32,587 nucleotides of DNA from Terriglobia bacterium (lineage in GTDB: Bacteria > Acidobacteriota > Terriglobia > Acidiferrales > UBA7541). The stretch spans positions 40,964 to 73,550 of the forward strand of contig JAIQGC010000039.1 of NCBI GenBank assembly GCA_020072805.1, read 5' to 3'. A program made the position numbers and the translations under genes. Every line of letters starts with the position of its first letter. Position 1 is the first letter of the stretch. Below are positions 1 through 32,587 of the stretch, in pieces. The notes below the pieces were generated by a model. That model saw only the letters and a list, made by a program, of their open reading frames with translations, did not search any database and was not told the origin of the DNA.

Positions 1-126
1 GATGTTGGTTTCGCGGACGCGGACGGAGGCGCGGCCGTGCAAGGGACGCGCGCGCAGCTTGCGCAGAATTTTTTCGAAACTCTTGCTGTCCTCGATGCGC
101 AGCTTGATCTCGGTTTCGCGGGCCAT
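1..126 (-). CDS. CYTH-domain protein (class IV adenylate cyclase / thiamine-triphosphatase-like), partial
   Basis: Only the first 42 codons lie in the window; the gene runs off the left edge. The protein opens MARETEIKLRIED, which contains the E-x-E-x-K signature (E4-T-E6-I-K8) that binds metal and triphosphate in CYTH enzymes. The later HGRASVRVRET fits the next conserved strand with basic residues. CYTH proteins hydrolyse or cyclise triphosphate substrates (adenylate cyclase CyaB, thiamine triphosphatase, inorganic triphosphatase). The substrate cannot be told from this fragment. The gene is divergent from ptrB, with 155 bases between the two start codons. A -10-like element on this strand lies about 80 bases upstream. 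Family call is fairly sure; function is open. Confidence 0.75.
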   Translation of the reverse strand, partial: MARETEIKLRIEDSKSFEKILRKLRARPLHGRASVRVRETNI

Positions 127-208
127 TGGCACCTGACTCCGGGCCAGCGCCGCTGCGCCTGCCCTCAAACGCCCCCGGCTCAACTGGCGAGCGCCGCGGA
201 CTTCCGCT

Positions 209-237
209 AGTATACGGGCGCAGGGAGTTTTTTGCAG
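209..237 (-). promoter_or_regulatory. Candidate sigma-70-type promoter for the CYTH gene
   Basis: Read on the minus strand this is CTGCAA, 17 bases, TATACT. The -10 matches consensus at 5 of 6 positions and the spacing is ideal. The -35 matches at only 3 of 6. It points at the CYTH gene with a leader of about 75 bases. No equally good element is seen for ptrB on the other strand. Confidence 0.4.
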
Positions 238-281
238 GAGCGGCGCAGCCCGCGAGCGGCCGCCGCTCCAGGACCCAATCC

Positions 282-2372
282 ATGACCACGCCAGACAATT
301 CTCCACGGCTCGACCGGCCGCAGCCGCCCGCCGCCAGGCGCCACCCGGTGGAGCACGTCATCCATGGCGACCGCCGGATCGACGACTACGCCTGGCTGCG
401 CAAGAAGGAAGACCCGGAAGTCATCGCCTACCTCGAAGCCGAAAACGCCTACGCCGACGCGCTGATGAAACTCGCCGCGACCTTCGAAGAGACTCTCTAC
501 CAGGAGATGCTCGGGCGCATTCAGCAGACCGACCTCTCCGTGCCCTACCGCCTGCGCGGTTATCTCTATTACACGCGCACCGAGGAAGGCAAACAGTACG
601 CCATCCACTGCCGCCGCAAGGACGCCGAAGGGAGTTCCGAAGAAGTGCTCCTCGACTTGAACGCCATGGCTGTGGGGCACGGCTTCTTCGCCCTCGGCGC
701 CGCCGAGATGAGCGACGACAACCGCTGGCTGGCCTTCACCACCGACACCACCGGATTCCGCCAGTACACCCTGCACATCAAGGATCTGCTGAACGCGCAA
801 ATCCTCCCGCTAAGCGTCGAGCGCGTCACCTCCGCCGCCTGGGCCGCGGACAACCAGACGCTCTTCTACACCATCGAGGACGAGGAGACCAAGCGCTCCT
901 ACCGCCTCTACCGCCACGCGTTGGGCGCGGGTAAAGCCGACGAACTCATCTACGAGGAGAGGGACGAGCGCTTCCACGTGGGCATCGAGCGCACCCGCAG
1001 CATGGCCTATCTGCTGCTGACTTCCGCAAGCCACACCGCCAGCGAGGTGCGCTATCTCGCGGCGAACAAGCCCTTGGAACAATTCACCAGAATCGCCGAG
1101 CGCGAGGAAGACCACGAATATTACGCCGAACACCACGACGGCATTTTCTACATCCGCACCAATTCCGGCGGGCGCAATTTCCGCCTGGTGGCCGCTCCCG
1201 TGAGCCATCCCGGCCCGGAGAACTGGCGCGAAGTGCTTCCCCATCGTGGCGAAGTCATGCTGGCCGGCGCGGACGCTTTCGAAAAGCATCTGGTGCTCTA
1301 CGAGCGCGAAGGCGGGCTGCCCCATCTGCGCATCGTGGATCTCGCCGCAAGCGAAAAAGATTTACTGAAAGCCTCGCGCCGCATCGCCTTCGATGAACCG
1401 GCCTACAGCGCCGCGCTCGGCGCCAATCCCGAATTCTCCACCGACACGGTGCGCTACAGCTACGAATCCTTCGTCACCCCGCGCTCCGTCTTCGACCTCA
1501 ACGTGCGCACCGGCGAGCGCATCCTGCGCAAGCAGCAGCCCGTGCTGGGCGGCTACGACCGCGCCCTCTATGCCAGCGAGAGAATTCACGCCACGGCGCC
1601 CGATGGCACCCAGGTGCCTGTTTCCCTGGTCTACCGCCGGGACACTCCCCGTGACGGTTCCGCCGTTCTGCTTCTCTATGGCTATGGCTCCTACGGAATT
1701 TCCATGCCGGTGACCTTCAGCTCCAACCGCTTGAGCCTGCTCGACCGCGGCGCGATCTTCGCCGTGGCCCACGTGCGCGGCGGCGCGGAGCTGGGCAAGC
1801 CCTGGCACGACGGCGGGCGCATGCGCCACAAACGCAACACCTTCACCGATTTCATCGCCGCCGCCGAAACCCTGGTGGCCCGCGGCTACACTTCCCCGCA
1901 GCGCCTGGTGATCGAGGGCGGAAGCGCCGGCGGTTTGCTGATGGGCGCGGCGGCCAACCTTCGCCCGGATCTTTTCCGCATCGTCATCAGCCATGTGCCC
2001 TTCGTGGACGTTCTCAACACCATGCTGGACGCTTCCCTGCCCCTCACCGTCGGCGAATATGAGGAATGGGGCAATCCGCAGCTCCCCGATGACTACGAGT
2101 ACATGAAGACCTACTGCCCCTACACCAATCTCGAGCGCAAGGCCTATCCCACCATGCTCGTGAAAACCTCGCTGCACGACAGCCAGGTGATGTACTGGGA
2201 GCCGGCAAAATACGTGGCCCGCCTGCGCACGCTCAAGACCGATGACAACCCGCTCCTGCTGAAGACCAACATGAAGGCAGGACACGGCGGCGCTTCGGGG
2301 CGCTACGACTATCTGCGCGAAATCGCCTTCGACTATGCGTTTCTGCTGACGCAGATGGGAATTACCGGGTGA
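282..2372 (+). CDS. ptrB: Oligopeptidase B-like serine peptidase (family S9A)
   Basis: A 696-residue prolyl-oligopeptidase-family peptidase, normal for oligopeptidase B, which cleaves short peptides after basic residues in the cytoplasm. The N-terminus has the family opening DDYAWLRKKEDPEVIAYLEA. A beta-propeller fills the first two thirds and an alpha/beta-hydrolase domain the last third. The triad is visible: Ser548 in GGSAGG, Asp633 in SLHDSQV and His668 in AGHGG. The reading frame stays open upstream to a TTG near base 126. ATG 282 was chosen because the conserved domain starts soon after it and AGGA lies 8 bases ahead. No signal peptide is evident. The stop overlaps the GTG start of mutS by four bases, so the two are probably translationally coupled. 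Confidence 0.9.
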   Translation: MTTPDNSPRLDRPQPPAARRHPVEHVIHGDRRIDDYAWLRKKEDPEVIAYLEAENAYADALMKLAATFEETLYQEMLGRIQQTDLSVPYRLRGYLYYTRTEEGKQYAIHCRRKDAEGSSEEVLLDLNAMAVGHGFFALGAAEMSDDNRWLAFTTDTTGFRQYTLHIKDLLNAQILPLSVERVTSAAWAADNQTLFYTIEDEETKRSYRLYRHALGAGKADELIYEERDERFHVGIERTRSMAYLLLTSASHTASEVRYLAANKPLEQFTRIAEREEDHEYYAEHHDGIFYIRTNSGGRNFRLVAAPVSHPGPENWREVLPHRGEVMLAGADAFEKHLVLYEREGGLPHLRIVDLAASEKDLLKASRRIAFDEPAYSAALGANPEFSTDTVRYSYESFVTPRSVFDLNVRTGERILRKQQPVLGGYDRALYASERIHATAPDGTQVPVSLVYRRDTPRDGSAVLLLYGYGSYGISMPVTFSSNRLSLLDRGAIFAVAHVRGGAELGKPWHDGGRMRHKRNTFTDFIAAAETLVARGYTSPQRLVIEGGSAGGLLMGAAANLRPDLFRIVISHVPFVDVLNTMLDASLPLTVGEYEEWGNPQLPDDYEYMKTYCPYTNLERKAYPTMLVKTSLHDSQVMYWEPAKYVARLRTLKTDDNPLLLKTNMKAGHGGASGRYDYLREIAFDYAFLLTQMGITG

Positions 2373-5038
2373 GCGACGCCACCACGCCGTTGATGCAGCA
2401 GTACCACGCCATCAAGGCGCGCTATCCGCACGCCCTGCTCTTCTTCCGCCTGGGCGATTTCTACGAACTCTTCTTCGAGGACGCCATCACCGCCGCGCGC
2501 GAACTGCAAATCACCCTCACCGCGCGCAACAAGGAAAAAGGACAATCCGTCCCCATGTGCGGCGTTCCCTACCACGCCGCGGAAAACTACATCGCCCGTC
2601 TCATCCGTGCCGGATACAAAGTAGCCATCTGCGAGCAGATGGAATTGCCCGGCCCCGGCAAAAAACTCGTCCGCCGCGAAGTCGTCCGCGTCATCACCCC
2701 CGGCACGGCCACCGAAGCCTCCGTCCTGGACGCCCGCGAAAATAATTTCCTCGCGGCCATCGCCCAAGCCGGCGGCGCCCGCGTGGGCATCGCCTGGGTG
2801 GACGTCTCCACCGGCGAATTTCAGTGCACGGAATTTTCCGGCGAGCGCGCCGAGGAATCGGCCCGCGAGGAACTGCAAATCCTCCGCCCGCGTGAGACGC
2901 TGCTCGCCCGCCACGGACAGCTTTTCGAAACCGCGCGCTCTTCCCTGCTCGATGGCGTCGGCGGCGTGGAAACGCGCATCGAGGAATGGGTCTTTCAGCA
3001 GGACTATGCCGAACGCCTTCTGCGCGAGCAGTTCGGCATCGCCGAACTCACCGCTTTTGGCCTGGACCCTCATCCCCACGCTGCGGCCGCCGCCGGCGCC
3101 ATCGTGCATTATCTCCGCGAAAATTCCGCGCAGAAGGATGACGGAACCGCCCGCGAAACCCTCGCCCATCTCGACCGCATCCGTTACTACGAGCAGCAGG
3201 ACGCCCTGGCACTCGACCCCGTCTCCGTGCGCAATCTCGAATTGCTTGCCCCCGTCTTTCCCGAAGAGGGCGCGCGCGGCGGCCCCGCCACGCTGCTGGC
3301 CACGCTCGACGAAACCGTAACGGGCATGGGCGCGCGCCTGCTGCGCTCCTGGATTCTCCGCCCGCGCCTGGACCGCGCCGAAATCGAAGCGCGCCTCGAC
3401 GCCGTGGCCCGCCTGGCCCAGCAGACCGTCCTGCGCGACGAACTCCGCCGCGAACTGCAAAGCATCCTGGACCTCGAACGCCTTACCGGACGCATCACCC
3501 TGGGCATCGCCACGCCGCGCGAAATGGTGGCCCTGCGCAAATCCCTCTCGCACCTTCCCATGCTTCGGAAATTCCTCGAACCGCACGCCGCCGCCGGCTC
3601 CGGACGCCTCCGCGACCTCCACGCCGCCATCGACCACTTGAGCGACGTGCGTGAGCGCCTCGAACGCGCCATCGCCGACGATCCTCCCGCGCAGGCCGCC
3701 GACCCCGGCGTGATCCGCGCGGGCTACCATAAGGAACTGGACGAATACCGCAGCCTCAGCCAGCACAGCAAGCAGATCATCGCAGCGATGGAAGAGCGCG
3801 AGCGCAAGCGCACCGGCATCGCCTCGCTGAAAATACGCTTCAACCAGGTCTTCGGCTATTACATCGAAATCTCCAAGCCCAATCTCCATCTCGCTCCCGA
3901 CAATTTCGAACGCAAGCAAACCTTGGTCAACGCCGAACGCTTTACCTCCCCGGAACTCAAGGAATACGAGAGAAAAATTCTTGCCGCCGACGAGCGCATC
4001 CTCGAAATCGAGCGCCAGCTCTTTGCCGAAGTCCGCCTGGCCGTCGCCGCCGAGGCCGGGCGCCTGCGCCGGACCGCCGCCGCCGTGGCCGAACTGGACG
4101 TCCTTTCGAATTTCGCCAAGCTCGCCGCCGACCGCGGCTACAACCGCCCCGAATTCAACGACCGCGGCGAACTGCTCATCGCCGGCGGCCGCCATCCGGT
4201 CATCGAAGAACTCCTGCGCCAGCGCGGCGAACGCTTCGTCCCCAACGACCTCTGCTTCGAGCCCGGCCAGCAGCAGATCCTGCTCATCACCGGCCCCAAC
4301 ATGGGCGGCAAGTCCACCTACCTGCGCCAGGCCGCGCTCATCGTCATCATGGCCCAGATGGGCTCGTTCGTTCCCGCGCGCGAAGCCAAACTGCCCCTCA
4401 CCGACCGCGTCTTCACGCGCATTGGCGCTTCGGACAATCTCGCCCGCGGCCGCTCCACTTTTCTCGTGGAGATGAGCGAAGTCGCCGCCATCCTCAACGA
4501 CGCCACGCCCGCGAGCCTGGTCCTGCTCGACGAAGTGGGCCGCGGCACGGCCACCTTCGACGGGCTCTCCATCGCCTGGGCCGTCGTCGAGCACCTGCAC
4601 AAGCACACTCGCGCGCGCACCCTCTTCGCCACGCACTACCACGAACTCACCGAACTGGCCGAGTTGCTTCCCGGCGTGCAGAACGTGCACGTCTCCGTGA
4701 AGGAAACGCCCAACGAAATTATCTTCCTCCGCCGCGTCGAGCCCGGCTGCGCCGATAAAAGCTACGGCATCGAAGTCGCCCGCCTCGCCGGACTTCCCCG
4801 CAGCGTCATCGAACGCGCCCGCGAAGTTCTGCGCAAGCACGAGCAGAGCGAGCACCAGCTCTCCGAAAAGCTCACTCCCGGCGCCGCCGATACCAACGGC
4901 AACCACAACGGCCAGGGCGTCCTCTTCACCGCGCTCGACCGCTCCGTCCTCGATGCGCTCCGCAAAGCCGATCTCGATCAGCTCAAACCGCTCGACGCCC
5001 TCAATCTTCTCGCCGAGCTGAAAAAACAAATCCTATGA
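2369..5038 (+). CDS. mutS: DNA mismatch repair protein MutS
   Basis: An 889-residue MutS of normal length, which recognises mismatches and starts methyl-independent or MutL-dependent repair. The mismatch-reading F-x-E motif is present as GDFYE (Phe31, Glu33). Connector, lever and clamp domains occupy the middle. The ATPase domain has Walker A GPNMGGKST (642-650), Walker B LLDEVGRG (Asp721, Glu722) and the FATHYHEL switch motif. The C-terminus has a helix-turn-helix-like tail, as in MutS1. The start is GTG, overlapping the ptrB stop as GTGA; SDATTPLMQQY directly precedes the conserved domain. The stop overlaps the ATG of anmK. mutL is not in this window. No missing key residue was seen. Confidence 0.97.
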   Translation: MSDATTPLMQQYHAIKARYPHALLFFRLGDFYELFFEDAITAARELQITLTARNKEKGQSVPMCGVPYHAAENYIARLIRAGYKVAICEQMELPGPGKKLVRREVVRVITPGTATEASVLDARENNFLAAIAQAGGARVGIAWVDVSTGEFQCTEFSGERAEESAREELQILRPRETLLARHGQLFETARSSLLDGVGGVETRIEEWVFQQDYAERLLREQFGIAELTAFGLDPHPHAAAAAGAIVHYLRENSAQKDDGTARETLAHLDRIRYYEQQDALALDPVSVRNLELLAPVFPEEGARGGPATLLATLDETVTGMGARLLRSWILRPRLDRAEIEARLDAVARLAQQTVLRDELRRELQSILDLERLTGRITLGIATPREMVALRKSLSHLPMLRKFLEPHAAAGSGRLRDLHAAIDHLSDVRERLERAIADDPPAQAADPGVIRAGYHKELDEYRSLSQHSKQIIAAMEERERKRTGIASLKIRFNQVFGYYIEISKPNLHLAPDNFERKQTLVNAERFTSPELKEYERKILAADERILEIERQLFAEVRLAVAAEAGRLRRTAAAVAELDVLSNFAKLAADRGYNRPEFNDRGELLIAGGRHPVIEELLRQRGERFVPNDLCFEPGQQQILLITGPNMGGKSTYLRQAALIVIMAQMGSFVPAREAKLPLTDRVFTRIGASDNLARGRSTFLVEMSEVAAILNDATPASLVLLDEVGRGTATFDGLSIAWAVVEHLHKHTRARTLFATHYHELTELAELLPGVQNVHVSVKETPNEIIFLRRVEPGCADKSYGIEVARLAGLPRSVIERAREVLRKHEQSEHQLSEKLTPGAADTNGNHNGQGVLFTALDRSVLDALRKADLDQLKPLDALNLLAELKKQIL

Positions 5039-6216
5039 GCAACTCCTCCATGCTCGTCCTCGGCATCATGTCCGGCACTTCCGCCGACGGCATCGACGTC
5101 GCTCTCGCGCGCATCTCCGGCGCTCCCCCGCGCGTGCGCTCGGAACTGATCGCGCACACCAGCCTGCCCTTCCCCGCCGCCCTGCGCTCCGAAATCCTCC
5201 GCGTCGCCGAAGGCGGAAAACTCACCGCCGGCGAATTGAGTCAGTTGCACGCGCGTCTCGGCGCCTGCTACGCCCAAGCCGCTCTCGCCGCCTGCCGCAA
5301 ATTCGGCGTCTCCCCAAAACGCATCGCCCTCATCGGCAATCACGGGCAAACCATTTTCCATCAGCCCATCCCCACAAAATATTCCGGCCAGCCCACCGCC
5401 TCCACTCTCCAACTCGGCGACGGCTCCGCAATCGCCGCGCGCACCGGCATCCCCACCATCTGCGATTTCCGCCCCGCCGACCTGGCCCTCGGCGGCCAGG
5501 GCGCTCCCCTCGTCCCCTACGTGGACTATCTCCTCTTCCGCCACGCGCGCCTTGCCCGCGCCTCCCTCAATCTCGGCGGCATCGCCAACATCACCGTCCT
5601 CCCCAAAAATTGCCTCCCCTCGCAAGTCATCGCCTTCGACAGCGGCCCCGCCAACATGCTTATCGACGCCCTCAGCAGCCACTTCAGCCGCGGCCGCCTG
5701 CGCTACGACAAAGACGCCCGCCTGGCCCTGCGCGGCCGCAGCCTCCCCGCTCTCCTCGACGAACTTATGCGCGATCCCTTCCTGCGCATCCCTCCGCCCA
5801 AAAGCACTGGCCGCGAATACTACGGCCGCGAATACGTAAAAAACGTCCTGGCCCTGGGACGCCGCCACAAAGCAAAACCGGAAGACCTGATTCGCGCCGT
5901 GACCATTTTCACCGCGCTCTCCATCGTCGACGCTCTCTGCCGCTTCGTCCTCCCCAAAACCAAAATCGATCAGCTCATCGTCTCCGGCGGCGGCGCAAAA
6001 AATCCGCTCATCCTGGCGCAACTTTCCGCCGCGCTGCCTCAGATCGAACTCCTGCCTTCCTCGCAACTCGGCGTCCCCGTGGAAGCGAAGGAGGCCTACG
6101 CCTTCGCCCTGCTGGCCTATGAGACCTGGCATTGCCGCGCGGGAAATCTCCCCTCGGCCACCGGCGCGCGCGGCCCTGCCATTCTCGGAAAGATCTGCCA
6201 TGCCCCTCCGCGCTGA
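5035..6216 (+). CDS. anmK: Anhydro-N-acetylmuramic acid kinase
   Basis: AnmK phosphorylates and opens 1,6-anhydro-MurNAc, giving MurNAc-6-phosphate during peptidoglycan recycling in the cytoplasm. At 393 residues the protein has usual length. Family motifs are clear: GIMSGTSADGID near the N-terminus (ATP-binding fold), GNHGQT, NLGGIANIT, FDSGPANMLID with the conserved Asp202, and a C-terminal VSGGGAKNP. The ATG overlaps the mutS stop as ATGA. The downstream peptide-binding lipoprotein starts 17 bases before this gene ends. That neighbour may bring in wall peptides, which would give the pair a common role; this is inference. murQ, the usual next enzyme, is not in the window. Confidence 0.95.
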   Translation: MSNSSMLVLGIMSGTSADGIDVALARISGAPPRVRSELIAHTSLPFPAALRSEILRVAEGGKLTAGELSQLHARLGACYAQAALAACRKFGVSPKRIALIGNHGQTIFHQPIPTKYSGQPTASTLQLGDGSAIAARTGIPTICDFRPADLALGGQGAPLVPYVDYLLFRHARLARASLNLGGIANITVLPKNCLPSQVIAFDSGPANMLIDALSSHFSRGRLRYDKDARLALRGRSLPALLDELMRDPFLRIPPPKSTGREYYGREYVKNVLALGRRHKAKPEDLIRAVTIFTALSIVDALCRFVLPKTKIDQLIVSGGGAKNPLILAQLSAALPQIELLPSSQLGVPVEAKEAYAFALLAYETWHCRAGNLPSATGARGPAILGKICHAPPR

Positions 6217-7765
6217 GCCCCCCACCCGCCGGGCCGCCGGAATTTGTTTCCTCCTTGCCGCTTTTCTTCTCCTGGCTCTGCTGCCCGCCGCCTGCTCGCG
6301 CTCAGCGCCAAATGACCCCGCCTCGCTGACCCTGCTCATCGAATCCAGCCCCTTGAATCTCGACCCGCGCTTCGCCACCGACACACAATCGCAAAGAATC
6401 GACGGCCTGATTTTTTCGAGCCTCCTCGAACGCGACGAGCGCATGAACCTTCGCGGCGACCTCGCCGAGCGCTGGGAAATCCGCGACCCCCTCACTTACG
6501 TCTTTCATCTTCGTCGCGACGCTGTCTTTCACGACGGCAAAGAACTCTCTGCCGCCGACGTCAAAGCCACCTTCGATTTCATCCTCAATCCCGCCAATCG
6601 CTCTCCCAAGCGCGGCGCCTTCCGCATGCTCGCCTCCATTGACGCGCCCGACGACGTCACGGTGATTTTCCACCTGACGGAACCCTACGCCTCATTTCTT
6701 TGGAACCTGGCCCGTCCCGCCGTGGGCATCGTCCCCGCGGGAACCGGCGCGGAGATGGCCCAGCACCCCGTCGGCTCGGGACCGTTCCGCTTCGTCAGCC
6801 AGGCGCAGGACGACGAAGTCGTCCTCGATCGGAACGCAAATTATTTCCGTGGCGCGCCGGTGATTTCCCGCGCCCGCTTCCGCATCGTTCCCGACGCCGT
6901 CGTCCGCGCTCTCGAACTCCGCAAGGGCGCCGCCGACATCGAGATCAGTTCCCTTTCCCCCGATCTCGTCCCGGTCATGGCCCGCCAGCCGCATCTGGAA
7001 GTCACCGAGCGGCCGGGAACGAATTTCGTCTACCTGGGAATCAATTTGCAGGACCCCATCCTCGCCAAGCGCCAAGTCCGCCAAGCTCTGGCCTTCGCCA
7101 GCGATCGCCAATCCCTCATCCGCTATCTGCTGCACGGACAGGCCCGCATCGCCACCGGCGTTCTTCCGCCCAACCACTGGGCCTACAGCGCGGACGTATC
7201 AACCTATTCGCTGGACCTCCCGCGCGCCGAAAAACTTCTCGACGACGCCGGCTATCCCCGCCAGTCCAACGGCATGCGCTTTCACCTGACCTTAAAAACT
7301 TCCACCGAGGAACAGTCCCGCCTCGTCGGCGCGGCCTTGCAGGAGCAGTGGCGCAGGGCCGGCGTGGATCTCGAACTGCGCCCGCTCGAATTCGCCACGC
7401 TTCTCTCCGACGCCACCCGTGGAAATTTCCAGCTCAATCTTCTGCGCTGGGTGGGCGCCAATAACGACCCCGACTTTTTCGAGTATGTTTTCTCCTCCGC
7501 GCGCACCCCTCCCGACGGCGCCAACCGCGGCCACTACCGCAATCCTCTTCTGGATGATTTGACCGCGCGGATTCGCACGGAGATGAACACCGAAAAACGC
7601 AAGACCCTCTGCGCGCAGGCCCAGGCCATTCTCGCCGAAGACTTGCCCTATCTCCCGCTATGGTTCACCGACGTGGTCAGCGTGCACCGCCGCGGCCTGC
7701 AAGGATTGGAATTTTCGCCCACCGGCGATTATGACTTCCTGTCCACCGTAAAACCCTCGCCCTAA
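6200..7765 (+). CDS. ABC transporter solute-binding lipoprotein, family 5 (peptide/opine type)
   Basis: A 521-residue extracytoplasmic binding protein of the OppA/DppA/MppA family. The N-terminus has Arg10-Arg11, a hydrophobic stretch (residues 14-28) and Cys32 in LLPAAC. This looks like a lipoprotein signal, although Pro at -3 is not the classical lipobox. Mature-domain hallmarks include LNLDPRFATD, GDLAERWEI, VFHLRRDAVFHDGKELSAADV and HPVGSGPFRF. ATG 6200 was chosen over an in-frame start 27 codons earlier because it places the signal peptide at the N-terminus. It overlaps anmK by 17 bases. No permease or ATPase gene is nearby, so it is an orphan binding protein. Bound ligand is unknown; murein peptide is a guess from context. 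Confidence 0.9.
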   Translation: MPLRAEPPTRRAAGICFLLAAFLLLALLPAACSRSAPNDPASLTLLIESSPLNLDPRFATDTQSQRIDGLIFSSLLERDERMNLRGDLAERWEIRDPLTYVFHLRRDAVFHDGKELSAADVKATFDFILNPANRSPKRGAFRMLASIDAPDDVTVIFHLTEPYASFLWNLARPAVGIVPAGTGAEMAQHPVGSGPFRFVSQAQDDEVVLDRNANYFRGAPVISRARFRIVPDAVVRALELRKGAADIEISSLSPDLVPVMARQPHLEVTERPGTNFVYLGINLQDPILAKRQVRQALAFASDRQSLIRYLLHGQARIATGVLPPNHWAYSADVSTYSLDLPRAEKLLDDAGYPRQSNGMRFHLTLKTSTEEQSRLVGAALQEQWRRAGVDLELRPLEFATLLSDATRGNFQLNLLRWVGANNDPDFFEYVFSSARTPPDGANRGHYRNPLLDDLTARIRTEMNTEKRKTLCAQAQAILAEDLPYLPLWFTDVVSVHRRGLQGLEFSPTGDYDFLSTVKPSP

Positions 7766-7795
7766 CCCGCATTTCTCACAAGAGTCAGTCGGTAG

Positions 7796-7815
7796 GGGCG
7801 GGGCTTGCCCCGCCC
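7796..7815. repeat. GC-rich palindrome (REP-like)
   Basis: Perfect 9-base arms (GGGCGGGGC and its complement) separated by TT, preceded by GTAG. It lies between the convergent solute-binding gene and tsaC. It resembles the 28-base palindrome at 27083 in its GTAGGGGC opening. It may act as a bidirectional terminator. There is no T-run typical of an intrinsic terminator. Confidence 0.7.
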
Positions 7816-7903
7816 GCTGCTCCATGGGCACGGTTTCCTGCTTCGCCGTGCACGTAACACAGCAATCTTTCTCCCACCAGTAAAATTGGCTCGCGATCTG
7901 TAG

Positions 7904-7923
7904 CCGCCCTCTTCAGAGGGCGG
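7904..7923. repeat. GC-rich palindrome (REP-like), second copy type
   Basis: Perfect 9-base arms CCGCCCTCT / AGAGGGCGG around TC, preceded by TGTAG. With the palindrome at 7796 it fills the 209-base gap between two convergent genes. The sequence between and around the two palindromes holds no gene that I can support. Confidence 0.65.
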
Positions 7924-7974
7924 GCTTTTCCACTCCACCCACTCACACGCGCTCCTCCTCGTGAGAAATGCGCC

Positions 7975-8619
7975 TTACCCCGCTTCGCCCAATATCCGCT
8001 CGATTTCCGCAACTGCAATGGCCCCTTCACGCACAATCTTCCAGCTCTCTCCATGCAGCTCCACAATCGTCGAAGGCAGCGCCGCCCCGCTCTCGCCCCC
8101 GTCAATAATCAGCGGCAGACGCTCCCCCAGTTGCTTCACCACCTGCTGGGCGTTCGAACACGCCGCAAATCCCGAAATATTCGCGCTGGTTCCCGTGATG
8201 GGATTCTCAAACTCTTCGATCAGCCGCGTCACGATGGCGTTTGCCGGCCAGCGCAGCGCGATCCGCCCCGTGTTCGCGGTCACCTTCAGCGGCAGCCGGT
8301 GCGAAGCCTCCACGATCAGCGTCAGCCCTCCCGGCCAGAATGTCCCCGCCAGCCGCAGAAATCCCTGCGGCAATTCCCGCGAGAGAGTCATGGCCTGCTC
8401 CAGCGAGTTCACCAGGATAGGCAGCGCGCGCGTCTCCGGCCGCCCCTTGACCCGGTAGATTTCCTCGACCGCGGCCAGATTGAAGGGGTCCGCCGCCAGC
8501 CCGTAGAGCGTGTCCGTGGGAATCCCAATGACGCAGCCGCGCGCAAGAAAGTGCGCCGCGTAACGGATCGCTTCAGCGTCCGGGGTCTGCGCGTTGATGG
8601 GCAAAAGTTCTGCGGACAA
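7975..8619 (-). CDS. tsaC: L-threonylcarbamoyladenylate synthase (TsaC/Sua5 family)
   Basis: This 214-residue enzyme makes threonylcarbamoyl-AMP from threonine, bicarbonate and ATP, the first step of t6A37 tRNA modification. The YrdC-domain landmarks are present: GCVIGIPTDTLYGLAAD near residue 30, IYRVKGRPETRALPILV, FWPGGLTLI and the nucleotide-binding TGTSANISG. The length fits the short TsaC/YwlC form without a Sua5 extension. The start is TTG at 8619: AAGG lies 8 bases ahead of it and no ATG is available before the conserved domain. tsaB, tsaD and tsaE are not in the window. The gene converges on the solute-binding gene and is divergent from the RNA methyltransferase. Confidence 0.93.
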   Translation of the reverse strand: MSAELLPINAQTPDAEAIRYAAHFLARGCVIGIPTDTLYGLAADPFNLAAVEEIYRVKGRPETRALPILVNSLEQAMTLSRELPQGFLRLAGTFWPGGLTLIVEASHRLPLKVTANTGRIALRWPANAIVTRLIEEFENPITGTSANISGFAACSNAQQVVKQLGERLPLIIDGGESGAALPSTIVELHGESWKIVREGAIAVAEIERILGEAG

Positions 8620-8782
8620 GTTGCCGGCCTTCCGGGGAAACTCCCATGCGATTCTCGCAGCGCCCAGCGCTGTTCAGGACAATCGGGACGCTACCATAAG
8701 CGGCGGAGCCGGCGCAACGACAGGCTTGCGCAGGCCCGCGCGGGGCTTTGCCGATGGGGCCGGGCTTTGCTACGCTCGCTGC

Positions 8783-9742
8783 ATGGCTTCTTCCTATCCA
8801 AGGCCAAAAACTCCGCGCGCGACTGCGCACCAGGCCGGGGAGAGCGTTCCCATCACTAGCCGCGACAATCGCTGGCTCAAAGAGTTTCGGCTGGCCCTCC
8901 GCGGCGGCGTTCCCACGCCTTCCGGCTGCTACGGCGTGGAGGGCGTGCGCCTGGTCGAGGAAGCCCTCGGCTCTGGCTGCCGCATCGAAGCCGTGCTCTT
9001 CAGCGAATCCGGCGAGCGCCATCGCCCGCGCCTGGCCCCCTTCGTCAATCGCGCGGAGATGGCCTTTCCCGTCCTGCGCACGACCGACCGCCTCTTCGAA
9101 GGCATTGCCGACACCGAGCATCCCCAGGGCGTCGCCGCGCTCGTCCAGCCCCGCGCCGCGGAATTGAACGACCTCCTGCATCCCTCTTCCCGCGCCGTCT
9201 CTCCCACCACCAACGCTCTCACCGGCGTCACGCCGCTCCTCGTCATCCTCGTCGGCGTCCAGGACCCCGGCAACGTCGGCACCATCGTGCGCACCGCCGC
9301 AGCCTTCGGCGCCACAGGCGTGGCCACCTGCGCCTCCGGCCAAAGCGGCACCGCCAATCCCTTCGGCCCCAAAGCCCTGCGCGCCTCCGCCGGCGCGGCC
9401 CTGCACCTGCCCATCCTCGCGGGCATGTCCCTCCCCATTCTGCTGACGCAGTTGCGCATCGGCGGTGTGCGCACTCTGGCCTCCAGCGTCCGCGAAATAG
9501 GAGAAGCCCAGGAAAAAAACTCCGCCGCGCAGCCCCTGCTCCCCTGGGAAGTGGACTGGCGCGAACCCGTGGCCCTGCTCGTCGGCAACGAAGGCGCCGG
9601 GCTGCCCGAAGAGGCCGAGCGCAGCGCCGACGCCCGCGTACGGATCCCTATGGCCACCACCAGCGAATCGCTCAACGCCGCCGCAGCAGCAGCCGTGCTC
9701 TTCTACGAAGCCGCGCGCCAGAGGAACCTGCTGACCCCGTGA
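8783..9742 (+). CDS. TrmH/SpoU-family 2'-O-ribose RNA methyltransferase
   Basis: A 319-residue SPOUT methyltransferase that transfers a methyl group from S-adenosylmethionine to a ribose 2'-OH in rRNA or tRNA. The N-terminal part (about 25-125) matches the substrate-binding region (SRDNRWLKEFRLA). The knot domain has motif 1 DPGNVGTIVRTA (161-172), motif 2 LLVGNEGAGLPEE (265-277) and motif 3 IPMATTSESLNAAAAA (288-303). The layout is RlmB-like, but the target base cannot be assigned. ATG 8783 was chosen because earlier in-frame starts add unconserved sequence; no strong ribosome-binding site is seen. The stop overlaps the GTG start of rarA by four bases. Confidence 0.88.
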   Translation: MASSYPRPKTPRATAHQAGESVPITSRDNRWLKEFRLALRGGVPTPSGCYGVEGVRLVEEALGSGCRIEAVLFSESGERHRPRLAPFVNRAEMAFPVLRTTDRLFEGIADTEHPQGVAALVQPRAAELNDLLHPSSRAVSPTTNALTGVTPLLVILVGVQDPGNVGTIVRTAAAFGATGVATCASGQSGTANPFGPKALRASAGAALHLPILAGMSLPILLTQLRIGGVRTLASSVREIGEAQEKNSAAQPLLPWEVDWREPVALLVGNEGAGLPEEAERSADARVRIPMATTSESLNAAAAAAVLFYEAARQRNLLTP

Positions 9743-11088
9743 GCCTCTTTTCCCAATTTCCGGAAGGAGCGGCGGAAACTCCAGCTGCGATGCAGCCCCT
9801 CGCCGAGCGCATGCGCCCGCGCACGCTCGATGAAATGACCGGCCAGGAAAATTTACTCGGCCCCGGAAAACCCCTGCGCGTGCAGATCGAACGCGACGAA
9901 CTCGGCTCCATGATCCTCTGGGGGCCGCCCGGCTGCGGCAAGACCACCCTCGCCCTCCTCGTGGCTCGCCTTACCAAAGCCGAATTCGTTTCCTTCAGCG
10001 CCGTCCTCGCCGGCATCAAGGAAATCAAGGAAGTGATGGCCGAAGCCGAGCGGGCCTCCCGCGGCGGCCGCCGCACCACCGTCTTCGTGGATGAGGTGCA
10101 CCGCTTCAACAAGGCCCAGCAGGACGCTTTTCTTCCCTACGTCGAAGCCGGGCACATTCTCTTCATCGGCGCCACCACCGAAAATCCCTCCTTCGAAGTC
10201 ATCGCCCCGCTGCTCTCCCGCACCAAGGTCTATGTCCTCGCGCCGCTCTCCACTCCGCAGATCGCCGAACTTCTGCGCCGCGCGCTCGCCGACAACGAAC
10301 GCGGCCTGGGCAACGAAAACGTCGACGCCGGCGAAGAAGTCCTCTTCCGCATCGCTTCCTTCGCCAATGGCGATGCGCGCTCCGCCTACAACACGCTCGA
10401 ACTCGCCGTCCGCAGCACCGCCCCCGGCGCCGACGGCCGCCGCTCGCTCACCTCCGAACGACTGGGAGAGATTCTCCAGCGCAAGATGTTGCGCTACGAC
10501 AAGGCCGGCGAGGAGCACTACAACCTCATCTCCGCCCTGCACAAATCCGTGCGCAACTCCGACCCCGACGCCGCTCTCTACTGGCTCGCGCGCATGCTCG
10601 AATCCGGCGAGGACCCGCTCTTCCTCGCCCGCCGCATGGTGCGCATGGCCAGTGAGGACATCGGCCTGGCCGAACCCGGCGCCCTCGCGGTGACTTTGGC
10701 CGCCAAGGAAGCCTTCGATTTCATCGGAGCGCCCGAGGGCTATCTGGCTCTCGCCCAGGCCGCCGTCTATCTTTCCCTCGCTCCCAAATCCAACGCTCTC
10801 TATACCGCCTACGGCGCGGTGCTGGAAGACGTCGGCAAGACCGAAGCCGATCCCGTCCCTCTGCACCTGCGCAACGCTCCCACCGGCCTGATGAGCAACC
10901 TCGGCTACGGCAAGGGCTACGAGTACGCCCACAATTACGCGGAAAAAGTCACCGCCATGACCTGCCTCCCGGACAATCTCCAGGGCCGCAGCTATTACCT
11001 TCCCACCGACCAGGGTTTCGAACAGCGCCTGCGCCAGCGCTTCGAGGAAATTCGGAAAATTAAAGCTCAGAGGGCAGCGGCAAAGTGA
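9739..11088 (+). CDS. rarA: Replication-associated recombination protein A (AAA+ ATPase RarA/MgsA)
   Basis: RarA is a clamp-loader-like AAA+ ATPase that works at stalled replication forks. The 449-residue protein is of family length. Visible motifs are MRPRTLDEMTGQENLLGPG, Walker A GPPGCGKTT (62-70), Walker B FVDEVHRF (Asp118, Glu119), sensor 1 GATTENPSFE and the C-terminal tetramerisation region with LAPKSNALYTAYGA and LRNAPTGLMSNLGYGKGYEY. The start is GTG, overlapping the upstream methyltransferase stop as GTGA. The rarA stop in turn overlaps the next gene's GTG. The pairing with an RNA methyltransferase seems to be positional rather than functional. Confidence 0.96.
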   Translation: MSLFSQFPEGAAETPAAMQPLAERMRPRTLDEMTGQENLLGPGKPLRVQIERDELGSMILWGPPGCGKTTLALLVARLTKAEFVSFSAVLAGIKEIKEVMAEAERASRGGRRTTVFVDEVHRFNKAQQDAFLPYVEAGHILFIGATTENPSFEVIAPLLSRTKVYVLAPLSTPQIAELLRRALADNERGLGNENVDAGEEVLFRIASFANGDARSAYNTLELAVRSTAPGADGRRSLTSERLGEILQRKMLRYDKAGEEHYNLISALHKSVRNSDPDAALYWLARMLESGEDPLFLARRMVRMASEDIGLAEPGALAVTLAAKEAFDFIGAPEGYLALAQAAVYLSLAPKSNALYTAYGAVLEDVGKTEADPVPLHLRNAPTGLMSNLGYGKGYEYAHNYAEKVTAMTCLPDNLQGRSYYLPTDQGFEQRLRQRFEEIRKIKAQRAAAK

Positions 11089-12320
11089 CCAGGCGCATCT
11101 CACTCGACAGGATGCATTCCAACACTTTTTTCAGCCGCACGGTGCCGGGCCTGACTTGGGCATCTGCCGCCGCGTTGTTCCTGGCGGGCTTCTGCGCCAC
11201 GGCCCTCGCCGCGCCTCAGGCTCGCGCCCAGGACGCCCCTGTGCGCACCATCAATGAGGAAATCACCGCTTTCGCCTTCGGGCCCGGCGGCCACATCGCC
11301 TTCGCCGTGCGCCACGTCTATAAATCCAAGCACTATGTCATGGAGCGCGACGACATCTGGGCCGAAGGACCCGACGGCAGGCGCCGCCGTCTCCTCAATA
11401 GCGAAAAATTCATCCTCGGCGAAGGCGCCTTCAGCTACGGCGTGGACTCCTTCCGCTGGTCCCGCGACGGCCGCCGCATTCTCGCAGAACTCTTCACCAC
11501 ACGCGCCCTCGATGGCGATGACCGCCCCCACGACCAGATGCTCCTGCTCATGCTCGATAGCGACGGAAAGGAACTGAAAACCCCCAGCCCCGAATTTCAG
11601 GTGACCGACGCCACCGGAGGCGGCTGGATGGACGGCGGTCAAACCGTGCTCTACCTCAGCGAAACCGTCAAACCCCGCCTGCTGTTTTCCATCCTTAGCG
11701 CCCATCCCGGCACCGGCCCCGATGCGCCCGCCAAAGCACGGCATTCCGCCCTCTTCAACGGCCGCACCTTCGTGGACGCCTGCTTTGACCCCGCCCACAA
11801 TCTGGTCTTCGCCGTCGAGCGCGACCGCAACCTCAGTGGCCCTCCCCGATTGCAGCGTTTCGACTTGAATCAGGAAACCGATACGGAGCTGGCCACACTC
11901 GGCAATTTCTCCGGAGGCCTCTCCCTTTCACCCAGCGGCACAAAAGCCGCCTATTACATCGACCGCGAAGTCCTCGAAATCCGCGACCTCGCCGCGCCCA
12001 ACCGCGCCGCCCGCGTTCGCATCGGCCTCGGCGAATATCAATGGGCCCCCGACGAAAAACATATTCTGCTGCGCCGCTCCGCCGAAAAAAAATCCGCCGA
12101 GCTCGACTGGATTGACCTGCCCCCGCTGGCCCCCATCCTTCCGCGGAAGGACAAGGATGCCGAAGAAGACGACACCATTCCCGTGACGGAAGTGGAATTC
12201 CACTCCATCCTGCACGGCCTGCTGTTTCGCGATTTCCAGATTTCGCCCGACGGAAGATTCCTCGCCGTCGTGCCCCCCGGCAAACACAACCTCGTCATCT
12301 ATCCGCTGCCGCCCCGCTAA
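11085..12320 (+). CDS. Secreted protein of unknown function, beta-propeller-like
   Basis: A 411-residue protein that I cannot assign to a named family. An N-terminal hydrophobic stretch (about residues 25-42, ending ATALAAPQARAQ) looks like a signal peptide with cleavage near AQA or ARA, so it probably acts outside the cytoplasm. The rest holds repeated short motifs of the S-x-DGR type (WSRDGRR, LSPSGTK, WAPDEKH, ISPDGRF) typical of TolB- or WD40-like propeller blades. No catalytic domain follows. The start is probably GTG 11085, overlapping the rarA stop, with AGAGGG 10 bases ahead. ATG 11112 is the alternative. It converges on the CoA-binding gene with only 9 bases between. Confidence 0.7.
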   Translation: MTRRISLDRMHSNTFFSRTVPGLTWASAAALFLAGFCATALAAPQARAQDAPVRTINEEITAFAFGPGGHIAFAVRHVYKSKHYVMERDDIWAEGPDGRRRRLLNSEKFILGEGAFSYGVDSFRWSRDGRRILAELFTTRALDGDDRPHDQMLLLMLDSDGKELKTPSPEFQVTDATGGGWMDGGQTVLYLSETVKPRLLFSILSAHPGTGPDAPAKARHSALFNGRTFVDACFDPAHNLVFAVERDRNLSGPPRLQRFDLNQETDTELATLGNFSGGLSLSPSGTKAAYYIDREVLEIRDLAAPNRAARVRIGLGEYQWAPDEKHILLRRSAEKKSAELDWIDLPPLAPILPRKDKDAEEDDTIPVTEVEFHSILHGLLFRDFQISPDGRFLAVVPPGKHNLVIYPLPPR

Positions 12321-12329
12321 AAGAAGGGT

Positions 12330-12773
12330 TTACCGCGCCAACTCCCGCAGCCGCCTCCGGTGCTCCACCAGAATGCACGAATCCATCACCACGATCATTC
12401 CCGCAGCCAGCGCCTTCTCCGCCGCCGCCTGATTCTCGATTCCCTGCTGCATCCAGATCACTTTAGCGCCCTTGCGAATCGCGCTTTCCACCACCGGCGG
12501 CACATCCTCGGACTTTCGAAAAATATCCACGATGTCCACCGCTTCCGGAATATCCTCCACGCGCGCATAGCACGGCCGCCCCAGAACTTCCGTCTCGCCC
12601 GGGTTCACTCCGGCAACGTCATAGCCCGCCGCCAGCAGATACTGCGCAATCTCATTGCTGGCGCGCAGGGGATTCCGCGAAATGCCCACCACGGCAATAC
12701 TCTTGCTCTCTTTCAGAATGTCCAGCAGCGGGTCGGGCGAAGACTTCAGTACTTCGGGAAGCAGGATCGTCAT
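12330..12773 (-). CDS. CoA-binding domain protein (YccU-like)
   Basis: A 147-residue single-domain Rossmann protein of the CoA_binding_2 family. The nucleotide-binding turn SIAVVGISRNPLRASNEIAQ lies near residue 24. It is followed by GYDVAGVNPG, VDIVDIFRK and AKVIWMQQGIEN, the order found in succinyl-CoA-synthetase-like CoA-binding folds. Family members bind CoA, but their reaction is not established. It is the last gene of a long minus-strand run and starts 24 bases after hisC stops, so it is probably cotranscribed. C-terminal DSCILVEHRR is also family-typical (MDxC). Confidence 0.88.
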   Translation of the reverse strand: MTILLPEVLKSSPDPLLDILKESKSIAVVGISRNPLRASNEIAQYLLAAGYDVAGVNPGETEVLGRPCYARVEDIPEAVDIVDIFRKSEDVPPVVESAIRKGAKVIWMQQGIENQAAAEKALAAGMIVVMDSCILVEHRRRLRELAR

Positions 12774-12797
12774 GGTCAGGAAAATGTTCTCCGTGGA

Positions 12798-13919
12798 CTA
12801 GGCCTGCCGCACTGCGGAATGAGCGGGCCAGACCTGCCCCATAGCCGCGAGGAACGTATCGTTTTCTTCCGGAGCGCCAACGGAAATTCGAATCGCGTCC
12901 GGAAAGCCCGTCCAGCCCAGCGGGCGCACAATCACTCCGTGCCGCAGAAGTTCCCCTGCAATCTGTTTGGCGTGTGGGCCCAGTTCCACGAACACGAAAT
13001 TCGTTTCCGAAGCCACCGGGTGCAATCCCATCCGGCCCAGCCCGGCAATCAACTGCCCGCGTCCCGCGCGGGTAATCTCCACCGAGCGGCGCACGTGTTC
13101 GGCGTCATCGAGCGCCGCCAGCGCGGCCGCCTGGGCCACCGCAGACGTGTTGAAGGGCGTGCGCAGCTTGTTCCATTCGTGAACCAGCCCCGCGCGCGCG
13201 ATTCCGTAACCGATGCGCAGACCGGCCAGCCCATGCACTTTCGAAAACGTCCGCAGAATCACCAGATTGTCCCGCTCGCGGAACAGTTCGAGCGAGCGCG
13301 GAAAGTCCATGCGCTCGGCGTACTCGATATAAGCTTCGTCCAGAACCACCAGCACGTCCCGCGGAACGCGCCTCAGAAATTCATCCAGCTCCGCCGCGCC
13401 AAACGCCGTCCCCGTGGGATTGTTGGGATTGGCCAGATAGATCACCCGCGTCTCTTCGCGGATGGCCGCGGCCATTGCAGGAAGATCAAAACCGTAATTG
13501 CGCTGCGGAACTTCCAACAGCGCGGCCCCGCTCGCGCGAATGGCGATGGGATACAGCGCGAACGTGCCGTGGGACGTCAGCCCGGCCAAGCCCGGCCGCA
13601 ACAGCGCGCGCGCCGCCAAGTCGATGATTTCGCTCGAGCCCAGCCCGATGAAAATCTCTCCGGAAGAAACGCCGTGCCGTGCCGCCAGCGCCTCCCGCAA
13701 AACCTTGCTTCCCCCGTCGGGATAACGGTTCGACCGGGCCAGCGCGTTCCGCGCCGCCTCCAGCGCCAGCGGCGAAGGGCCTAGCGGATTTTCATTGGAG
13801 GCCAGCTTGATGGCGTGAATCTTCAGTTCGCGTTCCACTTCCTCGACGGGCTTGCCCGGAACATACGCGGGTATCCCGCGAATGTATTCCGGTATGCGCT
13901 CCTCGAGAAATCGGCTCAT
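12798..13919 (-). CDS. hisC: Histidinol-phosphate aminotransferase
   Basis: A 373-residue PLP enzyme of fold type I that converts imidazole-acetol phosphate to histidinol phosphate in histidine synthesis. The family sequence is visible: IKLASNENPLGPSP (38-51), the PLP-contact region LANPNNPTG (162-170), VVLDEAYIEY, and the Schiff-base Lys227 in TFSKVHGLAGLRIGYG. ATG 13919 overlaps the stop of the RluB-like gene as ATGA, which suggests coupling. No other his gene is in the window. HisC relatives also act on tyrosine, phenylalanine or prephenate, so a role in aromatic amino acid synthesis is possible in this unlinked position. Confidence 0.9.
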   Translation of the reverse strand: MSRFLEERIPEYIRGIPAYVPGKPVEEVERELKIHAIKLASNENPLGPSPLALEAARNALARSNRYPDGGSKVLREALAARHGVSSGEIFIGLGSSEIIDLAARALLRPGLAGLTSHGTFALYPIAIRASGAALLEVPQRNYGFDLPAMAAAIREETRVIYLANPNNPTGTAFGAAELDEFLRRVPRDVLVVLDEAYIEYAERMDFPRSLELFRERDNLVILRTFSKVHGLAGLRIGYGIARAGLVHEWNKLRTPFNTSAVAQAAALAALDDAEHVRRSVEITRAGRGQLIAGLGRMGLHPVASETNFVFVELGPHAKQIAGELLRHGVIVRPLGWTGFPDAIRISVGAPEENDTFLAAMGQVWPAHSAVRQA

Positions 13920-14701
13920 GCGACGATCACGGTTTCCTTCTGTTTCTTCGGCGGCCTTTTCTTCTTCGGCGGTTTGGCCACGGCCCCCGCCTGCAATGCG
14001 CGCTGCAGCCGCGCCACTTCCGTGGGCGTCAGCGAGCGATAACGTCCCAGCGGCACCCCTCCCAGGGTAAGCGGCCCGATGGCCACGCGCTTCAGCTTCT
14101 CCGCCGGATGTTGCTGAATCAGTAACGCGCGCCGCAAACGGTCCCGCCGCGAATCCCGCAGCGTCACTTCGTACCAGAAATTCGCGGTGTGCCCGCGCGT
14201 CGCTCCCGGCTGGCGGATGGGCTTCAGCAGCGCGCTGGTCTCCGCCGCGATCTGCTTCACCTGCATCTCGCTGAGCCGCCCCTTCACCTTGATGTAGTAC
14301 GTCTGCGGCAGGTGGCTCCACAGCCGCAGCATTTCCGCCGCCAGATCCCCGTCGTTGGTCAGAAACACCAGGCCCGAAGCGTCGAACTCCAGCCGCCCCA
14401 CCGGATACACGCGCTCCGGCAATCCCCGCAGATAATGCCGCAGCGTCGGCCGGCCCTCGGGATCGGCCATCGTGGAGACAATCTGCGGCGGCTTGTGCAG
14501 CAGCAGATACACCTTGCGCTCTTCCGCGACGACCAGCCGCCCCGCGGCTTCGATGCGATCCTTCGCCGGATCGGCCTTGGTGCCCAGTTCGGTCACCACC
14601 TTGCCGTTCACGCGCACCTGTCCGCTGAGGATCAGCTCTTCGGCGTGCCTCCGCGAGGAAATTCCCGCGCGGGCAATCAGTTTTTGTAAGCGTTCTTCCA
14701 T
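13916..14701 (-). CDS. RluB/RsuA-family pseudouridine synthase homologue with altered active site
   Basis: A 261-residue protein with an N-terminal S4 RNA-binding domain (MEERLQKLIARAGISSRRHA, 1-20) and an RsuA/RluB-type catalytic domain. The family isomerises uridine in 23S or 16S rRNA. The fold order is preserved, but the hallmarks are not. The catalytic Asp of GRLD is Glu105 (GRLEFDASGL). KPxG reads KPPQ. The usual GRNxQVRRM reads SRRDRLRRAL (184-193). A basic tail (PPKKKRPPKKQK) ends the protein. ATG 14701 was preferred over upstream in-frame codons because it starts the S4 domain. It follows scpB by 95 bases, the usual scpA-scpB-rluB order. Possibly it binds RNA without normal catalysis. 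Confidence 0.85.
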   Translation of the reverse strand: MEERLQKLIARAGISSRRHAEELILSGQVRVNGKVVTELGTKADPAKDRIEAAGRLVVAEERKVYLLLHKPPQIVSTMADPEGRPTLRHYLRGLPERVYPVGRLEFDASGLVFLTNDGDLAAEMLRLWSHLPQTYYIKVKGRLSEMQVKQIAAETSALLKPIRQPGATRGHTANFWYEVTLRDSRRDRLRRALLIQQHPAEKLKRVAIGPLTLGGVPLGRYRSLTPTEVARLQRALQAGAVAKPPKKKRPPKKQKETVIVA

Positions 14702-14749
14702 GGTGTGGCGGACAATCTTCCCGACTGTCCGCATCTTCTCCGGTTCTCT

Positions 14750-14798
14750 GCCGCGGAATCCGCGCGAAACTTTCCGCGGCGCAATATTTTTTTATTTT
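14750..14798 (+). terminator. Intrinsic-terminator-like hairpin pointing against the operon
   Basis: Perfect 9-base arms GCCGCGGAA (14750-14758) and its complement (14772-14780) with a 13-base loop. A T-rich run follows within about 6 bases on the + strand. All genes here are on the minus strand, so as a terminator it would stop antisense transcripts. On the minus strand it would form a hairpin about 50 bases ahead of the RluB-like start codon. Confidence 0.4.
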
Positions 14799-15480
14799 AC
14801 TGCCCCGCGGCGGCCGCGTTCGGCTCTTCGCCGCCTTCCGTTTTCTCCGCTCCGCTCTCCGAGCTCTGCGCGGCTGCTTCCGAGGCAGCTTCGGCCGGCT
14901 TCTCCGCCGCCGCGGCCTCCGCCACAATCCCCTCGTCCCCGCCCATGGCCTCGCGCGCCAGCGCCTCGAACTCCTTCAGACTGGGCAGCTCTTCCAGGTC
15001 GCTCAGCCCGAAGCGCATCAGGAACTCCTTCGACGTCTTGTACAAAATCGGCCGCCCCATCACTTCCTTGCGCCCCGCCGTGGTGATCAGCTTCTTTTCC
15101 AGCAGCGTATTCAGCACACCCGAAGTATTCACCCCGCGAATTTCCTGAATCTCCGGCGCCGTGGCCGGCTGCTTGTAGGCGATCACCGCCAGCGTTTCCA
15201 GCGCCGGCATGCTCAGCCGCAGCGGCGGCCGCAAACTCTTGATGAACCGCCGCACCACGTCGTGATGCTGCGCCTTGGTGTAGAGCTTGTAGCCCCCGGC
15301 CACCGCGCGAATCTCGATGCCCCGCTCTTCGTTTGCCGAGCTGGCCATCAACTCATCAAGCGACGCCTGCACCGCGGCCTTCTCCTCGCCCAGCGCCGCG
15401 CTCAACTGTTCGAGCGTGGCCGGATCGTCCGCCGCGTAAATCATCGCTTCCAAAGCCGCCTTGCGTTCTTCGTTGGTCAT
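14797..15480 (-). CDS. scpB: Segregation and condensation protein B
   Basis: ScpB is the winged-helix kleisin-binding subunit of the SMC-ScpA-ScpB condensin, needed for chromosome segregation. The 227-residue protein has two winged-helix domains with the typical MIYAADDPATLEQL, LSMPALETLAVIAYKQPATAPEIQEIRGV and GRPILYKTSKEFLMRFGL. The last 45 or so residues form an Ala/Glu-rich low-complexity tail, probably disordered. The gene lies 30 bases downstream of scpA in the same direction, the standard operon order. smc itself is not present in the window. Confidence 0.95.
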   Translation of the reverse strand: MTNEERKAALEAMIYAADDPATLEQLSAALGEEKAAVQASLDELMASSANEERGIEIRAVAGGYKLYTKAQHHDVVRRFIKSLRPPLRLSMPALETLAVIAYKQPATAPEIQEIRGVNTSGVLNTLLEKKLITTAGRKEVMGRPILYKTSKEFLMRFGLSDLEELPSLKEFEALAREAMGGDEGIVAEAAAAEKPAEAASEAAAQSSESGAEKTEGGEEPNAAAAGQ

Positions 15481-15510
15481 GTGTTTTCCGCTGCCGGCTC
15501 CCGTCCGGTC

Positions 15511-16293
15511 CTAGCGATACTCCCCGTCAATCTGCTGGATTTCGCCTTTTTCATCGAAAGCCGCCTCGAACATCTTGTGCCGGCGCACCACGATCGTGCC
15601 GAACTGCTTGTCCTGCGCCAGAACCACCGCCTGCAGCTTGACCATCTCCAGCACCGCCAGAAACGCCACGATCATGGCGTGCCGCGAAGGGCAAGCCTCG
15701 AAAAATTCAATCAGGTTCACTTCCGGCACGTCATTGGCCAAAATCCGCGCGCGCAATTGCGCCACCATCTGCGCCACGGTGAACTGGTCGTGCTTCAGCT
15801 CGATCCGCGAAACTTCCCGCCGCCGCTCCAGCACCTGCTGAAACACCTTGACCAAATCCACCAGCGACACCACCAGATCGCCTTCCGTCTCTTCGTCGTT
15901 GTAGAGCGACTTGTCCGGCTTCGACCACACGTGCTCTTCGATCTGCTGCTTCTGATAGAGCAATTGCGCCGCGTTCTTGAATTTCTCGTGCTCCACCAGC
16001 CGCTGCACCAATTCCGCGCGCGGATCTCCGGCCATCTCCTCCGGCGAAGCCAGCGGGTCCGGCGGCAGCAGCATCTTCGATTTGATATAGATCAGCGTCG
16101 CCGCCATGTACACAAAGTCCGCCGAAACGTCCACATTGAGCGCTTCCAGCTTGTGGATGTATTCCAGATACTGCGCGGTGATCTTGGCGATGGGAATGTC
16201 GTGGATATTGATCTCCTGCTTCTTGATCAAATCCAGCAGCAGATCCAGCGGACCTTCATACATCGCAATCTGAATGTTATACGGCGATGCCAT
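15511..16293 (-). CDS. scpA: Segregation and condensation protein A (kleisin)
   Basis: ScpA bridges the SMC heads and binds ScpB in the bacterial condensin. The 260-residue protein has the N-terminal kleisin motif MYEGPLDLLLDLIKKQEINI, then DIPIAKITAQYLEYI and ADFVYMAATLIYIKSKMLLP. The C-terminal winged helix includes FLAVLEMVKLQAVVLAQ. ATG 16293 has GGAAAG upstream at about 12 bases. A 25-base palindromic repeat lies 15-39 bases upstream of the start, in the gap after trpS. Confidence 0.95.
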   Translation of the reverse strand: MASPYNIQIAMYEGPLDLLLDLIKKQEINIHDIPIAKITAQYLEYIHKLEALNVDVSADFVYMAATLIYIKSKMLLPPDPLASPEEMAGDPRAELVQRLVEHEKFKNAAQLLYQKQQIEEHVWSKPDKSLYNDEETEGDLVVSLVDLVKVFQQVLERRREVSRIELKHDQFTVAQMVAQLRARILANDVPEVNLIEFFEACPSRHAMIVAFLAVLEMVKLQAVVLAQDKQFGTIVVRRHKMFEAAFDEKGEIQQIDGEYR

Positions 16294-16307
16294 TCTCTAT
16301 TCTTTCC

Positions 16308-16332
16308 GTGGCACAGCCATTCCTGGCTGTGC
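16308..16332. repeat. Palindromic repeat, copy 1 (25 bases)
   Basis: A 9-base stem (GCACAGCCA and complement) with a TTCC loop, preceded by GTG. The same 25 bases recur exactly at 18925-18949. It lies in the 83-base gap between trpS and scpA, 15 bases ahead of the scpA start codon. Confidence 0.85.
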
Positions 16333-16344
16333 TCTTCCTCTTCC

Positions 16345-16368
16345 CTCTGCGTACTCTGCGCCTCTGCG
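16345..16368. repeat. Short tandem heptamer CTCTGCG, three copies
   Basis: CTCTGCG occurs at 16345, 16354 and 16362, a period of 8-9 bases, just downstream of the trpS stop. Runs of this kind are scattered between genes in many bacterial genomes (from memory). No function is known to me. Confidence 0.5.
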
Positions 16369-16376
16369 TTTAATCC

Positions 16377-17675
16377 TTACTCTTTCTCCGCCACTTCTTT
16401 CCTCTTCCTCCCCCACCCAAAAACCGCCTCCCTCACCCTCTCCATCGTCCCCTGCGCTACTTTACGCGCTTTTCCCGACCCGGCGTCCAAAATCTCCAGT
16501 ACTCGCCCGGGATGCGCCTCGTACTCCTTGCGCCGCGCCCGCACCGGCTCGATCCACGTAATCAGATGATCCGCCATCTTCGCCTTGCACTCGATGCACC
16601 CGATCCCCGCAGTCCGGCACCCCGCCGCCGCCCACTCCAGCGTCTCCTTGCTGGAAAACAGTTTGTGCCAATCGTAAGCCGGACACTTCTCCGGATCGCC
16701 TACGTCGGTGCGCCGCTTCCTCGCCGGGTCCGTCACCATCACCTTCGTCTTCGCCCGGATGTCCGCGTCGCTCTCGCTCAGCGAGATGAAGTTGCCGTAG
16801 CTCTTGGACATTTTTCGGCCGTCAGTACCAGGAATACGCGGAGTCTTGGTTAGTATTTCCTGTGGCGGAGTCAAAACCGCTTTAAGAGCTATAAATTTTT
16901 CGGCCGCTCTGTTTTCCTGTACCCAAGGCACAAACCTTTCATAGAAATTGACAAGCCCCCCCTCCATCGCGGCCTTTCTGATGTCCCCGGCCATTCTTTC
17001 AATAGCGACCTGCGATGGAACTGAGACCTGCGAAAAGGCGCTAGCCTTCCCACGAAAAGTTTCCCACATGATCTGTACCGCCATAGCGTTCTCAGGTTTG
17101 CTCATCTCGGCAGTATCGATGCTCATTCCAAAATGAAAGTTAAACTTGCGCACGATTTCACGGCTGAGTTCCACATGAGCCACTTGGTCCTCTCCCACCG
17201 GCACAACCAGCGGCAACCCTTCCGCGCCATAAATAATGATGTCCGCGGTTTGCAGCGTGGGATAGCCAAGGAAACCATAAGTATGCAAATCCTTGTCCTT
17301 GATGTTGTCGAGCTGCTCCTTGTACGTCGGCACGCGCTCCAGCCATCCCAGCGGCGTCACCATCGACAGCAGCAAATGCAGCTCCGCATGCTCCGGCACC
17401 TGCGACTGCACGAACAGCACGGCCTTTTCCGGGTCCAGTCCCGCCGCCAGCCAGTCCGTGGCGATTTCAATGGTGCTCTGCGCCACGCCCGAAGGGTCGG
17501 CGTAGTCGGTGGTCAGCGCATGCCAGTCGGCCACAAAGTAGAAGCAGTCGTAGCCAGGATCATTCTGCAGGCGCACCCAATTCTCCAGCGCCCCAAAGTA
17601 ATGCCCAATGTGCAGCCTCCCCGTCGGCCGCATCCCGCTCAGCACCCGCTTCTTCTTAGTCTCTTCAGCCGCCAT
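16377..17675 (-). CDS. trpS: Tryptophanyl-tRNA synthetase, iron-sulfur type with a large in-frame insertion
   Basis: TrpRS charges tRNA-Trp using ATP. This class I enzyme has HIGH as HIGH (22-25) in GRLHIGHYFG and KMSKS at 288-292 in GRKMSKSYGN, with PVGEDQVAHVELSREI between. At 432 residues it is about 90 longer than the common bacterial form of about 330-350. The excess is a block at roughly 184-271, between RKFNFHFG and TKTPRIPG, where typical enzymes have under ten residues. The C-terminal domain holds Cys331, Cys353, Cys360 and Cys363, spaced C-x21-C-x6-C-x2-C. That is close to the iron-sulfur motif described for Thermotoga maritima TrpRS. ATG 17675 was chosen because AAGGA lies 7 bases ahead; a TTG two codons earlier is possible. 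Confidence 0.93.
   Translation of the reverse strand: MAAEETKKKRVLSGMRPTGRLHIGHYFGALENWVRLQNDPGYDCFYFVADWHALTTDYADPSGVAQSTIEIATDWLAAGLDPEKAVLFVQSQVPEHAELHLLLSMVTPLGWLERVPTYKEQLDNIKDKDLHTYGFLGYPTLQTADIIIYGAEGLPLVVPVGEDQVAHVELSREIVRKFNFHFGMSIDTAEMSKPENAMAVQIMWETFRGKASAFSQVSVPSQVAIERMAGDIRKAAMEGGLVNFYERFVPWVQENRAAEKFIALKAVLTPPQEILTKTPRIPGTDGRKMSKSYGNFISLSESDADIRAKTKVMVTDPARKRRTDVGDPEKCPAYDWHKLFSSKETLEWAAAGCRTAGIGCIECKAKMADHLITWIEPVRARRKEYEAHPGRVLEILDAGSGKARKVAQGTMERVREAVFGWGRKRKEVAEKE
16863..17126 (-). other. Low-GC in-frame insertion segment within trpS
   Basis: This stretch encodes about residues 184-271 of TrpRS. Counting bases 16861-17160 by hand gives 147 G+C of 300 (49%), against about 62-68% in sample lines elsewhere in the same gene. 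It contains less preferred codons and no stop. The encoded peptide begins MSIDTAEMSKPENAM and ends FIALKAVLTPP; I recognise no domain. The edges are approximate and were judged against the usual TrpRS pattern. Confidence 0.65.
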
Positions 17676-17750
17676 TCGCAAGTCCTTTATTTGCCACTCT
17701 TACAAAAACTGCCGGGGTGTACCCCATCTCTTCCCGTTTTGGAACTGGCC

Positions 17751-18914
17751 CTAGTCCCTGCCCTGCGTTCCACTCTTCTCCAGCAGGTCCCGGGCGATGA
17801 TGATCCTCTGAATCTCGCTGGTGCCCTCATAAATGGAAACCACCCGCGCGTCGCGGTACATGCGTTCGACGTCCATCTCCCGCGAATAGCCGATGCTGCC
17901 GTGAATCTGTACCGCCTTATACACCACGCGGTTGACCATTTCGCTGGCGTAGAGCTTCGCCCGGCTAGCCTGCGAGCCCATGCGCCCGCCAGAATCCTTC
18001 AGCCAAGCCGCGTAGTGGGTCAGTCCGCGCGCGGCTTCGATCTCCGTCTGCATGTCCGCCAGCATCCACTGAATAGCCTGGAACTCGCCGATGGTCTTTC
18101 CAAAGGCGCGGCGTTGCTTGGCGTGCTTCACGGACTCTTCCAGCGCGCCCTGGGCGATGCCCACGGAAAGCGCGGCAATGCCCAGCCTTCCGCCATCGAG
18201 CGCGCTGAGCGCGATTTTCAGTCCCTGGCCTTCTTCCCCGAGAAGATTTTCGGCAGGAACCACGCAGTCCGTGAGAATAATTTCCGTCGCCGGAGAAGCC
18301 CGCTGGCCCATTTTCTCTTCGTGCCGGCCCACGCGAAAGCCGGGAAATCCAGGTTCCACCAGAAACGCGGAGATTCCCTTCCCGCCCGCCTGCGCATCGG
18401 TCTTGGCAAACACCAGATACATCCCCACGTGGTCGCCGCTGGTCACCCAGGTCTTCGTTCCGTTCAGCTTGTAAACATTTCCTTGGCGCACGGCCGTGGC
18501 CTGAATCGCGGCGGCGTCCGAACCGGCCTGCGCTTCGGTCAGGCTAAAGGCTCCGATGATTTCACCCGAAGCCAGGCGGGTAAGATATTTTTTCTTTTGC
18601 GCCGGAGTGCCGAAAGCAAGCAGGGGCAGATTCACCGCGGAGTTGGTCACACTCAGGGTTACCGCCGTGGAAGCGTCCACGCGCCCCACTTCTTCCAGCA
18701 TGAGCACGTAGGAAACCGTGTCCATGCCCGCTCCGCTCCACTCTTCGGGGACCAACATGCCGCAGCAGCCCATTTCGCCCAGCTTACGGATTTGCGCCTC
18801 CGGATAGCGAGCCAGGCGGTCGTTTTCCTTCACCAGCGGGCGCATCTCCGTTTCCATGAATTGGCGGACAGTCTCACGAATCAGTTTTTGGTGGTCTTTG
18901 AGCGAGAAATCCAT
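17751..18914 (-). CDS. Acyl-CoA dehydrogenase (short/medium-chain type)
   Basis: A 387-residue FAD enzyme that oxidises acyl-CoA to enoyl-CoA, passing electrons to ETF. Domain order is normal: helical N-domain, beta-domain with AFSLTEAQAGSDAAA and the flavin-contact region WVTSGDHVGMYLVFAKT, then C-domain with QIHGSIGYSREMDVERMYRDAR. The catalytic base is Glu363 in IYEGTSEIQR, the position used by short-chain and butyryl-CoA dehydrogenases. No etfAB or other beta-oxidation gene is adjacent, so the chain length is open. The start codon has no visible Shine-Dalgarno site. A 25-base palindromic repeat sits only 11 bases upstream of it. Confidence 0.92.
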   Translation of the reverse strand: MDFSLKDHQKLIRETVRQFMETEMRPLVKENDRLARYPEAQIRKLGEMGCCGMLVPEEWSGAGMDTVSYVLMLEEVGRVDASTAVTLSVTNSAVNLPLLAFGTPAQKKKYLTRLASGEIIGAFSLTEAQAGSDAAAIQATAVRQGNVYKLNGTKTWVTSGDHVGMYLVFAKTDAQAGGKGISAFLVEPGFPGFRVGRHEEKMGQRASPATEIILTDCVVPAENLLGEEGQGLKIALSALDGGRLGIAALSVGIAQGALEESVKHAKQRRAFGKTIGEFQAIQWMLADMQTEIEAARGLTHYAAWLKDSGGRMGSQASRAKLYASEMVNRVVYKAVQIHGSIGYSREMDVERMYRDARVVSIYEGTSEIQRIIIARDLLEKSGTQGRD

Positions 18915-18924
18915 CGTGTCGGGG

Positions 18925-18949
18925 GTGGCACAGCCATTCCTGGCTGTGC
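18925..18949. repeat. Palindromic repeat, copy 2 (25 bases)
   Basis: Identical over 25 bases to the element at 16308, with stem GCACAGCCA and loop TTCC. It lies 11-35 bases ahead of the acyl-CoA dehydrogenase start codon, so it falls where the ribosome-binding site would be. Confidence 0.85.
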
Positions 18950-18966
18950 GCCTTCAGTCCACTCAC

Positions 18967-18992
18967 CTTGCCCCTGCAAAACGCAGGGCAAG
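18967..18992. repeat. Bulged hairpin
   Basis: Arms CTTGCCCCTGC and GCAGGGCAAG pair with one bulged C around AAAAC. It lies upstream of acyl-CoA dehydrogenase, between two clearer palindromic elements. Confidence 0.4.
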
Positions 18993-19100
18993 AAACACAC
19001 GATTGATGCTAACACGTCCGGCGCGGTTCTGTGTAGCGCAGGTCCGGCCGAAGCCCGGCGGATTGCCGCATCACGGCCAATTGCTAAAAGAGAGAACGCT

Positions 19101-19213
19101 GTCATTCTGAGTCCCGGTGGTTTTTACCGGGACGAAGAATCTCAACGCAGCGTGTTACCCATACTTTCAGTTGAGATCCTTCGGCGAACCCTGCCGGTTC
19201 GCCTCAGGATGAC
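19101..19213. repeat. Compound palindromic element (113 bases), MITE/REP-like
   Basis: Outer arms GTCATTCTGAG (19101-19111) and CTCAGGATGAC (19203-19213) pair with one mismatch. Inside are a left hairpin (19112-19132, arms TCCCGGT/ACCGGGA) and a right hairpin (19183-19203, arms GGCGAACC/GGTTCGCC). A middle pair, GAAGAATCTCAAC / GTTGAGATCCTTC (19134-19146 and 19170-19182), encloses a 23-base core. The nested design suggests a non-autonomous mobile palindrome. A simpler relative may lie at 25944. Confidence 0.7.
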
Positions 19214-19241
19214 CCCGTTGCTTGTAGTTTTTCCTGTTCGG

Positions 19242-20018
19242 TTAGAGTTTGAAGAGTTCACGCAGCCGCTTGGTCTGCGCGCGGCTCACCGGAATTTCCG
19301 TGTGCTTCTTGTCGCTCATCTTGATCATGTAGCTGGATTTAAACCACGGCACCACTTCTTTGATGTGGTGAATATTCACCAGGAAGGAGCGGTGCGGCCG
19401 CCAGAAGGCTTCCGAATCGAGCGCTGCGTTCAATTCCTCGAGCGTGCGGTAATTCGAGGTGCCCTCGGAATCGCGCGCAATTACGGTGATCAGTCCGTCC
19501 TCGATGGAAGCGAAAATCAAATCCTCGGAATCCACCAGCAGCAGGCGCTGCTGCGATTTCACCAGAATCTTCACGGGCTGCGCCGGCTTGGCCGCGCCGC
19601 CCAGCTGGTTCACCAGCATCTCCAGCCGCTCGGTGGTGCTGGTCTGCGATTCGATTTCGCGCCGGGCCTTCTGGATGGCCCGGGCGATGCGCGCCTTGTC
19701 GAAGGGTTTCAAAACGTAATCCACGGCGTTGACCTCGAACGCCTGCACCGCGTAATGGTCAAAGGCCGTGGCGAAAACCACGTGAGGAACCTTCATCTTG
19801 CGCTCGACAAGTTTTTTCAGCACACCGAAGCCGTCCAAGCCGGGCATCTGCACATCGAGAAAAACCAAATCGGGAGAATGTTCCTTGATGAGAGCCACCG
19901 CTTCCACGCCATTCTTTCCCTGCCCGATCACGTTCACGTCGGGAAAGCTTTTCAGCAGGAAGGCGAGCTCCTCCCGCGCGGGCTTTTCGTCGTCCACAAT
20001 GAGGGTGTTGATGGGCAT
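19242..20018 (-). CDS. LytTR-family response regulator
   Basis: A 258-residue two-component regulator of the LytR/AlgR type, which binds DNA through a LytTR domain. The receiver domain has the acidic pair in LIVDDEKP (Asp9, Asp10), phosphoacceptor Asp55 in DLVFLDVQMPGLDG, Thr in FATAFDHYA and Lys in VLKPFDKA. The LytTR domain fills about 150-258 (SEDLIFASIEDGLITV to FWRPHRSFLVNIHHIKEV). No sensor kinase is adjacent, so it is an orphan in this window. A strong candidate promoter ends 12 bases before the start codon and no Shine-Dalgarno site is seen, so the mRNA leader is probably very short. It diverges from the DUF169 gene. Confidence 0.93.
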   Translation of the reverse strand: MPINTLIVDDEKPAREELAFLLKSFPDVNVIGQGKNGVEAVALIKEHSPDLVFLDVQMPGLDGFGVLKKLVERKMKVPHVVFATAFDHYAVQAFEVNAVDYVLKPFDKARIARAIQKARREIESQTSTTERLEMLVNQLGGAAKPAQPVKILVKSQQRLLLVDSEDLIFASIEDGLITVIARDSEGTSNYRTLEELNAALDSEAFWRPHRSFLVNIHHIKEVVPWFKSSYMIKMSDKKHTEIPVSRAQTKRLRELFKL

Positions 20019-20030
20019 GGCCGCATTCGC

Positions 20031-20060
20031 AGTATAGGCACAGGCGGCTCCCGCTGGCAA
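20031..20060 (-). promoter_or_regulatory. Candidate sigma-70-type promoter of the LytTR gene
   Basis: On the minus strand: TTGCCA (5 of 6), 18 bases, TATACT (5 of 6). Transcription would start about 6 bases before the ATG, giving an almost leaderless message. Confidence 0.6.
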
Positions 20061-20132
20061 TCGCGCGGAGCGGTGCGGCGTGCCCATTTTTCGCTTTCCG
20101 GGTATCATGTCTTTTCTTTTCCCGGAGGCGCC

Positions 20133-20921
20133 ATGGACAGCAAAACCTTCACCCGCGAAATCGAAACGCACATCCGCCCGGCCACGTTTCCCGTGGCCGT
20201 CAAGCTGCTCACCCCGCAGGAACCGGTTCCCGAAAAGGCCAAGCGTCCGCACCGCGACCTGCACATCCAGATCGCCATCTGCCAGGCCATCGCCATGGCC
20301 CGGCGCATGGGCTGGACCATCGCGGTGGGCGAAGAGGACCTGAATTGCCCGCTGACCAAGATCGCCTTCGGATTTTCCCCGCTGACCAGCCACTATTCCG
20401 AAGGCCACCTGGCCTGCGGCATGTACGTGGAGACGATGGAAGCCGGAGCGCGCAGCGAAGCCGCCACGGAAAAGTTTCCCCACGGAACGTACCAGCATCT
20501 GCTGGTGGCTCCCGCGGGGCGCGCGGAATTTGTTCCCGACGCGCTGATCATTTACGGCAATGCCGCGCAGGTCATGCGCCTGCTCACCGGAGCGCTGTGG
20601 AAGCGCGGCGGGGCGCTGACCAGTTCGTTCACCGGGCGCGTGGACTGCTCCGACGAAATCATTCGCACCATGCTTTCCGCCGACTACCAGGTGATTCTGC
20701 CGTGCTACGGCGACCGAGTGTTCGGCCAGACCGAGGATTCGGAGATGGCTTTTTCGCTGCCCGGCGCGAAGATGGCGGAACTTGTCGAAGGACTGGCCGG
20801 CACGCACAAGGGCGGCATACGCTATCCCATTCCGTCCTTCCTGCGCTATACGCCGCAGTTCCCCGATCATTATTACGAACTGGAACGCATTTGGGCAGCG
20901 GGAGAAGGCCAGAAGCCATGA
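20133..20921 (+). CDS. DUF169-family protein
   Basis: A 262-residue protein that fits the DUF169 family of unknown function. Supporting features are PATFPVAVKLL near the N-terminus, ICQAIAMARRMGWTIAVGEEDLNCPLTKIAFGF with conserved Cys, DALIIYGNAAQVMRLL, and C-terminal VILPCYGDRVFGQTEDSEMAFSLPGAKM. Several cysteines (in ICQAIA, LNCPLTK, LACGMY, VDCSDE, LPCYGD) could bind metal or a cofactor; this is inference. ATG 20133 has GGAGG about 5 bases ahead. No signal peptide is seen. Its stop overlaps the ATG of the Nudix gene, which suggests coupled translation. Confidence 0.8.
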   Translation: MDSKTFTREIETHIRPATFPVAVKLLTPQEPVPEKAKRPHRDLHIQIAICQAIAMARRMGWTIAVGEEDLNCPLTKIAFGFSPLTSHYSEGHLACGMYVETMEAGARSEAATEKFPHGTYQHLLVAPAGRAEFVPDALIIYGNAAQVMRLLTGALWKRGGALTSSFTGRVDCSDEIIRTMLSADYQVILPCYGDRVFGQTEDSEMAFSLPGAKMAELVEGLAGTHKGGIRYPIPSFLRYTPQFPDHYYELERIWAAGEGQKP

Positions 20922-21484
20922 AGTGCAGCGGGTCGGGCAAGCAAAAAATGAAAAATGTTCGGGTGCTGAGCAGTAAGGTGATGTTCCGCGGGCGGGCTTA
21001 CAACGTGCGCCGCGACGAAATCATCGAGCCCGGCGGCCTGCGCGCCACGCGCGAAGTCGTCGTGCACCACGGCTCGGTGGTCATTCTTCCGGTGCTGCCC
21101 GACGGGCGCATCGTCCTGGTGCGGCAGTTCCGCTACGCCACAGGGCAATTTCTATGGGAACTCTGCGCCGGGCATCTGGAACCGGGAGAAAAACCGCTCC
21201 CGGCGGGACGCCGCGAACTGCTGGAAGAGACCGGCTACAGCGCAAAACGCCTGCGCGTGCTCTTCCATTTTTTCCCAACGCCCGGTTTCCTCACCGAACG
21301 CATGCACGTCCTGCTGGCTAGCGGGCTGACCGCCGGAGCGGCGCAGCCCGAAGAGGACGAGAAGATCGAAGTGCGGGCATTCCGCAAAACCGAACTGAAG
21401 AAGATGATTCGCAAGGGAATCATTCAAGACGGTAAATCCATCGCCGGAATCCTGTATTATCTGCGATTCCATCCAGGAGCCTGA
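20918..21484 (+). CDS. Nudix hydrolase, ADP-ribose pyrophosphatase-like
   Basis: A 188-residue Nudix enzyme, probably splitting ADP-ribose or a similar nucleoside-diphosphate sugar. The Nudix box is complete at 85-106: GHLEPG-E-KPLPAGR-RE-LLEETG, matching G-x5-E-x7-RE-x2-EE-x-G. The preceding VLPDGRIVLVRQFRYATG and WELCAGHLEPGE are typical of the ADP-ribose pyrophosphatase branch, as is FFPTPGFLTERMHVLLA after the box. The ATG overlaps the DUF169 stop as ATGA; ATG 20948 is a possible later start. The next gene begins 13 bases downstream, so the three genes may form one transcript. Confidence 0.9.
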   Translation: MKCSGSGKQKMKNVRVLSSKVMFRGRAYNVRRDEIIEPGGLRATREVVVHHGSVVILPVLPDGRIVLVRQFRYATGQFLWELCAGHLEPGEKPLPAGRRELLEETGYSAKRLRVLFHFFPTPGFLTERMHVLLASGLTAGAAQPEEDEKIEVRAFRKTELKKMIRKGIIQDGKSIAGILYYLRFHPGA

Positions 21485-21497
21485 ACCACAGGAGCTT

Positions 21498-23579
21498 ATG
21501 CCCACTGAAGCCACTTCCTCGAACCGCGCCGCGGGACTGCTCTACGCGGCGGTGATTTTTCTTGGCGCGTTTCTGCTGTTTCTGATCGAGCCGCTGCTGG
21601 CCAAGGTGATTCTGCCGTGGTTCGGCGGTTCGGCCTCTGTATGGGCCACCTGCCTGGTTTTCTTTCAGAGCACGCTGTTGCTGGGCTACGCCTACGCGGA
21701 TTTCACCACGCGGCGCTTCTCCCCACGGCAGCTTTCCTCCTTTCACGTGATTCTGCTGCTAGCCAGCCTGGCGCTGCTGCCCATCACGCCGGGGGCTCAC
21801 TGGCGGCCCGCGCCTGGGGGCGACCCGGCATGGCGGATACTGGCGCTGCTGGCCACTTCGATCGGACTTCCCTTCCTGCTGCTGAGCGTCACGAGTCCGC
21901 TGGTGCAGAGTTGGTACGCGCGGCGGCGGCCCGGCGCGCAGCCTTATCATCTTTTCGCGCTTTCCAATCTGGCGTCGTTTTTGGCGCTGCTCAGCTATCC
22001 GTTTTTGATCGAGCCGCGCACCGCGACGGATGCGCAACTGCACGGCTGGTCGTGGCTCTATCTGGCGTTCGTTGCTTTCTGCGCCGCGGCAGCCTGGATC
22101 AGCCGCAGCGCTGCGGTGCCCGAGCCCTCGCCGGCTGCCGGGGCCGCGGAGGCCGATGCCCCGCCGGAATTGCGCACGCGGCTGCTGTGGCTGGCGCTTT
22201 CGGCGTGCGGCTCGATGCTGCTGCTTTCGGTGACCAATCATCTCACGCAGAACGTGGCGCCCATTCCGCTGCTGTGGGTGCTGCCGCTGGCGCTGTACCT
22301 GCTCACGTTCGCCATGGCCTTCAATCGCCGCAGCCTCTATTCGCACTGGCTGATGGTGCGCCTGCTGGCGGTGATGCTGGGCGCGCTGGGCTATGCCATC
22401 TATGAACCCAGCTTCGCGGAAAAATTGCAGGTGAGCGTGCCGCTATTCGGAGCCGGACTTTTCGTGTGCTGCCTGTTCTGTCATGGGGAGCTCTACCGCC
22501 TGCGGCCGGCAGCCAGCCAGCTGACCCGCTACTATCTGACGATTTCGCTGGGGGGAGCACTGGGAGCAATCTTCGTGGGGCTGGTGGCGCCGTATATTTT
22601 CCGCAATGTGTATGAATTTCCGCTGACCCTGCTGGTGACGGCGCTATTCGCGCTGTTCGCCTTGTGGCGCGAAGGATGGCTGGCGCGGATTTTCTGGAGC
22701 GCCGCGGCGGTGGCCATGGCCGTGGTGCTGGTGCTGAATATTCGCGCGCGGCGGGAAGATTCCATCGTGATGGTGCGCAATTTCTACGCCGCCCTGCGCG
22801 TCACGGAAACGAAGGACGACGGCCGGGTGATTCGCACGCTGCTGCACGGAACGATTGACCACGGCGAGGAGTTCATGGACCCTGCCAAGCATCTCCTGCC
22901 CATCAGCTATTATGGGCCGGACTCCGGCGTGGCCCTGGCGCTCAACAAATGTTGCGAAGGACCGAAGAAGTTCGGGGTCATCGGCCTGGGCACGGGCACG
23001 CTGGCGGCCTTTGGAAAAGCCGGCGATACCGTGCGCTACTACGAAATCAATCCGCAGGTCGTCGCAATTGCCCGGAATTCGTTCTATTTTCTGCGGGAGA
23101 CGCCGGCGAAAGTGGAACTCGTGCTCGGCGATGCCCGGCTTTCGCTCGAACGCGAAGAGCCCCAGCAGTTCGACGTCCTGGCCGTGGACGCTTTTTCCGG
23201 CGACGCCATCCCCGTGCACCTTCTGACGCGCGAGGCCGTGGCCCTCTATTTCCGGCACCTCAAACCGGACGGCATTCTGGCCATCCACACGTCGAACACC
23301 TACCTGGACCTGGCCCCCATCGTCAAACAAATCGCCGACCAGGCGGGCGTTTTTGCGACGCTCATCTCCAACGATGACGATGACGAGAACATGATTTCCA
23401 CCTCCGACTGGGTGCTGCTCACGAAGAACAAAAGCTTCGCCGCGCTGCCGGAAATCGCCGACGCCGCCGAGCCCATCGTCGTCCCGCCCAAGCTGCGCCT
23501 GTGGACCGACAGCTACAACAATCTCTTTTACATTCTGAAACCGATCGTCTGGCGCAAGAAAGCAGAAGACGAGCAATAA
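21498..23579 (+). CDS. Fused membrane protein / spermidine-synthase-like protein
   Basis: A 693-residue two-part protein. Residues about 12-430 hold many hydrophobic helices (for example LLYAAVIFLGAFLLFLIEPL, then ILLLASLALLPI) and fit the MFS-like membrane part of fused spermidine synthases. The C-terminal part has a Rossmann aminopropyl- or methyltransferase-like fold with GLGTGTLAAFG (Gly496, Gly498, Gly500), YYEINPQVVAIA, LGDARLSLE and FDVLAVDAFSGDAIP (Asp559, Asp564). Polyamine activity of such fusions is not established, and the usual substrate residues cannot be confirmed by eye. GGAG lies just upstream of the ATG. It may be cotranscribed with the Nudix gene. Confidence 0.85.
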   Translation: MPTEATSSNRAAGLLYAAVIFLGAFLLFLIEPLLAKVILPWFGGSASVWATCLVFFQSTLLLGYAYADFTTRRFSPRQLSSFHVILLLASLALLPITPGAHWRPAPGGDPAWRILALLATSIGLPFLLLSVTSPLVQSWYARRRPGAQPYHLFALSNLASFLALLSYPFLIEPRTATDAQLHGWSWLYLAFVAFCAAAAWISRSAAVPEPSPAAGAAEADAPPELRTRLLWLALSACGSMLLLSVTNHLTQNVAPIPLLWVLPLALYLLTFAMAFNRRSLYSHWLMVRLLAVMLGALGYAIYEPSFAEKLQVSVPLFGAGLFVCCLFCHGELYRLRPAASQLTRYYLTISLGGALGAIFVGLVAPYIFRNVYEFPLTLLVTALFALFALWREGWLARIFWSAAAVAMAVVLVLNIRARREDSIVMVRNFYAALRVTETKDDGRVIRTLLHGTIDHGEEFMDPAKHLLPISYYGPDSGVALALNKCCEGPKKFGVIGLGTGTLAAFGKAGDTVRYYEINPQVVAIARNSFYFLRETPAKVELVLGDARLSLEREEPQQFDVLAVDAFSGDAIPVHLLTREAVALYFRHLKPDGILAIHTSNTYLDLAPIVKQIADQAGVFATLISNDDDDENMISTSDWVLLTKNKSFAALPEIADAAEPIVVPPKLRLWTDSYNNLFYILKPIVWRKKAEDEQ

Positions 23580-23643
23580 GCGGCGCGGTCCCATTCGCCA
23601 TCCGACGATTGCCGCTCCATTCGAATAGACATACCTGTTTGCC

Positions 23644-23674
23644 CGGACAGGCTTCCCCCTGTCCGTCCGGACGG
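23644..23674. repeat. Overlapping palindromes between the fused membrane gene and cspA
   Basis: A 7-base stem CGGACAG/CTGTCCG around GCTTCCCC (23644-23665) overlaps a perfect 12-base palindrome CCGTCCGGACGG (23663-23674). The two could form alternative hairpins. They lie 65 bases after the membrane gene and 35 bases before the cspA promoter. They may end the upstream transcript, but no T-run follows. Confidence 0.45.
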
Positions 23675-23708
23675 GTAAGGCGGCAGTAAGAAACAGTTGT
23701 TTGCACTC

Positions 23709-23736
23709 TTGACTGCGGGTTCCACTCTGGTACACT
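23709..23736 (+). promoter_or_regulatory. Candidate sigma-70-type promoter of the cold-shock gene
   Basis: TTGACT (5 of 6), 16 bases, TACACT (4 of 6). Transcription would start near 23743, leaving a leader of about 90 bases. Long leaders are usual for cold-shock genes, whose mRNA structure senses temperature. Confidence 0.55.
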
Positions 23737-23831
23737 CCCCGACAATGAAACTTCTGTGGTGGCTGTTCGAATTGCCCCCCCAGCGCTTGTGTGCGGACGA
23801 ATGCCAATGTCCCTGACAGGAGAACACTAAA

Positions 23832-24032
23832 GTGCAAGGGAAGATCAAGTGGTTCAATAATTCGAAAGGGTATGGTTTTATCGGACGCGAGGATGGACCG
23901 GATGTGTTTGTCCATTATTCTGCGATTGTCGGAGAAGGATACCGGACATTGCAGGAAGGCGACTCGGTAGAGTTCGAAGTCGTCCAGGGTCCCAAAGGAC
24001 CGCAAGCGGCGAACGTCAGCAAATCGGCCTGA
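23832..24032 (+). CDS. Cold-shock protein (CspA family)
   Basis: A 66-residue single cold-shock domain, an RNA/DNA chaperone that binds single strands. RNP1 is [10 protein letters not shown] and RNP2 is VFVHYSAI. The opening [15 protein letters not shown] and the closing [14 protein letters not shown] are typical. The start is GTG 23832, with AGGAGA 9 bases ahead; no ATG fits. A promoter-like element lies about 90 bases upstream. The gene stands alone, with palindromes before it and the PolX promoter after it. Confidence 0.95.
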
Positions 24033-24143
24033 ACGGCAGCCGCAGGATATTCCAGTCTCAACCAAAACTCTTGCCAGAATTAGGGGCGCTAGCGGTGTGC
24101 CCCGGCAACGCGCAAGCCCTACCGCAGGCAGATGCAATCGCTC

Positions 24144-24149
24144 TATAAT
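24144..24149 (+). promoter_or_regulatory. Perfect -10 element for a leaderless polX message
   Basis: TATAAT matches consensus fully and ends 6 bases before ATG 24156, so transcription should start at or next to the A of the start codon. No clear -35 is present at 16-18 bases. This favours ATG 24156 over the in-frame ATG 24132, which would lie upstream of the promoter. Confidence 0.6.
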
Positions 24150-24155
24150 CAGCGC

Positions 24156-25934
24156 ATGGACAACCGGCAAATCGCCCGCATACTGCGCGAGACCGCGCAA
24201 CTTCTGGAAATCGACGGCGCCTTCATCGGGCGTTACCGCAGCTATGAGAAGGCCGCGGAACTGGTGGATTCCCTGCCCGAATCGGTGGCCGCGCTGGCGC
24301 AGGAACCGGAAAAGCTGAAGGAGTTGCCGGGAATCGGCGAGCGTCTGGCGGAGCATCTTCAAGAAATCGTCAAGACGGGAGACTACAGCCTGCGGAAAAC
24401 GCTGCTGAAGAAATATCCGGAGACGCTTTTGCAGGTGCTGGCGCTGCAATCGCTGGGGCCGAAGAAGGTGTCGCTGCTGTGGAAGACGTTTCACGCGGGA
24501 ACGGTCGAGGCGGTGGAGGCGCTGGCGCGGGAAGGAAAGCTGCGGGCGGTGCCGGGGTTTGGGGAGAAGAGCGAGCAGAACATCCTGAAGGCCGTGGCCA
24601 CGTTTCGAAAGTCATCCGGGCGCTTTCATGTGCACACGGCGGAGGAGGCGGCGGAACGGCTTATCGAGCATATCGGCAAGGCGGGCAAGGCGGTGGCGTC
24701 GGTGACGCCTGCGGGGTCGCTGCGGCGGGGCAAGGAGACGGTGGGAGACCTGGACCTGCTGGTGACGCTAGGGGCCGGGCACACCACAAAAGCCAAGGTG
24801 GAGACGCTGGCGGAGCATATTTTGGAATTTCCAGGGATTGAGCAGACGCTGGCGCGCGGGGAAAACAAGGTGAGCTTCACGCTGGAGGACGGGATGCAGG
24901 TGGACGTGCGCCTGCTGGAGAAGGAAAGCTTCGGAGCGGCACTGCTCTATTTCACGGGGTCGAAAGAGCACAACGTGGCGCTGCGCGGGCGGGCCAACGA
25001 GATGGGCTATACGCTGAACGAATACGCGCTGAGCACGCTGAAGGGCGAGAAGCGCATGGCGGGCGCCAGCGAGGAAGAGATTTACGCGAAGCTGAAGCTG
25101 GACTACATTCCGCCGGAACTGCGTGAGAACAGCGGGGAGATTGCCGCGGCGGAAAAGCACGCGCTGCCCAAACTGGTGCGGCGGGAGGAGATTCGCGGCG
25201 ACTTGCAGATGCACACGACGGCCAGCGACGGCAAGAACACGATCGAAGAGATGGCTACGGCGGCGCGGCAGCTGGGACACGAATATATCGCCATCACCGA
25301 CCACAGCAAAACCGTGACCGTGGCCAACGGCCTGGACGAAAGGCGCATGGCAGCGCACATTCGAAAGCTGCGCGAAGCGGACAAGGCCGGGCTGGGCATA
25401 CGTATTTTTGCCGGGGCCGAAGTGGACATTTTGAAGGACGGAACGCTCGACTACAGCACGGAGATTCTGGCGCAACTGGACGTGGTGGTGTGCTCGATCC
25501 ACTCGTACATGAATCTTGAGCGAGAGGCGATGACCGAGCGGATGCTGGCGGCGATTGAAAATCCCTACACGCAGATCATCGCGCATCCCACGGGGCGGCT
25601 GCTGTTGCGCCGGGAGGCGTTCGATTACGACATGGAGAAGGTGCTGGATGCGGCGGCGCGGCACGGGGTGGCGATGGAGTGCAATTCGTACCCGCGCATG
25701 TGCAAGGAGCGCGGGGTGAAGGTGGTTATTTCGACGGATGCGCACTCGACGCAGAACCTGCCTTACATTCGCTTTGGAGTGACCATGGCACGGCGGGGCT
25801 GGCTGGAGAAGAGGGACGTGCTCAATACGCTGCCCGCGGAGAAGTTTCTGGGGGCCTTGCGGGCCAAGCCGGGAGCGCGGACGGCGGCGGCCGCCGGGGC
25901 GGGAGCGCGTAGGAAGAGTGCGCGGAGACAGTAG
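24156..25934 (+). CDS. polX: Family X DNA polymerase with PHP domain (PolX)
   Basis: A 592-residue PolX: a gap-filling repair polymerase joined to a PHP phosphoesterase that gives 3'-exonuclease activity. The order is helix-hairpin-helix regions (KELPGIGERLAEH, AVPGFGEKSEQ), palm with AGSLRRGKETVGDLDLLV (metal ligands Asp198, Asp200), thumb with YFTGSKEHNVALR, then PHP from about 347. PHP ligands include ITDHSK, SIHSY, AHPTGR and STDAH (Asp528, His530). Two oddities occur. The first PHP motif reads LQMH (Gln351, His353), where Bacillus subtilis PolX has LHMH. The loop after CNSYP513 is about 10 residues shorter than in that enzyme, missing the RLDL stretch. The C-terminus is an Ala/Arg-rich tail. 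Confidence 0.93.
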   Translation: MDNRQIARILRETAQLLEIDGAFIGRYRSYEKAAELVDSLPESVAALAQEPEKLKELPGIGERLAEHLQEIVKTGDYSLRKTLLKKYPETLLQVLALQSLGPKKVSLLWKTFHAGTVEAVEALAREGKLRAVPGFGEKSEQNILKAVATFRKSSGRFHVHTAEEAAERLIEHIGKAGKAVASVTPAGSLRRGKETVGDLDLLVTLGAGHTTKAKVETLAEHILEFPGIEQTLARGENKVSFTLEDGMQVDVRLLEKESFGAALLYFTGSKEHNVALRGRANEMGYTLNEYALSTLKGEKRMAGASEEEIYAKLKLDYIPPELRENSGEIAAAEKHALPKLVRREEIRGDLQMHTTASDGKNTIEEMATAARQLGHEYIAITDHSKTVTVANGLDERRMAAHIRKLREADKAGLGIRIFAGAEVDILKDGTLDYSTEILAQLDVVVCSIHSYMNLEREAMTERMLAAIENPYTQIIAHPTGRLLLRREAFDYDMEKVLDAAARHGVAMECNSYPRMCKERGVKVVISTDAHSTQNLPYIRFGVTMARRGWLEKRDVLNTLPAEKFLGALRAKPGARTAAAAGAGARRKSARRQ

Positions 25935-25943
25935 AGAGAAGAG

Positions 25944-25996
25944 AGATTTCTCCGCTCCGGGACGGCAATAACCGCCGTCCTTCCGGTCGAAATGAC
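25944..25996. repeat. Degenerate palindromic element
   Basis: A 7-base stem GGACGGC/GCCGTCC around AATAACC (25960-25980) sits between short outer arms ending in GAAATGAC. The end resembles the GGATGAC arm of the element at 19101. It fills much of the gap between polX and the DUF4097 gene. Confidence 0.45.
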
Positions 25997-26096
25997 AAGT
26001 TAATTTTGGGGCTGGACATGGCCGGGGAACTTTTTCCGCGGGGGTTGCGTACCTATTTCTAGCAGGCCGGAACCGACTGTCCCTGCAACGAGGTGT

Positions 26097-26987
26097 ATGC
26101 CGATGATTTCCAAGGTCATAATTTTGAAGAAAATTGCCCTGTGGCTGGGCGCGGGCTGCGCGGCCATTTTGGGCATGGCGCTGCTGGTTCCGGTGGCGCA
26201 TGCCGAGGAATGGACCAAGAGCTATGCGGTGAACGAGCGGCCACAGGTGCGCATTCACACCAATGATGGGGCGGTGCGGGTGTATACCTCGGAGACGAAG
26301 CAGATTGAATTTCGCGTGGAGTATCACGGCTATGAGCTGGGCAAGGGGCTTAAGATTGACGCGCGGCAGGACGGGCCGCGCATCGAGCTGGACGCGCACC
26401 TCGCCAGCCGGCTCTGCGTTTTCTGCATCAATACGAACCGGTCCCTGCGCATCGAAGTGCGCATGCCGCGGACGGCGGACCTGACGGTGGATACGGGAGA
26501 CGGGTCGGTGGAATCAGAAGCGGTGGAGGGGCAGATGGAGATTCGCACCGGCGACGGGCACATCAGCGTACACGGAGCCAAGGGGGAGATCCGGCTGCGC
26601 ACGGGCGATGGGCATATCGAGGCGCGAGGAGTGGACGGGGCGCTGGAAGCGACGACCGGGGACGGGCACATCAGCGTCGAGGGACGATTCGACATTCTGA
26701 ACATCAAGACAGGAGACGGCAGCGTGGAAGCGCGCATCGGTGCCGGATCGAAGATGAAGCAAGGCTGGTCCATCAGCACGGGGGACGGGAGAGTGGATGC
26801 GGAGTTCCCGGAGGGATTCCAGGCCAATCTGGACGCAAAAACGCGCGACGGGCGGATCAGCGCGGACCTTCCGCTGACGGTGGAAGGGGAAATCAGCAAG
26901 TCGAGCGTGCAGGGGAAACTGAACGGCGGAGGGCCGCCGCTGACGATCCGGACGGGGGATGGGTCGGTGCGGCTGCATCGGGGGTGA
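26097..26987 (+). CDS. Exported DUF4097-type beta-repeat protein
   Basis: A 296-residue protein of unknown function. Residues 1-37 are a signal peptide: basic start, hydrophobic core to MALLVPVAHA, cleavage before EEW. The mature part is built from repeats of about 16-20 residues centred on TGDG (VDTGDGSVES, IRTGDGHISV, LRTGDGHIEA, TTGDGHISV, KTGDGSVEA, STGDGRVDA, TRDGRISA, RTGDGSVRL). This is typical of DUF4097 right-handed beta-helix or beta-strand repeats. Two cysteines in LCVFC could pair outside the cytoplasm. No anti-sigma or PadR neighbour, often linked to this family, is seen. ATG 26097 has ACGAGGTGT just ahead. Confidence 0.82.
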   Translation: MPMISKVIILKKIALWLGAGCAAILGMALLVPVAHAEEWTKSYAVNERPQVRIHTNDGAVRVYTSETKQIEFRVEYHGYELGKGLKIDARQDGPRIELDAHLASRLCVFCINTNRSLRIEVRMPRTADLTVDTGDGSVESEAVEGQMEIRTGDGHISVHGAKGEIRLRTGDGHIEARGVDGALEATTGDGHISVEGRFDILNIKTGDGSVEARIGAGSKMKQGWSISTGDGRVDAEFPEGFQANLDAKTRDGRISADLPLTVEGEISKSSVQGKLNGGGPPLTIRTGDGSVRLHRG

Positions 26988-27082
26988 TGGGGAGGCGTGA
27001 CTTCTGACTCGTAACTTGTGGCTGTTGAAAACAGCGCCAAGGACGGGTTCGTATTGCGATGAAGTCGTTTGCGTAAGGGCCA

Positions 27083-27110
27083 GTAGGGGCACGGCATGCC
27101 GTGCCCCTAC
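27083..27110. repeat. Perfect 28-base palindrome
   Basis: Two 14-base arms, GTAGGGGCACGGCA and its exact complement, with no loop. It lies in the 138-base gap between the convergent DUF4097 and aceE genes, where it could end both transcripts. It shares the GTAGGGGC edge with the palindrome at 7796. Confidence 0.8.
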
Positions 27111-27125
27111 GTGTGAACTGAGTGG

Positions 27126-29804
27126 TTAGGTGGTGAGGGGGTTTCGTTTTTCGGGGTTGATGCCGAGTTCAGCGGTGGCTTTTTGCAGCGCGGGGAGATC
27201 AATCTGTCCCTCGTGCTGGAGCTCGACGAGCGCGGCGTAGGCGACGTGCTTGGCGTCCACTTCGAAGAAATCGCGCAAGGAAGAACGGCCTTCGCTGCGG
27301 CCGAAGCCGTCGGTGCCCAGAGCGGAGAGATGGCGCGGGACCCACTTCGCCACCATGCTAGGCAATACCTTCAGATAGTCGCTGGCGGCGACGAATACGC
27401 CGGGAGCATCCGCGAGGCACTGGCTAATGTAAGGAACGCGGGGTTTTTCCGCGGGATGGAGCATGTTCCAGCGTTCGGTTTCGATTCCGTCGGTGTAGAG
27501 GGCCTTGTAGCTGGTGACGCTCCAGACGTCGGCGGCCACGCCGAATTTTTCCTCGAGAATTTCCTGTGCATGCAGAACTTCGCGGAGGATGGCGCCGCTG
27601 CCGAAAAGCTGCGCGCGGAGTTTGCTGTTCTTCTTTTCCGAAGCGCGGAAGCGGTACATGCCTTTCAAAATGCCCTCGCGGCAGCCTTCGGGCATTGCCG
27701 GCATGGCGTAAGGCTCGTTCATGACGGTGATGTAGTAGAAGCAGTCCTCGCGCTCCTTGTACATGCGGCGGATGCCGTCCTGAAGAATGACGGCGATTTC
27801 ATAGGCGAAGGCGGGGTCGTAGGCTCGCATGGTGGGGATCGGCAGAGCGAGGACGTGGCTATTGCCGTCCTGGTGCTGCAAACCCTCGCCGGCGAGCGTG
27901 GTGCGGCCGGAGGTGCCTCCGAGGAGGAAACCCTTGGTGCGCATGTCGGCGGCGGCCCAGAAGAGGTCGGAGATGCGCTGCAGGCCGAACATGGAGTAGT
28001 AGATGAAGAACGGAATGGTGTTAATGCCGTGGGTGGCGTAAGCGGTGCCCGCGGCGATGAAGGAGCACATGGAGCCGGCTTCAGTGATGCCCTCTTCGAG
28101 AATCTGGCCGTCTTGCGCTTCCTTGTAATAGAGCAGGGTGTGCACGTCCACCGGTTCGTAGAGCTGGCCGACGCTCGAATAGATGCCCACCTGGCGGAAG
28201 AGGGATTCCATGCCGAAGGTGCGGGCTTCGTCGGGAACGATGGGAACGACGAGCTTGCCGATTTCGGGGTCGCGCAGAAGTTTATTGAGCATGCGCACGA
28301 AGACCATGGTGGTGGAAACTTCACGGCCCTCGCTGCCCTCGGCGAATTCGCGCCAGAGTTCGTCCTGGTCGGCGACGATGGGCTTGGAGCGCACGGTGCG
28401 CTTGGGGGTATAGCCGCCGAGACTGGCGCGGCGGTTGCGCAGGTATTCGATTTCCGGGCTGTCCTCGGCGGGGCGGTAGAAGGGAGCTTCGGCGACGTCG
28501 TCGTCGCTCAGGGGAATGCCGAAGCGGGAGCGGAATTCGCGGAGTTCATCCTCGTTGAGCTTTTTCTGCTGGTGAGAGATGTTTTTGCCTTCGCCGCTTT
28601 CGCCGAGGCCGTAACCCTTGATGGTGCGGGCGAGAATGACCGTGGGAGAGCCTTTGTGGTCGACGGCGGCCTTATAGGCGGCGTAGACCTTGCGGGGGTC
28701 GTGCCCGCCGAGACGCAGGCGGCGCAGGGCTTCGTCGGGGAGCGGCTCGACCATTTTGAGCAGGCGCGGGTCGGAGCCGAAAAAGTGCTCGCGCACGTAG
28801 GCGCCACTTTCGATGGAAATCTTTTGGTAGTCGCCGTCGACGATTTCGCCCATGCGGCGGACAAGCAGGCCTTCGGTGTCGAGATCGAAGAGGGGATCCC
28901 AATCGCTTCCCCAGAGGACTTTGATGACGTTCCATCCGGCGCCGCGGAAGGCGGCTTCGAGTTCCTGAATGATCTGGCCGTTGCCGCGCACGGGGCCGTC
29001 CAGGCGCTGGAGGTTGCAGTTGACGACGAAGATGAGGTTATCGAGTTTTTCGCGGGAGGCCAGGGTGATGGCACCCAAGGTTTCCGGCTCGTCGGTTTCG
29101 CCGTCGCCGAGAAAGGCCCATACTTTGGCATCGGTGACGGGCTTGAGGCCGCGGTTTTCCAGGTAGCGGCTGAAGCGGGCCTGGTAGATGGACATGATGG
29201 GCCCCAGGCCCATGGAGACCGTGGGGTATTCCCAGAAATCGGGCATGAGCCAGGGGTGCGGGTAGGAAGTGAGGCCTCCGCCGGGCTTGAGTTCGCGGCG
29301 GAAATTTTCGAGCTGCTGGGCGGAGAGGCGGCCTTCGAGAAAAGCGCGGGCGTAGATGCCCGGAGCGGCGTGGCCCTGGAAATAGATGGTGTCGCCTTCA
29401 AATTCGTCGGTGCGCGCGCGGAAGAAATGGTTGAAGCCGACTTCGTAGAGAGTGGCGGCGGAAGCGTAGGTGGAGATGTGCCCGCCGATATTGTGCTCGA
29501 CGCGATTGGCGCGGACGACCATGGCCAGGGCGTTCCAGCGGATGAGGCTCTTGATGCGGCGTTCGATCTCCTGGTCGCCGGGAAAGAGAGGCTGCTGGCG
29601 GGCGGGTATGGTGTTGGCGTAAGCAGTGCGTGCGGTGAACGGAATTTCGACGCCGGCCAGATGCGCGTGGGTGCGCAGGCGCTCAAGGATTTCGCGGGCG
29701 ACTTCGGGACCGCTGTCATGGAGTACCGAATCGAGCGATTCGAGCCATTCACGAATGCCAATGTCTTCCATCGAAGAGGGATTTTTCACGGCGCTGTCGT
29801 CCAT
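27126..29804 (-). CDS. aceE: Pyruvate dehydrogenase E1 component, homodimeric type
   Basis: AceE decarboxylates pyruvate with thiamine diphosphate and passes the acetyl group to the E2 lipoyl domain. The 892-residue length matches the homodimeric enzyme of proteobacteria. Landmarks are NIGGHISTYASAATLYEVGFNHF (106-128), HAAPGIYARAFLEGRL, the ThDP/Mg motif GDGETDEPETL (233-243) followed by NLIFVVNCNLQRLDGPVRGN, and EGLQHQDGNSHV in the second half. ATG 29804 precedes the conserved MEDIGIREWLESLDSVL; AGGAG lies 12 bases upstream. aceF and lpd are not in the window. A 20-base inverted repeat 64 bases upstream may be an operator. Confidence 0.96.
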   Translation of the reverse strand: MDDSAVKNPSSMEDIGIREWLESLDSVLHDSGPEVAREILERLRTHAHLAGVEIPFTARTAYANTIPARQQPLFPGDQEIERRIKSLIRWNALAMVVRANRVEHNIGGHISTYASAATLYEVGFNHFFRARTDEFEGDTIYFQGHAAPGIYARAFLEGRLSAQQLENFRRELKPGGGLTSYPHPWLMPDFWEYPTVSMGLGPIMSIYQARFSRYLENRGLKPVTDAKVWAFLGDGETDEPETLGAITLASREKLDNLIFVVNCNLQRLDGPVRGNGQIIQELEAAFRGAGWNVIKVLWGSDWDPLFDLDTEGLLVRRMGEIVDGDYQKISIESGAYVREHFFGSDPRLLKMVEPLPDEALRRLRLGGHDPRKVYAAYKAAVDHKGSPTVILARTIKGYGLGESGEGKNISHQQKKLNEDELREFRSRFGIPLSDDDVAEAPFYRPAEDSPEIEYLRNRRASLGGYTPKRTVRSKPIVADQDELWREFAEGSEGREVSTTMVFVRMLNKLLRDPEIGKLVVPIVPDEARTFGMESLFRQVGIYSSVGQLYEPVDVHTLLYYKEAQDGQILEEGITEAGSMCSFIAAGTAYATHGINTIPFFIYYSMFGLQRISDLFWAAADMRTKGFLLGGTSGRTTLAGEGLQHQDGNSHVLALPIPTMRAYDPAFAYEIAVILQDGIRRMYKEREDCFYYITVMNEPYAMPAMPEGCREGILKGMYRFRASEKKNSKLRAQLFGSGAILREVLHAQEILEEKFGVAADVWSVTSYKALYTDGIETERWNMLHPAEKPRVPYISQCLADAPGVFVAASDYLKVLPSMVAKWVPRHLSALGTDGFGRSEGRSSLRDFFEVDAKHVAYAALVELQHEGQIDLPALQKATAELGINPEKRNPLTT

Positions 29805-29868
29805 ACTTTGCTCGGGCTCCTGTGTGGCGGTCAGTTAGGCAAGGAAATGGACGGCTCGCGAAAGGCAA

Positions 29869-29888
29869 GTGTTCAATTCCTTGAACAC
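29869..29888. promoter_or_regulatory. Inverted repeat upstream of aceE, candidate operator
   Basis: Perfect 8-base arms GTGTTCAA-TTCC-TTGAACAC. It lies 64 bases before the aceE start codon within a 236-base gap that otherwise shows no gene. It does not match the E. coli PdhR site pattern that I know, so the binding protein is unknown. Confidence 0.45.
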
Positions 29889-30040
29889 ACAGAATACACC
29901 GAAATACAAATTCTCGCATGCCCCCGAAGATGAGAGCGATGAAGGAAGAGTTACTGGCGGGAGAGGAGGGCGGCAAATCAATGAAAACAGAAGTCATTGT
30001 GGCCGGGAAGGCCGGGGATAAGGAGTATGGCGGGAGCCGG

Positions 30041-30778
30041 CTAGAGCGAGCGGCCGCCGTCGAGAATAAGGATTTGCCCGGTAATAAAAGTGGAACGGAG
30101 GAGGAAAAGAACGGACTCGACGACCTCTTCCGGCGTGCCGGTGCGCGCCAAGGGGGCGCGGCGGATGAAATCGGCTTCCCACTCTATGGGATCGCCGGGC
30201 ATGGTGATCGTGCCAGGGGCGATGGCGTTGACGCGAACCTCGGGGGCGAGGGCGCGGGCCAGGCAGCGAGTGAGCATGATGACGCCGGCCTTGGAGACGG
30301 AGTAGGGGAGGTAGTTGGCCCAGGGGAGGAGACCGCCGACGGAAGCGAAATTGATGATGGCGCCGCGGGATTCTTTCAGGAGCGGAGCGGCGGCTTGCGC
30401 GGCGAAAAATTGGGCTTTGAGATTGGTGTCAAGGGCGGTGTCCCACTGCTCCTCAGTGGCGGTTTCCAGGGACGCGGGAGAAAAGACGGCAGCGCTGTTA
30501 ACGAGGAAGTCGAGGCGAGAGAAGCGGGTGGAGGCCCCATCGATGAGGCGGCGGATTTCGGAGACCTGGCGAAGGTCGGCGGAGACAGGAAAGGCGCGGC
30601 GGCCGAGGCCTTCGATTTCGGCGGCGGCGGAGCGGGCGGCGACATCCGAGCCGCGGTAGTGGAGGACAATGTCGGCGCCTGCGTGGGCCAGGCCCAGGGC
30701 CACGGCGCGGCCGAGGCGGCGTGCGCCGCCGGTAACGAGGGCGACGCGGCCGTGGAGAGAAGAGTCAAGAGGTGGCAT
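30041..30778 (-). CDS. Short-chain dehydrogenase/reductase, pteridine-reductase-like
   Basis: A 245-residue classical SDR oxidoreductase that uses NAD(P)H. The cofactor motif is TGGARRLGRA near residue 17, with NSAAVF after the fourth strand. The catalytic residues are Ser in NFASVGG and the YSVSK pair (Tyr-x3-Lys). Arg after TGGA and HYRGSD suggest NADPH preference and likeness to FolM/pteridine reductases. ATG 30778 was chosen over GTG 30799 because the conserved fold starts soon after it; neither has a good Shine-Dalgarno site. It is divergent from bshB1 and lies upstream of aceE on the same strand. The substrate cannot be told. Confidence 0.85.
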   Translation of the reverse strand: MPPLDSSLHGRVALVTGGARRLGRAVALGLAHAGADIVLHYRGSDVAARSAAAEIEGLGRRAFPVSADLRQVSEIRRLIDGASTRFSRLDFLVNSAAVFSPASLETATEEQWDTALDTNLKAQFFAAQAAAPLLKESRGAIINFASVGGLLPWANYLPYSVSKAGVIMLTRCLARALAPEVRVNAIAPGTITMPGDPIEWEADFIRRAPLARTGTPEEVVESVLFLLRSTFITGQILILDGGRSL

Positions 30779-30873
30779 GATGACTCTAGAAGTTAGCACA
30801 ATTCACGGGGTAAGATGCGGGGCTCGCGAGATGAGGGAGAGCTTGCCCGGCGTGGGGAAAAGAGGAGATGTCC

Positions 30874-31590
30874 ATGAAACTCGATCTGCTGGCAATTGCG
30901 GCGCACCCGGACGACGTGGAGCTGACGTGCGGGGGGACGATGATCAAGATGGCGCGGCGGGGGTACAAGACCGGGGTGATGGACCTGACGGCGGGAGAGA
31001 TGGGCACGCGGGGGACGCCGGAGACGCGGGCGCGGGAAGCGCAGCGGGCGGCGAAACTGCTGGGAGCCAAGTGGAGGGGAACGCTGGAGGTGGCGGATTC
31101 GAACGTGCAGGCCAGCCGGGAGAACAAGCTGCGGCTGGCGGAAGTATTGCGCGAGCTGCGGCCGCGGACGGTGATTCTGCCTTATTGGGAGGCACGGCAT
31201 CCGGACCACTACCACGCCTCTACGCTGGGATACGAGGCGTGCTTCCTGGCGGGATTGAAGCAGTTGCCGATCGCGGGAGAACCGTTCCGGCCGTTCAAGA
31301 TTCTGTATTCGACGGCGTATGCGCCAGTGCGGCCGAGTTTCGTGGTGGACATCACGGCGGAGTACAAACAGCGGCACCGGGCGATTCTGGCGTATGCCTC
31401 GCAGTTCCGACCAGCAAAGGGAGCGCGGAAATCCAAGGTGCATCTGGCGATTGACCGGCTGGAGGAAGAGATGAACCAGATGGCGCGGCACTACGGGCAG
31501 TTGATCGGGGTGAAGTATGGCGAGGCGTTCCTGACAAAGGAATTGGCACAGGTCGAGGACGTGGTGGAGATGGCGGTGCGGTCGATTTAA
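30874..31590 (+). CDS. bshB1: Bacillithiol biosynthesis deacetylase BshB1
   Basis: A 238-residue PIG-L/LmbE zinc deacetylase. BshB1 removes acetyl from GlcNAc-malate, the second step of bacillithiol synthesis. The zinc motif AHPDD gives His11, Asp13 and Asp14. DLTAGEMGTRGTPETRAREAQ is the sequence typical of the BshB1 branch, and ARHPDHYHAS supplies the later metal ligand. ATG 30874 was preferred: GAGGAG lies 6 bases ahead of it, but touches the alternative ATG 30868. bshA and bshC are not in the window. This is evidence for bacillithiol as a thiol in the host. Confidence 0.92.
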   Translation: MKLDLLAIAAHPDDVELTCGGTMIKMARRGYKTGVMDLTAGEMGTRGTPETRAREAQRAAKLLGAKWRGTLEVADSNVQASRENKLRLAEVLRELRPRTVILPYWEARHPDHYHASTLGYEACFLAGLKQLPIAGEPFRPFKILYSTAYAPVRPSFVVDITAEYKQRHRAILAYASQFRPAKGARKSKVHLAIDRLEEEMNQMARHYGQLIGVKYGEAFLTKELAQVEDVVEMAVRSI

Positions 31591-31597
31591 GGGGCGG

Positions 31598-31819
31598 CTA
31601 GAAGCTTTCGTCGTCCTGGGCGGGGGAAAAACCGGGGAGCATCACGCCGTCGGGGCGGCGCTCGACTTTGACGCGGGTGAGCTGCTCCTGCTCGGCGCCG
31701 CTCTTGCGCAGAACGGCCACGGTGCTAAGGGCTTCGTTATAGACGCGGGTGACCAGATAGGTATCCGGCGTCCCGTCTTTCTTCCAGAGCTGTCCAATTT
31801 GAACTTTGCGCACACTCAT
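31598..31819 (-). CDS. Small protein of unknown function
   Basis: A 73-residue frame that I do not recognise: opening MSVRKVQIGQLWKKDGTPDT, then YLVTRVYNEALSTVAVLRK and a C-terminal ERRPDGVMLPGFSPA. It has a plausible beta-rich composition, no signal peptide and no membrane segment. It fills the space between bshB1 (7 bases away, convergent) and hpf (same strand, 83 bases upstream). The compact fit and the sensible residue pattern favour a real gene. There is no Shine-Dalgarno site before the ATG. Confidence 0.6.
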   Translation of the reverse strand: MSVRKVQIGQLWKKDGTPDTYLVTRVYNEALSTVAVLRKSGAEQEQLTRVKVERRPDGVMLPGFSPAQDDESF

Positions 31820-31902
31820 CTGTAGAAGATGACTTTAGAGGGCCGGAGAGAAAGTGTCAACTGCGGACAGAGCTGCGCCGCCAAATCCGCCGGGGGAAAG
31901 GC

Positions 31903-32250
31903 TCAGGCGACCCGCTTAACGGGGCGGCCCTTGCGCTTCCATTCGTGGTCGCGGCGGAGGCGGGATTGGTGCTTTTTCACCTGTTCCTCGAGATCGTTGA
32001 AGGCCTGCTTGCAGCTGGCGCGCACGCCGCTGCCCGTGCCGGTGGAGTGCAGCGTGCCGCTGGGCAGCTTCAGGTTCAGGGAGAAGGAACTTTCGAAATT
32101 GTGGGGATTTCTGGCGAAGACTCCGTGAATTTGAACAGAATCCGCAGCATAACTTTTCAGCAATTTTTCCAGTTTACCGGCGTACCGGTTGACCTCCTCT
32201 TCGACCGGCTCGTGAGTCTTGACGTGCTTGTAGCTGATGGAAATGTTCAT
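31903..32250 (-). CDS. hpf: Ribosome hibernation promoting factor, short form
   Basis: A 115-residue HPF/RaiA-type protein that binds the 30S decoding centre and helps ribosomes dimerise or idle in stationary phase. The opening MNISISYKHVKTHEPVEEEVNRYAGKLEKLL matches the family, followed by the beta-strand FESSFSLNLKLPSGTL and the helix with AFNDLEEQVKKHQSRLRR. The basic end EWKRKGRPVKRVA has no long-form dimerisation domain. AGGTG lies 5 bases ahead of the ATG. It diverges from the DUF72 gene. Confidence 0.92.
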   Translation of the reverse strand: MNISISYKHVKTHEPVEEEVNRYAGKLEKLLKSYAADSVQIHGVFARNPHNFESSFSLNLKLPSGTLHSTGTGSGVRASCKQAFNDLEEQVKKHQSRLRRDHEWKRKGRPVKRVA

Positions 32251-32362
32251 GGACGCACCTGTGAAGGAAGACTTGCGGAAAGGATGCCACGCGGCTTAGC
32301 TTTCTATACCCCATTGCCAGCACAGCATAGCAAGGAGGGCGGCGCGAGGCAATCCATCCGGA

Positions 32363-32374
32363 GAAACATGTTTC
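32363..32374. promoter_or_regulatory. Perfect 12-base palindrome in the hpf/DUF72 divergent region
   Basis: GAAACATGTTTC reads the same on both strands. It lies 7 bases upstream of the candidate -35 of the DUF72 gene, a place where a regulator could act on either direction. No known site is recognised. Confidence 0.35.
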
Positions 32375-32381
32375 CATCCCG

Positions 32382-32410
32382 TTGACACCCCCGGGGTAAT
32401 TCCCTACTCT
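32382..32410 (+). promoter_or_regulatory. Candidate promoter of the DUF72 gene
   Basis: TTGACA (6 of 6), 17 bases, TACTCT (3 of 6). Transcription would start near 32417, about 11 bases before the ATG, which again gives a short leader. Confidence 0.5.
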
Positions 32411-32427
32411 CGCCAAGGCGGAACCCT

Positions 32428-32587
32428 ATGCCGACACCGGACGAGAAGATCAAACCATTGCCGCCTGCCGAAGCCATAAGGCTGCGCGTGGGGCCGGCGG
32501 GGTGGTCCTATCCGGACTGGGCGGGCTACGTCTATCCGGCGCGAAAAGCGAACGGGTTTCACGAGGCCGCGTATCTGGCGGAGTTTT
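32428..32587 (+). CDS. DUF72-family protein, partial
   Basis: The first 53 codons of a gene that runs off the right edge. After a short lead, residues 18-42 read RLRVGPAGWSYPDWAGYVYP and onward. The G-x-AGWSYPDW-x-G-x-x-YP pattern is the N-terminal strand of DUF72 (YecE-like) TIM-barrel proteins, whose reaction is unknown. AAGGCGG precedes the ATG by about 7 bases. Confidence 0.82.
   Translation, partial: MPTPDEKIKPLPPAEAIRLRVGPAGWSYPDWAGYVYPARKANGFHEAAYLAEF

Follow-up and report, generated by a model that had tools for sequence, protein, structure and literature searches.

We give about even chances to the reading that an insert in the tryptophanyl-tRNA synthetase (TrpRS) of Gp2-type Acidobacteria is a polymorphic, recombining module that is probably kept diverse by an antagonist, a driver which we infer from the pattern of diversity. 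Many anciently diverged versions of the insert are spread over species and genera, and the synthetase core follows the genera. The insert, which sits after the last Rossmann helix and ahead of the residues that run up to the KMSKS motif, is swapped as a unit and in frame, and exchange would proceed by homologous recombination through conserved flanks among trpS alleles. Negative frequency-dependent selection could then act: if an attacker of TrpRS near the KMSKS loop recognizes the common types, carriers of rare ones would be spared. HipT-like kinases and a phage or secreted toxin protein are candidate attackers, and the insert itself is probably dispensable for tRNA charging. The enzyme at the center of this analysis is encoded in the window, by which we mean the whole 32,587-nucleotide stretch of acidobacterial DNA that was analyzed.

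An in-frame insert in the window's tryptophanyl-tRNA synthetase

The trpS gene, its motifs and its neighbours are located as follows.

16377–17675, minus strand: trpS (ATG at 17675, stop at 16377–16379, 432 aa), tryptophanyl-tRNA synthetase with a [4Fe-4S]-type cysteine motif
17601–17612, minus strand: HIGH motif, residues 22–25, from the translation; His22 and Gly24 invariant in the alignment
16869–17135, minus strand: hypervariable insert domain, residues 181–269 (89 residues), from multiple alignments, structure models and G+C
16947–16958, minus strand: G-x-x-N of the insert, residues 240–243; Gly60 and Asn63 (window-insert numbering) each in at least 90% of 72 inserts
16800–16814, minus strand: KMSKS, residues 288–292, invariant in a 39-sequence alignment
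16587–16685, minus strand: four cysteines (331, 353, 360, 363; C-x21-C-x6-C-x2-C), a TmTrpRS-type [4Fe-4S] site motif, invariant in 39 aligned sequences
15541–16293, minus strand: scpA, downstream neighbour (PF02616, E 1.1e-30)
17751–18914, minus strand: acyl-CoA dehydrogenase, upstream neighbour (PF00441, E 2.5e-52)

Both neighbours are ordinary genes. The enzyme is a class I TrpRS, with HIGH, KMSKS and a PF00579 domain (E 2.8e-58 in the Pfam search), and it scored 255.5 bits against TIGR00233, whose cut-off is 176.75. It contains the cysteine motif C-x(21-24)-C-x6-C-x2-C, given for the [4Fe-4S] site of Thermotoga maritima TrpRS (TmTrpRS) in the available portion of PMC2954223, and by this motif we class it as a [4Fe-4S]-type TrpRS with a putative cluster. 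Its top-scoring NCBIfam model was NF008922 (PRK12283) at 484.2 bits, under the curated equivalog cut-off of 572 bits, which none of the 299 genomes of the class reaches. The whole TrpRS matched no PADLOC family.

Alignment with T. maritima TrpRS (2g36) covered residues 9–182 and then 267–418 of the window enzyme (E 2.9e-102); at the insert site, 2g36 has 2 chain residues (after 181, before 184) and the window enzyme has 84. All PDB relatives listed for the window TrpRS are chains of at most 392 residues. The first-pass annotation had placed an in-frame insertion with an open frame before KMSKS, at 16863–17126 of this 432-residue enzyme, and our boundaries bear it out with a small shift. The low G+C content it had remarked on was also found: G+C is 0.500 in the insert (cut one codon longer) and 0.607 in the remainder of trpS, and at codon third positions (GC3) the values are 0.544 and 0.772. 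The insert ends 18 residues before KMSKS. With the TrpRS hinge at residues 182–186, as numbered in the portion of PMC2954223 consulted, we reckon from the 2g36 alignment that the entry point of the insert is some 12 residues ahead of the hinge that joins the Rossmann fold to the tRNA-binding domain.

Structure prediction was consistent with a separate domain, as had been proposed. A whole-enzyme model built from the 39-sequence alignment had a mean pLDDT of 86.4, with ten-residue blocks over residues 181–270 at 76–93. When the 89-residue insert was modelled alone from a 72-sequence alignment, pLDDT was 86.2 and pTM was 0.72, and the predicted product is a compact helical domain comprising a short strand, five helices and a second short strand. 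Leu88 (window-insert numbering) is invariant across the 72 Gp2-family inserts. The window insert matched no Pfam or NCBIfam family, in line with the earlier failure to recognize a domain, and PHROGs held no family for any of the 72 inserts. V-SNARE_C (0.0016) and POTRA (0.0025) each gave one weak match among these 72, and we took both as chance. In sequence searches of the PDB, no match was stronger than E 0.13 when the insert profile was the query or E 0.6 when the window insert was; Foldseek with the insert model found nothing below E 1.5 in the PDB or below 1.6 among viral models. VIA-align of the model with 20 chains gave no row at Z of at least 2. These fold comparisons do not show the fold to be new.

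Distribution of inserts at the site

We compared one genome per species; many of the Gp2-family genomes are probably metagenome bins. A TrpRS match was found in 77 of the 89 Gp2-family genomes, covering all 13 genera, and 12 genomes had no trpS match. Matches in G008, G025, G255 and G280 were fragments or broken frames and were kept out of the insert counts. The main alignment was made without L056 (a partial gene that has no long ORF), L045 (in which the motif was not found), L051–L053 (E. coli-type motifs) and L054 (broken frame), and removal of identical sequences then reduced the set from 190 to 184. L032 was held outside the insert alignments and comparisons and retained in the insert-type clustering and core tree; L055, cut at a contig end, was outside the core-insert correlation and nearest-neighbour counts; L057–L059 were outside the family groups for pair identity and dS counts; and loci L236 and L238–L240 were outside the comparisons.

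An insert of 64–106 residues is present in 72 of the 73 aligned Gp2-family trpS genes; the exception, L032, has 34. The first-pass annotation had suspected a recent gain, with close relatives expected to lack the block. Because the Gp2 family has the insert, in all 13 sampled genera, we reject a recent gain in the window's genome. The broader claim of a transferred or inserted domain stands in another form: the insert is predicted to fold alone and is AT-richer than its gene, and "transferred" would apply as repeated replacement. The statement that bacterial TrpRS typically has under ten residues at this site holds roughly for the 17 short forms from other families of the class (8–15 residues, but one with 25) and fails for 71 long forms, mostly Proteobacteria (beta/gamma), with 76–78 residues at the same site. 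These 71, the proteobacterial set, are best matches to a long-form query rather than a census, and they include a Planctomycetales record (L085) and a bacterial endosymbiont (L073). Some other acidobacterial TrpRS have 27–93 residues at the site.

Low G+C content is common for often-transferred genes. Insert G+C was below that of the core in 70 of 72 Gp2-family genes, 39 of 71 in the proteobacterial set and 16 of 19 other acidobacterial long forms. Mean GC3 in insert and core was 0.580 versus 0.743 in the Gp2 family (lower in 69 of 72), 0.724 versus 0.738 in the proteobacterial set (lower in 44 of 71) and 0.677 versus 0.773 in the 19 other acidobacterial long forms (lower in 15). Low G+C is thus shared across the family as a property of the replaced block rather than the mark of a single recent event.

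Added domains seem to have entered at this position repeatedly. The Gp2-family insert aligned by hhalign with probability 0.6% to 24 of the 71 proteobacterial inserts, bearing in mind that short helical sequences can diverge past detection, and with probability 0.5% to 16 other acidobacterial inserts. Such undetectably related inserts at one position in Proteobacteria, other Acidobacteria and the Gp2 family, together with lengths that run from 64 to 106 residues in the Gp2 family and fall to 34 in L032, are what one would expect of a tolerated, nearly neutral site, where a loop accepts foreign in-frame helical segments and recombination turns them over without selection for diversity. We regard this alternative as somewhat unlikely, for reasons that the comparisons below supply.

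Several other features of trpS in these genomes deserve mention. L032 (G036), with a 34-residue remnant where the congeneric L140 has 74 residues, is a natural near-loss of the insert. L151 and L179 (genus g30) are sister enzymes with inserts of 94 and 64 residues, the shorter being G+C-richer than its own gene. A second, smaller variable insertion follows the HIGH helix (core residue ~39) in 11 of the 73 Gp2-family TrpRS (L002, L014, L018, L020, L024, L027, L028, L057, L152, L168 and L173), where up to ~37 residues are added, many of them Ala, Gly, Pro or Gln. One genome carries a second, more distant TrpRS alongside the long form (G277:C122:1186-2151, an open frame of 335 aa). No TrpRS match was found in 5 of the 36 genomes of the window's genus (G002, G005, G007, G011 and G034), although three of these have a listed completeness of 93% or more; the assembly may, for instance, have broken at a polymorphic gene. 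An in-frame stop interrupts the trpS match of G029 (one TAA) and that of G238 (one TGA), through assembly error or because the copy is broken.

Divergent inserts in conserved cores

For the 406 pairs among 29 sequences of the window's genus, median identity was 0.79 in the core and 0.256 in the insert; shuffled inserts set the baseline at 0.192 (median) and 0.247 (95th percentile). In the proteobacterial set (2485 pairs) the core median was 0.69 and the insert median 0.56. The 19 other acidobacterial long forms (171 pairs) were intermediate and uneven: core 0.61 and insert 0.27 overall, with insert identity of ~0.5 at core identities of 0.65–0.85 and 0.39 at 0.85–0.90 (5 pairs). We counted 1186 pairs, some inside the genus and the rest among 40 further members of the family: insert identity was below 0.35 in 1120, 0.35–0.6 in 54 and above this in 12. 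The 12 of these pairs with core identities of at least 0.90 comprised 10 with insert identities of 0.21–0.32 and 2 that shared an insert (0.92 and 0.96).

Synonymous divergence gave the same picture. At core dS below 0.7, insert identity was less than 0.35 in 21 of 24 Gp2-family pairs versus 0 of 83 proteobacterial pairs (lowest 0.45). The discordant pairs of lowest core dS were L175/L178 (0.33), L158/L160 (0.39) and L005/L006 (0.47), with cores 93–96% identical and insert identities of 0.26–0.31. DNA identity of their inserts, compared with the mean (maximum) for codon-shuffled sequence, was 0.61 versus 0.56 (0.60), 0.56 versus 0.56 (0.59) and 0.58 versus 0.54 (0.58), respectively. Flanks of the three pairs were 85–100% identical per 20 codons, except for 73–76% beside the insert in L005/L006. 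By way of reference, L149/L150, with a core dS of 0.50 and a common insert type, had inserts 0.96 identical, and both this pair and the same-type pair L007/L009 aligned normally through the insert. In each of the 12 discordant pairs examined, DNA local alignments broke at most 26 bases from an edge of the insert. On these sequence comparisons the insert diverges as a block between conserved flanks, the signature of a putative polymorphic recombining module.

Recombination tracts might raise synonymous divergence close to the insert, and we looked for such a rise. Differences at four-fold sites near the insert and in the rest of the gene were 0.498 versus 0.460 in 168 discordant pairs and 0.477 versus 0.398 in 9 concordant pairs, with no excess in the discordant over the concordant, so this measure gives no direct view of tracts. 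Flank identity does drop beside the insert in some pairs (L005/L006, L137/L138 and L019/L028), which could reflect tract edges or co-variation. Outside the Gp2 family, L029/L031, from another family of the same order, had a core dS of 0.63 and an insert identity of 0.20, another possible replacement.

Insert and core histories

For an enzyme of core translation, one expects divergence to track descent. The Spearman correlation between core identity and insert score was 0.04 among 71 Gp2-family sequences versus 0.63 among the 71 mostly proteobacterial ones, and the nearest core was also the nearest insert for 6 of 71 versus 29 of 71. For 36 of 71 Gp2-family sequences the nearest insert lay in another genus, a count that includes weak best matches; at best scores of at least 90, the figure was 16 of 48. 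As an example, L159/L175 had a core identity of 0.78 and an insert score of 266, and L175/L178 had a core identity of 0.94 and an insert score of 39. By the thresholds used, 62 triples with 19 focal genes were reversed in this way, the more distant core having the closer insert. We thus ruled out gradual relaxed evolution, since inserts can be unalignable where core dS is low and can match better where the cores are more distant.

The core tree (73 sequences), built by a quick method and with 26 of 70 inner branches starred, reproduced the genera nearly perfectly, with 13 changes needed for the 13 genera (minimum 12). The 11 insert types required 20 changes on the same tree (minimum 10), a figure given without a shuffled control. 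Types were defined as single-linkage clusters at E below 1e-8 and covered 45 of the 73 sequences. Type counts understate the differences because single linkage joins dissimilar inserts (L158/L160 and L154/L155 are all T1). Four types crossed genera: T2 (g1, g25 and g29), T3 (g1 and g25), T4 (g23, g28 and g29) and T5 (g2, g27 and g31). By these insert scores and this core tree, the ancestry of the module is incongruent with that of the rest of trpS.

Within types, insert dN/dS was 0.02–0.46 in the 8 of 22 pairs for which it was computable, 6 of them among four g27 genes, so an individual type is under constraint. Median dN/dS in 114 close pairs of the proteobacterial set was 0.41 for the insert and 0.33 for the core. 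The three same-type cross-genus pairs compared had an insert dN of 0.50–0.55, and no recent cross-genus transfer was caught.

These data bear on the possibility of a tolerated, nearly neutral site. Unselected point mutation at core dS of 0.33–0.47 should have left recognizable similarity, and replacement would be needed to account for its loss. Retention of the domain in 72 of 73 genes, the conserved G-x-x-N and the confidently predicted fold are not expected of an indifferent loop; nor is dN/dS below 1 in all eight computable within-type pairs. Proteobacteria with an insert at the same position, moreover, show no such turnover.

Block diversity, old types that cross genera and constraint within types are what recognition by some other molecule usually leaves behind. 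That molecule could also come from the cell itself, as a polymorphic regulator or moonlighting protein to which the insert binds, with the two co-evolving and being transferred together. The first-pass annotation had suggested a new partner or regulatory contact, which is possible. Modular exchange with a common fold is typical of specificity domains, and the closeness of the insert to the hinge and to KMSKS would permit control of activity. We nevertheless consider a partner-specificity module improbable, since the DNA around trpS is largely collinear, gaps aside, in the pairs compared, and no other gene among those compared has such a block. Among 143 homologous ORF pairs from the trpS surroundings and further stretches of seven close genome pairs, a low-identity internal block with conserved flanks was found, by the thresholds used, in 6, and each of these was trpS; the remaining genome pair was L149/L150, with its common insert type. 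Another comparison, of 188 pairs with opposite-strand ORFs included, flagged six trpS ORFs and one plus-strand ORF of L199 (15853–17214), which we rejected as a shadow, as it overlies trpS on the opposite strand (L199 15892–17556). Elsewhere near trpS, L198 (G235) has an open frame of 275 aa just upstream of the gene, with no counterpart there in the close relative G113.

Source of new insert versions

A polymorphic module under antagonism, the reading we prefer, needs donors for its new versions. Neither a second copy of the insert DNA nor a template repeat was found in the window's own genome (157 contigs) at E up to 1, so the insert is single copy there. The insert profile, searched against the Gp2-family genomes, found trpS and four weak matches at E 0.013–0.036, and the window insert had no match among phage and plasmid records at E 0.01. 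Because the insert is single copy, its profile finds trpS and phage and plasmid records hold no match, the donors would most simply be other trpS alleles. The flanks carry no donor signature, which would fit exchange among close relatives with different types and hence a putative polymorphism inside species or species complexes.

Sharp insert edges and low G+C could instead have pointed to targeted hypermutation or a mobile cassette, with the insert rewritten by a diversity-generating retroelement, from silent donor cassettes or by a selfish element that stays in frame. We judge this very improbable: a retroelement target should have a template copy, and the own-genome search at E up to 1 found none; silent copies or donor cassettes were revealed neither by that search nor by the family-genome profile, its four weak matches aside; insert lengths differ; and the window insert is without a phage or plasmid match. 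An artefact of metagenome assembly or of alignment across a low-complexity loop is scarcely credible, for although many genomes are likely bins and assemblers can switch strains at a polymorphic block with conserved flanks, the inserts are in frame, share a common motif and recur in independent genomes, including G009 (10 contigs), and same-type pairs (L007/L009 and L149/L150) align normally.

Function and candidate antagonists

The insert is unlikely to be essential for tRNA charging because short forms have 8–25 residues at the site and L032 has only 34. In the portion of PMC6581861 available, the HipT kinase is described as phosphorylating Ser197 in the KMSKS motif of E. coli TrpS; the counterpart in the window enzyme is Ser290, which is invariant in the alignment. 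HipA_C kinases scored above cut-off in 27 of the 89 Gp2-family genomes, and the window's own genome (G000) had no HipA_C match. HipT is therefore a candidate only, and the distribution of HipA_C neither supports nor excludes it.

A bolder version of the antagonist reading is possible, and we offer it tentatively: the insert may be a TrpRS allotype of soil Acidobacteria, a trans-genus balanced polymorphism maintained by widespread antagonists (HipT-like kinases or proteins of phages and competitors) that bind beside the catalytic loop. If this were true, TrpRS would be an unrecognized front line of microbial conflict. The insert types would be ready baits for finding TrpRS recognizers in soil bacteria. 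A second lead would be the proteobacterial insert, which is conserved and occupies the same site.

Comparison with known systems

The best solved sequence relative of the window enzyme is TmTrpRS (2g36), which like it has HIGH, KMSKS and the four-cysteine motif. VIA-align of 2g36 with the model of the window enzyme gave Z 36.5 and an rmsd of 2.5 over 320 aligned residues, tied with 6ncr (Z 36.7). In contrast to the window enzyme, TmTrpRS has no insert at the site. E. coli-type TrpRS is without the insert and also aligns without it among the PDB chains compared. The long-form TrpRS of beta- and gammaproteobacteria resembles the Gp2 enzymes in having an insert of similar length (76–78 residues) at the same site; unlike that of Gp2, its insert is uniform in length, conserved in sequence and gene-like in G+C, and the two have no detectable homology.

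The nearest parallel to the proposed attack is E. coli TrpS and HipT, as far as the accessible portion of PMC6581861 describes it: there TrpRS is attacked at the KMSKS serine, and the Gp2 insert ends 18 residues before that motif. In the open-access portion of the literature we found no description of such a pattern, whether a hypervariable or an inserted domain, in TrpRS or other synthetases.

The Gp2 TrpRS thus presents a predicted folded domain near the catalytic KMSKS loop whose sequence is nearly uninformative about host ancestry. Diversity of this block-wise kind is normally a sign that something else recognizes the part concerned. The target recognition domains of HsdS in type I restriction and the hypervariable loops of BamA, a toxin receptor, are polymorphic modules exchanged within conserved proteins. 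HsdS, however, belongs to a defence enzyme and BamA is a surface protein, whereas the Gp2 TrpRS is an essential cytosolic tRNA synthetase.
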